DNA from: an uncultured Alistipes sp. | GTDB taxonomy: Bacteria > Bacteroidota > Bacteroidia > Bacteroidales > Rikenellaceae | NCBI GenBank assembly: GCA_944321955.1 | Contig: CALUNG010000014.1 | Location: 1 to 63,366 of the forward strand | DNA length: 63,366 nucleotides | Direction of reading: 5' to 3' | Part shown: positions 1-63,366 of the stretch, piece after piece | How positions within the stretch are numbered: position 1 is the stretch's first letter | Layout of the letters: the number at the start of each line of letters is the position of its first letter | Program-made: the position numbers and the translations under genes | Notes under the pieces: generated by a model | What the model saw: the letters and a program-made list of their open reading frames with translations, nothing else | Databases searched by the model: none | Told to the model about the DNA's origin: nothing

Positions 1-54
1 GTTCATCGATACGGCCAGAGCCGCAATCGCCAGAATTCCAAAAATCTTGTTCAT
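1..54 (-). CDS. 5' end of an exported protein (truncated by window edge)
   Basis: Only the first 18 codons are inside the window, starting from an ATG at 54. They encode a Lys near the N-terminus followed by a run of Ile, Leu and Ala, which is the start of a signal peptide. The start lies about 60 nt after the stop of the sugar permease on the same strand, so it is probably the next gene of the ribose-type operon. In the Bacteroides rus locus a nucleoside hydrolase is among the neighbours, but nothing here allows the product to be named. Confidence 0.55.
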   Translation of the reverse strand, partial: MNKIFGILAIAALAVSMN

Positions 55-113
55 GGTTTTTTAAGTTTTAGTCAGTTAAAATATTAAGGTTTGTTTGAAA
101 AGTTTTCAATATG

Positions 114-1121
114 TCAGTTTCCGGCCGCAACGATCAGCGCAAGACCGCCGATGAAGAGCAGGAACATGAGGGCCAGCAGCCAGTTGACCGACTTCGACGC
201 CCCCTTGAACTCACGCCAGATGAAGACACCCCAGATGGCGGCGATCATCGGCGCTCCCTGTCCGAGGGCATACGAAACGGCCGGTCCGGCTTCACCCGAA
301 GCGATGTAGCTGAAGGCCGTACCGAGGCACCAGATGGCTCCGCCGAGGCATCCCGTAAGGTGAGTGCCGAACGAACCCTTGAAGTACTCCGAATAGCTTA
401 CCTTCTCGCCTACGAACGGATAGCGCATGACCAGCGTATTGAAGACGAAGTTGCTGACGAGCACGCCGAGCGAGAAGATGAAGATGGCCGAATAGGGAGT
501 GAGCATTCCGGCAGCCGGAGCCTCGAAATTGTTGATGTCCATGCCCTTGACCACGAAACGGTAGAAGAGCGACATGAGTACGCCGGCAACGACGGCAAGA
601 GCCAGGCCCTTGCGGTTGTTGACCGCAGCCTCGGCGCCGCTCTGCTGCTTGCCCGAAGCTATGCCGTTGCAGATGATGGCTATGACGATCAGCGCCACAC
701 CGAGGAACAGCATGACCGGATTACCCGACGGCGCCCCGAGATAGTTGACGATGACGCCCAGCACCAGGGCTATGCCCACACCGAGCGGGAAGGCCACAGA
801 CAGGCCGGCCAGCGATACCGAAGCCGACAGCAGGATGTTCGAGGCGTTGAAGATCACGCCGCCCAGCAGCACCCAGCCGATGCTTTCGCCCGCAGCCTGC
901 GACAGGTCTGCAACGAAAGGACGTCCCTCATCGCCGATGCTGCCCATCGTGAAGCCCAGAAGGGCCGCGAAAAGCACCATGCCGATGACATAGTCCCAAT
1001 AGAAAAGTTCGTAACGCCAGCTCTTCGACGCCAGCTTCTGGGTATTGCCCCACGAACCCCAGCAGAGCATCGTGACGAAGCAGAATACCACTGCCAGAAA
1101 ATAGTTGTTTACGATAAACAT
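114..1121 (-). CDS. GRP/RhaT-type sugar permease (putative ribose transporter)
   Basis: This 335-aa polytopic inner-membrane protein has about ten hydrophobic segments. It resembles the glucose/ribose porter and rhamnose-symporter branch of the drug/metabolite transporter superfamily, with an N-terminal CWGSWGNTQKL motif and glycine-rich helices. It is the inner-membrane step of the cluster and would deliver the released sugar to the cytosolic ribokinase encoded upstream. The start lies 25 nt after the esterase stop, so the genes are probably cotranscribed. A similar permease belongs to the ribose-utilization (rus) locus of Bacteroides thetaiotaomicron, which supports ribose as substrate. The substrate remains an inference. 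Confidence 0.8.
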   Translation of the reverse strand: MFIVNNYFLAVVFCFVTMLCWGSWGNTQKLASKSWRYELFYWDYVIGMVLFAALLGFTMGSIGDEGRPFVADLSQAAGESIGWVLLGGVIFNASNILLSASVSLAGLSVAFPLGVGIALVLGVIVNYLGAPSGNPVMLFLGVALIVIAIICNGIASGKQQSGAEAAVNNRKGLALAVVAGVLMSLFYRFVVKGMDINNFEAPAAGMLTPYSAIFIFSLGVLVSNFVFNTLVMRYPFVGEKVSYSEYFKGSFGTHLTGCLGGAIWCLGTAFSYIASGEAGPAVSYALGQGAPMIAAIWGVFIWREFKGASKSVNWLLALMFLLFIGGLALIVAAGN

Positions 1122-1146
1122 GGTTTTAGGTTTTTATGGTTGACAA

Positions 1147-2706
1147 TCAATTCCTGATTCTCTCGGTAAGGCTGCTCTTGGCCGCAAGGAAGCCTCCCAT
1201 CGACGACTCGACACCGCTCAGACCGTTGCGCACGCGATAGTCGTAAGCAACGCCATCGGCCTTGCACCTCTCGTAGAGCTTGCCGGCGGGATAGTAGTTC
1301 GTACCCTCGTCGGTAGTGTCGATGTAGTAGTATGTTCCGGCGCACGGAGCCACATTGTCGACATCCATGTTGCCGTCGAACATGTAGAGCGCCCCCAGTT
1401 TGGGCTCCGAACCGGCAGCATAGGCGTACAGCAGGCCCGCACCTTCGGCCCTGCCCGCACCGAAATGGCGGTCGGCTCCGGCAGCTATCGAGTATTCGGC
1501 GTCGATGGCCGGGGCCAGTGCGGCAAAATCTCCGCCGACCTGCGATGCATCGACGCATACCACTACGAACGGTTTGGTTATGACGGCCACGTTCCACATG
1601 TTCATCACGCGGTGCAGGTCGTCCGACGACATGCCGTCATGTACGAAATAGACCACCGAATTCTCCTTGTCGGCGCCGTATCCGGCCGACGGGAAGGCCA
1701 CGGTCGCAACACCCGCTATCGTCTTCGGAATCTCCTCGCCGCTGTACGCCGCATCGGTCACGACGCTCTGCGAAGAGGGCCATGTACCGCCGTTGAAGGC
1801 CGTCTCGATATACTCGAGGCCCTCGCGCATGGCGTTGTGCCAGTAGTCGGAGGTATGCGCACCGTTGCGTACGCGGTACTCGTGTGCAATGCCGAGGTCG
1901 CGCATCTGTCGGTGCAGGCGGTCGTTGGCGATGAGCAGCTGCTCCTCGTCGTCGCCGCAATCCAGATAGTAACGTATGTCGGAGAATGAAGCCGCGCTCT
2001 GCTCGTTGAAGAAGTAGGAGGGGCAATACTCCTTGTAATAGTCCGTCAGGCGGGCCTCGCCCGACATGCCGTAACCTCCGAATATCGCACCCCACTGACC
2101 GTTCCAGCCGCTCTGCGGCTCGGACATGTACTGCTCGTCGGTGCGGAACGACATGCTCAACGGCATCGATACCGAAAAGAGTTCCGAATGTTTCGACGGC
2201 AGGATCATGGCCCCGAATCCGCCCATCGAATAGCCCACCACGGCACGCGACGAACGGTCGGCGCGCGTGCGGTACGTACGGTCGATGTAGGGAACAAGCT
2301 CCTCGACGAACATGTCCATGTAGTCGAAGCTGCCGTCATAACGGTTGACGTAATAACTGTTGAAGCCCTGAGGCATGACATAGATCATCGGCGAAATCTC
2401 GCCGGCAGCCTCCTTGCTGTCGATCAGCGTGGTTATGTGCAGCCACTGATCGTTCCACGCCTTGTGGTCGTCGCCGTAGCCGTGAAGCAGGTATACGACC
2501 CCGTAGCGTTTGTCCCTGGCCGTCGTATAGTCGGCCGGAAGATATATTGAATACTTTACGGGCTCTCCGAGTATGCTGCTCTGCATGCTCAGGTCCGTGG
2601 CATACCGCTCGAATTCGTCGGGCGGCGCAGGCAACGTACGCTCCTTGCTGCACGACGTGTTGGCCGACGTCAGCATGAGCGCCACGAGCGCCAGTAACTT
2701 GATCAT
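1147..2706 (-). CDS. Exported tandem esterase-fold protein; second domain lacks catalytic residues
   Basis: The start is taken at the ATG at 2706, which gives a 519-aa protein beginning MIKLLALVALML and ending its signal in a Cys-containing, lipobox-like stretch. An in-frame ATG at 2733 would only add a basic extension. The first half is an esterase D/feruloyl-esterase type alpha/beta hydrolase (PF00756) with LLHGYGDD, the nucleophile elbow GYSMGG and a C-terminal NGAHTSDYW histidine. The second half repeats the fold: EYRVRNG reappears as DYRVRNG, but the elbow is replaced by GRAEG and the histidine position by Ser. It therefore looks like a dead duplicate, perhaps for binding. In the operon it may remove acyl groups from a ribosyl or nucleoside substrate, but the substrate is unknown. 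Confidence 0.8.
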   Translation of the reverse strand: MIKLLALVALMLTSANTSCSKERTLPAPPDEFERYATDLSMQSSILGEPVKYSIYLPADYTTARDKRYGVVYLLHGYGDDHKAWNDQWLHITTLIDSKEAAGEISPMIYVMPQGFNSYYVNRYDGSFDYMDMFVEELVPYIDRTYRTRADRSSRAVVGYSMGGFGAMILPSKHSELFSVSMPLSMSFRTDEQYMSEPQSGWNGQWGAIFGGYGMSGEARLTDYYKEYCPSYFFNEQSAASFSDIRYYLDCGDDEEQLLIANDRLHRQMRDLGIAHEYRVRNGAHTSDYWHNAMREGLEYIETAFNGGTWPSSQSVVTDAAYSGEEIPKTIAGVATVAFPSAGYGADKENSVVYFVHDGMSSDDLHRVMNMWNVAVITKPFVVVCVDASQVGGDFAALAPAIDAEYSIAAGADRHFGAGRAEGAGLLYAYAAGSEPKLGALYMFDGNMDVDNVAPCAGTYYYIDTTDEGTNYYPAGKLYERCKADGVAYDYRVRNGLSGVESSMGGFLAAKSSLTERIRN

Positions 2707-2738
2707 GATGTTTTCCTTTTTAACCAGTGACATCTTTT

Positions 2739-4268
2739 TTATCGTTTAGCGGAGTAGACTACCATCTCCTTGGCCTCGATGACATATCCGCGATCGGGAT
2801 TGACCCACTTCAGCTGCAGCGTATGCGGTCCGTCGACAGGCAGCTCGTAGGTATAGAATATGTCGTACTTGCGCTTGATGTAGTCGTACGGCATCTCGAT
2901 CTCCTCGAACTTCTCGCCGTCGATCCACGCCTCGAGCCGTGCAACATAGCCGTTGTCGCCGTCGATACCGAGCTTGCGGACCTGACCCATGACAACCACG
3001 CTGTTGCCGTCGAAACGCAACGTCGCCTCGTCGGTGATGTCGAGTTTCAGCACTCGCCGCTCGACAGGCTCGATCGTCGGGAAAGACTCCTCGAACGGAA
3101 CTGTCTCGGGACGCTGCAGGACGATGCGGTAGGTGTCGCCATCGACACTGCCGCCCTCGCGGCCGATAATCTGCGTCAACAGATCGAGGTTGATATCGTA
3201 GATCTTGTTGAGCGAGATGGTCGTATAGGGGAACTCGATGTCCACAACCTTGTCCATCGCCGGTTTCCACTTGTCGGGTATCGCTTCGTAACCCATCATC
3301 ACGCCGAGTATGCCGGCCGCCGATGCGGGGTTGCAGTCCGAATCCTGACCGCAGCGCGTGGCTATGTCCATCGTACGGTCGAAGTCCCCGTTACCGTAAA
3401 GCAGTCCCATCACGACATAGGCCGAATTGATCGTGGCGTCGATATTGAACCCGTTGAACACACCCTCGGGACACCCCTTCTCATAGGCGTAGCGGCGCTC
3501 GATCTCGAGCCAGCAGCGGCGCCAGTCGTCCGGGAACTCGCGGTGGAAACGGATCACGTCTTCGATGCAGCGGCGGTACTTGCTCTGCGGAGGGATGGTA
3601 TTCAGCGCCTCGCGCACGACGGTCGGAATGTCGTTGCAGACGAACGCCAGAGAGTAGAGAGCGCCAATATACACACCTCCGTAGAATCCGTCGCCGTAGT
3701 TCATGATGTGGCCTATGCGGTCGCTTATCTCCGACGCGGCATTGGGCATTCCCGGGCAGATCATGCCGATGAAGTCGGCCTCGATCTGGAAGTCGATGTC
3801 GTCGGCATGGGGATTGTTGCGCCAGTGGCCCGACTCGGGAGGCATGATGCCGTGCAGAATGTTGTAGCGTGCAGCCTGGTTGGCGTGCCACAGCTTGTAG
3901 TCGGCATTGGCGAAGGCCTTGGCATAGACTTCGGCCGGAGTGTCGATGCCGTAGCGGTTCATCACCTCGACGAAGGTAAGATCCATGTAGACGTCGTCGT
4001 AAAGTCCCGGATCGGCACGGAACGTGTCGAGTGCATAGTCGTCGTACCAGACGATGGGAGCCTCGTCGCTGATGAGCGCACCCTTGTACTTGAACTCGGT
4101 GGGACCGCCATAGGTACAACCGATGGTCTGACCGGCCCAGCCGCCGCGGATCTTGTCCTGAAGCGTCGCCTTGTCGATCTCGAAGGTCGTGCCGTAGTCG
4201 ATCGCCGGCGCCGTCGTGCAGGCCGTAACCGCCGAAGCGGCCATCAACAGTATGATTGTCTTCTTCAT
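2739..4268 (-). CDS. Exported ADP-ribosylglycohydrolase-family lipoprotein (third of three)
   Basis: This 509-aa protein has a lipoprotein signal (VTAC, Cys17), so it should sit in the envelope rather than the cytosol. DraG/ADP-ribosylglycohydrolase family (PF03747) features are GGWAGQTIG at 42-50, the metal-binding DDVYMDLT at 91-98 and GQDSDCNPASAAGILG at 307-322. The DxDT of classical family members is DSDC here. A C-terminal region (about 400-509) looks like a small beta-sandwich and is shared with the next paralogue. It lies 18 nt after that gene. Expected chemistry is hydrolysis of an N- or O-ribosidic bond, releasing ribose or ADP-ribose; the real substrate is not known. Confidence 0.85.
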   Translation of the reverse strand: MKKTIILLMAASAVTACTTAPAIDYGTTFEIDKATLQDKIRGGWAGQTIGCTYGGPTEFKYKGALISDEAPIVWYDDYALDTFRADPGLYDDVYMDLTFVEVMNRYGIDTPAEVYAKAFANADYKLWHANQAARYNILHGIMPPESGHWRNNPHADDIDFQIEADFIGMICPGMPNAASEISDRIGHIMNYGDGFYGGVYIGALYSLAFVCNDIPTVVREALNTIPPQSKYRRCIEDVIRFHREFPDDWRRCWLEIERRYAYEKGCPEGVFNGFNIDATINSAYVVMGLLYGNGDFDRTMDIATRCGQDSDCNPASAAGILGVMMGYEAIPDKWKPAMDKVVDIEFPYTTISLNKIYDINLDLLTQIIGREGGSVDGDTYRIVLQRPETVPFEESFPTIEPVERRVLKLDITDEATLRFDGNSVVVMGQVRKLGIDGDNGYVARLEAWIDGEKFEEIEMPYDYIKRKYDIFYTYELPVDGPHTLQLKWVNPDRGYVIEAKEMVVYSAKR

Positions 4269-4286
4269 TGTTCAGGGACAGGTTTT

Positions 4287-5894
4287 TCAGTTGTGGTAAT
4301 ACTTGTTGGTCGGCGGCGTGGAGGTATAGTACATGATGTCGTTCACGCGAAGCAGGTACTCCCTGTCGGGGTTGAGCCACTTGAGACGAACCGTGTGACG
4401 GCCCTCGTCGAGGCAGTATTTCCAAGCCGGTTCGAGCTTGCGGTCGGTATTCTTCATCGGCATGCGCGACACGTGGTCGAGTTTGCCGTCGATCCATACC
4501 TCGAACTCCGCAACGTACGGGTCGTCGGGCTCGGCCAGGGCAAATACCTCGGAACCTATATGGCGTGTCGAGACACGGTTCACGTAGTCGGGCGTAATGC
4601 TGCGCAGGCAGACCAGATTGCCCCAGATGACGAAACCGTTACCCGTGAAGTCGAACTCGTACTCACCGTCGACAAAGCAATCCTTGCGGTCGCGGAAGAG
4701 CGGATAGGTATCCGTGAAGTTCTGCTCGAGAGGCAAGACTTCAGCCTTGCGCTGCGGGATCGTCACCTTGCCGTCGGCCACAGTACCTCCGGCGCGGCGC
4801 ACCATCTCGAGTGCATGCTTGTAGCTCATGTCGTAAGCCTTCGAGAGCGACACCTCCGTCCCGCCGAAGTTGAGATCCTCGATCTCGCTGAGTGGAGCCC
4901 GCCAGAATTCGGGAATGTTGGAATAGCCGTTCATCACGCCCAGAACACCTGCCACGGTTGCCGGATTGCAGTCGGAATCCTGTCCGCAACGGGTGGCGAT
5001 ATCCATCGACCTGGCAAAATCTCCACCGCCGTAGAGAAGGCCTATGGCAACGTATGCCGAGTTGATCTTGGCGTCGATGTTGAAGCTCAGGAAGACTCCC
5101 TTTGGGCAGCCCACGTCGCGGTTCCACTTCTTGTGCATCTCGAACCAGCACTGCTGCCAGTCGTCGGGATACTGCTTGTGAAGTTTGCGCACCTCGTCGA
5201 CGCACTGGTAGAAGGTACTCTCGTGCGGTATGGGTTCGAGTGCCATGTCGAGTACCTCGGCAGGATCGTTGCTGACGAATGCAGCAGCATAGAGGCCCGC
5301 CACGAAGGCACCGCCGTAGAATCCGTCGCCGCTGTTCATGATGTGGCCCACGCGCGAAGCTATGTCGAGCGCCTCGGGGATCAGTCCCGGCGTCATCAGT
5401 CCGATGAAGTCGGCCTCGATCTGAAAGTCGAGGTCATCGGCATGAGGATTGTTGCGCCAGTTGCCCGACTCGGGAGGCATGATGCCGTTGCGGATATTGT
5501 AGCGGCCGGCCTGATTGGCATGGGCCAGATGGTACTCCGCAAAGGCAAAGCGTTTAGCCAGAGTCTCGGTCGTACAGTCAAGACCCTCCTGCTCGAATGT
5601 CTCGACAAACGTAAGGTCGTTGTATATGTCGTCGAAAAGTCCCGGTTTCTTGTCCCACCAGTACTTCACGTAGTGCTCGGACCACGGTATGGGCTGGTAG
5701 TCCTGTATGGTCGTGCCGGTAAACTTGAACTCGGTCGGCGCTCCGAAAACAACGCCGATGGTCTGTCCGGCCCAGCCGCCGCGAATCTTGTCGTAGAGCT
5801 CCTGCTCGGTAAGCGTCACCTCGGCGGGGCGCTGCGACGTGCCGCACGCCGCCAACGCCATCGCCATTGCAATAATATATATGCCTCTCTTCAT
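4287..5894 (-). CDS. Exported ADP-ribosylglycohydrolase-family lipoprotein (second of three)
   Basis: The start is taken at 5894 (MKRGIYIIAM), which avoids overlap with the upstream gene and places a clean lipobox (LAAC, Cys17). The product is 535 aa. It is a close paralogue of the neighbouring family member: GGWAGQTIG at 39-47, FDDIYNDLT at 87-95, a shared HADDLDFQIEADFIG block and GQDSDCNPATVAGVLG from 304. The C-terminal 130 residues form the same predicted beta-rich domain. Two such close copies side by side suggest tandem duplication followed by specialization on related ribosides. Longer starts at 5915 and 5921 are possible but less likely. Confidence 0.85.
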   Translation of the reverse strand: MKRGIYIIAMAMALAACGTSQRPAEVTLTEQELYDKIRGGWAGQTIGVVFGAPTEFKFTGTTIQDYQPIPWSEHYVKYWWDKKPGLFDDIYNDLTFVETFEQEGLDCTTETLAKRFAFAEYHLAHANQAGRYNIRNGIMPPESGNWRNNPHADDLDFQIEADFIGLMTPGLIPEALDIASRVGHIMNSGDGFYGGAFVAGLYAAAFVSNDPAEVLDMALEPIPHESTFYQCVDEVRKLHKQYPDDWQQCWFEMHKKWNRDVGCPKGVFLSFNIDAKINSAYVAIGLLYGGGDFARSMDIATRCGQDSDCNPATVAGVLGVMNGYSNIPEFWRAPLSEIEDLNFGGTEVSLSKAYDMSYKHALEMVRRAGGTVADGKVTIPQRKAEVLPLEQNFTDTYPLFRDRKDCFVDGEYEFDFTGNGFVIWGNLVCLRSITPDYVNRVSTRHIGSEVFALAEPDDPYVAEFEVWIDGKLDHVSRMPMKNTDRKLEPAWKYCLDEGRHTVRLKWLNPDREYLLRVNDIMYYTSTPPTNKYYHN

Positions 5895-5901
5895 CCTAAA
5901 G

Positions 5902-7884
5902 TTACTCTTTTTCATAAACACCCAGTTCGGTTATCGAAATGAAGCTCGAACACCCCTTCGTCGGCTTGTTCCAGTGATCCTGGACCTTGCAGTCGAGAAG
6001 CAGGCGTACGGCCGTGGTCTTCACCGGCTCGAACTCGAAGACGTACTCCACGAAGTGCGGCTGGAAGAAGACGATGTCGGTCTCGGGGAGCGCCGGTGTC
6101 GATGTGAACCTGCCGACGTCGTACCAGCGCCCGTCCTCGCCGCGGTACTGTATGGATACCGACGAGAACCAGCCGCCGAACTCCTCGAGGCAGCCCGTAT
6201 GGAACGAAAGCATGTCGATGGTGCGCGGCTCGGACCACTCGTAGCCGAACCAGTCGATCTTGGGAAGATCCGAATGGGCCGCAAGCGAATAGAAGACCGA
6301 TCCCTCGCCGTTGACCTTGCCGTCACGTATGACATCTACGCTGTGGGCATACATCGGCTTGCCGAAGGTTATCCAGCACTTGTAGAGAACGTCGTCGTTC
6401 ATCGTACGGATGTTGGTGAGTATGCTGTCGGCCTCGGGCGCAATGTTTTTCGTGCGCACGAGAAGCTCGAAATCCTTGGTCAGGCTCTTCGAGCCGTCGC
6501 TCAGCGAGAGCGTAACGGGATATTTGCCGGCCTTCACGGGCGTACCCGTCAGGCGTCCGTTGTCGAATGAAACGCCCTCGGGCAGCGTACCCTTCACCAC
6601 GGACCATGCATAATTCTCGTTGGCGGCGCAGCTGAAACGGTAGTCGACCGGACAGCCGGCCTCCATGCGCGGCATCGGTCCCACACAGAACTCGAGCGGA
6701 GCCTTGAACTCGGCTTTGGTATTGATAACGAGATACTTCTTGCCGCCGCGCTCGACGACACGTCCGCCCTTCCCGCAAACCAGCTTCACGGCCATATCAA
6801 CCGTGCGGTCGATCATGTCATCGATCGATGCGTCGGGCATGTCGTAACGCGTGATGTTGATGTAGCGGTCGTTGAACGGTTTGGTCCAGTGATCGAACGG
6901 CATCGACAGCTGTTTCGGTATCGAGTGTCCGCCGTTTATGATGCCGAGGATACCGCCAACGGTAGCCGTCTGGTTGTCGGCATCGAAGCCCATGGCGCAG
7001 CCGAGGTCCATCGTACGCTGAAGGTCGCCCTTACCGTAAAGCAGCGTCAGAATACCGCATGCTCCGTTGAGATTGGCGTTCCAGATCGTCTTGGTCATCT
7101 CGGGTTCGTTCACATAGTAGGCCTCGGCCATCTCGGCACGGGCCTTCTGCCAGTCATTGGGGTACTTCTTGTAAAGGGAGTACATGTGGCGCACCGTGGC
7201 CGCATAGCGGTCGTCGGCAGGCAGGCAGTCGAGTGCGTCGAGAACCAGTTTCTCGATGTCGCTCTCGAAAAAGGCCTCGGCATACATCGCCCCGTAGTGT
7301 ATCGTGGGCGAAATGGCCCAGCCGTCGCTGGTGATGCGCGCAGCCCACGCAGACTTTTCCGCCGCATAACGCACCATGCCCGGAGCCGTATAGCTCCATA
7401 TCTCGTTGATGAGCTGAGGGTCGATCTGATACCAGTGGGGATTCGACTCGCGGCTGCCCGTGAACGGAGGCGTATAGCCGTAGTGCATCAGGCCGAGCGC
7501 CGCACGGTTGGCAAGCCATACGCGGTCGCGGATGTGGTACATCCAGCCCTCGCGCATCTGCGCATAGGTGGGCTCGCAACCGTATTTCTCCATGAGCATC
7601 AGATAGAGATACTCGACATCGGTATCGTCATCCGAAAAGGCTCCATCATACTGTTCCATCTTGACGAGGCTCTTCGAATAGCCGAACGGAAACTTCGATT
7701 CGTCGCCCTCCTTTTCGATGAACTTGTTCTCGAACGGAAGGCCGTACATGTTGCCGACCATCTGGCCGAGCCACGCGCCGGCAATCCGGTCGCGCAGCTC
7801 GTCGAGGGCGATACGTCGCTGCTGGGCCGATACTGCCAGCACGGCCATGCAGGCGAACAATGTCAATATTGTTTTTTTCTTCAT
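5902..7884 (-). CDS. Exported ADP-ribosylglycohydrolase-family protein with Ig-like and C-terminal beta-sandwich domains
   Basis: This 660-aa protein has a type I signal peptide cleaved near AVSA-QQ (about residue 20). The family domain carries GAWLGQMVGNMYG (about 36-48), SDDDTD at 84-89 and GFDADNQTATVGGILG from 299, where the usual DxDT is DADN. Residues around 425-490 contain an LPEGVSFDNGRLTGTP stretch typical of putative Ig (He_PIG) domains. Residues 510-660 look like a discoidin-type (F5/8C) carbohydrate-binding sandwich. It is the most divergent of the three family members in the operon and the first downstream of susD, the usual place for the surface enzyme of a glycan system. Confidence 0.85.
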   Translation of the reverse strand: MKKKTILTLFACMAVLAVSAQQRRIALDELRDRIAGAWLGQMVGNMYGLPFENKFIEKEGDESKFPFGYSKSLVKMEQYDGAFSDDDTDVEYLYLMLMEKYGCEPTYAQMREGWMYHIRDRVWLANRAALGLMHYGYTPPFTGSRESNPHWYQIDPQLINEIWSYTAPGMVRYAAEKSAWAARITSDGWAISPTIHYGAMYAEAFFESDIEKLVLDALDCLPADDRYAATVRHMYSLYKKYPNDWQKARAEMAEAYYVNEPEMTKTIWNANLNGACGILTLLYGKGDLQRTMDLGCAMGFDADNQTATVGGILGIINGGHSIPKQLSMPFDHWTKPFNDRYINITRYDMPDASIDDMIDRTVDMAVKLVCGKGGRVVERGGKKYLVINTKAEFKAPLEFCVGPMPRMEAGCPVDYRFSCAANENYAWSVVKGTLPEGVSFDNGRLTGTPVKAGKYPVTLSLSDGSKSLTKDFELLVRTKNIAPEADSILTNIRTMNDDVLYKCWITFGKPMYAHSVDVIRDGKVNGEGSVFYSLAAHSDLPKIDWFGYEWSEPRTIDMLSFHTGCLEEFGGWFSSVSIQYRGEDGRWYDVGRFTSTPALPETDIVFFQPHFVEYVFEFEPVKTTAVRLLLDCKVQDHWNKPTKGCSSFISITELGVYEKE

Positions 7885-7912
7885 TTGGTTATATGGTTCT
7901 CAGTTTATTTCG

Positions 7913-9427
7913 TTAATATCCGGGATTCTGTACGAGGTTGGGGTTGGCGCTCAGACGCTCGCGCGGGATGGGATAGAGTTTCGCCGTAGCGGGCGACTCC
8001 GTCGGCTTGCACCACCACGTGTCGCTGTAGCGGCCGAAACGGATGAGGTCCTGTCGGCGCCACCCCTCGCATGCGAGTTCATGTCCGCGCTCCGCAAGAA
8101 TGCCGTCAAGCGTCAGCGTCTCGGTTGTAAAGGGCTCAAGTCCGGCACGGGTACGTATCTGCTGCAGATCGGTGTTGCCTATGGCCTCGCTGCCGCGGTC
8201 CTGACGCACCAGCGCCTCGGCCCACATCAGAACCACATCGGCATAACGGTAGATCGCAAAGTCGTTGTCCATGCTGGTCTGGTCGCTCTTCAGAAGACCG
8301 TCGGTCTGGTACTCCCACTTGCCGACACGGGCACCCTCGTACAGTCCCTTGCCGTTGTCGTAAACCGACTCGTCGACGTCGGGCGTAATCTCGAACTCGC
8401 CGTTCTTGCCGCTGAACTTGCCGTAAAGCCACGTCTTGCTGCGGCGCAGGTCATTGTCGTCATAGCTGTGGAAGAAGTCGGGCTGGCAGATGAATCCGTC
8501 CCAGCATGCCGCCGGTATGCCGTACATGTCGGCCAGATCCTGATTGAGCGTAAGGATGAAGATCACGAAGTCGTTGTGATCCGACTCGGTGTATATGGAG
8601 CTGTAAGGTATCACGAAAATGTTCTCGCGCGAGGATTCGTTGTTAACCTTGAAGTTGGTCGAATAGTCGGGCTCGATGACGTAATGTCCGCCCTCCATGA
8701 CCTTCCAGCAAGCCTCCTCGGCCTCTTTCCACATGGGTTTGCCGATCCACTCCTCGGCATTCAGGTACATCTTGGCCAGAAGCGTATAGGCCATGCCCTG
8801 CGTCACGCGGCCGTAATTGGCCGACGACGGAACATCCTCGAGGTACTCGATATTGTCGAGAATCTCCTTCTCCACGAAGTCGAATATGAACTCGCGCCCC
8901 TTCTGTTCGGGATACGACGTCTCGGATGCATCGATCGAGAAGGGAACGTTGCCCCAACCGTCAATGGCGTGGATGTAGAGGTAGTCGCGCAACACGTACA
9001 TCTCGGCAAGCACCTTCTTCTTGCCGTCGAACTCCAAAGGCGAATTCTCGATCTCGTAGATCACGTCGTTGCAGGCGGCTATACCGTCGAAACAGTAGTC
9101 CCAGCCCATGCGTACGAGCTTGTTGGACGAGGTGAAGCTGTGCTGCTGCAGCTCCTTGTATCGTGGATCGACCCAGTCGTTGACACAGTTCTTAGGGGCG
9201 GCTATCTCGTCGCCGCACTGTATGTTGAGCGTCCAGAGGCTCTGCTCGGATCCCCATGCCTGCAGCTTGGTGTAGGCACGCGCGGCGTAGATTCGCAACG
9301 ACTCCTCGGAATCGAAGAAATCTCCCTTTTCTATGTCCGAATAGACCGTCTCGTCCAGATTCGTACATGCCACGTTGACTCCGCCGACAAGAATCAACAC
9401 GGCTGCCAATATTTTATATGCTTTCAT
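7913..9427 (-). CDS. SusD/RagB-family nutrient-binding outer-membrane lipoprotein
   Basis: This 504-aa protein has a lipoprotein signal (NVAC, Cys21), the N-terminal helical pattern of SusD proteins and the characteristic C-terminal YPIPRERLSANPNLVQNPGY. SusD-like proteins sit on the cell surface as a lid over their SusC partner and capture the ligand. It lies 15 nt downstream of the susC-like gene and 28 nt upstream of the first ADP-ribosylglycohydrolase-family gene, so ligand capture and hydrolysis are genetically coupled. Confidence 0.96.
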   Translation of the reverse strand: MKAYKILAAVLILVGGVNVACTNLDETVYSDIEKGDFFDSEESLRIYAARAYTKLQAWGSEQSLWTLNIQCGDEIAAPKNCVNDWVDPRYKELQQHSFTSSNKLVRMGWDYCFDGIAACNDVIYEIENSPLEFDGKKKVLAEMYVLRDYLYIHAIDGWGNVPFSIDASETSYPEQKGREFIFDFVEKEILDNIEYLEDVPSSANYGRVTQGMAYTLLAKMYLNAEEWIGKPMWKEAEEACWKVMEGGHYVIEPDYSTNFKVNNESSRENIFVIPYSSIYTESDHNDFVIFILTLNQDLADMYGIPAACWDGFICQPDFFHSYDDNDLRRSKTWLYGKFSGKNGEFEITPDVDESVYDNGKGLYEGARVGKWEYQTDGLLKSDQTSMDNDFAIYRYADVVLMWAEALVRQDRGSEAIGNTDLQQIRTRAGLEPFTTETLTLDGILAERGHELACEGWRRQDLIRFGRYSDTWWCKPTESPATAKLYPIPRERLSANPNLVQNPGY

Positions 9428-9442
9428 AACCGTTTTTGCATT

Positions 9443-12394
9443 TTAGAATTTGATATTCATACCGAACGTAAACTCGCGCGTGCGGGGATAGTAGGTCGTG
9501 CTCTCGATACCGGGAGTAAGACCCATGAGCGAAACCTCGGGGTCAACACCCGAATATCCGGTCAGACAGAAGACGTTCTGAACGGCAAAATAGAGCTTGA
9601 TGTGCGATATCTTGCTGGTAGGCTTGAACGGAATGCGATATCCCAGCGAGATGTTGTCGAGCTTGAGGTAGGTCGCATCCTCGAGATACTTCGACGAGTA
9701 GGTTACCGGACCAGTGAAGTCCGTATTGTCGAGCCACGAAGCCATGATGTTCTTCAGACCTATGCCGTTGATGTTCTCGAACTCGGCTCGCATGTTGTTG
9801 AACACCTTGCCGCCGATCGACGCACGCAGCGTGAAGCTCAGATCCCAGTTGCGGTAGGTCAGCGTATTGCTCCATCCGATGGTCACGTCGGGATATGCCG
9901 ATCCGAGATACTCCCAGTTGCTCTCGGCAACGGTACCGGCGATGGAGTTCTTCAACTCGTCGCGGCCGTCCTCGCCTACGCCCTCCCATACGGGACCGTA
10001 GAATGCGCCGAGGCTCTGACCCTCGATCAACCGCTGGCAGTAGACGCCCACGGGCGTGTTGATCCAGCCGATCTTGTACTCCTGGTTCTTGAACTCCTCG
10101 TTGGTGAACTTCACCAGCTTGTTCTCGTTGTGGGCCAGCGTCAGCGTCGTGCTCCAACGGAAATTGCGCGTCATGACCGGTATGCCCGACAACGTAACCT
10201 CGATACCCTGATTGGTGATCTCGCCGACATTGGTGAAGAAGACATTGTAATCGTACGGCGGAACCGGAACGTCATATTCGTACAGAAGGTCTGTCGTGCG
10301 ACGGAAATAGTAGTCGATGGCTCCCGACAGACGGCCCTGCCAGAACGAGAAGTCGACACCGACGTTCCACTCCGACTTCTTCTCCCATCCCAGCAGCGGA
10401 TTGGCGTTGCTCTTGGGGGTATAGGTATTCTGCCACTTGCCGTTGTTGTAGAAGTAACCGTCGGTCTGCATGAGCAGCAGCGAACGGTAGTTGTCGAAGT
10501 CCTGGTTGCCGGTCACTCCGAAGCCGGCACGGAGCTTCAGCTCGTCGATCCACTCGACATCGCGCAGGAACGACTCCTGATTGAGTCTCCATCCCACGCT
10601 CACGGCCGGGAACCAGCCCCACTTGTGGTCGGCACCGAAACGCGACGATCCGTCGCGGCGCAACGATACCGATACCAGATAACGCTCGTCGTAGTTGTAC
10701 ATCACACGACCGAAGAAGGCTATGTACCTGTTGTCCTCCTTGTACGACGACATCGAGGCCGTCCCCTGCGTCAGGGCCGAACCCGAACCGATGTTGTTGG
10801 TTCCGAACCAGTCGTTGTCGAAGCCTTCGTTAACCATCTCGGAGTATTGGTACATGCCGTACTGGTAGGTGTATCCCAACAGAGCCTGCACGCTGTGCTT
10901 GCCGAACGTGCGGCTGTAGTTGAGGGTGCTCTCCCACTGGAAATCGTTGCTGTACTCGTTGTAGATCTCGGCACGGCCGTCGGTTCCTATGTACGAGGGA
11001 TAGTAGTGCGAATAGTAGGTGCGCGACTCGTAACGGGTCATGTCGTACGAGAAGAAGTTGTCCCACTTGAGACCCTTGACAGGCAGTATGTTGAGCGTTG
11101 CGCGAACGTTTCCGCCGAAATCGTCGGAGGTGTTGCGTGCATCACGCTCGTTGATCATGGCCACGGGGTTGTAGTAGTCCATGCCCACGATACGGTAATA
11201 TCCGCCCGACTCCGTGTTCGAAGGATCGTAGACAGGTTCCGTCGGATTGTGCAGGAAGGCCTGACGGAAGGCGCTGTAGTTGGCCGGCGAATAGTCGCGG
11301 CGCGTATAGAACGCATTGTAGTCGAGATCGACCCATCCGTCGAGCACCGACTGGTGGATATTGGTCTTGAACATGTACTTGTTCGAGTTGTTGCGGCGCT
11401 GGATACCCTGGTTCTGCTCGACGTTCAGAATAGTACGGTGCGAGAACTTCTCGGATCCGCCCGAAACGGCTATGCTGTGCTTGTGGCTTATCGGGGTGCG
11501 GGTAATCTCGTCGAACCAGTCGGTATCATGTCCGTAAAGCGAACCGACATTCGACGGCGAGAAGTTGTTGATGGTGTATTCGAACTCCTTGGCCGTCATC
11601 GGCATGGCACGGTTCAGAACGCTCTGCACGCTGACCTGTCCGTCATACTCGACCGACGTGGTTCCGGCCTTGGCCCGCTTCGTGGTGATGATCACCACGC
11701 CGTTGGTTCCGCGCGTACCGTATATCGCGGCCGCCGAACCGTCCTTCAGCACGTCGACCGACTCGACCTCCTGGAAGTTGATGTTGCGGATGTCGGCTCC
11801 AACCACTCCGTCGATTATGATAAGCGGCCCCTGTCCCGCAGCCAGCGTGTTGGTTCCGCGAAGCATGATCTCGAACGAACTGTTGGGGTCGCCTCCGTCG
11901 GGATTGGTGATCGTCAGACCGGCAACCTTGCCCTGGAACATGCCGGCAGCATTGGTGAACGATCCCGTATTGAAATCCTCGCTCTTGAGACTTGCAACCG
12001 ATCCGGTAACCTCCTTCTTGGTGGTCTTGCCGTAACCGATGACCACAACCTCGTCGATGGCGGCCTGATTCTCGCGAAGCTCGACGTTTATCTCCGTGCG
12101 GTTGGTCACGGGAATATTCTGCGTATCGTAACCCAGATAAGAGAAACTGAGCACCGGATTCTCTCCTTCGATCTCAATGCTGTAATTGCCCTCCATGTCC
12201 GAAGCCACACCGTTTGATGTCCCTTCGACAACGACCGACACGCCGATCAACGGAGCCTTGCTCGTGGCATCGACTATACGGCCGCTGACCGTAACGGTGC
12301 CCTGTTCCTGCGCAACGGCCAGCGACGTGCCCGCCGACAATACGACCATGCAGACAAGAATCAGTCTGAAACATTGGTAAAGTTTGAAGTTCAT
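9443..12394 (-). CDS. SusC/RagA-family TonB-dependent outer-membrane transporter
   Basis: This 983-aa protein has a signal peptide ending near AVAQ (about residue 29), a carboxypeptidase-regulatory-like domain at about 33-110 and a TonB-box-like EVVVIGYG at 115-122. A plug follows, with LRGTNTL, LIIIDGV and VLKDGSAAAIYGTRGTNGV, then a long beta-barrel ending in FTFGMNIKF with a terminal Phe. It imports the ligand held by the adjacent SusD across the outer membrane using TonB and proton-motive force. Length and motifs are normal for the family. The gene follows ribokinase by about 40 nt. Confidence 0.97.
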   Translation of the reverse strand: MNFKLYQCFRLILVCMVVLSAGTSLAVAQEQGTVTVSGRIVDATSKAPLIGVSVVVEGTSNGVASDMEGNYSIEIEGENPVLSFSYLGYDTQNIPVTNRTEINVELRENQAAIDEVVVIGYGKTTKKEVTGSVASLKSEDFNTGSFTNAAGMFQGKVAGLTITNPDGGDPNSSFEIMLRGTNTLAAGQGPLIIIDGVVGADIRNINFQEVESVDVLKDGSAAAIYGTRGTNGVVIITTKRAKAGTTSVEYDGQVSVQSVLNRAMPMTAKEFEYTINNFSPSNVGSLYGHDTDWFDEITRTPISHKHSIAVSGGSEKFSHRTILNVEQNQGIQRRNNSNKYMFKTNIHQSVLDGWVDLDYNAFYTRRDYSPANYSAFRQAFLHNPTEPVYDPSNTESGGYYRIVGMDYYNPVAMINERDARNTSDDFGGNVRATLNILPVKGLKWDNFFSYDMTRYESRTYYSHYYPSYIGTDGRAEIYNEYSNDFQWESTLNYSRTFGKHSVQALLGYTYQYGMYQYSEMVNEGFDNDWFGTNNIGSGSALTQGTASMSSYKEDNRYIAFFGRVMYNYDERYLVSVSLRRDGSSRFGADHKWGWFPAVSVGWRLNQESFLRDVEWIDELKLRAGFGVTGNQDFDNYRSLLLMQTDGYFYNNGKWQNTYTPKSNANPLLGWEKKSEWNVGVDFSFWQGRLSGAIDYYFRRTTDLLYEYDVPVPPYDYNVFFTNVGEITNQGIEVTLSGIPVMTRNFRWSTTLTLAHNENKLVKFTNEEFKNQEYKIGWINTPVGVYCQRLIEGQSLGAFYGPVWEGVGEDGRDELKNSIAGTVAESNWEYLGSAYPDVTIGWSNTLTYRNWDLSFTLRASIGGKVFNNMRAEFENINGIGLKNIMASWLDNTDFTGPVTYSSKYLEDATYLKLDNISLGYRIPFKPTSKISHIKLYFAVQNVFCLTGYSGVDPEVSLMGLTPGIESTTYYPRTREFTFGMNIKF

Positions 12395-12433
12395 AGTTTG
12401 TGTTTTTAGGTTTTACTCTTCATTTTCAGGTTT

Positions 12434-13336
12434 TCAGTCGCCGAGTTCCGAACGACGGGGGATCGACGACTGGGCCCCCATGCGCGTTACAGATATGGCC
12501 GAGGCCCGGCTGGCGAAACGTGCCGCCTCGACAAGATCCTTTCCTTCGGAGAGCGCCACGCACAACGCCCCGTTGAAGACGTCGCCGGCGGCCGTCGTAT
12601 CGACGGACTCCACACGGCACGCCTCGACCGTCGTGCAGCCTTCGGCCGTGCAGACCAGCGATCCGTGCGATCCGAGCGTCACGATGACGTTCTGCACACC
12701 TCTCTCCATCAGTTTGGCTGCAGCCGCAGCGGCTCCCGCCTCGTCGGCAATGGCCACGCCAGACAGCAACTGACACTCCGTACGGTTCGGAGTTATGAGG
12801 TAAAGACTTCCGACCAGCCTGGCCGAAAGTTCGGCTGCCGGCGCAGGATTCAGAATCACCTTGGTGCCGTGAGCCACTGCAACCTCGGCGGCATGCTCTA
12901 CAACCTCCATCGGGATCTCGAGCTGCAGGAGCAGATAGTCGGCCTCGGCTATCCGGCCGCTGACAGCATCGATATCGGCGCACGTCAGGGCATTGTTCGC
13001 GCCGGGAGCCACAACAATGCAGTTCTCGCCCCTGGCATCGACGGTTATCAGAGCCACTCCCGACGGAGTACCCTTCTCGACAAGCAGAAATTCGGCCGGC
13101 AGGCCCTCCTTCACGTAGCGTTCGCGCGACTCGTCGCCGAACATGTCGTCTCCGACTTTGGTTACGAAGGTCACGTCGCCGCCCAGACGGGCAACGGCCA
13201 CGGCCTGGTTGGCCCCCTTGCCTCCGGCAGTCATCATGAACGTGCCTCCGAGGACGGTCTCGCCCGGTTCGGGGATACGCTCGGTCTTGATGGCCAGATC
13301 GGTATTCGAACTTCCAATGACAATTATTTTACTCAT
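12434..13336 (-). CDS. rbsK: Ribokinase (PfkB family)
   Basis: The start is set at 13336 (MSKIIVIGSSNTDL), giving the family-typical 300 aa; the longer frame to 13387 runs into promoter sequence. PfkB signatures are GGKGANQAVAVARLGG at 39-54 and, near the C-terminus, TTAAGDVFNGAL with the catalytic Asp. It phosphorylates D-ribose to ribose 5-phosphate with ATP in the cytosol. It is the promoter-proximal gene of the SusCD operon, which is the best evidence that ribose is the end product of the pathway. A related sugar kinase specificity, such as deoxyribose, is possible. Confidence 0.92.
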   Translation of the reverse strand: MSKIIVIGSSNTDLAIKTERIPEPGETVLGGTFMMTAGGKGANQAVAVARLGGDVTFVTKVGDDMFGDESRERYVKEGLPAEFLLVEKGTPSGVALITVDARGENCIVVAPGANNALTCADIDAVSGRIAEADYLLLQLEIPMEVVEHAAEVAVAHGTKVILNPAPAAELSARLVGSLYLITPNRTECQLLSGVAIADEAGAAAAAAKLMERGVQNVIVTLGSHGSLVCTAEGCTTVEACRVESVDTTAAGDVFNGALCVALSEGKDLVEAARFASRASAISVTRMGAQSSIPRRSELGD

Positions 13337-13397
13337 ATAGATTAAAGTTAGCAGTTTTCGACTTTCAGGTTCAGGTTGGTTGCGCACGTGGTTTACG

Positions 13398-13407
13398 CAA
13401 ACGTTTG
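13398..13407. promoter_or_regulatory. Probable LacI-type operator (CAAACGTTTG)
   Basis: This is a perfect 10-bp palindrome with the central CG typical of LacI-family operators, with partial symmetry continuing outward on both sides. It lies immediately downstream of the minus-strand -7 box, where the ribokinase transcript should start. A bound repressor would block that promoter. The divergent LacI-type gene is the natural ligand-responsive repressor. Binding is inferred. Confidence 0.6.
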
Positions 13408-13409
13408 TG

Positions 13410-13440
13410 CAAGTATAGTAAAAAATTAAAACTTTAGCAA
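13410..13440 (-). promoter_or_regulatory. Promoter of the ribokinase-SusCD operon
   Basis: On the minus strand a TTG (13440-13438) is followed after 20 nt by TATACTTG (13417-13410), one mismatch from the Bacteroidetes -7 consensus TAnnTTTG. Transcription would begin around 13403, inside the palindrome. Confidence 0.65.
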
Positions 13441-13445
13441 TGTTT

Positions 13446-13477
13446 ATTGATCTTTTTTGAAAAAAATGTTACATTTG
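13446..13477 (+). promoter_or_regulatory. Promoter of the LacI-type regulator gene
   Basis: ATTG (13446-13449), a 20-bp spacer and a perfect TACATTTG (13470-13477) precede the ATG at 13500 by about 22 nt. The two divergent promoters are back to back, with their -33 elements overlapping near 13438-13449. Confidence 0.7.
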
Positions 13478-13499
13478 AAGTGCTATTCATAAATTGTGC

Positions 13500-14537
13500 A
13501 TGGAGAAGAAGAATACGATAATATCCATTTCCGAGCGTACGGGATTCTCAGTATCAACGGTTTCGAGAGTACTGAGCGGCAAAGCCGAGGCCGCACGCAT
13601 AAGCAAGGCGACGGTCGAAACCATACAGCAGGAGGCCAAAAGGTGCAATTACAAGCCCAGCCTGCTGGCGAAAGGTTTGCGCACCAACAAAACCAACACC
13701 ATAGGACTCGTTATCCCGAGTATGGAGAACATCTATTTCGCCAATCTTGCAAGTACCATAATACGTGACGCGCGCGCGTACGGGTACACGACCGTCACGG
13801 TCGATACCATGGAAGACGAAAGCAACGAACGCAACGGCATCGACTCGCTGCTTGCACGCAACGTCGACGGCATAATCGTCACCCCCTGCGGGCAGGATCC
13901 GGCATGGCTCGAAAACATCAACCGCAACACCACGCCGGTTGTGCTCATCGACCGCTACTTCAACTCCACGGAACTCCCGTACGTCTGCACCGACAACTAC
14001 CAGGGCGGCTATGAAGCCACGCGTTACCTGCTCAACAACGGACACGAGAACATTCTCTGCATACAGGGCACTCCTTATTCCATGCCCGTACGCGAGCGCG
14101 TACGCGGATATCTCAACGCCCTGCGCGGAAAGGGCCTCGAAGAGCGTGCGCGAATCGTCGGCGACAGCTTCTCCATCCAGAACGGATACCTCGAAACGAA
14201 ACTCGTACTCAACTCCGTTTCGCGCCCCACGGCCATATTTGCACTGAGCAACACCATACTGCTCGGTGCGATCAAGGCAATAAGGGAGTCGGGGCTCTCC
14301 ATTCCGAACGACATCTCCATCATTACGTTCGACAACAACACGTTCCTCGACTTCATCGATCCGCCCGTCACACGCATGAGCCAGCCGGTGAACGAGATAG
14401 GCACCCTCTCGGTAAAGCTGCTCATGCAGAGCATCGACGAGAAGCGCCCCATAGACACCAAACTGCAGCTGCAGCCGCAACTCATCGTCTGCGAATCGGT
14501 GGCCAACGTCCTATTGGAGGCCGAACGGGTCGGATAA
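13500..14537 (+). CDS. LacI/GalR-family transcriptional regulator
   Basis: This 345-aa protein starts at the ATG at 13500; a TTG two codons earlier is unlikely. The N-terminal helix-turn-helix reads ISERTGFSVSTVSRVLSG, with a hinge helix in the YKPSLLAKGLR region, followed by a periplasmic-binding-protein-like effector domain (TIGLVIPSMENIYFANL, then GYEATRYLLNNGHENI). It most likely represses the divergent operon and releases it on binding ribose or a ribose derivative. Bacteroides rus loci are reported to use a different type of regulator, so this would be an alternative control of similar genes. Confidence 0.93.
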   Translation: MEKKNTIISISERTGFSVSTVSRVLSGKAEAARISKATVETIQQEAKRCNYKPSLLAKGLRTNKTNTIGLVIPSMENIYFANLASTIIRDARAYGYTTVTVDTMEDESNERNGIDSLLARNVDGIIVTPCGQDPAWLENINRNTTPVVLIDRYFNSTELPYVCTDNYQGGYEATRYLLNNGHENILCIQGTPYSMPVRERVRGYLNALRGKGLEERARIVGDSFSIQNGYLETKLVLNSVSRPTAIFALSNTILLGAIKAIRESGLSIPNDISIITFDNNTFLDFIDPPVTRMSQPVNEIGTLSVKLLMQSIDEKRPIDTKLQLQPQLIVCESVANVLLEAERVG

Positions 14538-14685
14538 GCCGCGGAATACGGTACGGGAGACAGACAAGGCGGGAAGGGGACATGCCAACAACACAATGAC
14601 ACGCTTCAACCGCCCGTATAATGGCATACAATGGCATGCCCCGGCCGGCCGCTGTTGGTTAATTGTCGATAAAAAGAGCCGCTCC

Positions 14686-14717
14686 GTTGGCATATTCGGG
14701 AATTTTACCTATCTTTG
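14686..14717 (+). promoter_or_regulatory. Promoter of the pyrimidine operon
   Basis: GTTG (14686-14689), exactly 20 bp, then a perfect TATCTTTG (14710-14717). The predicted start is near A14724, about 12 nt before the leader ATG and about 168 nt before pyrC. Confidence 0.75.
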
Positions 14718-14735
14718 CAGTGCAATACGGGGGTT

Positions 14736-14864
14736 ATGGGATACGGATTCATCGACAGTCAGGCCGTTCGGCCGTTCGCAAGCGGACATTACGACTTCTG
14801 CATGGATTTCCATTCCCGCTTCTCCGTTCAAAACGATTGTTTTTTCAATTATCATAAAGGGTAA
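14736..14864 (+). CDS. Putative leader peptide of the pyrimidine operon (42 aa)
   Basis: An ATG preceded by a run of G opens a 42-codon frame ending in TAA at 14862-14864. The peptide is rich in Phe, Tyr, His and Asp and ends CFFNYHKG. The last codons before the stop (14836-14855) are U-rich, 12 of 20 bases. The stop codon lies inside the left arm of the following terminator stem, so a ribosome finishing the peptide would melt that stem. The E. coli pyrBI leader peptide has similar size (44 aa) and placement. No homologue is recognised, and expression is inferred from architecture only. Confidence 0.6.
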   Translation: MGYGFIDSQAVRPFASGHYDFCMDFHSRFSVQNDCFFNYHKG

Positions 14865-14887
14865 CTTGTTTGGTTACCCTTTTTTTT
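14856..14887 (+). terminator. Intrinsic terminator/attenuator in front of pyrC
   Basis: A perfect 10-bp stem (AAAGGGTAAC at 14856-14865 with 14873-14882) and a 7-nt loop lead into eight T (14880-14887), only four bases before the pyrC ATG. Because a promoter lies upstream, the terminator is inside the pyr transcript and can act as an attenuator. Its right arm also covers the region just before the pyrC start, so it could repress translation too. Confidence 0.8.
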
Positions 14888-14891
14888 GTAC

Positions 14892-16184
14892 ATGAACGAA
14901 CTGCTGCTGAAAGGGGCTTCGGTACACACAGCCGAAGGTTGCATTGCCACGGACATTCTCGTGGCCGACGGACGGATCGCCGCCATGGCACCGTCGATCG
15001 AGCCCGGCGAAGGTACATGCGTCTACGACCTGCGGGGCAAACACGTGGTGAGCGGTCTGGTGGACGTGCATGTCCATCTGCGCGAACCCGGTTTCGAATA
15101 CAAGGAGACGATAGCTACCGGTACGGCCGCCGCCGCACACGGGGGATACACGACCGTCTGCCCGATGCCCAACCTCAATCCGGTACCCGATACACCGGAG
15201 CATCTCGACGTGCAGACCGACATCATAGCCCGCACGGCCGCCATCGAGGTCATACCCTACGCTTCAATCACGCGCGGACAGCGCGGATGCGGCGAGCCGG
15301 TCGACTTTGCGGCGCTCGCACCGCGCGTGGCCGGCTTCTCGGACGACGGACGAGGCGTGCAGGACGAGGCGCTGATGGCCGAGGCAATGCGCCGGGCTGC
15401 CGCATGCGGTTCACGCATCGTGGCCCACTGCGAGGTGAACGAACTGCTGCACGGCGGATACATACACGACGGCGACTACTGCCGCCGGCACGGCCATCGC
15501 GGCATCTGCTCGGAGAGCGAATGGCGGCAGGTCGAACGCGACCTGCGTCTGGCCGAGGCTACGGGATGCCGGTATCACGTATGCCACGTCTCGACGCGCG
15601 AGAGCGTCGAGCTGGTAAGGCAGGCAAAGGCACGCGGCGTGAAGGCGAGCTGCGAAACGGCCCCGCACTACCTGCTGCTGTGCGACGACGACCTGCAGGA
15701 GGACGGGCGTTTCAAGATGAACCCGCCGCTGCGCAGCGCCGAAGACCGCGCGGCGCTGATAGAGGGTGTTATGGACGGCACGATCGAGGTCATCGCCACG
15801 GACCACGCACCGCATTCGGCCGAGGAGAAGTCGCGCGGACTCGAAGGCAGCGCCTTCGGCATCCTGGGTCTCGAGACGGCATTCGCACTGATGTACACCA
15901 ATTTCGTCGCTACGGGACGCATGTCGCTGGAACACCTGCTGGAGCTGATGTCGGCCGCACCGCGACGCATATTCGGGCTGGGCGGGGGCATCGCCGTGGG
16001 CGAACGCGCCGATCTGGCCGTATTCGACCTCGACGAGGAGTACGTCATCGACCCCGCGGAGTTCCTCTCGAAGGGGCACAGCACTCCGTTCGAAGGCTGG
16101 CGCGTAAAGGGCAAATGCCTGCTGACCGTCTCGCGCGGAAAAGTGGCTTACGCCGACAGGAAACTTGAAGAACACAAATTCTGA
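14892..16184 (+). CDS. pyrC: Dihydroorotase
   Basis: This 430-aa amidohydrolase cyclizes carbamoyl-aspartate to dihydroorotate. Visible signatures are DVHVHLREPG at 58-67 (metal ligands His60 and His62), GYTTVCPMPN, a TAPHY-like CETAPHYLLL and ATDHAPHS with the catalytic Asp. Length and motifs fit the class I (PyrC/AllB-like) enzymes. The ATG at 14892 is preferred over an upstream TTG. It is the first structural gene of the UMP operon and sits directly behind the attenuator, so it should be the most tightly controlled. Confidence 0.95.
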   Translation: MNELLLKGASVHTAEGCIATDILVADGRIAAMAPSIEPGEGTCVYDLRGKHVVSGLVDVHVHLREPGFEYKETIATGTAAAAHGGYTTVCPMPNLNPVPDTPEHLDVQTDIIARTAAIEVIPYASITRGQRGCGEPVDFAALAPRVAGFSDDGRGVQDEALMAEAMRRAAACGSRIVAHCEVNELLHGGYIHDGDYCRRHGHRGICSESEWRQVERDLRLAEATGCRYHVCHVSTRESVELVRQAKARGVKASCETAPHYLLLCDDDLQEDGRFKMNPPLRSAEDRAALIEGVMDGTIEVIATDHAPHSAEEKSRGLEGSAFGILGLETAFALMYTNFVATGRMSLEHLLELMSAAPRRIFGLGGGIAVGERADLAVFDLDEEYVIDPAEFLSKGHSTPFEGWRVKGKCLLTVSRGKVAYADRKLEEHKF

Positions 16185-16186
16185 AA

Positions 16187-17278
16187 ATGAAACCATACGA
16201 CAAGAAAATCGTACTCGAAAACGGCCGTGAATTCTACGGTTACGGCTTCGGTGCCGACAAGGAGGCTATCTGCGAACTGGTGTTCAACACCTCGATGGTC
16301 GGCTATCAGGAGATTATCTCCGACCCCTCGTACACGGGGCAGATGGTGGTGATGACCTACCCGCTGATAGGCAACTACGGCATCAACAGCGAAGACTTCG
16401 AAACCAAATTCCCGAGTGTCGGCGGCCTCATCGTCCGCGAATACAACGAGGAGCCGAGCAACTTCCGCTGCACGCTCACCCTGGGCGAAGAGATGGAAGA
16501 GGTGAAGATCCCGGGAATCTGGGGCGTCGACACGCGCTGCATAGCTCGCATCATCCGCGACGAGGGGTGCCAGAAGGTGATGCTCACCTCGATCGACACG
16601 CCGCACGAAGAGGCCATGCGCCGCATCCGCGAATTCGAACAGCCGCACGATCTGGTGGCTCAGGTCAGCTGCCGCAAGCGCTGGCTCTCGTGCACGCCCA
16701 ACCACCGTTTCAACGTGGTGGCAGTCGACTGCGGCATCAAGCACAACATCATCCGCTGCCTCAACGCGCTGGGTTGCAACGTCACGGTAGTGCCCTACGA
16801 CACCACGGTCGACGACATACTCAAGCTCCGGCCGAACGGCGTATTCTTCTCGAACGGCCCCGGCGACCCGAAGGACCTGACCAATGTCTCGGAGACGATC
16901 AACGGCCTCAAGGGACGTCTGCCCATATTCGGCGTATGCATGGGTCACCAGCTCATAGCACAGTCCTACGGAGCCCGCATCTACAAGCTCAAGTTCGGAC
17001 ACCGCGGCGGAAACCACCCCGTCAAGAACCTCGAAACGGGCCACATCGAGATCACGAGCCAGAACCACAACTTCGCGGTCGATGCCGATTCGCTGGCCTC
17101 GACGCCGCTGAAGGTTACGCACATAAACCTGCTGGACAATACGGTCGAAGGCGTCGAATGCCGCCGCGACCGCGTCTTCTCGGTACAGTACCACCCCGAA
17201 AGCGCACCCGGTCCGCAGGACAGCACCTATCTGTTCAAGAAATTCATCAACTTAATGGAGGAGCACAAAAATGCCTAA
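16187..17278 (+). CDS. carA: Carbamoyl-phosphate synthase, small (glutaminase) subunit
   Basis: This 363-aa class I glutamine amidotransferase subunit feeds ammonia to CarB. The C-terminal half has the nucleophile in FGVCMGHQL and the His-Glu pair in [10 protein letters not shown]; the N-terminal half has [17 protein letters not shown] and the SFRCT-type carbamoyl synthase small-chain domain. The start is 3 nt after pyrC, and the gene overlaps carB by 8 nt, which implies translational coupling of the two subunits. Confidence 0.97.
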
Positions 17279-20200
17279 GAGACTCGATATAAAGAAAGTA
17301 ATGGTAATCGGCTCGGGCCCGATCGTAATCGGACAGGCGGCCGAATTCGACTATGCCGGAACGCAGGCGTGCCTCGCCCTGCGCGAAGAGGGCTACGAGG
17401 TGATACTCGTGAACTCGAACCCGGCAACCATCATGACCGATACCCACATCGCCGACAAGGTCTACATGGAGCCTCTGACGCTGGAGTATGTCGCCAAGAT
17501 CATCCGCTACGAGCGTCCCGACGCCATCGTGCCGGGTCTGGGCGGACAAACGGGCCTCAACCTTGCCGTACAGCTCGCCAAGAAGGGCATCCTCAAGGAG
17601 TGTCAGGTCGAGATTCTCGGTACATCGTTCGAGAGCATCGAACGCGCCGAGGACCGCGAACTCTTCAAGGAGCTCTGCGAGTCGCTGGGCGAGCCGGTGC
17701 TCCCCTCGGAGATCGCCTGCTCGATAGATGAAGGTCTGGCTGCCGCCGAACGCATAGGATATCCGGTCATACTGCGCCCCGCATTCACGCTGGGAGGTAC
17801 GGGCGGCGGTTTCGCCGACAACGCCGAACAGTGCGCCGAGATACTGCGCAACGCCCTCTCGCTCTCGCCCGCACATCAGGTGCTGGTCGAGAAGAGCATC
17901 AAGGGTTACAAGGAGATCGAATACGAGGTGATCCGCGACAGCAACGACACCGCCATCGCCGTCTGCAACATGGAGAACATCGATCCGGTTGGTGTTCATA
18001 CCGGCGACTCGATAGTCGTTGCCCCGAGCCAGACGCTCTCGAACAAGGAGTATCAGCTGCTGCGCGACAGCGCCCTGAAGATCATCCGCGAACTGAAGAT
18101 CGAGGGAGGCTGCAACGTGCAGTTCGCACTGAACCCACTCTCGTTCGAATACTACCTCATCGAGGTCAATCCGCGCGTATCGCGTTCGTCGGCCCTCGCG
18201 TCGAAGGCCAGCGGCTACCCCATAGCCCGCGTCAGCGCAAAGATCGCCGTGGGTCTTACACTCGACGAGATACGCATAGCCACCACGCCCGCCAGCTTTG
18301 AGCCGACACTCGACTACGTGGTCACCAAGATAGCCCGCTTCCCGTTCGACAAGTTCGCCGACGCCTCGAACCGCCTCGGCACGCAGATGAAGGCCACGGG
18401 TGAGGTGATGAGCGTGGGCCGCACCATCGAGGAGAGCCTGCTCAAGGCCGTACGTTCGCTCGAGACGGGCGTTTGCCACATCTACCACAAGCGTTTCGAC
18501 TCGATGTCGAACGAGGAGATGATGGAGTACATCAAGGAGGGTACCGACGACCGTCTCTACGCCATAGCGCAGCTCATCCGCAACGGCGTGGACCTCACGC
18601 TGATCTACACCAACACCAAGATAGACCTCTTCTTCCTCGAGAAGTTCCGCCACATAGTCGAATTCGAGAAGGTCGTACGCGAACACCCGCTCGACGAGGA
18701 GACGCTGCGCGACGCCAAACGCATGGGATTCAGCGACAAGTACATCGGGCAGCTGTGGGGCCTCAACGAACATGAGATGTACCGTCTGCGCGAGAAGTGG
18801 AACATCTTCCCGGTCTACAAGATGATCGACACGTGCGCCAGCGAGTTCGAATCGTACGTACCGTACTTCTACTCGACATACGAGCTGGAGAACGAATCGG
18901 TGGTCAGCGACCGCGAAAAGATCGTAGTGCTGGGTTCGGGCCCGATACGCATCGGACAGGGCGTCGAGTTCGACTACTCGACCGTACACGCCATCTGGTC
19001 GATCCGCGAAGCAGGATACGAAGCCATCATCATAAACAACAACCCCGAAACCGTCTCGACGGACTACACCACCAGCGACAAACTCTATTTCGAGCCGCTG
19101 ACGGTCGAAGACGTGATGAACGTCATTCGTCTCGAAAAACCCAAGGGCGTAGTTGTCTCGCTCGGCGGACAGACGGCCATCAACCTCGCCGAACCGCTGG
19201 CCGAACTCGGCGTGCCCATCATAGGCACCGGAGTCGAGGCCATACGCAACGCCGAGGACCGAGGCTGTTTCGAGCGCATCATGGAGGAGTTGGGCATACC
19301 GCAGCCGCAGGCCGAGGCCGTAACCACGGTCGAGGACGGAGTGAAGGCCGCGGCTCGCATAGGTTACCCGGTGCTGGTACGTCCGAGCTACGTGCTCGGC
19401 GGACGCGCGATGCAGATCGTCAGCAACGAGGAGACCCTCCGCCACTACATGCACACGGCCGTCGAGGTCAACGAGAACTCGCCCGTGCTGGTGGACAAGT
19501 ACATCATGGGCAAGGAGCTCGAGGTCGACGCCATCTGCGACGGCAAGCAGGTCTACATCCCCGGAATCATGGAGCATGTCGAGAAGACCGGCATACACTC
19601 GGGCGACAGCATCAGCGTCTACCCAACGTTCAGCGTCAGCCAGGCCGTACGCGACAAGATCATCGACTATACGGTGAAGCTGGGTCTGAAGATCGGCGTC
19701 ATCGGCCTCTACAACATACAGTTCATCTGCGACGCCAACGAAGAGGTGTACGTCATCGAGGTCAATCCGCGTTCGTCGCGCACGGTGCCGTTCCTCTCGA
19801 AATCGACGGGCGTCTCGATGGCCGACATCGCCACCCGCGTGATGCTCGGACACTCGCTCGCCGAGCAGGGCATACACGAGGTATATCACCCCGACCGCAA
19901 GCGCTGGTTCGTCAAGGCTCCGGCCTTCTCGTTCTCGAAGATCCGCGGCATGGATTCGTACCTCTCGCCCGAGATGAAGTCGACGGGCGAGGCCATAGGC
20001 TACGACAAGTCGCTCACCCGAGCCCTCTACAAGGCCCTGCAGTCGTCGGGCATGCAGGTATCCAATTACGGAACGGTGCTGATGACCGTGGCTGACAAGG
20101 ACAAACCCGAAGCGCTGAAGATCGCACGCCGCTTCTACAACCTCGGATTCAACATCGAGGCTACATCCGGCACGGCCGACTATCTGCGCAAGCACGGCAT

Positions 20201-20453
20201 ACGCACGCGTCTGCGCCGCAAGCTGAGCGAAGGCAGCAACGACATTATCGAGACGCTGCGCCAGGGCCATGTCAACTACGTGATCAACACCATCGACCTC
20301 GACCAGCACAGCACGCGTCTGGACGGTTACGAGATACGCCGCACGGCCGTCGAGAACAACATCACGATCTTCACGGCACTCGAAACGGTGCGCGTTTTGC
20401 TCGACGTACTCGAGGAGATCACACTCGGAATATCGACCATTGACGCGGAATGA
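17271..20453 (+). CDS. carB: Carbamoyl-phosphate synthase, large subunit
   Basis: This 1060-aa enzyme makes carbamoyl phosphate from bicarbonate, ammonia and 2 ATP. It shows the expected internal duplication of two ATP-grasp halves: [17 protein letters not shown] near the N-terminus is matched by [17 protein letters not shown] at about residue 550. Both have the IEVNPR metal-binding motif, and a C-terminal methylglyoxal-synthase-like allosteric domain begins around 930. UMP or UTP feedback through that domain is known in the family. The stop overlaps the pyrK start in ATGA. Confidence 0.98.
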
Positions 20454-21190
20454 CAATGCAGCGACAGGGCACATATCGCATAGCCGAAAACAGGCCGCTG
20501 ACCGCCTCGGTGTGGCGCATGGTTCTCGAAGGGGATACCGGTGCGCTTACCGCGCCCGGACAGTTCGTGAACATCGCCTTGGAGGGGTGTTACCTGCGGC
20601 GCCCGATATCGGTATGCGACTACGACGAAGGGACGATAACCATAATATACAAGGTGGTCGGACGCGGCACGGCCGTCATGAGCCGCATGCGGGCGGGCGA
20701 GAGCCTCGACCTGCTGACGGGTCTCGGCAACGGGTTCTCGGTCGACAACGGCGCACGGCTCCCGCTGCTCGTCGGCGGCGGAGTGGGCGTGCCGCCGCTC
20801 TACAATCTGGCCCGAAGGTACGTGGCCGCGGGACGCAAAGTGCAGGTCGTATTGGGGTTCAACCGCGCCGACGAGATATTCTACGCCGACGAGTTCCGCT
20901 CGCTGGGTGCGGAGGTACACATCGCAACGGCCGACGGTTCGGTAGGCACGCGGGGATTCGTCACCGACGTACTGCCGGCACTCGAATTCGACTACGTACA
21001 GGCCTGCGGACCGCTGCCGATGCTGCGGGCCCTTTGCGAAGCGACATCATGCAGCGGCGAATACAGCTTCGAGGAGCGCATGGGATGCGGTTTCGGTGCC
21101 TGCATGGGCTGCTCGTGCAAGACCAGATACGGCAACAAGCGAATATGCAAGGAGGGCCCCGTTCTCAAAAAGGAGGAGATAATATGGTAA
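20450..21190 (+). CDS. pyrK: Dihydroorotate dehydrogenase electron-transfer subunit
   Basis: This 246-aa ferredoxin-reductase-like protein has an FAD-binding RRPISV (51-56), an NAD-binding [13 protein letters not shown] (109-121) and a [2Fe-2S] cluster site with Cys213, Cys218, Cys221 and Cys233 in the [11 protein letters not shown] and RICKEGP motifs. It partners PyrD to pass electrons from dihydroorotate to NAD. It starts in the carB stop and overlaps pyrD by 7 nt. Confidence 0.95.
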
Positions 21191-22095
21191 ACACTTCGGT
21201 CATACTCAGCGGTCTGAAGCTGGACAACCCGGTGATTCCGGCCAGCGGCACGTTCGGATTCGGGCGTGAATTCAGCGAATACTACGACCTGGACATACTC
21301 GGCTCGTTCTCGTTCAAGGGCACCACGCGCGAACCGCGCTTCGGCAACCCCACGCCGCGCATCGCCGAATGCACGTCGGGTCTCATCAACTCCGTTGGCC
21401 TGCAGAACCCCGGCATCGACGCCGTGATAGGCGAGGAGCTGCCCCGGATGAAGGAGTACTTCCACAAACCGGTCATCGCCAACATCAGCGGCTTCTCGAT
21501 AGACGAGTACCGCTACTGCTGCGAACGCATCGACGCTCAGGAGCAGGTGGGCCTCATCGAGGTCAACGTCAGCTGCCCCAACGTGCGGCACGGAGGCATG
21601 AGCTTCGGCACCTCGCCCGAAAGCGCCGCCGAAGTGACGCGCGCCGTCAAGGAGGTGACCACAAAGCCCGTGTACATCAAGCTGAGCCCCAACGTGACGG
21701 ACATCGTGGCCATAGCCCGCGCCTGCGAAGAGGCCGGCGCCGACGGCCTCTGTCTGATAAACACGCTGCTGGGCATGCGCATAGATACCATGCGACGCCG
21801 TGCGGTCATAGCCAACACGATGGGCGGATTTTCGGGTCCGGCCGTCTTCCCTGTGGCCGTGAGGATGGTATACCAGGTATCGAAGGCATGCTCGATACCG
21901 GTCATCGGCTGCGGAGGCGTCGATTCGGCCGCCGCCGTAATAGAGATGATGATGGCCGGAGCCACGGCCGTCGAGGTGGGATCGGCCAATCTGGTAAACC
22001 CCTGTGCATGCAAAGAGATAATCGAGGCGCTGCCGGCCGAAATGGAACGCCTCGGAATTGAAAGACTGAGCGACATAATTGGAATAGTGAAATGA
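21184..22095 (+). CDS. pyrD: Dihydroorotate dehydrogenase, class 1B catalytic subunit
   Basis: The start at 21184 gives 303 aa, normal for class 1B. FMN-barrel signatures are [27 protein letters not shown] with the catalytic Cys that marks class 1, and IPVIGCGGV. It oxidizes dihydroorotate to orotate with PyrK as electron outlet. The frame is open for another 740 nt upstream, but that stretch is pyrK in another frame. It overlaps pyrF by 4 nt. Confidence 0.96.
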
Positions 22096-22805
22096 CGAAC
22101 AAGGACGTAATCATCGCTTGCGACTTCGCAAGCGCCGGGCAGACGCTCGCGTTTCTGGACCTCTTCAAGGAGGAGAAGCCTTTCGTGAAGATAGGCATGG
22201 AGCTGTTTTACGCCGAGGGAGCGCCCATCGTGCGCGAAATAAAGCGCCGCGGCCACAAGATCTTCCTCGACCTCAAGCTGCACGACATTCCCAATACCGT
22301 AAAGAAGGCGATGGCCGTACTCTCGCGTCTGGACGTGGACATGTGCAACGTCCACGCTGCCGGCACCATCGAGATGATGCGCTACGCACTCGAGGGACTG
22401 ACGCGTCCCGACGGCACGCGCCCGCTGCTGATAGCCGTCACGCAGCTCACCTCCACCAGCGAGGAGCGCATGCGCAACGAGCTGCTCATCGACGCCTCGA
22501 TCAACGACTGCATCGTCAAGTATGCCCGCAATACGCTCGAGGCGGGTCTCGACGGCGTGGTTTGCTCGCCGCTCGAAGCCCGCATGGTCAAGGATGCCTG
22601 CGGCGAAGGTTTCCTGACGGTGACGCCCGGCGTACGCTTTGCCGACGGCGACAAGGCCGATCAGGTGAGGGTAACCACTCCCGCCCGCGCACGCGAAATC
22701 GGGTCGGACTACATCGTCGTAGGACGCCCCATCACGGCATCGAACGATCCGGTGGCCGCATACCGCCGCTGCGTGGCCGGGTTTCTGGGTACGGACAAAC
22801 GATAG
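22092..22805 (+). CDS. pyrF: Orotidine 5'-phosphate decarboxylase
   Basis: This 237-aa TIM-barrel enzyme makes UMP from OMP. The hallmark Lys-Asp-Lys-Asp array is visible as IIACDFAS near the N-terminus, FVKIGMELF and [11 protein letters not shown], and the phosphate-binding end reads IVVGRPIT. The start overlaps the pyrD stop in ATGA. Length and motifs fit the bacterial type I form. Confidence 0.97.
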
Positions 22806-22818
22806 CTCAACGGCAGCC

Positions 22819-23076
22819 ATGAAACCCGTAAAGTTATTCTATCTGCGCAACTGCCCCTTCTGCCGCAAGGCGATGCAGTATATCGACGAGGCACGGCAGC
22901 GCTGTCCCGAACTGCGCGACATCGAGATCGAGATGATCGAGGAGTCGGAACACCCCGAGATAGCCGACCGCTACGACTACTACTACGTGCCGACGTTCTA
23001 TGTCGACGGAGTGAAGGTGCATGAAGGCGGAATCTACCCCGACGAAGTCGAGGCCGTACTGCGCAAGGCCCTCTGA
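22819..23076 (+). CDS. Small glutaredoxin/thioredoxin-fold protein
   Basis: This 85-aa protein has the redox motif CPFC at residues 12-15 (LRNCPFCRK) and a cis-proline segment YYVPTFYVDG, the two anchors of the thioredoxin fold. It lies 13 nt after pyrF and 38 nt before pyrE on the same strand, inside the operon. No pyrimidine enzyme of this kind is known to me. Possible roles are reduction of the iron-sulfur or cysteine-containing PyrK/PyrD/PyrB proteins, or an unrelated passenger. The partner is unknown. Confidence 0.85.
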   Translation: MKPVKLFYLRNCPFCRKAMQYIDEARQRCPELRDIEIEMIEESEHPEIADRYDYYYVPTFYVDGVKVHEGGIYPDEVEAVLRKAL

Positions 23077-23114
23077 GGCCGCATGAAGGCGACACGAAAA
23101 ACAAACGACATACC

Positions 23115-23747
23115 ATGAAAAGACTCATAGCCAAAGATCTGCTCTCGATACGCGCCGTATTCCTGCGTCCCGAGCAGCCGTTCACCTGGGCGAGCGGAAT
23201 CAAAAGCCCCATATACTGCGACAACCGTCTGACGCTGTCGGACGTGAAGGTCCGCAACGACGTCGAGAACGGCCTTGCCGAGACCGTACGCAAGAACTAT
23301 CCCGAATGCGAGGTGCTGATGGGCACGAGCACCGCCGGCATAGCCCACGCCGCAATCACGGCGACGATTCTGGGTCTGCCGATGGGTTACGTGCGCAGCG
23401 GCGCCAAGGACCACGGACGCGCAAACCGCATCGAGGGACGCCTCGAACCCGGACAGAAGGTCGTGGTCATCGAAGACCTCATCTCGACGGGCGGCAGCTG
23501 CATCGACACTGTCGAGGCCCTGCGCGAGGCCGGCGCCGAAGTGCTGGGCGTGGCGAGCATCTTCACCTACGGCATGAAACGCGGACTGGAGCGTCTGGCC
23601 GAGGCACACGTACGCAACGTCTCGCTCTCGGATCTGGATACGCTGGTGGAGGTTGCGGCCGAAGAGGGATACATCAAACCCGAAGACAAGGCACGGCTTC
23701 TGGCATTCCGCGACAACCCCTCGGACGAGAGCTGGATAAAGGGTTGA
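23115..23747 (+). CDS. pyrE: Orotate phosphoribosyltransferase
   Basis: This 210-aa type I phosphoribosyltransferase joins orotate and PRPP to give OMP. The PRPP loop is [13 protein letters not shown]; the N-terminal [16 protein letters not shown] and [11 protein letters not shown] match the family. It follows the glutaredoxin-like gene and precedes pyrB by about 75 nt. Confidence 0.97.
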
Positions 23748-23820
23748 GACGCCTGTACTCAACACCCCACGACCACAAGCAGGCAACAAATTGACAGACC
23801 ACACCAAAAACCGAAACGTC

Positions 23821-24903
23821 ATGAAACACCTCATCGACACCACCGACCTCTCGGTCAGTGAAATAAACGAGATTATAGACCTCGCTCTCGACATCATCGC
23901 CCACCGCGAAAAATACCGCGACGTCTGCCGCGGACGCAAGCTCGCAACGCTCTTCTACGAGCCCAGCACCCGCACGCGTCTGAGTTTCACGTCGGCCATG
24001 ATGGAGCTCGGAGGCAACGTCATAGGCTTCTCCGATGCCGCCTCGTCGTCGGTATCGAAGGGCGAGACCGTAGCCGACACCGTACGCGTGATCAGCTGCT
24101 TCGCCGACATCATAGCCATGCGTCACTTCAAGGAGGGCGCTCCGCTGGTGGCTTCGCAGTACGCCTCGATACCGGTGATCAACGCCGGTGACGGCAGCCA
24201 CGCCCACCCCACGCAGACCCTGACCGACCTGCTCACCATACGCCGCGAGCTGGGTCGCCTCGACAACTTCACGATAGGTTTCTGCGGCGACCTGAAGTTT
24301 GGCCGTACGGTACACTCGCTCATCAAGGCCCTGTCGCGGTATACGGGCATCAAGGTGGTGCTCATTGCCCCCGAGGAGCTGCAGCTGCCGTCGTATCTGC
24401 GCGAAGAGGTGTGCGACCGCAACGGAATACCCACCCGCGAAGTCAGAACGATGGAGGAGGTGATGCCCGAACTCGACATACTCTACATGACACGCGTACA
24501 GAAGGAACGCTTCCTCGACGAAGAGGAGTTCGAGCGTCTGCGCGACAGCTTCATCCTCACGCCCGAAAAGCTGGCAACGGCCAAGAAGGAGATGATCATA
24601 CTCCACCCGCTGCCGCGCGTAAACGAAATCGTGCGCGCCGTGGACAACGATCCCCGTGCCGCCTACTTCCGTCAGGTCGAGAACGGCAAGTTCGTGCGAA
24701 TGGCCCTTATCTGCAAACTGCTCGAATGGTCGCCCGAACGCCCGACAAGCCCGACACCGCGTCTGGCCGGCGACTACATCGTCAACGAATACCACTGCTC
24801 GAACCGCAACTGCATTTCGGCCACCGAAGATGTCGACACGCTCTTCCGCCGTGCCGAGGACGGAACGTACCGTTGCGCCTACTGTGAGGCAAAAGCACGC
24901 TGA
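23821..24903 (+). CDS. pyrB: Aspartate carbamoyltransferase with fused PyrI-type zinc domain
   Basis: The ATG at 23821 ([10 protein letters not shown]) gives 360 aa; an upstream TTG is disfavoured. Residues 1-303 are a complete catalytic chain: STRTR (49-53) binds carbamoyl phosphate, HPTQ is at 129-132 and HPLPRV at 262-267. The last 45-50 residues carry Cys326 and Cys331 (CSNRNC) and Cys352 and Cys355 (CAYC), followed by Glu. This matches the zinc-binding C-terminal domain of the regulatory chain PyrI (CPNSNC and CKYC in E. coli). The nucleotide-binding allosteric domain of PyrI is absent. Full PyrB-PyrI fusions are known in Thermotoga; this short form is unusual. It is the last gene of the operon. 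Confidence 0.93.
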
Positions 24904-25050
24904 AACCGCCATCGGCCCCGGGCGATTGACCGACAAATTCTGGCGGTTCACCTTCGGGGCGCCCGAGGCCGATGTAACATAAAATCACCTTCGTAGCACA
25001 TTACGGCACGGATTTTGTTCAAAAAACGGCGAATGTTTGTGCCCGCACTA

Positions 25051-25082
25051 TTTGGAAATATCATATAAAGTGCGTACCTTGC
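25051..25082 (+). promoter_or_regulatory. Promoter of the sigma-factor gene
   Basis: TTTG (25051-25054), a 20-bp spacer and TACCTTGC (25075-25082, near consensus). The transcript would have a leader of about 90 nt. The rest of the 273-nt gap after pyrB shows no gene. Confidence 0.6.
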
Positions 25083-25176
25083 ATTCGAATTGAAACGGAT
25101 TTGTTAACTTAAAACGGGAATTGCCTATAGGAAAAGTATATACTCTTTAGAATTTTTTTACTGAAAGGAGAAGAGT

Positions 25177-25761
25177 ATGAACGTTCAAGTATTGAGTGAC
25201 CAGGTATTGCTTAATAGCTACCTCGCGGGCAACCGGAGCGCTATTTCCCAACTCATCGAGCGGCACAGCCGTCGCGTTCGCGATTACATACGAATGATGG
25301 TCAAGGACAACGACGTCGCCGATGACATATTCCAGGAAACTTTCATCAAGGCAGTTCGCGTTATAGACGAAGGACGATACTCCGACAACGGCAAGTTCCT
25401 GTCGTGGATCCTGCGAATAGCCCACAATCAGGTCATAGACCATTTCAGGGCAGCAAAACAGGACAAACAACTGAACGAAGCCGACGCAGGTTACAACGTA
25501 TTGGGTACACTGCGCTTCGCGGAACGTACGATCGAAGACGAGATGGTCTCGGCCCAGATCGAAAAGGATGTTCGCCGTCTGGTGGATCTCCTGCCCGACG
25601 AACAACGCGAAGTCGTAATGATGAGATACTACTCGGGGTTGAGCTTCAAGGAGATAGCCGAACAGACCAACGTGAGCATAAATACCGCTCTGGGTCGTAT
25701 GAGGTATGCCTTGATAAACCTGAGGAAAATGATCAAGGAAAAAAACTTGATTTTAAGCTGA
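25177..25761 (+). CDS. ECF-type RNA polymerase sigma factor
   Basis: This 194-aa two-domain sigma factor has region 2 with DNDVADDIFQETFIKAV and FLSWILRIAHNQVIDHFR. After a variable linker, region 4 reads LPDEQREVVMMRYYSGLSFKEIAEQTNVS (about 130-165). No FecR-type anti-sigma follows; instead a tiny ORF and a strong terminator lie downstream. AGGAG lies 10 nt before the start, stronger than most genes here. The target promoters and signal cannot be read from the sequence. Confidence 0.95.
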   Translation: MNVQVLSDQVLLNSYLAGNRSAISQLIERHSRRVRDYIRMMVKDNDVADDIFQETFIKAVRVIDEGRYSDNGKFLSWILRIAHNQVIDHFRAAKQDKQLNEADAGYNVLGTLRFAERTIEDEMVSAQIEKDVRRLVDLLPDEQREVVMMRYYSGLSFKEIAEQTNVSINTALGRMRYALINLRKMIKEKNLILS

Positions 25762-25821
25762 AACGCACAATAAACACCGTCTGCGGCCGTTTGTATTACG
25801 AAACAATCTAAATGACGGCCT

Positions 25822-25950
25822 ATGGTGGAAGGTGACGAAAAAGCGTTATGTTCTGTTAGCGATGAAGAGTTGTTGATGCTGGGAGTCATACAGGGAGACC
25901 ACGAGCTTCTGTTCCTGGATTCCTATCTCAGTGAGATTCTTCGGAGTTAG
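25822..25950 (+). CDS. Small acidic ORF downstream of the sigma factor (42 aa)
   Basis: An ATG at 25822 opens 42 codons ending at TAG 25948-25950, directly before the terminator and 60 nt after the sigma-factor stop. The peptide is strongly acidic, with a Leu-rich second half (SDEELLMLGVIQGDHELLFL) that could form an amphipathic helix. There is no signal peptide or zinc motif. A direct regulator of the sigma factor is an attractive guess because the two share a transcript, but no family is recognised. Confidence 0.5.
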   Translation: MVEGDEKALCSVSDEELLMLGVIQGDHELLFLDSYLSEILRS

Positions 25951-25975
25951 CAATTAGGGTTAATTTTTAAGGGGG

Positions 25976-26006
25976 AGAGGGAGACTTCGGTTTCCCTCTT
26001 TTTTTT
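25976..26006 (+). terminator. Intrinsic terminator with UUCG tetraloop
   Basis: GAGGGAGAC (25977-25985), a TTCG loop and the complementary arm (25990-25998, one G-T pair) are followed by eight T. It ends the sigma-factor transcript. Confidence 0.85.
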
Positions 26007-26115
26007 GTGCCCCCGCCGACGGCAACTCTCTGCTATTCAACACAGCGTTCCACGCCACCGGCACCCACGGAAACGCCTGATGGCATGACCCGTACACAAA
26101 ATCATGCCTCCAGGA

Positions 26116-26147
26116 TTTGTGTTTACGCACGGCATTGTCTATATTTG
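26116..26147 (+). promoter_or_regulatory. Strong consensus promoter of the outer-membrane protein operon
   Basis: TTTG (26116-26119), a 20-bp spacer and TATATTTG (26140-26147), a perfect Bacteroidetes housekeeping promoter 27 nt before the ATG at 26174. Confidence 0.8.
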
Positions 26148-26173
26148 TAAACAAACAATAACCTTTCCTCCGC

Positions 26174-26818
26174 ATGAAGAGACTGCTACTACTCGCCATG
26201 TTGCTGCTGTCGCCGTCGCTGATCCTTGCTGCCGAACCCGGCGCAGCACCGCTCCAGAAACCGAAGATACCTTTTCAGAAGCAACATGAAGTGCGGCTGT
26301 CGGCAGGTGCATGGCCGACAATAACCGACCTCTCGCTGCCATACTTCATCAACAAGATCGACCGCACGCGCATCTACGAAAGCCCGACATACGCCACGGG
26401 GGCATTTACCCTGTCGTACGACTACCGGTTCAAAAGGTGGTTCGATCTGGGCCTTGCCGTCAGCTACTACGGCGAGTTCAACACCGCATACAGCAACATC
26501 GACCGATCGAAACTCGGCAATCAGGAGATGCAATTCATATCGGTCATGCCCGTGGTCCGTTTCACGTGGCTCAACAGGCCGCTGGTACGCATGTACTCGT
26601 CGCTGGGCATCGGCATGACGGTAAAGACCGAAAGCCGTTTTGCGGGCCTGCAACGGCGCCACAGCCGCGAAACGGTTCTGAGCGCACACGCCACTCTCTT
26701 CGGCATAGCCGTAGGACGTGCACTCTTCGGGTATGCCGAGGTGGGTGCCGGAATGCAAGGCGCGCTGATTGCAGGCATCGGATACAGGTTCAACGCACAA
26801 AAAAGAGATGCAGAATGA
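26174..26818 (+). CDS. Small outer-membrane beta-barrel-like protein
   Basis: This 214-aa protein has a signal peptide (cleavage near ILAAE, about residue 20) and then alternating aromatic strands typical of an eight-stranded barrel. Conserved blocks are HEVRLSAGAWPT, VVRFTWLNRPLVRMYSSLG and a final GYAEVGAGMQGALIAGIGYRF. The same blocks occur in the protein encoded at 27615-28247, so the two are paralogues. It overlaps the following lipoprotein gene in ATGA. No function is recognised. Confidence 0.75.
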   Translation: MKRLLLLAMLLLSPSLILAAEPGAAPLQKPKIPFQKQHEVRLSAGAWPTITDLSLPYFINKIDRTRIYESPTYATGAFTLSYDYRFKRWFDLGLAVSYYGEFNTAYSNIDRSKLGNQEMQFISVMPVVRFTWLNRPLVRMYSSLGIGMTVKTESRFAGLQRRHSRETVLSAHATLFGIAVGRALFGYAEVGAGMQGALIAGIGYRFNAQKRDAE

Positions 26819-27606
26819 GACGTCTGATATCGATACTGGCCGCAGTCGCCACCATTTGCACTATGGCCGGATGCCGTACGAGCGACGGCAGCGAATTCAA
26901 CCCGACGCTTGCGGGATACACCCACTTCGAATATGTCGACAAGTTCGTGGCCGGGCAGCTGCCCGTAGTCCGCAAGCTGCTGCTCTTCGACCTCTATCTC
27001 TCGGCAGAAAGCGAAGAGGAGCGCACGCAGATACACAACGAATACTTCTACACCTTCCGCATCTTCGAGGAGGAGGGGCTGTGGCATGTCGTATCATCAT
27101 ACACGGAGCTGATCATCGACACGGGCGGCTCGCTGCTTGCCGACGAAGGGACGACATGGGCCTTCAGGTACGCCGACGAGAAATACGACACCGACGACAT
27201 GCCGACCATCACGAACAACGGCACGTCGGACGAAACGGGCGCCACGCGATATGCGCTGCACGTACCTTCACAGGTCGATCTGCTGCTCGACATCACGCCC
27301 AAGAATACGACATCGGAGGGGACGAAGACATCGCTGCGTTTCGACACCTGCATATCGGGCGGCGGCAGTCTGACGGTTGATTACGGCAGCAACCACCTCA
27401 ATACGACCGTCATGACGTTCGAGGCCACGGAGCCGGTGCATACCAGCGACCCCTCGATATCGTGGTTCAACAGCGGCACGTGGAGCATACGCGCCGTGGC
27501 AAACAACTTCACCGATGTATTCGAGGCCCGATACATCGGCTCGGAAAGCGTCATGATCACATGCAACGGCATCAGCCGCGAATACTGCTACACGAACCGA
27601 TACTGA
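26815..27606 (+). CDS. Putative lipoprotein of unknown function
   Basis: This 263-aa protein has a lipoprotein signal (TMAGC, Cys20). The mature part is acidic and beta-rich, with no recognisable domain; it contains a THFEYVDKFVAGQLPVVRKLL segment and a C-terminal half full of Thr and Ser. The start overlaps the stop of the upstream barrel gene (ATGA), and the downstream barrel paralogue starts 8 nt after its stop. It probably works with the two barrels at the outer membrane. Bacteroidales often carry such lipoproteins lacking named families. Confidence 0.75.
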   Translation: MRRLISILAAVATICTMAGCRTSDGSEFNPTLAGYTHFEYVDKFVAGQLPVVRKLLLFDLYLSAESEEERTQIHNEYFYTFRIFEEEGLWHVVSSYTELIIDTGGSLLADEGTTWAFRYADEKYDTDDMPTITNNGTSDETGATRYALHVPSQVDLLLDITPKNTTSEGTKTSLRFDTCISGGGSLTVDYGSNHLNTTVMTFEATEPVHTSDPSISWFNSGTWSIRAVANNFTDVFEARYIGSESVMITCNGISREYCYTNRY

Positions 27607-27614
27607 TTCGAGCC

Positions 27615-28247
27615 ATGGACAGGAGAAGACTCATACGCAATATCATCCTGCTGTCGGCGGCGACAACCATGACCGTGACGGCACTCGCGGGCGACCGCCG
27701 CACGCGAAAGGAGCGACAGCCATTTATCCCGCAACACGAAGTCCGCGTATCGTGGGGCGCCAGTCCGTTCAATCTGGTCTTCGACATGTCATATCCAAGA
27801 CGAACATACGTAAGCAAAACAAGTTTCAGCGGCGCCGTAACGGCATCGTACGGCTATCAGCTCAAACGGTGGCTGTCGCTGCACGCAAACCTGACGTACA
27901 GCGGTCTGTACCAACGCAGAAACATGAAAAGCGACAAAACATATGTCGGCACCGACAGGGAGCATGTGCTGACATTCATGCCGACGGTACGTTTCACGTG
28001 GCTCAACCGCCCGGCCATAAGGCTCTATTCGTCCGTGGGAGCGGGCGCCGCAATGTATCTCGGACGTACATTCGTGAGTGCGGAGTCCGAACGTTACAGA
28101 GGCTACACCGTAGCGATGCAGATAACCCCGCTCGGCATAGCCTTCGGGAGCAGTTTCTTCGGATATGTGGAAGGTGGTTTCGGAGCGCACGGATGGATCG
28201 TCGCCGGCTTCGGATACAGATTCAACGACCAGATAAAATCAAGATAA
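27615..28247 (+). CDS. Small outer-membrane beta-barrel-like protein, paralogue
   Basis: This 210-aa protein has a signal peptide (about residues 1-26, ending TALAG). It shares with the 26174 gene the blocks HEVRVSWGAS, TVRFTWLNRPAIRLYSSVGAG and GYVEGGFGAHGWIVAGFGYRFN. The paralogues flank a lipoprotein gene, suggesting duplication of one gene around it. rdgB starts 2 nt downstream, so a housekeeping nucleotidase has been drawn into this operon. Confidence 0.75.
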   Translation: MDRRRLIRNIILLSAATTMTVTALAGDRRTRKERQPFIPQHEVRVSWGASPFNLVFDMSYPRRTYVSKTSFSGAVTASYGYQLKRWLSLHANLTYSGLYQRRNMKSDKTYVGTDREHVLTFMPTVRFTWLNRPAIRLYSSVGAGAAMYLGRTFVSAESERYRGYTVAMQITPLGIAFGSSFFGYVEGGFGAHGWIVAGFGYRFNDQIKSR

Positions 28248-28249
28248 AC

Positions 28250-28846
28250 ATGGAGATAATATTCGCTACGAACAACGCCCACAAGCTCTCGGAGGTACAG
28301 GCCGTGCTGGGCGACGGATTTCGCCTCGTCACGCCCCGCCAGTGCGGCATCGACGAGGATATACCCGAAACAGGTGCCACGCTCGAGGAGAACGCCTCGC
28401 AGAAGTCGCACTACATACACGAACGTACCGGCCGCGACTGCTTTGCCGACGATACGGGTCTCGAGGTCGAGGCTCTGGGCGGCGCCCCGGGCGTACATTC
28501 GGCCCGATACGCCACCGACGGGCACGACTTTGCGGCAAACAACCGGCTGCTGCTGAAAAACCTGCAGGGCGCAACCAACCGCCGCGCCCGTTTCCGTACG
28601 GTCATATCGCTGATTCTTGACGGCCGCGAGCATCTCTTCGAGGGGATTGTCGAGGGGCACATCGCCGACCATGAGGCCGGATGCGAAGGCTTCGGCTACG
28701 ACCCGCTCTTCATTCCGGACGGGTTCGACCGCTCGTTCGCCGAGATGTCGCCCGACGAGAAGAACGCCGTGTCGCACCGCGGGCGTGCCGTACGCAAGCT
28801 CGCGGAGTTCCTGAAGTCCATCGAGGCCGGACGCAACGTCAAATAA
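28250..28846 (+). CDS. rdgB: dITP/XTP pyrophosphatase
   Basis: This 198-aa Ham1/RdgB-family enzyme removes ITP, dITP and XTP from the nucleotide pool. Signatures are the N-terminal FATNNAHKLSEV, the acidic DCFADDTGLEVEALGG, GARF-like RRARFRTV, GFGYDPLF and the C-terminal SHRGRAVRKL. Length is normal. It begins 2 nt after the barrel paralogue stop, and no separate promoter is visible. Confidence 0.96.
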   Translation: MEIIFATNNAHKLSEVQAVLGDGFRLVTPRQCGIDEDIPETGATLEENASQKSHYIHERTGRDCFADDTGLEVEALGGAPGVHSARYATDGHDFAANNRLLLKNLQGATNRRARFRTVISLILDGREHLFEGIVEGHIADHEAGCEGFGYDPLFIPDGFDRSFAEMSPDEKNAVSHRGRAVRKLAEFLKSIEAGRNVK

Positions 28847-28897
28847 TCAAGCGCAGGCACCGAAGAGAGACAATCCGCACCGCATGCCGCCATACGC

Positions 28898-28933
28898 AAA
28901 AGGGCCGTTTCCCTATATGGGGAAACGGCCCTT
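28898..28933 (-). terminator. Terminator of RNase P RNA
   Basis: A 14-bp perfect stem (28900-28913 with 28920-28933) is followed on the minus strand by four T. It may also stop rdgB transcripts from the other side. Confidence 0.75.
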
Positions 28934-28935
28934 GT

Positions 28936-29287
28936 CGTGCAAGCCCTGTAAGCCGAGTTCTGTTCCACGCCCGCAGGCGAAGCCTCCATCATTTATCTAC
29001 GACCGCAGTCACCTGCGGCCTCAAGCGACCTACCCCCCGACATCGGACGAGCAACCCTTGGCTGTCGGTATACATGGTCTTGCAACACGTCAGACGTACG
29101 GCCGGAGCGTATTGCTACCTCCGCGGTGGGCTCTTACCCCGCCTTTTCACCCTTACCCTTGCGGGCGGTTGTTTTCTGTTACGTTACTACACCCTCACGG
29201 GCGTCAAGTCGTTAGCTTGGACGTTGCTCTGTGTTGCTCGGACTTTCCTCCCCCCGCCGAAACGGGCAGCGATGGAGCGGGCTTGCC
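28936..29287 (-). ncRNA. rnpB: RNase P RNA, class A
   Basis: Read on the minus strand, the 5' part contains GAGGAAAGTCCGAGCAACA, the universal CR I region. The 3' part contains the complement of AAGCCGAGTTCTGT, the universal CR V region. The ends pair as helix P1 (GGCAAGCCC with GGGCTTGC). Boundaries are estimated from P1 and the promoter. It is the catalytic RNA that trims tRNA 5' ends. Confidence 0.93.
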
Positions 29288-29291
29288 GCCA

Positions 29292-29323
29292 CAAAGGTAC
29301 AAACAATCCGCAAATTCGACAAT
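29292..29323 (-). promoter_or_regulatory. Promoter of rnpB
   Basis: On the minus strand ATTG (29323-29320), a 20-bp spacer and a perfect TACCTTTG (29299-29292), about 5 nt before the RNA 5' end. Confidence 0.75.
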
Positions 29324-29416
29324 CCGTCCGCACCCTTTTTGTTCCGACGGCACGAAATCCGGCCGCACGAAGAACCTCACACCGACCAACCGCTGCAGCC
29401 CTACCCTGGCTCCGAC

Positions 29417-29504
29417 AAAAAGAAAGGGGTTTGAATTGTCTGGCAACAATCAAACCCCGGTTAGGTTAGTTAGGTTAATGAGAAATGGGAGAACCCCACG
29501 TTTG
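29417..29504 (-). ncRNA. Candidate small RNA of about 88 nt
   Basis: A perfect promoter is followed on the minus strand by about 45 nt with a short TGGG-CCCA hairpin and a CT/AAC-rich single-stranded stretch. A strong hairpin follows (GGGGTTTGA arms at 29426-29434 and 29450-29458 plus an inner stem) and then TTTCTTTTT. There is no ORF of useful size. The unit is complete and independent of rnpB and araC on either side. I cannot assign it to a known family; 6S, SRP and tmRNA signatures are absent. Confidence 0.6.
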
Positions 29505-29509
29505 TAGTA

Positions 29510-29541
29510 CAAATATACACCAGATTTTCAATAAAAACAAA
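29510..29541 (-). promoter_or_regulatory. Promoter of the candidate small RNA
   Basis: Minus-strand TTTG (29541-29538), 20 bp, TATATTTG (29517-29510): a perfect match in both elements and spacing. Confidence 0.75.
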
Positions 29542-29672
29542 CATTTCGTCCGTTATTTTAATGACACGAGGCCTTTATTTTTCAGTTTGCCGGCATGGCA
29601 AAGTGATGAAACATCCGTTTTTTTAATTTTTAAAAAACTTGAATATTATTTGCACAAACGTTGCAGCCTGCC

Positions 29673-30593
29673 CTATCCACCGATAACCCGACTCTCGCAC
29701 ACCTCCTCAAGATGCGGCTGTACGGCTATCTCGCCGCCATGATCCGACATGTAACGGTTGCGGTACGCCGACGGCGTCACGAGAAACTCCTTCTTGAACA
29801 ACTTTATGAAATGCGACGTATTCGGAAAGGCGCATTCGTTGCCGATCTCCGATACCGACATGGAAGTCGATATCAGCAGCAGACGCGAATGCATCAGCCT
29901 GTGACGGATGAACCACTTGTGCGGCGGCATCGAGAAACGCCGCTTGAACTCCTTCTTGAACGAGGTGAGCGACTTATTGCAGATCTCGGACAACTGCTCG
30001 ATGGAAATATCCTTGAACATGTGGTCGTAGACTACCTGTTCGAAATTGCCACGGGCAATATCTATATTACTCAGCAGTTTGGTCTTCATGCAGCAGTCTT
30101 CGTGCGACATGATCAGATAGATGAGTTCGGTCATCTTGATGTTCTCGGCCGTCTCGTCGTGCTGGAACACGTCCTCACGCAGATAGCTGTTCGTATTGCC
30201 GAAGAAACTCTTGACCGCATTCCATGCCGGCATAGCCACATGGTTGTGGTAACGGCACCAGTCACACGAATGACTGTTCGAAAAGTGTACGCCGTAAGTA
30301 ATGTTCAGGTGCGAAAGAATATGCTGCAGACATGACGGCGTGTAGTAGAAAACAATCTGCTCGAATGGATAACCGTCTTCAGGTACATTCTCGACATAAT
30401 GATGTCCGACTCCCATGTAGAAGATTTCTCCGCGCGAAATGGAATAGCGACGGTCACCGTAATAGACATGCTTCGTACCGTGAAGCAAATAGCCTATGGC
30501 ATAGCGCGAAAGCGCAACCGACTCGATACCCGAATGCGAGGCCTCGACATATTTAACGATTTGAGGCTGTTGTTGAGCTAAAGATTTTTCCAT
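29673..30593 (-). CDS. AraC-family transcriptional regulator
   Basis: This 306-aa protein has a C-terminal double helix-turn-helix (about 185-285) with SIEQLSEICNKSLTSFKKEFKR and SVSEIGNECAFPNTSHFIKLFKKEF. The N-terminal part looks cupin-like (YGDRRYSISRGEIFYMG) and contains a Cys/His cluster, HSCDWCRYHNH near residue 108, that could bind metal. Neighbours on the same strand are far away, so the target is not evident. Confidence 0.92.
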   Translation of the reverse strand: MEKSLAQQQPQIVKYVEASHSGIESVALSRYAIGYLLHGTKHVYYGDRRYSISRGEIFYMGVGHHYVENVPEDGYPFEQIVFYYTPSCLQHILSHLNITYGVHFSNSHSCDWCRYHNHVAMPAWNAVKSFFGNTNSYLREDVFQHDETAENIKMTELIYLIMSHEDCCMKTKLLSNIDIARGNFEQVVYDHMFKDISIEQLSEICNKSLTSFKKEFKRRFSMPPHKWFIRHRLMHSRLLLISTSMSVSEIGNECAFPNTSHFIKLFKKEFLVTPSAYRNRYMSDHGGEIAVQPHLEEVCESRVIGG

Positions 30594-30635
30594 AAAAATA
30601 ATTTAACAAGGTCATATTCAGATGCGTCTGTTAAG

Positions 30636-30668
30636 CAAATATATAAAAATAATATTATATGTTACAAT
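30636..30668 (-). promoter_or_regulatory. Promoter of the AraC-family gene
   Basis: Minus-strand ATTG (30668-30665), 21 bp, TATATTTG (30643-30636), about 43 nt upstream of the start codon. Confidence 0.65.
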
Positions 30669-30734
30669 AATTTATTGTAATCATGAGGAATAAGCCCCTT
30701 ATCGTGCAAACATAGGGCTCAACGGAACATTTGC

Positions 30735-31721
30735 CTATTGCACAAACAGATGCAAAAAGAATACCAGAACCATGGAGATGTAGAGCGCAAGCGACAAGGA
30801 TTCGTGCACGCGCATGAACATGATGGGCATGATGATGGCGGCCGGAATGGCGGCGAAGGCGAAGAGACCGACCGAAGCAGACGGCAGCAGAAATGAGGCG
30901 CAGGCCGCAATGAATGCCGCCATATTATATACAAGTATGCCGCGCGGCTTCACGCCGACCGAGTGTTTGTCCGCCAGAAACATGGCCGTGGAGCAGACCA
31001 TGACGAATGCAAGGAGTCCGGCTGCCGCGAGAGCGACGACCGAATCGGAGCCCAGAAGCGAATAACCGCTGTCAGCGGCAAGGGCTTCCCACAACGATAC
31101 GAGCGGGGCCGTAAAGTCGCCTCCGGCAAACCAGGTCACGTAGCAGACAACCGCCGGACCCAGCAGCAGGCCGAAAAGCAGCACGACGATCTCGCGCAGC
31201 GAGAAACCGAACATGGCGATAGCAGCCAGAGCCATGACAGCAACGAACGAAGCCGACACATAGAACAGAGGCACCAGCCCGATGCACACGCCGGCATACA
31301 GGAGTTTCGACAGATCCATGCCACGGACATACGCCCCGCAGACATATCGTACGCCCAGCGCCGCCAGATATGCGGCCACAGCCACGGCAAGGCTGTCGGC
31401 AGCAATGAAAATGCCGCATGCGACGAAACCGTAGAGCGGTATCGAGAAGAAACAATGCGTCGGATAGAGTGAAAAGAGAATCGTCATGCGGCCGACGACA
31501 ACACCCGTAAGCACCGTCAGCAGAGCCGACAGGACGATGCCCCAAACCGGATGCGCCGATTGCCATGCATCGACGTATGCACCCAATACCGGAGCCGCCG
31601 GAGAGAGCAGCATCTCGTCGCCGAACGGTGCATTGGCAAAACGCACGAAAGCCACGGCGACGACCGTTACAAGGGTGACGAGCGCCGAAACCGGGGTCTG
31701 TCTGACTACTGAATAACGCAT
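30735..31721 (-). CDS. Polytopic membrane protein of unknown function
   Basis: The start is taken at 31721 (MRYSVVRQTP), giving 328 aa with about nine or ten hydrophobic helices; the longer frame runs upstream of the promoter. Visible features are PFGDEMLLSP after the first helix and a run of Ala/Val/Leu helices. No transporter signature is recognised. Similar polytopic proteins without assigned role are common in Bacteroidetes. The -7 box ends only 4 nt before the ATG, so the message is predicted to be leaderless. Confidence 0.75.
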   Translation of the reverse strand: MRYSVVRQTPVSALVTLVTVVAVAFVRFANAPFGDEMLLSPAAPVLGAYVDAWQSAHPVWGIVLSALLTVLTGVVVGRMTILFSLYPTHCFFSIPLYGFVACGIFIAADSLAVAVAAYLAALGVRYVCGAYVRGMDLSKLLYAGVCIGLVPLFYVSASFVAVMALAAIAMFGFSLREIVVLLFGLLLGPAVVCYVTWFAGGDFTAPLVSLWEALAADSGYSLLGSDSVVALAAAGLLAFVMVCSTAMFLADKHSVGVKPRGILVYNMAAFIAACASFLLPSASVGLFAFAAIPAAIIMPIMFMRVHESLSLALYISMVLVFFLHLFVQ

Positions 31722-31725
31722 GATG

Positions 31726-31757
31726 CAAATATAGTGAAAGTCACGGGCAGAGACAAA
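31726..31757 (-). promoter_or_regulatory. Promoter giving a leaderless message
   Basis: Minus-strand TTTG (31757-31754), 20 bp, TATATTTG (31733-31726), followed by CATC and the ATG at 31721. Confidence 0.7.
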
Positions 31758-31894
31758 CGGAAAATCGCCGTTTTTCATATTCGGCCACTATACGTACGCG
31801 TACCACGGTGGATGCGGCGACGAAGCCGGAGGCGACATGCGTTTCTTTTGACAAAGTCGGGCCGCCGGTGTGCCGCGAATATGAAAAAAACAGG

Positions 31895-31902
31895 TAACTT
31901 TG
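31895..31902 (+). promoter_or_regulatory. -7 box of rnhB
   Basis: TAACTTTG lies 4 nt before the rnhB ATG, with the same CATC spacer as the divergent gene. The -33 element is not clear. Confidence 0.55.
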
Positions 31903-31906
31903 CATC

Positions 31907-32503
31907 ATGTTGATCGATTCATTCCAGCACGAAGTGCCCGAAGCGGGATGCGACGAGGCGGGGCGGGGCTGCCTTGCCGGCAGCGTCTTTGCCGCGGCGG
32001 TGATTCTGCCGCCCGGATTCAGCCATCCGCTGCTGAACGACTCGAAACAGATGAGCGCACGCAACCGCGACCTGCTTCGTGCAATCATCGAGAAGGAGGC
32101 CGTGGCATGGGCCGTACAGGAGATATCGGCGGCCCGCATCGACGAGATAAACATCCTGAACGCCTCGTTCGAGGGAATGTCGCTGGCCGTAGCGCAACTC
32201 GACCCCCAACCTCGGTTTCTGGCCATCGACGGCAACCGTTTCCGTACCACGCTGGAGATACCGTACCAGTGCATAATCAAAGGCGACGGCAAATATGCCG
32301 ACATAGCGGCGGCATCGGTGCTGGCCAAGACCCACCGCGACGAATACATGATGCGTCTCGATGCCGAATACCCCATGTACGGTTGGGCGAAAAACAAGGG
32401 CTACCCCACACGGGAACACCGACTGGCAATACGCAAATACGGCATATCGCCCTATCACAGGCTGAGTTTCAACCACGAAATCGATCAGCTGAAGCTCTTC
32501 TGA
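31907..32503 (+). CDS. rnhB: Ribonuclease HII
   Basis: This 198-aa RNase HII removes RNA from RNA-DNA hybrids and misincorporated ribonucleotides. The catalytic acids are in CDEAGRGCLAG near the N-terminus, ALDGN-like LAIDGN and SVLAKTHRDEYM; KYGISPYHRLSF marks the C-terminus. Length is typical. It is predicted to be translated from a nearly leaderless transcript. Confidence 0.96.
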   Translation: MLIDSFQHEVPEAGCDEAGRGCLAGSVFAAAVILPPGFSHPLLNDSKQMSARNRDLLRAIIEKEAVAWAVQEISAARIDEINILNASFEGMSLAVAQLDPQPRFLAIDGNRFRTTLEIPYQCIIKGDGKYADIAAASVLAKTHRDEYMMRLDAEYPMYGWAKNKGYPTREHRLAIRKYGISPYHRLSFNHEIDQLKLF

Positions 32504-32941
32504 GCAGCAACGACCCGTACAGGCCGTCATAGCACCGAACATCGATATTCCATTCACATCGGCGAATAAGGTACCACACACATCCGACATCGCAAGGCGC
32601 ATCAGGGCAACACTTCCGTCGCAATATTCATGCAGCCGCGAGCTGCGCTCAACATCACCCGCGCCACTCTGTCAATCCACATCCATAAAGCCGGCGGAAT
32701 CACGAAGGCGCGACATGTAAACAAAAAGCGGAGCCATTCAGTCTCGAAGAATCGAATGGGACGTCATACATGACGCATCCAGAAAGACATGTCGGACCAG
32801 CAATGACAATACCTACAACAAAGAAGCAACACCGTCCCGAATAATCGGCGGAGAAGGCAGGAATACACATAAGCAAAAAAAAATCGGGCAGACCTTTGCG
32901 GTCCGCCCGATAACAGAGTTCTTGTCGACACCCGATCCGGA
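32504..32941. other. 438-nt gap without a gene
   Basis: There is no convincing ORF between rnhB and the exbD operon. The region has a short inverted repeat CGTCAT-AC-ATGACG near 32763-32776 and the terminator of the minus-strand operon at its right end. No promoter was found. Confidence 0.6.
32875..32911 (-). terminator. Terminator of the exbB-exbD operon
   Basis: A 12-bp stem with one mismatch (32883-32894 with 32900-32911) is followed on the minus strand by eight or nine T. Confidence 0.85.
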
Positions 32942-33412
32942 TCAGTAACCCAGAGTCTTGGATGCCGCATAGGATATCTTCAGGGCATTGGCACGACGGA
33001 GCTCCTGCTTTACGTCGGTTATGATACCCATCTTCGTGCCGCCGTCGGCCTTGAGGCAGATGGTCATCTGCGCACGGTCAACCTCGCTGAGCTTGTCTCG
33101 CTCACCGGCCACGAAATCGAGAATATCCTTTGTCGTTCTGTAAGAGTCGTTCAGCTGAATACGAGGAGCCGTACCGAACTTGGCCTGCATGGGCAGTGTC
33201 GGTTGGCCGATATGTATGTAGCTGACGAGTGACTTTTTCTCGAGTTTCTGCACCTCGGTTGCCTCCGGAAGACGATATCTCACGAGCAGCTCCTGATCAC
33301 GCATGGTGGTCGACACCATGAAGAAGAACAGGATCATGAAGATAACGTCAGGAAGAGATGCCGTCGAGATAGGGGGTAAACTCTTGTTACCCTTCTTTTT
33401 CATTACTGCCAT
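32942..33412 (-). CDS. ExbD/TolR-family protein (second copy)
   Basis: This 156-aa protein has a short cytosolic N-terminus, one transmembrane helix (about 20-37, SLPDVIFMILFFFMVSTT, with the essential Asp at its start) and a periplasmic domain. It starts 1 nt after the other exbD gene. Together with ExbB it forms a proton-driven motor that energizes TonB-dependent import or another envelope process. Paired exbD genes are usual in Bacteroidetes. Confidence 0.9.
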   Translation of the reverse strand: MAVMKKKGNKSLPPISTASLPDVIFMILFFFMVSTTMRDQELLVRYRLPEATEVQKLEKKSLVSYIHIGQPTLPMQAKFGTAPRIQLNDSYRTTKDILDFVAGERDKLSEVDRAQMTICLKADGGTKMGIITDVKQELRRANALKISYAASKTLGY

Positions 33413-33413
33413 A

Positions 33414-34010
33414 CTACTTCTTCCCCATATTACGCGGCTCGGCCTCCGAAATCTTCAAAGGCACGGCCTTGGTTATTACTTTACTCTCTTCATCCTGCAA
33501 GTCGCTGAATTTTCTGCCGAATTTCGCCATCGAAACTTCGTCTCGAACTTCGTTGAATGCGCGGGTCAACTCATTCTGAACCATGATGTATACCTGGTAG
33601 CCCGTATCACGGGTGGTCTGCAGCGATACGACGCCCTGGCTGACGGGGTATGCCCATTTCGAGCCATTGGGCATCTCGATTTCCGTCACCTCCTTTTCGG
33701 GAAGGTTGGGATCATCGAAACGGTTGAGAATGAAATCCTTGGCTTTATCCTTAAGCTGGTGGATGTTGATCACCTGACCACCGGCCATGATATTACCGTT
33801 ACCCGAGACGAATACCAAAAGAAGGTTACGCTCCTTGACCTTGATATCCTCTTGTTTCACATTCGGATCGGGCATGGGCGGAAGCACACGCACCAGACCC
33901 GTATCGACGTTCATCGTGGTGGCGACAAGGAAGAAAATCAGCAACAAGAAGGCAATGTCGGCCATTGAACCGGCATTTATCTCTTGTACTTTTCTTTTAT
34001 CTCCTGCCAT
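33414..34010 (-). CDS. ExbD/TolR-family protein (first copy)
   Basis: This 198-aa protein has a basic N-terminus, a transmembrane helix with the conserved Asp (SMADIAFLLLIFFLVATTM, about 15-33) and a larger periplasmic part containing an MPNGSKWAYPVSQG insert. It lies 8 nt after the small membrane protein gene and is followed at once by the second exbD. The two different periplasmic domains may form a heterodimer in the motor. Confidence 0.9.
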   Translation of the reverse strand: MAGDKRKVQEINAGSMADIAFLLLIFFLVATTMNVDTGLVRVLPPMPDPNVKQEDIKVKERNLLLVFVSGNGNIMAGGQVINIHQLKDKAKDFILNRFDDPNLPEKEVTEIEMPNGSKWAYPVSQGVVSLQTTRDTGYQVYIMVQNELTRAFNEVRDEVSMAKFGRKFSDLQDEESKVITKAVPLKISEAEPRNMGKK

Positions 34011-34018
34011 TGTTGATG

Positions 34019-34456
34019 CTATTTAAATGCGTTGTAAATTTCGGTGCCGATCGTTACCAGGATAGCCGCAATCAGGGCTACATAGGTTACGATGATACCG
34101 GTTTCGGCGATAACCGTCGGAGTACGTGCGAAGAAGCCGCCATTGGCCACATCGGGTATTTCAACGGTATGTCCGGCCGAGATGAAGTATGCCACGCCGA
34201 CAACGACAACGATAAGGCCGAGCGACAGCAGCGCACCCTTTATGCTGGCAGGGTTCTTGATCGTGCCGAAGACCGCACAGCCGATAGCCGACAGGATGGC
34301 AAGACCAAACAATACGTAGCCCCAGACCAGATTGAGACTGATGGAGGCGTCGTATGCCGAGAAATCGTCGGAGTGCGGCATGACAATGGCATAGACGAGC
34401 AATGCCACCGTTATTGCCAGCAGGACTCCCAACAATATATTCAATTTCTTTTTCAT
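34019..34456 (-). CDS. Small membrane protein of the ExbB-ExbD operon
   Basis: This 145-aa protein has four predicted helices (about 7-26, 42-65, 72-93 and 115-140) and a short periplasmic loop with HSDDFSAYDASIS. It sits between exbB and the two exbD genes, so a structural or accessory role in the same proton-driven complex is likely. No family name is recognised. Confidence 0.8.
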   Translation of the reverse strand: MKKKLNILLGVLLAITVALLVYAIVMPHSDDFSAYDASISLNLVWGYVLFGLAILSAIGCAVFGTIKNPASIKGALLSLGLIVVVVGVAYFISAGHTVEIPDVANGGFFARTPTVIAETGIIVTYVALIAAILVTIGTEIYNAFK

Positions 34457-34487
34457 AATGTTCTTTTAACTCTTTAACAGGTCCGGA

Positions 34488-35294
34488 TTATTTCTTGTTA
34501 TAAACGGTCAGCATATCCATCAGCGTGATGGAAGCGTCCTCCATATCGTTAACCAAAGAGTCGATCTTCGATACGATATAGTTGTAGAATAACTGAAGAA
34601 TAACCGCAGCGATAAGACCCATCAAAGTAGTCAACAGGGCGACCTTGATACCACCTGCAACCAGCGTCGGGCTGATATCACCTGCAGCCTGGATAGCATC
34701 GAATGCGTCGATCATGCCGACAACGGTTCCCATAAATCCCAACATAGGAGACAGTGCGATGAAAAGACCGATCCAGCTCAGGTTGGCCTCCATCAGACCG
34801 GTCTGAACCGATCCGTACGATACAACCGACTTCTCAACTGCGTCGAGACCCTGGTTGTAGCGATCCAGTCCCTGATAGAAGATCGAAGCGATAGGACCGC
34901 GGGTGTTGCGGCAGAGTTCCTTGGCAGCCTCTACACCATTCTTCTGGAGAGTATCCTCAACGTTGGCGAGGAACTTCTTGGTGTTGATGGTCGAGAAGGT
35001 CAGATAAAGAATACGCTCGATGGCGATTGCAAGACCGATTACCAAGCAGAGGAGCACCGGAAGCATCCATGCCCAACCTCCTTCGAGGAACTTCTGCATC
35101 AGCACGCGGTGCATCGACTCGCCTGCGATCTCGACTTCGGGATCAACGGCGGGAGCAGCCTCCTCGACAACGGTCTCTTCAACAGTAGCTTCTTCAGTGG
35201 CGGGAGTTGCGGGTGCAGCCTCTTCCTGAGCGAAAGCGTTTACAGTGCCAAAAGACATCATGGCGACTGCCAGAATCAAAAATAGTTTTTTCAT
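34488..35294 (-). CDS. MotA/TolQ/ExbB proton-channel protein with exported acidic N-terminus
   Basis: This 268-aa protein begins with a cleavable signal peptide (to about 23, AFAQ) and an Ala/Glu/Thr-rich periplasmic stretch (24-55) seen in Bacteroidetes ExbB proteins. Three transmembrane helices follow; the GLFIALSPMLGFMGTVVGMIDAF segment is the ExbB/TolQ signature with the pore Thr. It is the first gene of the operon and would assemble as the pentameric stator around ExbD dimers. Confidence 0.92.
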   Translation of the reverse strand: MKKLFLILAVAMMSFGTVNAFAQEEAAPATPATEEATVEETVVEEAAPAVDPEVEIAGESMHRVLMQKFLEGGWAWMLPVLLCLVIGLAIAIERILYLTFSTINTKKFLANVEDTLQKNGVEAAKELCRNTRGPIASIFYQGLDRYNQGLDAVEKSVVSYGSVQTGLMEANLSWIGLFIALSPMLGFMGTVVGMIDAFDAIQAAGDISPTLVAGGIKVALLTTLMGLIAAVILQLFYNYIVSKIDSLVNDMEDASITLMDMLTVYNKK

Positions 35295-35523
35295 AGTTGT
35301 TTTTAATAAGTTAAAAATTTGAATCAGTTATTAATTTCAAGTTTTTGTTATTTTTCGGTTCCCTTAATCCTCGCAGGAGTCTTCTCCGAACCGTTCAAGG
35401 CCTGCAGACTCCGTTGGCGGACGATTCCAATTTCCATCTATTTATATACGCAACTTCCTATATATCAGCGCACAAAACACATACGCCGTTTTGCGACGTT
35501 TCAAGACACACACTTATCAGTGC

Positions 35524-35554
35524 GAAATATAGAAAAAATATTCTACTTATGCAA
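35524..35554 (-). promoter_or_regulatory. Probable promoter of the exbB operon
   Basis: Minus-strand TTG (35554-35552), 20 bp, TATATTTC (35531-35524). It overlaps the 3' end of ansA and would give a leader of about 220 nt. Confidence 0.5.
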
Positions 35555-36593
35555 CGTCATCCGGAGTAAATTCTCCCTTTATCGGTTCAAGCAGCAAACG
35601 TCGCCGTTCTTCGGGAGAACGCTCGCCTCCGAGCAGGTACATAAGCTTTGTGACGGCCGCTTCGGTGGTCATGTCGTGACCGCTAACCACGCCTATACTC
35701 TGCAGTCCGACGCCCGTTTCGTAGAGTCCCATCGAGACCGATCCTCCGGCGCACTGCGTGACGTTCATCACCACGATACCGCGTGCAATAGCCTCGCGCA
35801 GAGCCGATATGAACCATTCACTCGTCGGGGCGTTGCCCGACCCGTAGGTCTCGAGAACCACGCCCTTCAGCCCGTCGACCGAAAGGATGGCACGCAGTAT
35901 CCCTTCGCCGATACCGGGGAAGAGTTTTATGACGACAACGCCTTCGCTCAGCGAGGTGGCGATGCGCAGTTCGCCGCCGTCATCTACCGGATGCGCTATG
36001 GCCGCATGGTTGTAGGCGATGTTCACGCCCACCTCCGCGAGCGCCGGATAGTTGTATGAGCTGAAGGCGCTCAACTCCTCGGCACTCTGTTTTGTCGTGC
36101 GGTTGCCGCGGAAGAGGCGGTTCTGGAAATAGAGGGCTACCTCCGGCACGACGGGATGCACGTCGCGCATGGCTCCGGCGATCTCGAGAGCCGTAATAAG
36201 GTTCTCGCGGCCGTCGGTGCGCAGTATGCCCATCGGTATCTGGCTGCCGGTGAGGATCACCGGTTTGGCCAGGTTTTCGAGCATGAAGCTCAGGGCCGAA
36301 GCCGTATAGGACATCGTGTCGGTGCCGTGAAGCACCACGAAACCGTCGAAACGGCGGTAGTTGTCGCGTATGAGTTCGGCCAGTTCGACCCACCGTTGCG
36401 GCGTGACGTTCGAAGAGTCGATCGGTGTCATCGTCACCACGTCGATGTCGACATTGAGCCGCTTGATCGAGGGGATCTCCTCGTACATGGCATTGAAGTC
36501 GAAGGGCACCAGCGTACCGTTGGCGTCGCGCCGCATGCCGATCGTTCCGCCGGTGTATATCAGCAGGATGGATGGTTTTTTCATCGTTTTCAT
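35547..36593 (-). CDS. ansA: L-asparaginase, type I
   Basis: This is a 348-aa (or 345-aa, if the ATG at 36584 is used) cytosolic-type asparaginase without a signal peptide. Catalytic threonines are in IYTGGTIGM and VVLHGTDTMSYTASALSFM. It converts asparagine to aspartate and ammonia. The start codon abuts the tatD stop, so it is the last gene of the dprA-protease-tatD-ansA operon. Confidence 0.94.
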   Translation of the reverse strand: MKTMKKPSILLIYTGGTIGMRRDANGTLVPFDFNAMYEEIPSIKRLNVDIDVVTMTPIDSSNVTPQRWVELAELIRDNYRRFDGFVVLHGTDTMSYTASALSFMLENLAKPVILTGSQIPMGILRTDGRENLITALEIAGAMRDVHPVVPEVALYFQNRLFRGNRTTKQSAEELSAFSSYNYPALAEVGVNIAYNHAAIAHPVDDGGELRIATSLSEGVVVIKLFPGIGEGILRAILSVDGLKGVVLETYGSGNAPTSEWFISALREAIARGIVVMNVTQCAGGSVSMGLYETGVGLQSIGVVSGHDMTTEAAVTKLMYLLGGERSPEERRRLLLEPIKGEFTPDDVA

Positions 36594-37397
36594 CTATTGT
36601 GTACGTTCATTACTCTTCAGGAACATGCGTTCGGCATTGGCCGTAGTTCGGGCCGCCACCTCCTCGGGTGTAACGCCCTTGATTTCGGCCACCTTTTCGC
36701 AGACGTACCGCACGTATGCCGGTTCGTTGCGTTCGCCGCGGTGCGGCACCGGCGTCAGGTAGGGGCAGTCGGTCTCGAGAACCATGTCGTCGAGCGACAT
36801 CTCGCGCACCACTTCGGCCACGGCGCTCCTGCGGAAGGTTACCACACCTCCTATTCCGAAGAGGAAGTCACCGCAGCCGCGCAACTCGCGGTAGCACTCC
36901 ACGCTGTCCGAAAAGGCATGGAACACGCCGCGGACACCCCGTCCGGCAAAGCGCCGCATCACCTCGCGCATCTGCTCCCAGGCGCTGCGCGTATGTACGG
37001 CTATGGGCAACCCGAACTCGAGCGACATGTCGACCTGCGCCTCGAATGCCTCGATCTGCTCGTCGCGGAAATCGCTGCTCCAGTAGAAGTCGAGTCCGAT
37101 CTCTCCCACGCCGCAGATCCGGCCAGCGGGAGGATCGGCAATCAGGCGGCGCACCAGCCCGAGGTCGTCGCGCCAATGCGGGTTGTCATTGACCGACGTC
37201 GGGTGCAACCCCATCATCGGCATGCACAGCTCGGGCCATGCGGCACACGTCTCGAACATGCGGCCGTAGCTCTCCGAATCGATCGCCGGCAACAGCATCC
37301 TGACGATCCCCGCCTCCACGGCCGACGCCACCACGCGTTCGCGGTCGGCATCGAACTCGGGCTCGTATATGTGTGCATGTGTATCTACAAGTCTCAT
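36594..37397 (-). CDS. TatD-family metal-dependent hydrolase (DNase)
   Basis: The start at 37397 (MRLVDTHAHIYEPEF) overlaps the upstream stop in ATGA and gives 267 aa. Metal ligands are visible in DTHAHIY, GEIGLDFYW, PIAVHTRSAW, GVFHAFSDS and ETDCPYLTP, all standard for TatD. The family has 3'-5' exonuclease activity on single-stranded DNA and RNA and is linked to DNA repair and quality control. Confidence 0.95.
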   Translation of the reverse strand: MRLVDTHAHIYEPEFDADRERVVASAVEAGIVRMLLPAIDSESYGRMFETCAAWPELCMPMMGLHPTSVNDNPHWRDDLGLVRRLIADPPAGRICGVGEIGLDFYWSSDFRDEQIEAFEAQVDMSLEFGLPIAVHTRSAWEQMREVMRRFAGRGVRGVFHAFSDSVECYRELRGCGDFLFGIGGVVTFRRSAVAEVVREMSLDDMVLETDCPYLTPVPHRGERNEPAYVRYVCEKVAEIKGVTPEEVAARTTANAERMFLKSNERTQ

Positions 37398-38554
37398 ATA
37401 TCGATATTTCCGATCCACTCAATCAATTCCATCTCGGCGTCGGCATCGCCCTTCGACGGCGAAACGGCGCACATCCTGCGAGCTCTGGCAAGCAGTTCCG
37501 TCGCAGCCGCATCGTCATGTTCCACAAGCCGCGCCCAGGCGTACCGCAATCTCACGCGGCTCAGCATGTAACGCGACGAACGTTCAACATAGTCGCGCAG
37601 CGAAGGCGTATAGAGGCTCTCCAGACGGCAGCGCTCCCCGCCGGTGACGATGGCGATGAAGAGCAGTTCGCAACGCACCTCCTGACGGTATATCTCGACA
37701 TCGCCCGACCCCGATGCATCCATGCGTTGCAACACGCCGCGCGCCCCCTCGAAGTCATGCATTTCGAGCATGCGTCCAGCTGCCATACCGGCTACCGCCA
37801 CGGTCATGTAGTTGCCGTAATCGGCCCCTTCGGGCAGTGCGAACCACTCGGCCGGCATGTCGCGCAGCCGTTCGCCACGTCCCTGCAGGGCGTTGACCTT
37901 CAGCTGCAGCCACAACGAGCGTCGGGCCGCCGCATCGCGGCCTATGGTCATCAGGTTGTAGCCGTCGTTGGGCACTCCGTTGATCTTTAGCGGCACGCCG
38001 TTCGTCACCACGACGTACACTCCCGAAATGAAAAGCATGGTCAGCAGCGCCATCCAGAAAAGCGGCATCTCAACGCGCGATACCACCGTAATGGCCGCTA
38101 CCGACACCGCCAGATTTGCCGCAACACCGCCGGCTCCGTATATTCTGTATGGAAAATCGTCGTCGGGTCCGGCAGGCGGCTCCAACAGGCACTGTCCGCC
38201 GGTACCGGCAATGCTGAAGCGTCTTATACGCGGACGTCCGTTTTCGCTGACAATCACGAAACTGCCGATGCGGAACGAGACGAAACGATACCCGGTCAGC
38301 AGGCCGCCGATCAGATGTCCCGTCTCGTGCACCACCACCTGCAGCATGGCCGTAACCACAAGCATCGCCATGGCCAGACACCACCACAGCATGAAGTACC
38401 ACAAGCCTCGCGGCATGATTTCGTCGCCCACGGCATGGCGCAACGACGGTATGGCCGCAAATACGGCCACAATGCAGAATCCGATGAGCATTCCCACGCC
38501 GAACACCGCTGCCAAAGTCTTGATTCGGGATTTGTTTATCTTGAAAAGAGCCAT
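37394..38554 (-). CDS. Site-2-protease-like (M50) membrane metalloprotease
   Basis: This 386-aa protein has an HEXXH zinc motif inside a membrane helix (VVVHETGHLIGGLLTGYRF, about 75-95) and a second-ligand-like GVPNDGYNL after another helix near 200. About five N-terminal helices are followed by a helical, cytosolic-looking C-terminal half (210-386). There is no PDZ domain, so it is not a standard RseP. Intramembrane cleavage of a regulator is the family role; the target is unknown. The ATG at 38554 is preferred over a GTG at 38560. Confidence 0.8.
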   Translation of the reverse strand: MALFKINKSRIKTLAAVFGVGMLIGFCIVAVFAAIPSLRHAVGDEIMPRGLWYFMLWWCLAMAMLVVTAMLQVVVHETGHLIGGLLTGYRFVSFRIGSFVIVSENGRPRIRRFSIAGTGGQCLLEPPAGPDDDFPYRIYGAGGVAANLAVSVAAITVVSRVEMPLFWMALLTMLFISGVYVVVTNGVPLKINGVPNDGYNLMTIGRDAAARRSLWLQLKVNALQGRGERLRDMPAEWFALPEGADYGNYMTVAVAGMAAGRMLEMHDFEGARGVLQRMDASGSGDVEIYRQEVRCELLFIAIVTGGERCRLESLYTPSLRDYVERSSRYMLSRVRLRYAWARLVEHDDAAATELLARARRMCAVSPSKGDADAEMELIEWIGNIDI

Positions 38555-38556
38555 AA

Positions 38557-39666
38557 TCACACGAGTTTTTCATATATGTTTCCGGGGCACTGGCGCACGG
38601 CCCCGACAAGCTCCAGCGAGGTCAGCCGGGCAGTCAGTTCGGAGGCCGTCAGGCGGCTGAGCGTCAGCAGATCGCCGAACGAAAGGGGTTCGGGCGTGGA
38701 GAAGAGTCTCAGCAGGGCCGCTTCATCCTCCGTAAGTCGTACGGTGACGTCGTCATTCTCATCGCCGCGCGACTGTCGCGGCAGGCCGAGGTCCCATGCC
38801 AGCTCGTCGACTATGTCTTCGGCCGACATCACCAGCTGCGCCCTGCGGCTGCGGATCAGGGCGTTGGTTCCGGCCGAGGCCGTATCCGTCACACGCCCCG
38901 GAACGGCCATGACCGAACGGTTGTAGCCGTCGGCAAAACGCACTGTCGACAGAGCCCCGCCGCCTGCATGCGACTCGACAATGACCGTACCGCAACCCAG
39001 ACCCGCAATTATGCGGTTGCGCGGGATGTAATAGGAACCGTTCTGTTTGGTGATTGAAGGGAGTTCCGAGACGATTGCGCCACCATGCTCCACCATGTCG
39101 CGGGCAAGCGGAGCGTGTTGCGCCGGCGTAACTCCCGGCAGCGGATTTGCCACGACGGCCACGGTCGGCACACCGTTGAGCAGTGCAGCCCGATGGGCGG
39201 CCGCATCGATGCCGAAAGCCAGACCGCTGACGATGCAGAGGCCCGGAACGAGCCGTGCAAGTCCCTCAACCAGAGACGAGCACGTCCGCTCGCCATAGGG
39301 CGTCATGCGGCGCGTGCCGACGAACGATACCGTACGCAGAGACAGAGCCTCCACGTTGCCGCAAACGTATATTACATGAGGATAATCGTCTATTTCGCGC
39401 AGCAGCGGAGGATAGGCCTCATCGGTCGAGACGACGGCCGTAATGCCGTTGCGACGGCAATACTCAATCTCGCGTTCGGCCTGTCGCATGCCCTTACGCG
39501 ACAGGATGTTGCGAGCGGCATCCGGCCGCAGTGCAGCACGCTCCAGAAGTTCCTGCTCCGAAGCGGCGAAGATTGCACGGGCACTGCCGAAAGCGTTCAG
39601 CAAATGCACTATACCCTTCACTCCCAGGGCCGGCGTCATCGTCAGGGCAATATCCTCGATCTCCAT
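38557..39666 (-). CDS. dprA: DNA-processing protein DprA
   Basis: The start at 39666 (MEIEDIALTMTP) gives 369 aa. The Rossmann-like core reads VSFVGTRRMTPYGE, IVSGLAFGIDAAAH and YIPRNRIIAGLG, which are hallmark DprA motifs. A C-terminal winged-helix domain (about 305-365) is present. DprA loads RecA onto incoming single-stranded DNA during transformation. The gene begins the operon with the M50-like protease, tatD and ansA. Confidence 0.95.
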   Translation of the reverse strand: MEIEDIALTMTPALGVKGIVHLLNAFGSARAIFAASEQELLERAALRPDAARNILSRKGMRQAEREIEYCRRNGITAVVSTDEAYPPLLREIDDYPHVIYVCGNVEALSLRTVSFVGTRRMTPYGERTCSSLVEGLARLVPGLCIVSGLAFGIDAAAHRAALLNGVPTVAVVANPLPGVTPAQHAPLARDMVEHGGAIVSELPSITKQNGSYYIPRNRIIAGLGCGTVIVESHAGGGALSTVRFADGYNRSVMAVPGRVTDTASAGTNALIRSRRAQLVMSAEDIVDELAWDLGLPRQSRGDENDDVTVRLTEDEAALLRLFSTPEPLSFGDLLTLSRLTASELTARLTSLELVGAVRQCPGNIYEKLV

Positions 39667-39746
39667 GCGGTGAAAAGTTATGCATGTTTTACAACGTCGC
39701 TGCACGTCGTAAAAGAGCATGTAAAGTTAATAATTTTTCGCGGATT

Positions 39747-39777
39747 TTTGTTGTTACGAGAAATCTTTGTATATTTG
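39747..39777 (+). promoter_or_regulatory. Promoter of tRNA-Cys
   Basis: TTTG (39747-39750), 19 bp, TATATTTG (39770-39777), about 30 nt upstream of the mature tRNA. Confidence 0.7.
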
Positions 39778-39809
39778 CGAACCCGAACCGCATGAAGCGG
39801 GGCTGACAT

Positions 39810-39881
39810 GGTCTGATGGGTGAGGGGCTTAGCCAACGGTCTGCAAAACCGTTTACAGCGGTTCGAATCCGCTTCAGACCT
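39810..39881 (+). tRNA. tRNA-Cys (anticodon GCA)
   Basis: The cloverleaf folds with acceptor GGTCTGA/TCAGACC, anticodon loop CTGCAAA in a 5-bp ACGGT/ACCGT stem, T arm AGCGG-TTCGAAT-CCGCT and discriminator T, which is a Cys identity element. CCA is not encoded. Confidence 0.95.
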
Positions 39882-39885
39882 CACG

Positions 39886-39919
39886 AAAGAGGCTTACAGT
39901 TGTCTGTAAGCCTCTTTTA
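39886..39919 (+). terminator. Terminator after tRNA-Cys
   Basis: A 12-bp stem (AAGAGGCTTACA, 39887-39898, with 39905-39916) runs into TTTT. Confidence 0.85.
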
Positions 39920-39956
39920 TATTTTCAGATCGCGCACCAGACAGCTCCGCAAACAC

Positions 39957-40005
39957 AAAAATACGAGGCCGGCCCGCAGGTACAAATCCCCGCAGGTCGG
40001 CCTCG
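39957..40005 (-). terminator. Probable terminator of the 40039 lipoprotein gene
   Basis: Perfect 8-bp arms CGAGGCCG (39964-39971) and CGGCCTCG (39998-40005) enclose a large loop. On the minus strand they are followed by TATTTTTG. Confidence 0.5.
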
Positions 40006-40038
40006 ATCTATCGAAAAGCAAATAAGTTCAGTGCGTCG

Positions 40039-41220
40039 CTACTTACGCATCACGGCCGGCAGCTGATCCTTCGACGTGATCGCACGAATGACATGCGGAG
40101 CTCTGCCGCTCTTCAATACGCCCGTCTTCAGAGCCGCCTCTTCCTCAGGAGCCGTACCGGTGGTCTTGAAATAGATCGCAGCCGTTGCTCCGTAACCGAG
40201 TATACCGTTGGCGTTCATCGGATATCCCAATGCAATGTAGTCCGTGCCGGGAAGAAGATCGGGCCATACATAGTCGTCGTCAGTTACCATCGGATTCGCA
40301 AAGAACGCAACATACTGACGGATATAACCCTCCGGGTCATCCTTGTAACTCTCTGCCGGATTGGTATAGAGATCCTCGTAGTTGGCCACGGTCATGACTC
40401 CCTGATAGTAGCCGCTGGTATTTTCACCCATGGTATACACCAGTCGGGCAGAATCGTCATATAGCTCCTTCGCCTCGATGGTCAGCGCTCCGGGCTGTGG
40501 CAGCGAGGCATCATACTGAGGTGCTACCAGCGTGTAAGACGACGTCGAGATGATTGCTCCGGCGCTGTCGGTGGCGACGATGCCGATGTAGTACACCTCG
40601 TCGGGAAGGCCGTTCAACGCTACCACGAACTCGGAATCGGGCGTATAGACAGGAATCATACCGAATTGATAGTACAAGTTGAGAACCTCGTCGATGGTTG
40701 AGCCCATTTCCACATCAACAACCTGTTTCGAAGCGACCTGCACGCCGACACCTTCACAATTGGGATCGGAAACGACCGCCTTAAGCTTGACGATGATAGC
40801 GTCGTAGTAGCTCATCAGCACACCTGCCGATGAAGCCGTGGCATAGCTCTTCACGACTGCGCCCTTGGTGCCGTCGGAGGCTACGGGACGCGAAAAGAGG
40901 GTATAGGGGCCTATCGAGTCCTGCTGGAACACCACTTCGGTCTCCGGCAGTGCCAGCTGCCTGATATCGGCAAGACTGCCCTGTTCGAACTGGTCGTAGG
41001 CCTTCTTGGCGTCTACCGAAGCGACCAGAGCATATTCGATATGGTCGCACTGCTCTCCGGCCGTGTACTTGACCGTAAAGCCCGAATCGTCGAATTGCGT
41101 GACGGCTGCTTCGAGCGTCAGCTTGGTCATGTCGACGGACTCACCGTCCTTCTTGTCGCACGAGGGCAACATCATTGTGCCTGCAAGCATGCAGAGCAAT
41201 AACAAAGGCGTTTTTTTCAT
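40039..41220 (-). CDS. Putative lipoprotein with repeated beta-domains
   Basis: This 393-aa protein has a clear lipoprotein signal (MLPSC, Cys21). Two regions (about 30-130 and 165-260) read like Ig or fibronectin type III modules, with phrases such as GFTVKYTAGEQCDHIEYALV and ARLVYTMGENTSGYYQGVM. The C-terminal 90 residues contain GYPMNANGILGYG. It is likely surface- or periplasm-exposed. It is monocistronic with its own -7 box (TATATTTG, 41265-41258) and a terminator. Confidence 0.75.
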   Translation of the reverse strand: MKKTPLLLLCMLAGTMMLPSCDKKDGESVDMTKLTLEAAVTQFDDSGFTVKYTAGEQCDHIEYALVASVDAKKAYDQFEQGSLADIRQLALPETEVVFQQDSIGPYTLFSRPVASDGTKGAVVKSYATASSAGVLMSYYDAIIVKLKAVVSDPNCEGVGVQVASKQVVDVEMGSTIDEVLNLYYQFGMIPVYTPDSEFVVALNGLPDEVYYIGIVATDSAGAIISTSSYTLVAPQYDASLPQPGALTIEAKELYDDSARLVYTMGENTSGYYQGVMTVANYEDLYTNPAESYKDDPEGYIRQYVAFFANPMVTDDDYVWPDLLPGTDYIALGYPMNANGILGYGATAAIYFKTTGTAPEEEAALKTGVLKSGRAPHVIRAITSKDQLPAVMRK

Positions 41221-41614
41221 GTCTGTTTGATTTTAGGGTTTCACATTCTCTTCGGGGCAAATATAATAAAAATATTTACGATTATAATAAATTTTTACAT
41301 GAAATTAACATTCGTTTTTATTATAATATTATATTCAGACCAGAACAACATCAAACATCGATTACGCCAGCCACATTGGATAAAATTTTCACACATGTTG
41401 GACACATAAAAAAGCATGACACTTGACGTGATGTAAGAGAATCGGATATGTATGGCGCATGTTCTGCCGGCGTACCGACACGAAAAGGGAGCGGTTCTCC
41501 AATATGGAGAACCGCCCCCGCGAATATCGGCACGGCGTCATGATCACGCCGGACCGCGTGTCATGGTTGCGGTGGCGAACCCTCAGGCCCGCACATGCAC
41601 CGCCGGACACGACA
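41221..41614. other. 394-nt gap with promoter and terminator only
   Basis: It holds the minus-strand -7 box TATATTTG (41265-41258) for the lipoprotein gene, a very AT-rich stretch to about 41340 and the terminator of the cytochrome peroxidase gene. No ORF is convincing. Confidence 0.6.
41483..41519 (-). terminator. Terminator of the cytochrome peroxidase operon
   Basis: An 11-bp perfect stem (41491-41501 with 41505-41515), extended by three more G-C pairs past one mismatch, is followed by TTTT on the minus strand. Confidence 0.8.
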
Positions 41615-43009
41615 CTACTTCATGTTGTCGTTGACAAGCGTCACGCCCTTGTACTGGCCGGTCAGAGCGTGCAGGAAATCGGTGATCGAAGCCACCTGCT
41701 CCTCCGTCAGCTCCTCGCCTACCTGGTACCTGGCCATCATCGAAACAGCCTCCTCCAGAGTCTTGACGCTGCCGTCATGATAGTAGGGATAGGTCAGAGC
41801 CACGTTGCGCAGACCCGGAGTGCGGAAACGGAAACGGTCGCGCTCGATGCCGGTCTGAGCCCAACGGCCGTTGTCGCCGTCGGTAAGGCCCGACTTCTCC
41901 TGAAGCTCGCGATCCTTGAAGTAGTCGGCGCGCTGACCCATAAGCTCATAGCTCAGGCCGCCCATGTTCACGCCGGCGTGGCACGTTGCGCAGCTGTACT
42001 CCTTGAAGAGCTCGAAGCCCTTGATCTGATCGGCCGTCATGGCCGTCTTGTCACCCTTGAGGTAGAGGTCGAAAGGCGAATTCGGAGTGACGAGCGTACG
42101 CTCGAACTGCTCGATGGCGTCGGTGATGGTCGCCTGGCTCAGTCCCTCGGGATATGCGGCCGTGAACTCCTTGACGAAGGCGCGGTCCTTGCTAAGACGT
42201 GCCACGATTTCGTCGAACGACTTGCAACCCATCTCTACGGGGTTGAGCGGGGGTCCTGCAGCCTGGTCGGCAAGCGTTGCCGCACGGCCGTCCCAGAACT
42301 GTGCGAAGTTGAAGACTGCATTGTAAACCGTCGGGGCATTAACGCCGCCCAGCTGACCGCCGATACCCTCCGAATACTTCAGGTTGTCGACACCGCCGGT
42401 GTTGAGTCCGTGGCACGTAGCGCACGAGATGGTACCGTCGGCCGACAGGCGCGTGTCATGATAGAGGCGGTATCCCAGCTCGGCCTTGGCGGGATCGTAC
42501 TCGACTGCATCGGGTACGGGGCGTACGCTCTCGTTTGCAAACTCGGGAGCCGCCAGCGTGTTGGGATAGAACCTGGCACGATGGTCGCGGATCCAGTCGA
42601 GAAGCACTGCGGCCTTCTTCTTGGTCAGCGACGAGCCCCAGTGTACCAGATAGTACTTGGCAAGAGGCATCGTACCGTCCAGCACGGTCTTCTCGACCTT
42701 GGCCAGATCGACCTCGTTCACGGCCTCGCCGCTGCCGAGGGCTACCAGCATGGGCTCGATGTCGAAGGCCTTGTAGCCGTCGACGATATCCTTCGTGATG
42801 ACGCTCTTGGCTATCGGCCAGTTGGCATAGAATGGAAGCGACGGCTCGGCAGTGTGGCAGTCGATGCAGCCGCCGCTGTCGAGAATCTTTGCGACGCGCT
42901 CGTCGGCAGGCATCGACTTCGAAGGCGTCGTATTGACGGCCCGGTAGACGATGGCGCAGACAACGACCACGCAAATCGCAGCGATGATGATTTTTGAACT
43001 TGTTTTCAT
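41615..43009 (-). CDS. Three-heme cytochrome c peroxidase, membrane-anchored
   Basis: This 464-aa protein has an N-terminal membrane anchor (about 6-23) and three heme c motifs: CIDCH at 48-52, CATCH at 196-200 and CATCH at 340-344. The first lies in a small extra heme domain (CHTAEPSLPFYANWPIA). The remainder is a di-heme CCP/MauG peroxidase with GPPLNPVEMG and TPGLRNVALTYPYYHDGS. It reduces hydrogen peroxide in the periplasm with electrons from the quinol pool; E. coli YhjA has a comparable three-heme form. It lies 28 nt after the CcsA-type gene. Confidence 0.93.
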   Translation of the reverse strand: MKTSSKIIIAAICVVVVCAIVYRAVNTTPSKSMPADERVAKILDSGGCIDCHTAEPSLPFYANWPIAKSVITKDIVDGYKAFDIEPMLVALGSGEAVNEVDLAKVEKTVLDGTMPLAKYYLVHWGSSLTKKKAAVLLDWIRDHRARFYPNTLAAPEFANESVRPVPDAVEYDPAKAELGYRLYHDTRLSADGTISCATCHGLNTGGVDNLKYSEGIGGQLGGVNAPTVYNAVFNFAQFWDGRAATLADQAAGPPLNPVEMGCKSFDEIVARLSKDRAFVKEFTAAYPEGLSQATITDAIEQFERTLVTPNSPFDLYLKGDKTAMTADQIKGFELFKEYSCATCHAGVNMGGLSYELMGQRADYFKDRELQEKSGLTDGDNGRWAQTGIERDRFRFRTPGLRNVALTYPYYHDGSVKTLEEAVSMMARYQVGEELTEEQVASITDFLHALTGQYKGVTLVNDNMK

Positions 43010-43037
43010 CTTTTCGGGTTTTAATGAAACGTTGTTT

Positions 43038-43820
43038 TTATTGGGTTACATTGTAAATATGCATGCTTTCGGCCGAAGAGGGGAGGTAGCGGTAACCGTA
43101 CCAGCACATCTGCAGCAGAAGGAAACCGACAATCACGGCCACGAGAAGCCATCGGCTGCGCGAGGCACGCGTCCGCCGCAGGTGTATGTAGACAAGGTAT
43201 GCCGCGGCAGTCATGGCGGCCCATGTCTCCTTGGGGTCCCAGTCCCAGAAGTCGCCCCACGCCTGTTTGGCCCATATCGAGCCGGTAAGCAGGCCGACGA
43301 AGAGCAGTCCCGTACCTATGTATACCATGTTGTCGATCGATTCGAAGAGGTCGCGGCCGCGCATGACCAGACCCGCAACGGCAAGCAGGAACGAACATGC
43401 GAGTATGCCGTAGGCGAACATGTAGACCGTGACGTGCGGTATGAAGAAGACGCTCTGGAGTGCCGGCACAAGCGTATGGTCGTGGATTTCGGGTTTGAGG
43501 ATATTGATAACGCAGAAGACCGACGAAAGCACCGTGGTGAAGAGCAGCAGCCAGCGGTATCGCCAGCGTCTGTAGACCAGTGCGCCGGCCACCATCACGA
43601 AGAGCGAATACCAGAGCCGCGTTTCTCCCATGGTTCTCATGGGCGGACGTCCGAGCGAGATCCACAGTCCGGCGACGAAGGCACCCAGAACGACGATGCC
43701 GGCCCACGACAGCAGCAGCGACGTGGCGGCACGTTTGGGTGCGGCCATGGAGGTTACGCCTGCGGCCAGCGACAGCAGCATCGACACCACGGCGAAATAT
43801 GGAAACAACTCCCAGCTCAT
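43038..43820 (-). CDS. ccsA: Cytochrome c biogenesis protein, CcsA/ResC type
   Basis: This 260-aa protein has about eight helices and the heme-handling WWD motif (WGDFWDWDPKETWA, about 185-198) of System II synthetases. It attaches heme to CXXCH apocytochromes together with a ResB-like partner, which is the overlapping gene upstream (ATGA). Placement directly before the peroxidase suggests it matures that protein. Confidence 0.92.
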   Translation of the reverse strand: MSWELFPYFAVVSMLLSLAAGVTSMAAPKRAATSLLLSWAGIVVLGAFVAGLWISLGRPPMRTMGETRLWYSLFVMVAGALVYRRWRYRWLLLFTTVLSSVFCVINILKPEIHDHTLVPALQSVFFIPHVTVYMFAYGILACSFLLAVAGLVMRGRDLFESIDNMVYIGTGLLFVGLLTGSIWAKQAWGDFWDWDPKETWAAMTAAAYLVYIHLRRTRASRSRWLLVAVIVGFLLLQMCWYGYRYLPSSAESMHIYNVTQ

Positions 43821-44650
43821 TTATCCGCCTCCTTTTTGTTTACGCGTTGGCGGCCTCCCCAAATCATGGCAACGGATCCGGCCAGCAGCATCAGCACTCC
43901 CGCGAGGGCCGCATACTTCCACGGCTGCACGACGATCTCGAGTACGCAGTATCGCGATTCGCTGCCGGCCGCGGTATCGTAACCGGCCAGATATATATCC
44001 TGACGCCACGACTTGCGCCACGGATGGTTCACCCTGAGCATGCGGCTTCGGCCGTCGACCGAAACGACGGCACGGAACTCCTCGGGTTGATTGTTGTCGT
44101 AGAAGTCGGCCTCGAACGACTCGAGCGTTACGGTGTACCCCAGCGAATGGGGAGATCCCTGTTCGTCGTATGCCACGTCGGTACTTTCGCCCAGGTCGAC
44201 GGCGGCACGCAGTCTCTGCATGTCGGCCGATCCGAAGAAGAGGGCCGCCACGAAGATGAAGAGACCCGCATGGTTGAGCCTGAAACGCAGGCGCATTGTT
44301 CCGCGGTACCTCAACGTCGCGAGCAGCAGCACGGCGAGCGTCAGCAGCATCACGGCGTCGAATATCCACGAACGCTGGAACTCGATTGCGGGCCACAGCG
44401 CCACGGGCAGGCAGCACAGTGCCGTCAGCACGATGACCGTCACGGCGGCGCGACCCGAAGCGAGTGCCGCCACGAAACGGCTTCCGCCCGCCTCGCGGTT
44501 CAACACGAAGAGTCCGCCGACAACTACGAGCAGCACGGCCGCATTCACCGGAAAGGCGAACATGCCCGTGTCCGGATTTCCGAACAGAGCCTGCAGCACG
44601 ACGGCCACGGCCAGCGTTGCGGCGACTGTATATGCGATTGTCCTGTTCAT
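43817..44650 (-). CDS. Cytochrome c biogenesis protein, ResB-like
   Basis: The start at 44650 (MNRTIAYTVAATLAV) gives 277 aa. Three N-terminal helices, a helix near 145, a periplasmic domain (about 155-250, VTLESFEADFYDNNQPEEF) and a last helix match the ResB/Ccs1 layout, although the protein is short for the family. It partners the CcsA-type protein in System II heme ligation. The frame continues far upstream, but that part lacks membrane character. Confidence 0.85.
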   Translation of the reverse strand: MNRTIAYTVAATLAVAVVLQALFGNPDTGMFAFPVNAAVLLVVVGGLFVLNREAGGSRFVAALASGRAAVTVIVLTALCCLPVALWPAIEFQRSWIFDAVMLLTLAVLLLATLRYRGTMRLRFRLNHAGLFIFVAALFFGSADMQRLRAAVDLGESTDVAYDEQGSPHSLGYTVTLESFEADFYDNNQPEEFRAVVSVDGRSRMLRVNHPWRKSWRQDIYLAGYDTAAGSESRYCVLEIVVQPWKYAALAGVLMLLAGSVAMIWGGRQRVNKKEADK

Positions 44651-45214
44651 GTCTGCAATTTCCCAGTGTAAAAATAATTCTTTTCGCGACAGCATGTCAC
44701 TCTCGGGCCGTTTTTTTGACGAAAAAGTCACATAACGGTGTTTTTTGTGGACTTTCAGGGGGATTTTTTCCGATAGTGGCACGTCAAAACAGCAAAAGCA
44801 TGGCTCCCGCATCACCGACGTGGAGCTTCGTCGAACGACAATGACAAAAGGCAGGGCCGTCAGAGCGCGGCGAATGACGTCGAAGCCCATCCGCAAAAAA
44901 CCGGAAGGCCCGCAGCACCCGGCTGCAGGCCCGTCCGTCACAATCTAAATCAGTCCTATTTTGTGTGAGATGGTACCTGTCAACATGGCGGAAACCCCCT
45001 GACCGCCACATGAAGGCGGACGTCCGCCCCGAGCCTTCGGAGCTGCGTCCATATATTAAATGCGGAAAACCTCAAATCTTGCACGGACGCCGCAAAAAAA
45101 ATTTCATCTTGATGCGTACCGCCCGTCGCTGCAGCATGACACGGGGTTGTCGGGCACACTCTTTGCGGCTTACGGCCGCGGGCCGTACCACAAACGGTTT
45201 CCGGCCGCAAACCC
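44651..45214. other. 564-nt gap between divergent genes
   Basis: No ORF looks real. The region contains T-rich tracts near 44710-44770, a GC-rich inverted stretch near 45000-45035 and an A-run near 45091-45099. No full consensus promoter was found for either flanking gene. Confidence 0.5.
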
Positions 45215-46702
45215 ATGAACAAGAACGTACTGGCACTCAAACTGCTCGCTGCAATCAAGGATCTGCTCACATGGGCAGGCATTCCGCGCGACATGCTCGA
45301 CGGCATGGACGAAGCGATATTCCTCATCTTCATAATCGTCGTATCGCTTGTCATCGCCGCCGTCATACACTTCATACTGGCACAGCTGGCACGCCGCATA
45401 CTCAAGCGCAGGAAGATCGGCGTTCTCGGATCGATGCTCCGCTACGGTGTATTCCGCAAGCTGACAGCCGTAATTCCGCCGCTGATCGTCTCGGCGCTGC
45501 TGCCCTTCGCCTTCGACCACCGTTCGCGCTGGTTCATCATCAGCGACCGAGTGACGTGGATATGTTTCTTTCTGGCGCTGCTCTTCTCGATCAACGCCAT
45601 ATTCCGCACCGTGGGCGACGCCCTCATGCAGCGCGAGGAGTGGAAGAACCGTCCGCTCAAGGGATTCATACAGATATTCCAGGTGATATTCACCTGCATC
45701 ACGCTCATAATCATCGGCTCGATCATAGCGGGCAAGTCGCCGTCGAACCTCATAACCGGTCTGGGGGCCTTCGCGGCGGTGCTGATGCTGATATTCAAGG
45801 ATACGATTCTGGGCTTCGTGGCGGGGGTGATGATATCCGAAGACGACATGCTCCGCATAGGCGACTGGATCGAGATGCCGCAGAACAACATCAACGGTAC
45901 GGTCACCGACATATCGCTCGACATAGTCAAGGTGCTCAACTTCGACAACACGACCGTCACCATACCGCCCTACTCGCTCGTATCGGGGTCGTTCATCAAC
46001 TGGCGGACGATGGAGGAGTCTGGCGGGCGGCGCATCATGCGCGAGTACGTGCTCAAGCTCGACGGCATACGCACATGCACGCCCGACTTTCTGGAGGGCA
46101 TGAAGTCCTTCGACCCGCTTCTGCGCGACTACATTACCGCCAAGCAGCGGCAGGCAGCCGAAGGCCGCACCGCCAACACGGCCAATCCCGAAGGGCTCCC
46201 CGACGGCACGATCGATACCAACGCCGGACTGCTGCGTGCGTACATGTACCTCTATCTCTCGCACCACCCCGCCGTAAACCACGGCATGCTGACGATGGTG
46301 CGCACACTCGCCCCGACCGAAAACGGACTGCCGATGCAGATCTACTGCTTCTCGGCCAACACCGACTGGGCGAGCTACGAATCGATACAGTCCGAAATAA
46401 TGGAGCACTTCGTCACCGTATTGCCTGCCTTCGGGTTGAGTGCGTTCCAGAATGCCGATTCGCGCGACATGATTCTCGGCAGCCTCATCGAAAGCCCGCG
46501 CAACGACCTGCCCGACAACATCGACGGCGTGGCGTGGCGTACGATGCTCGGTCACGGCGGTACGGCCGACAGGGCGTCTGCACCGGCAACCGCCTCGACG
46601 TCGGGAACGGCATCGCCATCGGCAACCGCCGAAACCGCCGCAACGCCCTCTTCCCCGGCGGCCGCAGCGGAGGAGAGTGCCGGCGGCAGCAAAAAAGAGT
46701 AG
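45215..46702 (+). CDS. MscS-family mechanosensitive channel (YbdG-like) with low-complexity tail
   Basis: This 495-aa protein has five predicted helices and then the pore helix GLGAFAAVLMLIFKDTILGFVAGVMI (about 183-208) and the beta-domain with GTVTDISLDIVKV and TIPPYSLVSGSFINW. The cytosolic vestibule has an insert around 310-330 resembling the YbdG subfamily. The last 40 residues are almost only Ala, Ser, Thr, Gly and Glu. It opens on membrane tension to release osmolytes. Confidence 0.9.
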   Translation: MNKNVLALKLLAAIKDLLTWAGIPRDMLDGMDEAIFLIFIIVVSLVIAAVIHFILAQLARRILKRRKIGVLGSMLRYGVFRKLTAVIPPLIVSALLPFAFDHRSRWFIISDRVTWICFFLALLFSINAIFRTVGDALMQREEWKNRPLKGFIQIFQVIFTCITLIIIGSIIAGKSPSNLITGLGAFAAVLMLIFKDTILGFVAGVMISEDDMLRIGDWIEMPQNNINGTVTDISLDIVKVLNFDNTTVTIPPYSLVSGSFINWRTMEESGGRRIMREYVLKLDGIRTCTPDFLEGMKSFDPLLRDYITAKQRQAAEGRTANTANPEGLPDGTIDTNAGLLRAYMYLYLSHHPAVNHGMLTMVRTLAPTENGLPMQIYCFSANTDWASYESIQSEIMEHFVTVLPAFGLSAFQNADSRDMILGSLIESPRNDLPDNIDGVAWRTMLGHGGTADRASAPATASTSGTASPSATAETAATPSSPAAAAEESAGGSKKE

Positions 46703-46733
46703 GGCATCACGGCCGGCGAAGCTCTTTTTTCGC

Positions 46734-46741
46734 TACATTTG
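46734..46741 (+). promoter_or_regulatory. -7 box of the nitroreductase gene
   Basis: TACATTTG is a perfect -7 match 27 nt before the ATG at 46769. No TTTG lies at the expected distance. Confidence 0.5.
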
Positions 46742-46768
46742 CCGTACAGATACAAAACAGGCAACATC

Positions 46769-47407
46769 ATGGCGGACAACTATCTCGGAAGGAAGATGGA
46801 GGAGTACTTCTCGCGCGGCGACTCCGACCGGCAGCCGCGGGCGTCGCACACGCTGTCGCGGCTTTTGCTGCGCAACCGCAGCTGCCGGGGCTACGACGCC
46901 TCGTTCAAGGTGCGCGAGGACCAGCTGCGGCGCATCATCGGCGTGAATACCCTGACGGCCTCGGCCCGCAACCGTCAGGCGCTGCGTTTCCGGCCCGTAC
47001 TGGCCGACGAGGCGGCGAAGGTGCTGCCGTACATCCGCATGGGCGGAGCGCTGCCCGAACTGCACCTGCCGCTGCCGGGCACCGAGCCCAACGCCTTCAT
47101 CGTGGTATGCACGACGGTCTCACCCGACGACGACCTCTTCATCGATCTGGGCATATCGGCCCAGAGCATGCTGCTGCAGGCCGTCGAAATCGGCCTCAAC
47201 GGCCTTTGCATACGGGCATTCGACCGTGACGCGATCAAACGCTCGCTCGCACTGACCTGCGAGCCGCTGATGGTCATCGCCGTGGGACGCGGCATCGAGA
47301 GGATCGAGACCGTGGAGATCGGCGCCGACGAGAGCCACGCATACTACCGCCGCGACGGCCGCCACTACGTCCCCAAGGTACGGCTCGACGAACTGATAAT
47401 CCGATAA
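46769..47407 (+). CDS. Nitroreductase-family protein
   Basis: The start at 46769 (MADNYLGRKMEEY) gives 212 aa. The FMN-binding nitroreductase fold is indicated by LRNRSCRGYDASFKV at the N-terminus, the SARNRQALRF segment, DLGISAQSMLLQAVEIGLNGLCI for the long dimer helix and LMVIAVGRG near the C-terminus. The family reduces nitro compounds, quinones or flavins with NAD(P)H. The physiological substrate cannot be told. Confidence 0.9.
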   Translation: MADNYLGRKMEEYFSRGDSDRQPRASHTLSRLLLRNRSCRGYDASFKVREDQLRRIIGVNTLTASARNRQALRFRPVLADEAAKVLPYIRMGGALPELHLPLPGTEPNAFIVVCTTVSPDDDLFIDLGISAQSMLLQAVEIGLNGLCIRAFDRDAIKRSLALTCEPLMVIAVGRGIERIETVEIGADESHAYYRRDGRHYVPKVRLDELIIR

Positions 47408-47419
47408 AGAGACAAAAAA

Positions 47420-47450
47420 GTCCCGGCGGCAACCGTCGGGACATCTTTTT
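47420..47450. terminator. Bidirectional terminator
   Basis: A 10-bp stem GTCCCGGCGG (47420-47429) with 47433-47442 has T-runs on both strands. It separates the convergent nitroreductase and helicase genes. Confidence 0.85.
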
Positions 47451-47492
47451 ATACGGCAGGCAGGTAACGCTGCCCACCGTCAATCGCTATTG

Positions 47493-48917
47493 TCAATCGT
47501 AGTACGAATCGTAGAGCACCGACTCGATGCGGCGCCCCGTAAGGCGCTGTATGTCGTTGACGATCATGTGTTCGTCGAAGGTACAGAAGGTCAGGGCCGT
47601 TCCTCCGTGGCCGGCACGTCCCGTACGGCCTATGCGGTGTACGTAGGTCTCGGGAACATCGGGTATGTCGTAGTTGATGACCACCTGCAGCTCCTGTATG
47701 TCGATGCCGCGGGCGGCGATGTCGGTAGCCACCAGCACCTTGACCTTGCCCGTCTTGAACTCGTCGAGTGCCCGCTGACGCTCGCCCTGCGACTTGTCGC
47801 CGTGGATGGCGTCATTGCGTATGCCCGCACGGCGCAGCGATTTCGATATGCCGTCGGCACCGTGCTTCGTGCGTGCGAAGATCAGCACCGAATCGTCGGG
47901 ATGGTCGCGCAGAAGCGACACCAGAAGCTCCTTCTTGTCGGCATTCTCGACGAAATAGACGCGCTGCTTAACCTCGTCGACCGTCGAGGCCTGAGGCGTA
48001 ACCTCGATGCGCTCGGGATCGTGGAGCATCCAGCGCGACAGCGACACGATGGCATCGGGCATCGTCGCCGAGAAGAGCATGGTCTGACGGCGGCGCGGCA
48101 GGCGCGACACCAGACGCCGTATGTCGGCGATGAATCCCATGTCGAGCATGCGGTCGGCCTCGTCCAGCACGAGGTACCCAAGCGAGTCGAGATTGACATA
48201 TCCCTGCCCCATCAGATCGAGCAGGCGGCCCGGCGTGGCGATGAGTATGTCGACGCCCGAACGCAGCTTCTCGACCTGCGAACGCTGCTTGACGCCGCCG
48301 AAGACGGCGGTATGTTTCAGATCGGTATATTTCGAGTAATCGGTGAAGCAGTCGCTTATCTGCAGGGCGAGTTCGCGCGTGGGGGTCAGCACCAGAGCGC
48401 GTATGACCCTCTGTCGCGCCGGTTTGCCGTGACGGCGGCCGCGGCGACGGCTGTGCGAACGTGAGAGAGTCCCGGTATCGCCCTCCTTCGCTCCGGCGGC
48501 ATTTTCATTCGCACCGGCAGCACTCTCATTTGCTACGGCAGCTTCGGTGGTATCCGTTCCGGCCGGTGCGGCGGAGTCGGTACGGGTCGCTTCGGCGTCA
48601 GGTTGCCCGTCGCCGGCAGGTTCGGACGTGACGGCGCGTGCCTCTGCGGCTGCGGCATCCGCCGACGGCCTGCGCTCGCTCGAAGCCTCGGCCGCAGCCC
48701 TCGCATCCTCGCGGGCATATTCCTCCATAAGCTTGAGTATGATCGGTATGGCGAAAGCCGCCGTCTTGCCCGTACCCGTACGGGCTATTCCGAAGATGTC
48801 GCGGCCGGCCATAAGTACGGGTATGGCCTGTTCCTGGATAGGTGTGGGCGTCTCATAGCCCTTCTCGGCCAGAGCCCTCAATACGGGCCCGGCAATGTTC
48901 AGTTCCTTGAATGTCAT
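47493..48917 (-). CDS. DEAD-box RNA helicase with a large insert after motif I
   Basis: This 474-aa protein has Q motif TPTPIQEQAI, Walker A ARTGTGKT (45-52), PTRELA (179-184), LDEADRMLDMGF, FSATMPD, ATDIAARGIDI and HRIGRTGRAG, all standard. Between motif I and motif Ia lies an insert of about 100 residues (70-170). The insert starts Ala/Glu/Asp-rich and ends in a basic SRRRGRRHGKPARQR patch that could bind RNA. The family remodels RNA in ribosome assembly and decay. A -7 box about 200 nt upstream implies a long leader, as in cold-regulated helicase genes. Confidence 0.94.
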   Translation of the reverse strand: MTFKELNIAGPVLRALAEKGYETPTPIQEQAIPVLMAGRDIFGIARTGTGKTAAFAIPIILKLMEEYAREDARAAAEASSERRPSADAAAAEARAVTSEPAGDGQPDAEATRTDSAAPAGTDTTEAAVANESAAGANENAAGAKEGDTGTLSRSHSRRRGRRHGKPARQRVIRALVLTPTRELALQISDCFTDYSKYTDLKHTAVFGGVKQRSQVEKLRSGVDILIATPGRLLDLMGQGYVNLDSLGYLVLDEADRMLDMGFIADIRRLVSRLPRRRQTMLFSATMPDAIVSLSRWMLHDPERIEVTPQASTVDEVKQRVYFVENADKKELLVSLLRDHPDDSVLIFARTKHGADGISKSLRRAGIRNDAIHGDKSQGERQRALDEFKTGKVKVLVATDIAARGIDIQELQVVINYDIPDVPETYVHRIGRTGRAGHGGTALTFCTFDEHMIVNDIQRLTGRRIESVLYDSYYD

Positions 48918-49118
48918 TTCGATTCGTTCGTATCATCGTTAAACTTCCGGCACCTCGCCTTCTTCGGCCGATGCGCGAAGGGCATCTCTACTCGGGCGAT
49001 GGCGTGCCCAAACAAGGTAAGCCCGACGGAGTGCCTTGACGATGATGAACCCTGCAGCCCGAACGGCTGCGTCATGTACGGCGGACGCTATCCGGTAAGA
49101 ACTTGCTTGTTTGCGCCG

Positions 49119-49126
49119 CAAAGGTA
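49119..49126 (-). promoter_or_regulatory. -7 box of the DEAD-box helicase gene
   Basis: Minus-strand TACCTTTG is a perfect match about 200 nt upstream of the start. No -33 match lies at 20 bp. The intervening 200 nt holds no ORF. Confidence 0.5.
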
Positions 49127-49166
49127 ACCATTTTCCGCCAAATGCGATACGGACGGCTCCCGATTT

Positions 49167-50414
49167 CTATCTTTTGCGTCCCAGCATGCGGTTCATGAGT
49201 ATCGCCAGCATGATCAGCAGCAGCAACAGATAGGTCACGGCACGGAACCCGACAAGATCCGATCCGACGTACGACGCAAAGGGATACATCTCGTTGATCA
49301 GGCAGGCCGCATCCCACACCGCCGAGATCATCGCCAGGCATGTAAGGAAGAACAGCAGGCTGTTCATGTGCTGGTCGCTGCGCTTCTCGGCGCGGTCGTT
49401 CTCGCGCTCGATCATCCGGTAGAGACGCTCCTCCTCCGAGTCGATGTCCAGACCGCGGTTGACGGCTGCGCACACCTCCAGAGGCATGAAGTTGTACGAT
49501 ATCTTGCCGAAACGGCACGTACGCTCGAACTCGTCGAACTCCGACTCGAGACGGTCGATCTTGCGCAGGCGCTTGCGGAAGAGGATGTTCAGGCGGAAGA
49601 GATAGAGCTTGTTGAATAGCAGGCTCACGTAGATCATGCCGAAGTAGTCCTGTTTCCAGTTGTCGGCAAGCCATGCCGGCACATCGCATCCGATCATGGT
49701 GAAGGTATCGAACAGCGCCAGCGCCTTCCAGTTGTTGTAGATCGAGAGTCGGTTTTCGCGCAGCGTGCGCTCGTAGTATTCGGCCGACGACGATTCGGCC
49801 GACGACCCCACGCGCATGAGCATGGCCGTCTCGAAGAGTAGGCGGTCGCTGTCGGCCGCACGCCACTCGGCGTCGTCGAGCTCGACGATCTGGAATATCT
49901 TGAGTTTGTTGCCGTTCTCGACAAGGCGGCCGTAGCCGCACGTGCCGGTTTTGCCGGCAGCCTCGGCCAGAGCCGCATGGAGCGCCGCCACCGGTGCGAG
50001 GGCCGCATCGGCGAACTCGCCCGCAGCCGCATGGTCGTAACCCGTGACATTGCGCAGTACGGACATGACGGCCGTGAAGTCGTTGGCGTCGTCCGAGCGC
50101 ATCGACACCTGCACCGCAAAGAGCAGCAGCCCGTACGGAGCCACGAACAACGATATGTCCTCCACCATGAGGCCGTATTCCGTTCCGAAGGCACAAACCC
50201 TGACCTCGCGCCCCACCTCGCGCCTGTAGCGAGCCATGCCGCGGCGTCCGTCGCCGAAATTGAAAGCCACGAAGTCGGGATAGTAGAAGTTTTCGTACTC
50301 ACAGATCTCGGCCGCATCCTTGACGACCGCATGCCATGCGCCATCCACCGCCGAAGGTGCCTCGGCACCTTTCGCCAGCGAGAAGCCGCCGCACAGAAAA
50401 CCCGTATAACGCAT
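49167..50414 (-). CDS. Protein of unknown function with two C-terminal membrane helices
   Basis: The start at 50414 (MRYTGFLCGGFSLAKG) gives 415 aa. The N-terminal 200 residues are a soluble alpha/beta region. Residues 205-340 are helical with long charged segments (RKRLRKIDRLESEFDEFER), and two helices close the protein (about 348-370 and 385-408). The layout recalls CorA-like proteins, but the GMN selectivity motif is missing. The gene is divergent from the large NTPase across 115 nt, so the two may form one module in which this protein is the membrane-acting partner. No family is recognised. Confidence 0.75.
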   Translation of the reverse strand: MRYTGFLCGGFSLAKGAEAPSAVDGAWHAVVKDAAEICEYENFYYPDFVAFNFGDGRRGMARYRREVGREVRVCAFGTEYGLMVEDISLFVAPYGLLLFAVQVSMRSDDANDFTAVMSVLRNVTGYDHAAAGEFADAALAPVAALHAALAEAAGKTGTCGYGRLVENGNKLKIFQIVELDDAEWRAADSDRLLFETAMLMRVGSSAESSSAEYYERTLRENRLSIYNNWKALALFDTFTMIGCDVPAWLADNWKQDYFGMIYVSLLFNKLYLFRLNILFRKRLRKIDRLESEFDEFERTCRFGKISYNFMPLEVCAAVNRGLDIDSEEERLYRMIERENDRAEKRSDQHMNSLLFFLTCLAMISAVWDAACLINEMYPFASYVGSDLVGFRAVTYLLLLLIMLAILMNRMLGRKR

Positions 50415-50529
50415 TGTAATTCGCCGTTTTGATTGTTTCGATGCATAAAGATACCGGTTTTTGCCGAAACGCCGAAGTTTTCGACGCTTTTTTACATATA
50501 TTTGTGGTACAGACCAAAACCCCGAGAAG
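50415..50529. promoter_or_regulatory. Divergent promoter region of the NTPase/membrane-protein pair
   Basis: The plus strand has a perfect TATATTTG (50497-50504) 25 nt before the NTPase ATG. The minus strand has TATCTTTA (50453-50446, one mismatch) 31 nt before the other start. The -33 elements are weak on both strands, so regulated or low expression is plausible. Confidence 0.55.
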
Positions 50530-53500
50530 ATGGAATCCTGCACTTTTCTGCGCGAATACTCCGACGAGGAGCGTCGGCGTCTCGATCGGCTCGTCGCCGA
50601 AAGCGTCGCGCAACTGCCCTTCACGCTCGCATTCCCCATAGCGCGCGCCGCCGAACAGATCGCCGCCGGCAACTACGGACGGGCCATGAACCATACGCTC
50701 GACTTTCTCGAGATATCGGTACAGTATCTCTCGTGCCTGCTCTTCGTGCGCCTCCAGCGGCACGAGGCCGACACGCCGCAGGCCGACCGCGCGCTGAACC
50801 GCACAGTCACCAAAATAGACACCAAACGCCCGCTCTCGTTCGGCGACTGGGTGAACGACATCTTCACCCCGCTGGTACGTACGGCCGCAGCCGAACTTCC
50901 GGGCGACCCGCTGGCGGCATCGCTCGCGCAGCACATCGTGCGCCGCCGCGGCAACGTGCTTCTTGGCGACAACCGCGAGCCGAGCGTGGTGCAGATACGC
51001 AACGAATACAAGGGTCACAGCACCACCCTCTCGGAGAACATCTACCGCGGCGTGGTCTACACGCTCGAGCCGCGCATAATGCTGATGCTCGAGGCGATGC
51101 GGCCGCTGCACGCACTCGGATTCGCCTCGTGCACGGGCAGCGACGACGAGGGGCGCCCACTGCTGGCGGACCACAAGGGAGCCGCCGAGAAGGCTCCGGC
51201 CGCCGCCGGCATAACGGCCGAAAGGAACCACTACTACGTCACCGACCCCGCCTCCGGCGTCACGGAGGATCTCTTTCCGCTGGTCTTCGGCAGCGACGAA
51301 GGCTACGTCTACGTCTTCCAGTCGCTCAAGGAGGAGGCCGTGTCGTACATCTCCTCGAACGAGAATGCCGTAACCTTCATCGACGACTGCTGGAACGAAC
51401 CTTTCGACAGGCTTATGCAGCGCACGTCGCCGGCCTTCGACATAGCACGAGAACTCAACTGGGACCAGATGCGAACGATGATGGCGGCCGAATCGTCGCG
51501 TTTTCTGAGGCGCGTCTACCGCGAAAAGAAGTACAACCGCGAACTCTTCGTCGACCGGCGCCGCCTGACCTCCATGCTCGGGGAGTTCAACGACAGCGAC
51601 CGCACACTCTTCCCGCTGCTCGGCGAAGCCGGACAGGGCAAGACCAACCAGCTGTGCTACTGGACCGAGCGGCTCATGGAGCAGGGCGAGGCGGTGCTGG
51701 TGTTCGCCAGTTCGGACTTCGCGTCGGTGACGCTCGACGAACGGCTCAGGGAGATCTTTGCCTTCAGCCGCCGCAAGGATATACGCAAGCTCATGGAGAG
51801 CATCCACGCCCGCGCCGCGGAGAACGGCGCCGTCGTACATGTCTTCTTCGATGCCATAAACGAGTGCCTCGCGTACAGGGATGCCCCCGACGAGGAGGGA
51901 CCTATCGCCCTCTACGAGGCCATACGGTCGATATTCGCCGGCGGCGACTACCCCCGATTCAAGGTACTCTTCACCTGCCGCAGCTACACGTGGAAGAATC
52001 TCTTCCACCGCTGCGCCGCACGCGACGCCGGCATTCACTTCCGCAGCAGCACGGGCGACGACGAGGCCACGGCCGTGCGTGGTTTCGACGACGGGGAGCT
52101 CCGGCAGGCATACGACATCTACCGCCGTCTCTACCAGATGACAACACCGTTCGGGTCGCTGGCCGGCACGGCACGCATCCGCCTCAAGGACCCGCTGGTG
52201 CTGAAGATCGCCTGTACCAACTATCTCGGAAGCGAACTGCCCCCTACGACGAGCCCCTATGCCTCCATAGCGCTCTTCGGCAAGATGCTCGACGACATAT
52301 CGCGTTCGTATGCCGGCAACATGCAGCGCCGCATCATCGAGATGCTGGCCGCCTACATCCTCGACAGCTACGAACACCGCACGCCCGTGGACAGCATACC
52401 GTCGCGGAAGCTGCGCGAAGCCTACAACGACCCGCAGTCGCCGCTGCACGAGATGGCCGCCGCCGTCTACAAGAACGACGGCATAACCATAGCCTACGGC
52501 GAGCTGCTCAACAAGCCCGAACGCCCCGTGCTGCGATTCGTCGAGTCGGTCGAGGGCGACGGCAGCGGACAGATACAGTTCATCTACGAGCGTTTCCTCG
52601 AGTATGTCATGGCCCTTGCGTTCGTCGGGCGCGAGCGCGCGGCCGCCGGAGGGGCGGCAATACCTGCAAGGCGCTTCGCCGAAGAACTGCATGCGGCACA
52701 GACCAACGTGGTGTTCATGGGGGCCATGCGCAACGCCCTGATCATGGATTGCATGCACGCCGGCGACCCGGCCACGATCATCACCCTGGCCCGCGACTTC
52801 AGCGACGACTACGAGGTCATGCTGCTGGTCAACGAGACGCTCAACGTGCTCATACGCGAGAACTACGAGGCGGAGATATTCGAGACCATAGGGCGTCTGC
52901 TGTCGGAGCAGGTGCCCGGCGGCGAGGCCCTCACGGCCGAATTCAACGCCGTGACCCGCAAGATCGAGGGCAACCGCGCCGACGAGGGCGTCATAGCCCG
53001 CCACAAGGAGCTGCACCGTGCCCTGCTGCCCGTGATACGCCTCCGCAAGCTGGCTTCGGTCAGCACCCTCAACGGCCTGTTCCTTACGGACTACTTCAAC
53101 GAAGGGCTCTATACGCACGACCCCTTCGAACTGCTGTGGCGGCTGATGACCGACCCCGTAAACGAGGTCGGCAACGACGCCTGCCTCTATGCCTACTACC
53201 TCTCGAACAAGCGCCGCACGCTCGAATACTCCCCTCTGCACGAAAACCTCTCGGAACGCATCGTGCACGAGATGTACTCGATAATCAAGACCACGCCGCT
53301 GCACCGCACGCTCTTCGTGGCACGATACCGCCGCCGTTCGGTCGTCTTCCTCGAGACCGCCACGCGCATCACCACCCTGCTGATAATCGACGCCCTGCTC
53401 TCGGGCGAGAAGGGCTCGCGCGAACGTGCCGGCATGCTTCTGGGCGAGATACGTTCGATATTCAGCTACATAACCGGAGGCTTCTCGCTCGTGCGCATAC

Positions 53501-54717
53501 TGATGCCCTTCTTCCAGTTCGTGCTGCGCCGGCAGATAACCTTCCAGTCCGACTACGTGAACAACGCCGTCGAGTACCAGACCTTCTGGGACGATGCCGT
53601 GGTGCCGTACAGCGCCGGCGAAGGCAAATGGTGCCGTCGCTCGGTGATCGAGGCCATGACCTTCATCGACCACTACGGCCGATACCGCAACGGCGACAGC
53701 GACGGCATGCTGCGGCAGCGCACCGAAGCCTTCGCACGGCTGCGTCCCGCCATCATGGATGCATACCGTCTGGGCGACAGCTTCAGCTACTTCATCCTCG
53801 AGCGAATAATGGTGGTGATGGGTACGAGCGACTGGCAGAACATCAGGCCCGTCGTGCACAGGGTCTTCTCGGATGAGTACCGCGCCACCGAATATTTCGA
53901 CTATTCGCAGATGTCGCTGCTCTACGTGCTCTATCAGGTGGCGGTCTACTCGCCGGCCGAGAATGCCGAGCTGCTCGAGATCTACGGCCGCGAAAGCGAG
54001 GAGTGGACCCGCAAGTGCCGCGGGCTCTTCCGCGGCCGCAACAGCCGCAAGGCGAACACCACGGGCCTCTACAAGCGCAACGTCATGAACTGGTACTGCG
54101 TGGTCTACTGCACCCACACGGGCGACGGCCGCGCCCGCAGCGGCGACGAGCGCTGCGTGCCGGTCTTCTACCGACTCATCAACGAAGCCCTCGGCAACAA
54201 CGACCGCGAACTGCTCTTCCACCTCATCGAAAACATCTCGGAGCTGATCACCGACTTCGGATACATACGCACGGCCCTCGACCTGCTGCTCTACATCATG
54301 CAGCGGCTCGACACGCAGCAGAAGATCGACCGGCTGGATGCCGTCGAGCTCGACCGTGCGGGCATCTACCGCCGCGATACCGTGCAGGCAATAGGCAACC
54401 TCCTCGGCACGGCCAAGAACTACTTCCCCGCGCAGGTCGACGCCTTCATCAAGAAGGAGATCGTCGGGCTGCCGTTCCCGGGGGTGTCGAAGTATCGCGA
54501 GGAGATACTCAACTACAACCCCAGCGGCGAGAGCCTCTCGGATCTCTTCACCCACAAGTTCGGGAACTTCCTGATGTGGTCGCTGCTGCACGAACAGACC
54601 GTGGACCGCTTCGCCGTCGAGGCCATCGACGCCGCCGTCGACGCCCGCAACTGCTTCGGCTGGTACGACCGCGTGGTACGCATACTCTTCCGCCACATGT
54701 TCGGCGTGAAGTTGTAG
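50530..54717 (+). CDS. Large STAND/NACHT-like NTPase with HEPN-like N-terminal region
   Basis: The ATG at 50530 gives 1395 aa. Residues 40-190 are helical and contain IRNEYKGHSTT (R157, N158, H163), matching the Rx4-6H active-site motif of HEPN RNases. A middle region (230-350) leads to the NTPase: Walker A GEAGQGKTNQ (365-374), Walker B VHVFFDAINE (436-445) and a FKVLFTCRS strand (477-485), all in NACHT/STAND spacing. Residues 560-1395 are predicted helical repeats, the usual sensor part. Such proteins are often antiphage sensors that trigger an effector. Base composition is like the neighbours. HEPN assignment and defence role are inference. Confidence 0.82.
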   Translation: MESCTFLREYSDEERRRLDRLVAESVAQLPFTLAFPIARAAEQIAAGNYGRAMNHTLDFLEISVQYLSCLLFVRLQRHEADTPQADRALNRTVTKIDTKRPLSFGDWVNDIFTPLVRTAAAELPGDPLAASLAQHIVRRRGNVLLGDNREPSVVQIRNEYKGHSTTLSENIYRGVVYTLEPRIMLMLEAMRPLHALGFASCTGSDDEGRPLLADHKGAAEKAPAAAGITAERNHYYVTDPASGVTEDLFPLVFGSDEGYVYVFQSLKEEAVSYISSNENAVTFIDDCWNEPFDRLMQRTSPAFDIARELNWDQMRTMMAAESSRFLRRVYREKKYNRELFVDRRRLTSMLGEFNDSDRTLFPLLGEAGQGKTNQLCYWTERLMEQGEAVLVFASSDFASVTLDERLREIFAFSRRKDIRKLMESIHARAAENGAVVHVFFDAINECLAYRDAPDEEGPIALYEAIRSIFAGGDYPRFKVLFTCRSYTWKNLFHRCAARDAGIHFRSSTGDDEATAVRGFDDGELRQAYDIYRRLYQMTTPFGSLAGTARIRLKDPLVLKIACTNYLGSELPPTTSPYASIALFGKMLDDISRSYAGNMQRRIIEMLAAYILDSYEHRTPVDSIPSRKLREAYNDPQSPLHEMAAAVYKNDGITIAYGELLNKPERPVLRFVESVEGDGSGQIQFIYERFLEYVMALAFVGRERAAAGGAAIPARRFAEELHAAQTNVVFMGAMRNALIMDCMHAGDPATIITLARDFSDDYEVMLLVNETLNVLIRENYEAEIFETIGRLLSEQVPGGEALTAEFNAVTRKIEGNRADEGVIARHKELHRALLPVIRLRKLASVSTLNGLFLTDYFNEGLYTHDPFELLWRLMTDPVNEVGNDACLYAYYLSNKRRTLEYSPLHENLSERIVHEMYSIIKTTPLHRTLFVARYRRRSVVFLETATRITTLLIIDALLSGEKGSRERAGMLLGEIRSIFSYITGGFSLVRILMPFFQFVLRRQITFQSDYVNNAVEYQTFWDDAVVPYSAGEGKWCRRSVIEAMTFIDHYGRYRNGDSDGMLRQRTEAFARLRPAIMDAYRLGDSFSYFILERIMVVMGTSDWQNIRPVVHRVFSDEYRATEYFDYSQMSLLYVLYQVAVYSPAENAELLEIYGRESEEWTRKCRGLFRGRNSRKANTTGLYKRNVMNWYCVVYCTHTGDGRARSGDERCVPVFYRLINEALGNNDRELLFHLIENISELITDFGYIRTALDLLLYIMQRLDTQQKIDRLDAVELDRAGIYRRDTVQAIGNLLGTAKNYFPAQVDAFIKKEIVGLPFPGVSKYREEILNYNPSGESLSDLFTHKFGNFLMWSLLHEQTVDRFAVEAIDAAVDARNCFGWYDRVVRILFRHMFGVKL

Positions 54718-54734
54718 GGCGAAGAGGTTTTTTG

Positions 54735-54742
54735 ATAACTTT
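54735..54742 (+). promoter_or_regulatory. -7 box of the GDPD gene
   Basis: TAACTTTG lies 9 nt before the ATG at 54752, which implies a leader of only a few bases. Confidence 0.55.
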
Positions 54743-54751
54743 GCACTGTTT

Positions 54752-55594
54752 ATGAAGAGTAAAACGAAAAAGATGGCCGTCTGCCTTGCGGCGGCTGTTG
54801 CGGTGGCGGCGGCCTACATGCTGCAGTCGCTCTTCCGCAGCACGCCTTCGGCCGATACCGGTATGGAAAAGCGAAAATACACTATCGTCGCCCATCGCGG
54901 CGGCGCGGGCCTCGGGGCCGAGAATACAATCGAATGCATCGAGCGCGGCCTGGCCGCCGGAGCCGATGCCATAGAGGTGGACGTACACCTCACGGCCGAC
55001 GGGCATGTGGTCGTCTGCCACGACGCCACCGTCGACCGTACGACCGACGGCGAGGGACGCATCGAAGACCTCACGCTCGACACGATACGCCGCCTGCACG
55101 TCACCGTCGACGGCCGCGCCACCGACATGCGCATACCGACGCTCGCCGAGGTCTTCGAGTGCGTCGGCGACCGCGCCGCCCTGCTCATCGAGATCAAGCG
55201 ACGCAAGGGCGAATACGAAGGCATCGAGGAGAAGGTTCTCGAACTGATAAGACGTTACGACGCGGCCGGCAGGGTTGCCGTGCAGTCGTTCAACGACACG
55301 GTGCTCGAGCGCATGCATGCGCTCGATCCATCGATACGTCTCGAGAAGCTCGTGATATTCAAGCTGGCGTGGCTGCCGGTGATTTTCGACGGCGGTTTCT
55401 CGCTTTTCAGGCCCGAGCGATACCCCTACGTGCGTTCGTTCAACTTCTACTACCGTTCGGTACCGCGGTCGCTGCCCGACAAGCTGCACCGCGACGGCCG
55501 CGAAATAAAGGTATGGACGGTCGAGGGTCCCGAAGGCATCGCCGGGAAGCCCTACGACGGCATCATTACGAACCGGCCCGACCTGTGGCGGTAG
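54752..55594 (+). CDS. Glycerophosphodiester phosphodiesterase
   Basis: This 280-aa protein has an N-terminal hydrophobic segment (about 8-27) acting as anchor or signal. The catalytic GDPD core is plain: VAHRGGAGLGAENTIE, DAIEVDVHLTADGHVVVCHD with the metal ligands, and KVWTVEGPEGI near the C-terminus. It splits glycerophosphodiesters to glycerol 3-phosphate and an alcohol, outside the cytosol given the leader. It stands alone between the NTPase and a bidirectional terminator. Confidence 0.92.
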   Translation: MKSKTKKMAVCLAAAVAVAAAYMLQSLFRSTPSADTGMEKRKYTIVAHRGGAGLGAENTIECIERGLAAGADAIEVDVHLTADGHVVVCHDATVDRTTDGEGRIEDLTLDTIRRLHVTVDGRATDMRIPTLAEVFECVGDRAALLIEIKRRKGEYEGIEEKVLELIRRYDAAGRVAVQSFNDTVLERMHALDPSIRLEKLVIFKLAWLPVIFDGGFSLFRPERYPYVRSFNFYYRSVPRSLPDKLHRDGREIKVWTVEGPEGIAGKPYDGIITNRPDLWR

Positions 55595-55611
55595 CGAGCG
55601 GCCAAAACGGA

Positions 55612-55643
55612 GGCGGCGTGCAGAGCGATTTCTGCACGCCGCC
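55612..55643. terminator. Bidirectional terminator
   Basis: A 13-bp perfect GC-rich stem (55612-55624 with 55631-55643) lies between convergent genes. T-runs are short on both sides. Confidence 0.65.
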
Positions 55644-55664
55644 GTCATTATGCGCCCTCCCGTA

Positions 55665-57047
55665 TCAGAGAATTCTCTTGATAAGCCTGAAGAAACGATA
55701 GGGCATGTAACGGAACGGCAGATCGGGCCATGTAGGCGTTATGACCACCGAACGGCGGTGCGAGAAGGCCTCGAAGCTGTCGCGTCCGTGGTAGCGGCCC
55801 ATGCCCGAGTGACCGACGCCGCCGAAGGGTATGTCGTCGTTGACGATGTGCATGATCGTGTCGTTGATGCAGACGCCGCCCGACGAGGTGCGCGACACCA
55901 CGTGCCGGCCCGTGGCAACGGAGCCGAAGTAGTAGAGCGCCAGCGGTTTCTCGCGGCGGTTGATGTATGATATGGCCTCGTCGATATCGTCGAAGCAGCG
56001 TATCGGGCAGATCGGGCCGAAGATCTCGTCGGTCATGACCGGAGCGTCGTCGGCGACATTCTCCAGCAGCGTGGGCTCGATATAGCGCTCCTCGCGGCTG
56101 TGGCGGCCGCCGAGCACCACGTCGCCGTCGTTGAGATACGAAACCAGACGGTCGTAGGCACGCTCGTTGACGATGCGCACGAAGTGGGGGCTGCGGCTGG
56201 CGTCGTCGCCGTGCATGCGGCGCAGCTCACGGGCAAAAGCCTCGACGAAGCGTTCCCTGACGCTGTGGTGCAGCAGCAGGTAGTCGGGCGCTATGCATGT
56301 CTGACCCGCATTGAGGGTCTTGCCCCATGCTATGCGTCGTGCAGCGACCTCGATGTCGGCATCGCGGTCGACGATGCAGGGGCTCTTGCCGCCGAGTTCG
56401 AGTACTACGGGCGTCAGATGTTCGGCCGCAGCCTTCATGACCGTACGGCCGAGCGACGGACTGCCCGTAAAGAATATCACGTCGTAACGCTCCTCGAGCA
56501 GCTGCGTATTGACCTCGCGGTTGCCCTGCACCACGGCCACGTAACGCTCGTCGAAGGTCTCGGCGATCATCCGTTCGATCGTCAGCGACACGTGCGGAAC
56601 ATAGGGCGAAGGCTTGAGAACGGCCGTACACCCCGCCGAAATGGCCCCCACGAGAGGATTGAGCAGCAGCTGCACGGGATAGTTCCACGGAGCGATGATC
56701 AGAGCCGTACCCAGAGGCTCGGTAACGATGCGGCTGCGCGAGGGAAACATCTTGAGCGGCGTGCGGCGACGTTCGGGACGCGTCCACGAACGCAGGTGAC
56801 GCATGTGCTTGCGCACTTCGCCCGAAATGATGCTCAGCTCGGTCATGTAGGCCTCCTCGTATGATTTGTGGAGATCCTCGCGGAGGGCGTCGCAAAGCGG
56901 CTTCTCCCACCTGGCAAGCGCGTCATGAAGACGCTGCAGCATGCGGCGGCGGAACGACACGTCGAGCGTCACGCCCGAACGGAAATACTCCTTCTGCGCC
57001 TCGACGATGGAGCGGATTCGCTGCTGGGGTGTGTTTTCGAGTTGCAT
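55665..57047 (-). CDS. Aldehyde dehydrogenase, class 3-like
   Basis: This 460-aa NAD(P)-dependent enzyme has APWNYPVQLLLNP (119-131), FFTGSPSLG (192-200), catalytic Glu217 in LELGGKSP and nucleophile Cys251 in NAGQTCIAPDY. The short length and a hydrophobic, basic C-terminus (RYMPYRFFRLIKRIL) resemble fatty-aldehyde dehydrogenases that touch membranes. It lies 3 nt after the SDR gene, so the pair may oxidize an alcohol to an acid in two steps. Confidence 0.93.
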   Translation of the reverse strand: MQLENTPQQRIRSIVEAQKEYFRSGVTLDVSFRRRMLQRLHDALARWEKPLCDALREDLHKSYEEAYMTELSIISGEVRKHMRHLRSWTRPERRRTPLKMFPSRSRIVTEPLGTALIIAPWNYPVQLLLNPLVGAISAGCTAVLKPSPYVPHVSLTIERMIAETFDERYVAVVQGNREVNTQLLEERYDVIFFTGSPSLGRTVMKAAAEHLTPVVLELGGKSPCIVDRDADIEVAARRIAWGKTLNAGQTCIAPDYLLLHHSVRERFVEAFARELRRMHGDDASRSPHFVRIVNERAYDRLVSYLNDGDVVLGGRHSREERYIEPTLLENVADDAPVMTDEIFGPICPIRCFDDIDEAISYINRREKPLALYYFGSVATGRHVVSRTSSGGVCINDTIMHIVNDDIPFGGVGHSGMGRYHGRDSFEAFSHRRSVVITPTWPDLPFRYMPYRFFRLIKRIL

Positions 57048-57050
57048 GGC

Positions 57051-57872
57051 TTACTGTTTTTTGTTTTTGCGGCCCGTAAAGTTGTCCATGGCGGAAAATA
57101 TGCCGAATCCGCGGCCGAATATGAAGTCGAACCACGATACGGGCAGTATTCCCTGACAGAATCGTATCAGATGGAAGCTGAGAGGTATGCCGCGGAAATC
57201 GCGGTTACGCTCGATGGCGCGCAGTATCTTGCGCGACGTGCGCTCGGGATCGAGTATCGGGAAGATGCGCGAATGCACACCCTCGAACATGCCCGTATTG
57301 ATGTAGTAGGGCGCAACGGTGGTAATGCGTACATGGCTGTGCGCCTGCGCCAGCTCGATGCGCACCGAATCGGACCAGCCGATGACGGCCCACTTGCTGG
57401 CTACGTACACCGACATCTTGGGATTGGAGATCATGCCGGCGGCCGAGGCGATGTTGCAGATGTGGCCCGAATCGCGGGCGATCATCTCGGGCAGGGCCTG
57501 CAGCGACAGAACCATCGGAGCTATCGCGTTGATATCCATCGTGCGCATGATCTCGTCGACCGACTGGCGGTCGAAGGTTCTGTTGCCGGTGACGATGCCG
57601 GCACAGTTTATCAGTATGTCCACACCGCCGCACTCGGTACGGGTGCGGGCATAGGTCTCGGCCACGGCATCGTTGTCCGAAACATCGACGCGGTAACCCC
57701 TGACGTTGCCCAGAGCCGAAAACTCGGCAACCGTGGCATCGACGGCCTCGCCGTTGATGTCCCAGATGGCCAGGCAACGGGCCCCCTTCTCGAGGGCGAG
57801 ACGTCCCATGATACGGCCGATACCCGACGCTCCGCCGGTAATCAGCACGCAGTTATCCTTGATCTTGGTCAT
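57051..57872 (-). CDS. Short-chain dehydrogenase/reductase
   Basis: The start at 57872 (MTKIKDNCVLITGG) gives 273 aa; the longer open frame runs beyond the promoter. Classical SDR motifs are TGGASGIG (12-19), NCAGIV, NIASAAG with the Ser and YVASKWA with Tyr and Lys. The C-terminal 50 residues are hydrophobic (GILPVSWFDFIFGRGFG), suggesting membrane association like retinol- or sphingolipid-type SDRs. The substrate is probably a lipid alcohol or ketone, by context with the aldehyde dehydrogenase. Confidence 0.92.
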   Translation of the reverse strand: MTKIKDNCVLITGGASGIGRIMGRLALEKGARCLAIWDINGEAVDATVAEFSALGNVRGYRVDVSDNDAVAETYARTRTECGGVDILINCAGIVTGNRTFDRQSVDEIMRTMDINAIAPMVLSLQALPEMIARDSGHICNIASAAGMISNPKMSVYVASKWAVIGWSDSVRIELAQAHSHVRITTVAPYYINTGMFEGVHSRIFPILDPERTSRKILRAIERNRDFRGIPLSFHLIRFCQGILPVSWFDFIFGRGFGIFSAMDNFTGRKNKKQ

Positions 57873-57897
57873 ATGGTTTCTTCCGTTAATTCGGCCG

Positions 57898-57928
57898 CAA
57901 ATATAACCAAACCAGAGTGTAGTGGCAA
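57898..57928 (-). promoter_or_regulatory. Promoter of the SDR-aldehyde dehydrogenase operon
   Basis: Minus-strand TTG (57928-57926), 20 bp, TATATTTG (57905-57898), 25 nt before the start codon. Confidence 0.7.
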
Positions 57929-58054
57929 GCGAAATCCGAATTTTCGGACTTCGCACCCGACCGGCCGGACATCCGCAACTCCACTCCCGAACACAACGGC
58001 GGCCGCAGAACCTCCACGGGTTGCGGCCGCCGCAATTCGCTACGGAACAACGCC

Positions 58055-58912
58055 TCAGGCACGATGCCCCATCTTGTGCAGGAAGCACTCGATGGTATTC
58101 TCCATGAGGCAGCAGATGGTCATGGGACCGACACCTCCCGGCACCGGCGTGATGACCGAGGCCTTGGGCTCGACGGCGGCGAAATCGACATCGCCGCAGA
58201 GCTTGCCGCTCTCTGGGTCGCGGTTCACGCCCACGTCTATCACCACGGCGCCGTCGGCGACCATGTCGGCCGTCACGAAGCGCGGGCGCCCTATGGCTAC
58301 AACCAGAATCTCGGCCTGCGACGTAACGGAGGCCAGATCGGCCGTGCGGCTGTGGGCGATGGTTACGGTGGCGTTCTCGTCGAGCAGCAGTTTCGATACG
58401 GGCAGTCCCACGATGTTGCTGCGCCCGATCACCACGGCACGCTTGCCGGCGATGGTCACACCCGCAGCCTTGAGCATCTTGATTATGCCCTTGGGCGTGC
58501 AGGGAAGCACGCAGGGCTGTTTCTGCCACAGCGCCGCAACGTTCAACGGGTGGAAACCGTCGACATCCTTGGCACAGTCGATGGCCGCGATGACCTTGGC
58601 CGAATCGATATGTTTGGGCAGCGGCAGCTGCACCAGTATGCCGTCGACACCGTCATCGGCATTGAGCTCGGCGATGAGCGCCAGCAGCTCCTCTTCGGTG
58701 ATGGTATCGGGACGGCGTATCGTCGTGTTGCGTATGCCCACCTCGGCCGAAGCCTTGGCCTTGCCCTTGACATAGGAGACGCTGCCCGGATCCTCGCCTA
58801 CGAGAACCACCGCCAGATGCGGCACGCGACCGTAACGCTCCCCGAACGTCGCAACCTCTGCGGCCATTTTGCCCTTGAGCGAGGCCGCCAACTCTTTTCC
58901 GCTTATAATCAT
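58055..58912 (-). CDS. folD: Methylenetetrahydrofolate dehydrogenase/cyclohydrolase
   Basis: The ATG at 58912 (MIISGKELAASLKGK) gives 285 aa; a TTG at 58918 is the alternative. Signatures are YVKGKAKASAEVGI with the catalytic Lys, VDGILVQLPLPKHI, DVDGFHPLN, GRSNIVGLPVSKLL for NADP binding and TPVPGGVGPMT. It makes 10-formyl-tetrahydrofolate, the formyl donor used by PurN and PurH upstream in the same operon. An 11-bp GC-rich hairpin without T-run (57997-58032) lies downstream. Confidence 0.97.
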   Translation of the reverse strand: MIISGKELAASLKGKMAAEVATFGERYGRVPHLAVVLVGEDPGSVSYVKGKAKASAEVGIRNTTIRRPDTITEEELLALIAELNADDGVDGILVQLPLPKHIDSAKVIAAIDCAKDVDGFHPLNVAALWQKQPCVLPCTPKGIIKMLKAAGVTIAGKRAVVIGRSNIVGLPVSKLLLDENATVTIAHSRTADLASVTSQAEILVVAIGRPRFVTADMVADGAVVIDVGVNRDPESGKLCGDVDFAAVEPKASVITPVPGGVGPMTICCLMENTIECFLHKMGHRA

Positions 58913-58944
58913 TTGCAATCCTTGTTTTTATTGTCCGAAAATAA

Positions 58945-60204
58945 TCACTTCCGCTCCTCGCACGCCACGGCCTGCCAGCCGATGTCGCTGCGGTGGAAGA
59001 GATTGTCGCATTTGATGCGTGCCACCTCGGCCAAAGCCTTGTCACGTGCCTCGGTGACCGTCGCCCCCTCGCATACCACGATGGCAACGCGTCCGCCGGC
59101 CGTCACGTAACGTCCGTCGCGCACGGCCGTACCCATGTGGTAGACACGTCCGTCAACGCCGTCGAGCCCCTCGATGACGAAGCCCTTCTCGTAGGAGCCG
59201 GGATAGCCCTTCGACGCCAGCACAATACCCAGCGTGGCGCGATCGCTCCACTCCAGCGTTACGCTGCGTCCCTCGGCGATGTCGCAGAAGACGTCGTAGA
59301 TGTCGCTCTTGAGGCGCGGCAGCACCACCTCGGTCTCGGGATCGCCGAAACGGGCGTTGAACTCGATCACCTTGATGCCCGACGGCGTCTTCATCAGTCC
59401 GCCGTAAAGCACGCCGCAGAAGGGAGTACCCTTGTCGGCCAGCGCGGCAGCCGTCGGCCGCATGATCTTCTCGAGGGCATAGTCTCGGTCTTCGTCGGTG
59501 ATGAACGGCAGAGGCGAATAGGCTCCCATGCCTCCGGTATTGGGTCCCTCGTCGTGGTCATAGGCGCGCTTGTGGTCCTGCGACAGCACCATGGGCACAA
59601 CCTCGCGTCCCGCAACGAAGCACATGAACGAGAACTCGGGTCCCTCGAGGAAATCCTCGACAACGACCTTGCCCTCGCCGAAACGTCCGTCGAGCAGCAT
59701 GTCGCGCAGCGCATGGTCGGCCTCTTCGGCCGTGCGGGCTATGACCACGCCCTTGCCTGCGGCCAGGCCGTCGTATTTGAGCACCGCCGGAAGCGGACGC
59801 GAAGCAACATAGGCCGAAGCCTCGCCGTAATCGGTAAACGTACGGTAACCGGCCGTCGGTATGCCGTATTCGGCCATCAGGTTCTTGGCGAACTCCTTGC
59901 TCGACTCGATGCGCGCCGCGGCCTTCGTCGGGCCGAAGATGCGCAGTCCGTGAGCCTTGAATGTATCGACCACACCGGCAGCCAGAGCCGATTCGGGCCC
60001 CACCACCGTCAGGTCGAAACGCTCGTCGAGAGCCAGCTTCAACAGCCCCTCGACATCGCTGTCCTTCACCGCCACGCAGCGGGCCTGCCGCGCGATGCCG
60101 GCATTGCCCGGGGCGCAGACGATTTCGGTAACCTGGGGCGAACGCGACAGAGCGTCGACTATGGCATGGCAACGCCCGCCGCCCCCTATTACGAGTACTT
60201 TCAT
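58945..60204 (-). CDS. purD: Phosphoribosylamine-glycine ligase
   Basis: This 419-aa ATP-grasp enzyme makes GAR. It has PAVLKYDGLAAGKGVV, GPEFSFMCFV, EGPNTGGMGAYSP and EFNARFGDPETE, all expected. One oddity is at the N-terminus: the nearly invariant GGREHA is GGRCHA here, a Glu to Cys change at residue 12, in an otherwise intact protein. It lies 37 nt after purH and 32 nt before folD. Confidence 0.97.
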   Translation of the reverse strand: MKVLVIGGGGRCHAIVDALSRSPQVTEIVCAPGNAGIARQARCVAVKDSDVEGLLKLALDERFDLTVVGPESALAAGVVDTFKAHGLRIFGPTKAAARIESSKEFAKNLMAEYGIPTAGYRTFTDYGEASAYVASRPLPAVLKYDGLAAGKGVVIARTAEEADHALRDMLLDGRFGEGKVVVEDFLEGPEFSFMCFVAGREVVPMVLSQDHKRAYDHDEGPNTGGMGAYSPLPFITDEDRDYALEKIMRPTAAALADKGTPFCGVLYGGLMKTPSGIKVIEFNARFGDPETEVVLPRLKSDIYDVFCDIAEGRSVTLEWSDRATLGIVLASKGYPGSYEKGFVIEGLDGVDGRVYHMGTAVRDGRYVTAGGRVAIVVCEGATVTEARDKALAEVARIKCDNLFHRSDIGWQAVACEERK

Positions 60205-60241
60205 GGTTATCTAAAGGTTAAATGTTACCGCCACGCACGCG

Positions 60242-61771
60242 TCAGTGCTTGAAGTGGCGCATGCCGGTGAATACCATTGCTATGCCCAGTTCGTCGGCCT
60301 TGCGTATCGACTCCTCGTCGCGTACGCTGCCGCCCGGCTGAACGATGGCCGCTATACCGTACCTGGCTGCCAGCGTCACCGTGTCGTCGAAGGGGAAGAA
60401 GCCGTCCGATGCGAGAACCAGTCCCTCGGTAGCGCCTTTCGACCGTGCCTCCTCGAGTGCGATAGCCGCCGATCCAACACGGTTCATCTGTCCGGCACCG
60501 ACACCCAGCGTGCTGCCGTTGCGCACGACAACGATGGCGTTGGACTTGACATGCTTGACAATACGCCATGCAAAGTTCAGATCGACGAGCTGCTCCTCGG
60601 TGGGACGCAGCTTCGTGACGGTCATGTCGCCCGTAACCGTGATCATGCTGGTGTCGAGCTCCTGTGCGAGCAGGCCGCCGTTCACGCTCACGTACTGCAT
60701 GGCCTTCACGTCGCGGCGGCTCATGTCGACCTGCATCAGACGAAGGTTCTTCTTCGTGGTCAGGATCTCGAGCGCCTCCTTCGAGAACGACGGCGCGATG
60801 ATGATCTCGAGGAAGACGGGCTTCATGGCTGCTGCCGTGGCGCCGTCCAGCTCGCGGTTAACGGCAACGATACCGCCGAAAATGCTGACCTTGTCGGCCT
60901 CGTAAGCCTTGTTCCACGCCTCGAGGATATCCTTGCCTACGGCCGCACCGCAAGGGTTCATGTGCTTGAGGCCCACGCAGAAGGGCTCCTCGAACTCACG
61001 TACGATGTTCAGCGCCGCATTGGCGTCCTGTATGTTGTTGTACGAAAGCTCCTTGCCGTTGAGCTGGCGGGCGAACGCCAGCGAATAGGGCATCGGCTCG
61101 GCCTGACGGTAGAACCTGGCGCTCTGGTGGGGATTCTCGCCGTATCGCAGCGTCTGAACAAGGTCGTAATCCATGAAGAGCTTCTCGTTCAGACCGGCCT
61201 GCGCACGCATGTAGGTGGCGATGCAGGCATCGTACTCGGCCGTATGGGTATAGGCCTTGGCCGAAAGCTCCAGACGCGTCTTCTCGGTGGTGTTGCCGCC
61301 GGCCTCGATCTCCGCAATGACACGCTCGTAGTCGGCCGGATCGCATACGACCGTCACGTCGCGGTAGTTCTTGGCGGCGCTGCGAAGCATCGACGGTCCG
61401 CCGATGTCGATGTTCTCTATGGCCTCGGCCATCGTCACCCCTTCACGCTCGATCGTGCGACGGAATGGATAGAGATTGACACATACCATGTCGATGAGCT
61501 CGATGCCGTTGTCGGCCAGAGCCTTCATGTGCGAAGGGTCGTCGCGGCGGGCCAGAAGTCCTCCGTGTACCTTCGGATGCAACGTCTTGACACGTCCGTC
61601 GCATATCTCGGGAAATCCCGTAACATCGCTTATGTTGATGACCTCGACCCCGCTCTCGCGAAGCAGCTTCATCGTTCCGCCCGTAGCTATGACCTCCCAG
61701 CCCAGACGCCGCAGCGCCCGCGCGAAGTCTACCACGCCCGTTTTGTCGCTTACGCTTACAAGTGCTCTCAT
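60242..61771 (-). CDS. purH: Bifunctional AICAR transformylase/IMP cyclohydrolase
   Basis: This 509-aa protein starts [20 protein letters not shown], the cyclohydrolase domain (about 1-195, with HPKVHGGLLARR and NIDIGGPSMLRSAAKN). The transformylase domain follows (RYGENPHQSA, KHMNPCGAA, SDGFFPFDD). It performs the last two steps to IMP using formyl-folate from the FolD pathway. The start overlaps the purN stop (ATGA). Confidence 0.98.
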   Translation of the reverse strand: MRALVSVSDKTGVVDFARALRRLGWEVIATGGTMKLLRESGVEVINISDVTGFPEICDGRVKTLHPKVHGGLLARRDDPSHMKALADNGIELIDMVCVNLYPFRRTIEREGVTMAEAIENIDIGGPSMLRSAAKNYRDVTVVCDPADYERVIAEIEAGGNTTEKTRLELSAKAYTHTAEYDACIATYMRAQAGLNEKLFMDYDLVQTLRYGENPHQSARFYRQAEPMPYSLAFARQLNGKELSYNNIQDANAALNIVREFEEPFCVGLKHMNPCGAAVGKDILEAWNKAYEADKVSIFGGIVAVNRELDGATAAAMKPVFLEIIIAPSFSKEALEILTTKKNLRLMQVDMSRRDVKAMQYVSVNGGLLAQELDTSMITVTGDMTVTKLRPTEEQLVDLNFAWRIVKHVKSNAIVVVRNGSTLGVGAGQMNRVGSAAIALEEARSKGATEGLVLASDGFFPFDDTVTLAARYGIAAIVQPGGSVRDEESIRKADELGIAMVFTGMRHFKH

Positions 61772-62340
61772 ATTTTGCTTTCTGCTATCAGTTTGTTTAT
61801 CGTATTTATGTACAGTTCGTGTTCGATGGCGTGCACCATGCTCTCGAGTTCGGCGATGTCGCGCCCCTCATAGGGAAAGGACTGCTGCGATATGATGCGC
61901 CCGCCGTCCATCGTGCGGTCGACGTAGTGGATCGTCACCCCGTAGACCTTCACACCGTAGTCGAAAGCCTGTTCGATGGCGTGGGCCCCCTTGAATGCCG
62001 GCAGCAGCGACGGGTGGATGTTGATGATCCGCCCCTCGTAACCCGCAAGCATCACATCCGACAACAGCCGCATGTAGCCCGCCAGGCAGACCAGATCGAC
62101 GCGGCGGCTGTCGAGCAGCGAGACGATCTCGCGTTCGTAGTCGGCCTTCGAGCCGTAGCTCCTGGGATCGAAGGCGAAGGTCTCGATACCGCGGGCCGCG
62201 GCGCGCGCAACGACATGTGCCGCCGGACGGTCGCAGACGACCAGCACCACTTCGGCCGCAATGCGCCCCTCGGCGCAGGCTTCGGCTATGGCCTCGAAAT
62301 TGGTCCCCTCGCCGCTCGCGAATAGTGCCAGACGCTTCAT
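61768..62340 (-). CDS. purN: Phosphoribosylglycinamide formyltransferase
   Basis: This 190-aa enzyme formylates GAR. It shows [35 protein letters not shown] with the catalytic Asn and His, and the [15 protein letters not shown] motif with the catalytic Asp. It overlaps both neighbours by ATGA, so purM, purN and purH are translationally coupled. Confidence 0.97.
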
Positions 62341-63365
62341 CGTATGACGACCCCTTCACGGTCGGTGACGCGACCGATGACCGACGCCTTCAGGCCGTGT
62401 CCGGCCAGCAGCGCAACGGCCTCTTCGGCCTGCGAGGCATCCAGCGCGATGACCATGCCGATACCCATGTTGAAGATGTTGAACATCTCGCGGTGGGCGA
62501 TGCGGCCGTACTTCTCGAGGAAGGCGAAGACGGGGAGTATCTCCCACGAACCCTCAACAACCGAGATGCCCTGTCCCTCGCGCAAGATGCGCGGGATGTT
62601 CTCGTCGAATCCGCCGCCCGTGATGTGGCTTATGCCGTGCACGTCGCAGTGCGCGATAAGGTCGAGCACCGGACGCACGTAGATCTTCGTCGGCGTGAGC
62701 AGAACCTCGCCCAGTGTACGTTCGGCATCGAGTTCGGGATAGACCCTGCGCAGGTCGAGCCCGTTGTCGGCGATGATCTTGCGCACGAGGCTGAAACCGT
62801 TGGAGTGCACGCCCGTCGAGGCTATGCCCACCAGCACGTCGCCCACGGCAACCTTCGAACCGTCGATCAGACGCGAACGCTCGACAACACCGCAGGTGAA
62901 GCCCGCAATGTCGTACTCGCCGCCGCCGTACATGCCCGGCATCTCGGCCGTCTCGCCGCCGATGAGCGCGCAGCCCGCCTGACGGCAACCCTCGGCCACG
63001 CCGGCCACGATGGCCTCGACCTTGGCCGGTTCGTTGTGACCCACGGCCACGTAATCGAGGAAGAACAACGGCTCGGCTCCCTGTGCCAGCACGTCGTTGA
63101 CGCACATGGCAACGGCGTCGATGCCTATCGTGTCGTGACGGTCGAGCTCGAAGGCCAGCTTGAGCTTGGTGCCCACGCCGTCCGTGCCGCTGACCAGTAC
63201 CGGCTCGCGGACCCCCAGCGCCGCCAGGTCGAACATCCCGCCGAATGCGCCGATGTTGCCCATGACGCCCGTACGGGCCGTCGATGCCACATGTTTCTTG
63301 ATACGTTTGACCACTTCGTAACCCGCCTCGAGGTTTACGCCGGCCTTTTCATAAGCTTCAGCCAT
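62337..63365 (-). CDS. purM: Phosphoribosylformylglycinamidine cyclo-ligase
   Basis: This 342-aa AIR synthetase is complete; its ATG is one base inside the window edge. Signatures are [55 protein letters not shown] and [13 protein letters not shown]. It is the first purine gene seen here. The promoter, and any upstream genes, lie outside the window. Confidence 0.97.
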
Positions 63366-63366
63366 A

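Follow-up and report, generated by a model that had tools for sequence, protein, structure and literature searches.

The locus analysed here raises the question of how the UMP operon of an uncultured Alistipes is controlled, and whether the short leader in front of pyrC is a counterpart of the attenuator of pyrBI, the textbook case of such control, which comes from enterobacteria. The window, that is, the whole stretch of 63,366 nucleotides that was analysed, is contig C14 of a source genome of 2.06 Mb that is 92% complete. A profile search against curated cut-offs has identified a nine-gene UMP operon on its plus strand at 14892–24903, in the order pyrC–carA–carB–pyrK–pyrD–pyrF–glutaredoxin-like–pyrE–pyrB (Table 1). 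All nine ORFs that a first-pass annotation of this DNA had assigned to the operon are thus recognised, those of pyrK and the glutaredoxin-like protein by matches under the curated cut-offs. The same annotation proposed that the operon is preceded by a leader-peptide attenuator that senses UTP in the manner of pyrBI.

Table 1. Leader elements and genes of the UMP operon in the window.
Feature	Position	Strand	Basis
Bacteroidales-type promoter, TTGGCA (14687–14692) and TATCTTTG (14711–14718)	14687–14718	+	sequence, sigma-70 scan
Predicted start of transcription (about 14723/14724) with a brief untranslated segment	14723–14735	+	–12 to –5 rule
Leader ORF, 42 codons and TAA (ATG 14736, TAA 14862–14864)	14736–14864	+	ORF reading; counterparts in relatives; coding signal
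U-rich stretch, proposed UTP-dependent pause region	14837–14855	+	base count, genus-wide enrichment
Intrinsic terminator (putative attenuator), 11-pair stem, 5-nt loop TGTTT, T8	14856–14887	+	fold, compensatory changes in relatives
pyrC (dihydroorotase), leading gene of the operon	14892–16184	+	TIGR00857, 400 bits, cut-off 279
carA	16187–17278	+	TIGR01368
carB	17271–20453	+	NF003671
pyrK	20450–21190	+	NF000799, under curated cut-off
pyrD	21187–22095	+	NF005574
pyrF	22092–22805	+	NF001273
Glutaredoxin/thioredoxin-like small protein	22819–23076	+	weak matches, under cut-offs
pyrE	23115–23747	+	TIGR00336
pyrB with the C-terminal PyrI metal-binding domain only	23791–24903	+	PF02729, PF00185, PF02748 (residues 331–368)

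The leader is about 165 nt long. Its promoter is located where the first-pass annotation had placed it but falls short of the perfect one that had been claimed: TTGGCA is a good match, and the sigma-70 scan scores it 9/12. In a flavobacterium, TAnnTTTG serves as the sigma-A box and occupies –12 to –5 (excerpt of PMC9723704). The leader ORF had been read correctly as 42 codons, and so had the U-rich run at its 3' end, in which T accounts for 12 of the 20 bases at 14836–14855 when counted by eye. The hairpin had been described as a perfect 10-bp stem followed by eight T; the eight T are present, but the stem consists of 11 pairs, 10 of them Watson–Crick and one G–U. The stem-loop itself covers 14856–14882 and the T run 14880–14887. 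The stop codon of the leader ORF falls within the left arm of the hairpin, at +6 from the start of the stem, and the ATG of pyrC lies four bases past T8, both as previously noted. The leader RNA has a predicted fold with a z score of –3.3, and 0/200 shuffled sequences are equally stable. Searching Rfam with the 3 kb that surround the leader gave no family near its gathering score; the best match, DapZ, reached 19.5 bits against a gathering score of 56 (E 3.7) and was discarded.

To what extent this anatomy is shared can be seen from the genus. A PyrC relative at E 1e-100 or better is present in 85 of the 91 searched genomes, the window included, and for each of the 84 relatives the DNA upstream was fetched. 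One upstream region, in G008 (L131), stops at a contig edge and was dropped everywhere, leaving 84 readable upstreams (83 relatives and the window). The promoter word, a short ORF and a terminator are found together in 84/84 of these, 82 by the automatic detector and two on inspection (L084 and L129, read by hand later and kept outside the automatic counts), whereas the detector is positive in 0/129 controls. The controls are long ORFs from elsewhere in the window and the fetched loci, chosen mechanically at 150 codons or more, so that some of them are not genes, with three pyrC targets in truncated loci removed from an initial 132. TAnnTTTG occurs 85–200 nt upstream of the stem in 82/82 upstreams with a detected terminator, and TTG lies 20–27 nt upstream of TAnnTTTG in 68/82; for at least one locus (L126) the automatic choice settled on an incorrect TAnnTTTG, an error that touches the start distances and not the ORF–hairpin counts. 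The terminator hairpin shows compensatory changes among relatives, and in two aligned clades (19 and 18 leaders, L103 being omitted from one of the alignments) it is the sole shared predicted structure. Upstream of the U-tract, the predicted structures are not alike between the two clades and compensatory changes are few. The arrangement is real and deeply conserved, and its anatomy makes it very likely that leader ORF and intrinsic terminator form an attenuator.

The evidence on the leader ORF gathered here concerns where it stops and how its codons change. The 80 scored leaders, from which two whose ORF passes the hairpin are excluded (L147 and L155), have ORFs of 23–49 codons with a median of 35. 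Counted from the base at which the stem begins, the stop codon lies between –11 and +12 nt in 80/82 leaders, the two ORFs running through the hairpin stop at +30 and +33, and the hand-read pair stops at –9 and +14. The spacer between stop codon and stem is 8 nt or less in all 80, and the stop codon is TAA in 47, TGA in 19 and TAG in 14. The ORF starting at the first ATG has its end no more than 20 nt from the stem in 66/82 upstreams, whereas 9.6 are expected from dinucleotide shuffles, and the remaining two frames contain such an ORF in 5/160 cases. In one clade, the word TTAGGGTAA gives stops in two frames, and small changes in the length of the U-tract move the ORF between frames, yet termination stays at the hairpin, suggesting that the position of the stop is conserved rather than the end of the peptide.

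The peptide itself shows some constraint. Related leaders were compared in 24 disjoint pairs, and codons that differ by one change have a synonymous to non-synonymous ratio of 59:87 in the leader frame (59/146), compared with 29:109 and 32:106 when the frame is shifted (29/138 and 32/138; p 0.0005 and 0.002), which indicates moderate amino-acid selection on the predicted leader peptides. An alignment across relatives had been proposed as a check on the first-pass annotation; within the genus, it finds the leader ORF, the U-rich stretch and the hairpin conserved, with synonymous changes in excess in the leader frame. Gln and Asn make up 6.8% and 7.2% of the leader peptides, compared with 0.9% and 2.7% of the first part of pyrC, and at least one Gln is present in 77/80. 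Inspection by eye found no single-residue run common to the 80 peptides. As a separate observation, also by eye, an Asn-Ile-Ser/Pro-Pro-like word recurs in many peptides near codons 6–9, lying in several clades at comparable distances from the start codon, the RNA there being close to ACATA(T)C.

The U-rich stretch is a property of the genus as well. In the 30 nt that precede the stem, the frequency of U is 0.48, compared with 0.25 elsewhere in the leader, and all 80 genus leaders are enriched; the corresponding values are 0.47 and 0.26 in the window, and 0.50 and 0.22 in the sister genus g79, where 18/18 leaders are enriched. A drops from 0.29 to 0.22 in the same 30 nt of the 80 leaders. The last ten codons contain 1072 U, compared with the 812 that the genus codon usage in the first part of pyrC would give for these amino acids. 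Since the codons preceding the last ten also have a smaller U excess (1491 versus 1341), this codon-usage yardstick is imperfect. TGTTT is found ahead of the stem in 63/80 leaders versus 15.9 expected, and it occurs in all three frames (47, 11 and 5). In 13/80 leaders, the last 35 nt ahead of the stem contain no U4 run, the leader of G079 has little U ahead of the stem, and the U content of the last 30 nt drops as GC rises (r –0.40). The leader RNA ahead of the stem is somewhat more structured than shuffled sequences, with a mean z of –1.5 and values under –2 in 22/80. A search for an antiterminator by the energy of a duplex with the left arm placed only 6/80 leaders under the 5th percentile, and it gives no signal for the E. 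coli amino-acid leaders either.

For comparison, seven E. coli leaders were fetched and six were scored in the same way, thrL being left unscored because the scan missed its terminator. The stop codon of pyrL lies at +44, and U is 0.40 in the 30 nt before its stem and 0.28 elsewhere. The stops of trpL, hisL, leuL, ilvL and pheL lie at –45, –68, –21, –23 and –46, respectively, with U at 0.13–0.20 over the last 30 nt ahead of the stem. Judged by where its ORF stops and how much U it contains, the leader of the window resembles pyrL rather than the amino-acid leaders. It shares with pyrBI a short leader ORF reaching the hairpin (44 codons in pyrL, 42 here) and a U-rich stretch followed by an intrinsic terminator that immediately precedes a UMP gene. 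The two differ in that the pyrL ORF runs through the hairpin, whereas the ORF here usually ends on reaching the left arm or within it, and U before the stem is 0.47 here versus 0.40 in pyrL. Furthermore, pyrB–pyrI follows the E. coli attenuator, whereas pyrC is the first of nine genes here and is preceded by a Bacteroidales promoter, and the aspartate transcarbamoylase encoded here has only the metal-binding part of PyrI. The amino-acid leaders of E. coli likewise have a translated leader ahead of a terminator, where a predicted ORF is found here, but their ORFs end 21–68 nt before the stem and the preceding 30 nt are U-poor.

These features lead to the reading that we consider probable, namely a ribosome-controlled terminator for which UTP-dependent pausing provides the readout, as in pyrBI. 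The leader would act as a transcription attenuator driven by coupled translation, with a ribosome loading right behind RNA polymerase, and the distance between the two would be set by the U-rich stretch ahead of the hairpin. When UTP is scarce, the polymerase would pause in the U-rich stretch, allowing the ribosome to catch up and to occupy the stop codon within or next to the left arm, so that no hairpin would form and the pyr operon would be read. When UTP is plentiful, the polymerase would run on far ahead of the ribosome, the hairpin would form, and transcription would end at T8 upstream of pyrC. From the anatomy, control of the operon through translation of the leader is very likely. A genus-wide leader ORF that ends at a terminator before UMP genes suggests that a shortage of UTP may be sensed much as in E. 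coli, and the U content, the content of the operon and the pyrBI precedent point to UTP as the probable signal.

Published work on E. coli bears on the individual steps of this model. In E. coli, repression of a terminator is nearly complete a few bp past a stop codon, and full strength is regained beyond about 30 bp (excerpt of PMC4824070), from which we infer that a ribosome at a stop placed as in these leaders would block the terminator. The dependence is described as steeper for pyrBI because pause sites set the pace (excerpt of PMC4824070), and prevention of the pyrL terminator is described as needing tight coupling (excerpt of PMC5021804). Coupling of ribosome and polymerase in Bacteroidota is an assumption of the model, and a search of the open-access literature found no paper testing it in this phylum. 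The peptide constraint, the richness in Gln and Asn and the extra leader RNA structure are not required by the pyrBI model. Since a stalled ribosome would let the terminator form, it may be speculated that the Gln and Asn codons could tie the operon to charged Gln and Asn tRNAs.

Reiterative initiation at the start of the transcript might act as a second UTP sensor. AATT and TTT are found 3–13 nt past the promoter box in 27/82 and 17/82 genus leaders, respectively, and not in the window, a count made on the pyrC promoters alone. The predicted transcripts of a low-GC clade and of part of g79 begin near AAUUU, similar to the start of the E. coli pyrBI transcript. UTP-dependent reiterative initiation has been described for pyrBI, codBA, upp and carAB (excerpt of PMC6245113).

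An identical anatomy would be expected if the ribosome-coupled terminator sensed general translation capacity and not UTP; the operon would then be read as long as translation kept up, lagging ribosomes, during poor growth or amino-acid shortage, would shut it, and the U-rich stretch would merely be a synchronising pause. The leaders lacking a U4 run and the U-poor leader of G079 are consistent with such a sensor, and the constrained peptide and its Gln/Asn enrichment would suit sensing of charged tRNAs. However, the U excess in the last ten codons goes beyond the need of the amino acids, the enrichment extends to every scored leader, the genes downstream form the full UMP pathway, and PyrR, the other regulator tested, is not found over its cut-off, so that we regard sensing of general translation as unlikely. 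The constrained, Gln/Asn-enriched peptide would also fit classical amino-acid attenuation, in which the ribosome stalls at Gln, Asn, Trp or Arg codons and an antiterminator forms, and the antiterminator test has little power. Arguments against it are the position of the stop codons, which is at the hairpin or within it, the U-rich stretch, which the scored amino-acid leaders lack, and the absence of a common residue run from the peptides; this explanation is quite improbable.

An attenuator operated by a protein, either PyrR or another RNA-binding regulator, has to be considered because PyrR attenuators are common in Firmicutes and many of the PyrC relatives kept (80 of 583) carry Firmicutes labels. 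The Bacillus-type PyrR attenuators also place a long pyr operon under terminator control, but here the leader ORF ends at the terminator and no PyrR passes the cut-off. Weak matches to the PyrR model do occur in 46/61 genus genomes; none of them scores above 33 bits, where the cut-off is 138, and 0/61 pass, whereas the model passes in 6/14 control genomes. The weak matches are presumably other phosphoribosyltransferases. Together with the terminator being the only predicted structure shared within the aligned clades, these data make a protein-operated attenuator very improbable. That the hairpin simply ends transcription of the upstream gene and is preceded by a chance ORF could be suggested by a LacI-type regulator gene that lies upstream on the same strand as pyrC and ends at 14537; since a promoter word intervenes and the whole set is kept in 84/84 upstreams and in none of the controls, this explanation is hardly conceivable.

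The allosteric control of the pathway appears to have changed as well. The PyrI allosteric domain is present in only 1/61 genus genomes (G018), which has no match to the window pyrC even at E 1e-60, and it is likewise absent from G037, G043 and G052, which have no window-type pyrC at E 1e-100. This suggests that feedback through PyrI has probably been lost in the genus, the genomes being incomplete, in which case more of the control would rest on transcription.

The window PyrC itself has an unusual distribution. It has about 55–60% identity to relatives in loci labelled as Clostridia or other Firmicutes (80 kept of 583), has matches at E 1e-60 in only 2/22 genera of its own family, and at E 1e-100 has no match outside the genus among the searched genomes. 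The UMP operon is perhaps a transferred operon.

The arrangement reaches beyond the genus. In the sister genus g79, the detector finds it in 18/23 upstreams, and four of the remaining five have, on inspection, a hairpin-like repeat and a T run ahead of pyrC. Among the 80 PyrC-relative loci kept of 583, which mostly carry Firmicutes labels, eight are positive, and the depositors' labels of these are Alistipes for five, Paludibacteraceae for L011, Bacteroidales for L019 and Muribaculaceae for L048. The detector is negative in ten loci with Bacteroidales-type labels (L008, L023, L025, L027, L037, L046, L051, L053, L055 and L072). Inspection of detector-negative loci, kept outside the counts, found a similar arrangement in L010, L035 and L198 and no clear arrangement in L197, L203 and L215. 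Different long leaders with repeats were seen by eye before pyrC in the Firmicutes-labelled loci L042, L043 and L049. In other Bacteroidales families, 9/111 upstreams of pyrB are positive compared with 0/129 controls (p 0.0008); these nine are counted unfiltered and include weak cases with a 12-codon ORF, a 20-codon ORF 167 nt before pyrB and a 21-codon ORF. The remaining 102 pyrB upstreams comprise 37 with a terminator only, 3 with promoter and terminator and 62 with neither. U enrichment is found in 6/9 of the pyrB leaders, which is not significant (p 0.08). The arrangement is present in several families, before pyrC or pyrB, and is far from universal.

The first-pass annotation had known of no description of such a leader in Bacteroidetes, and our search of the open-access literature agrees, having found no pyrimidine leader reported in Bacteroidota. 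Leader ORFs with proposed attenuation have been put forward within the phylum: clues to leader peptides ahead of amino-acid operons in F. psychrophilum (excerpt of PMC9723704) and sORFs within long 5' UTRs in B. thetaiotaomicron (excerpt of PMC7366714). They differ from the present leader in that the leader-peptide passages in the excerpts of these two papers contain no pyrimidine genes, PyrE appearing just in the promoter table of PMC9723704. Most likely, the attenuator of this genus represents a UTP-responsive mechanism like that of pyrBI in a phylum for which the open-access literature yielded no such description, and an origin independent of the enterobacterial attenuator is plausible. If so, a conserved counterpart of pyrBI in another phylum would make the mechanism a general one, and more than 80 natural variants of the attenuator would be available to learn from. 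Close ribosome–polymerase coupling would then be needed in Bacteroidota, a phylum that for the most part initiates translation without Shine–Dalgarno sequences, and the question would become one that reporters can address. A joint reading goes further: a widespread UTP attenuator of the Bacteroidales' own, placed before the leading pyr gene (pyrC in two genera, pyrB in some families) and evolved apart from the enterobacterial one, may have two inputs, UTP through pausing and amide nitrogen through Gln/Asn codons, and may replace the lost PyrI feedback. We regard this combination as doubtful.

Some individual leaders depart from the common layout. The leader of G002, read on inspection, has 34 codons, a stop codon 9 nt before the stem and a start codon about 90 nt behind the promoter word. 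About 860 bp, including repeated sequence, separate the attenuator of G002 from pyrC (L003, about 1640–2500). In G079, which has a genome of 1.3 Mb, the leader is 20 codons long, stops in the hairpin and starts nearly at the predicted transcript start. In the low-GC clade (alignment A1, columns 27–33 with 95–101), the start codon of the leader is predicted to pair over a long range with a CGACGUUU stretch, with some compensatory changes.
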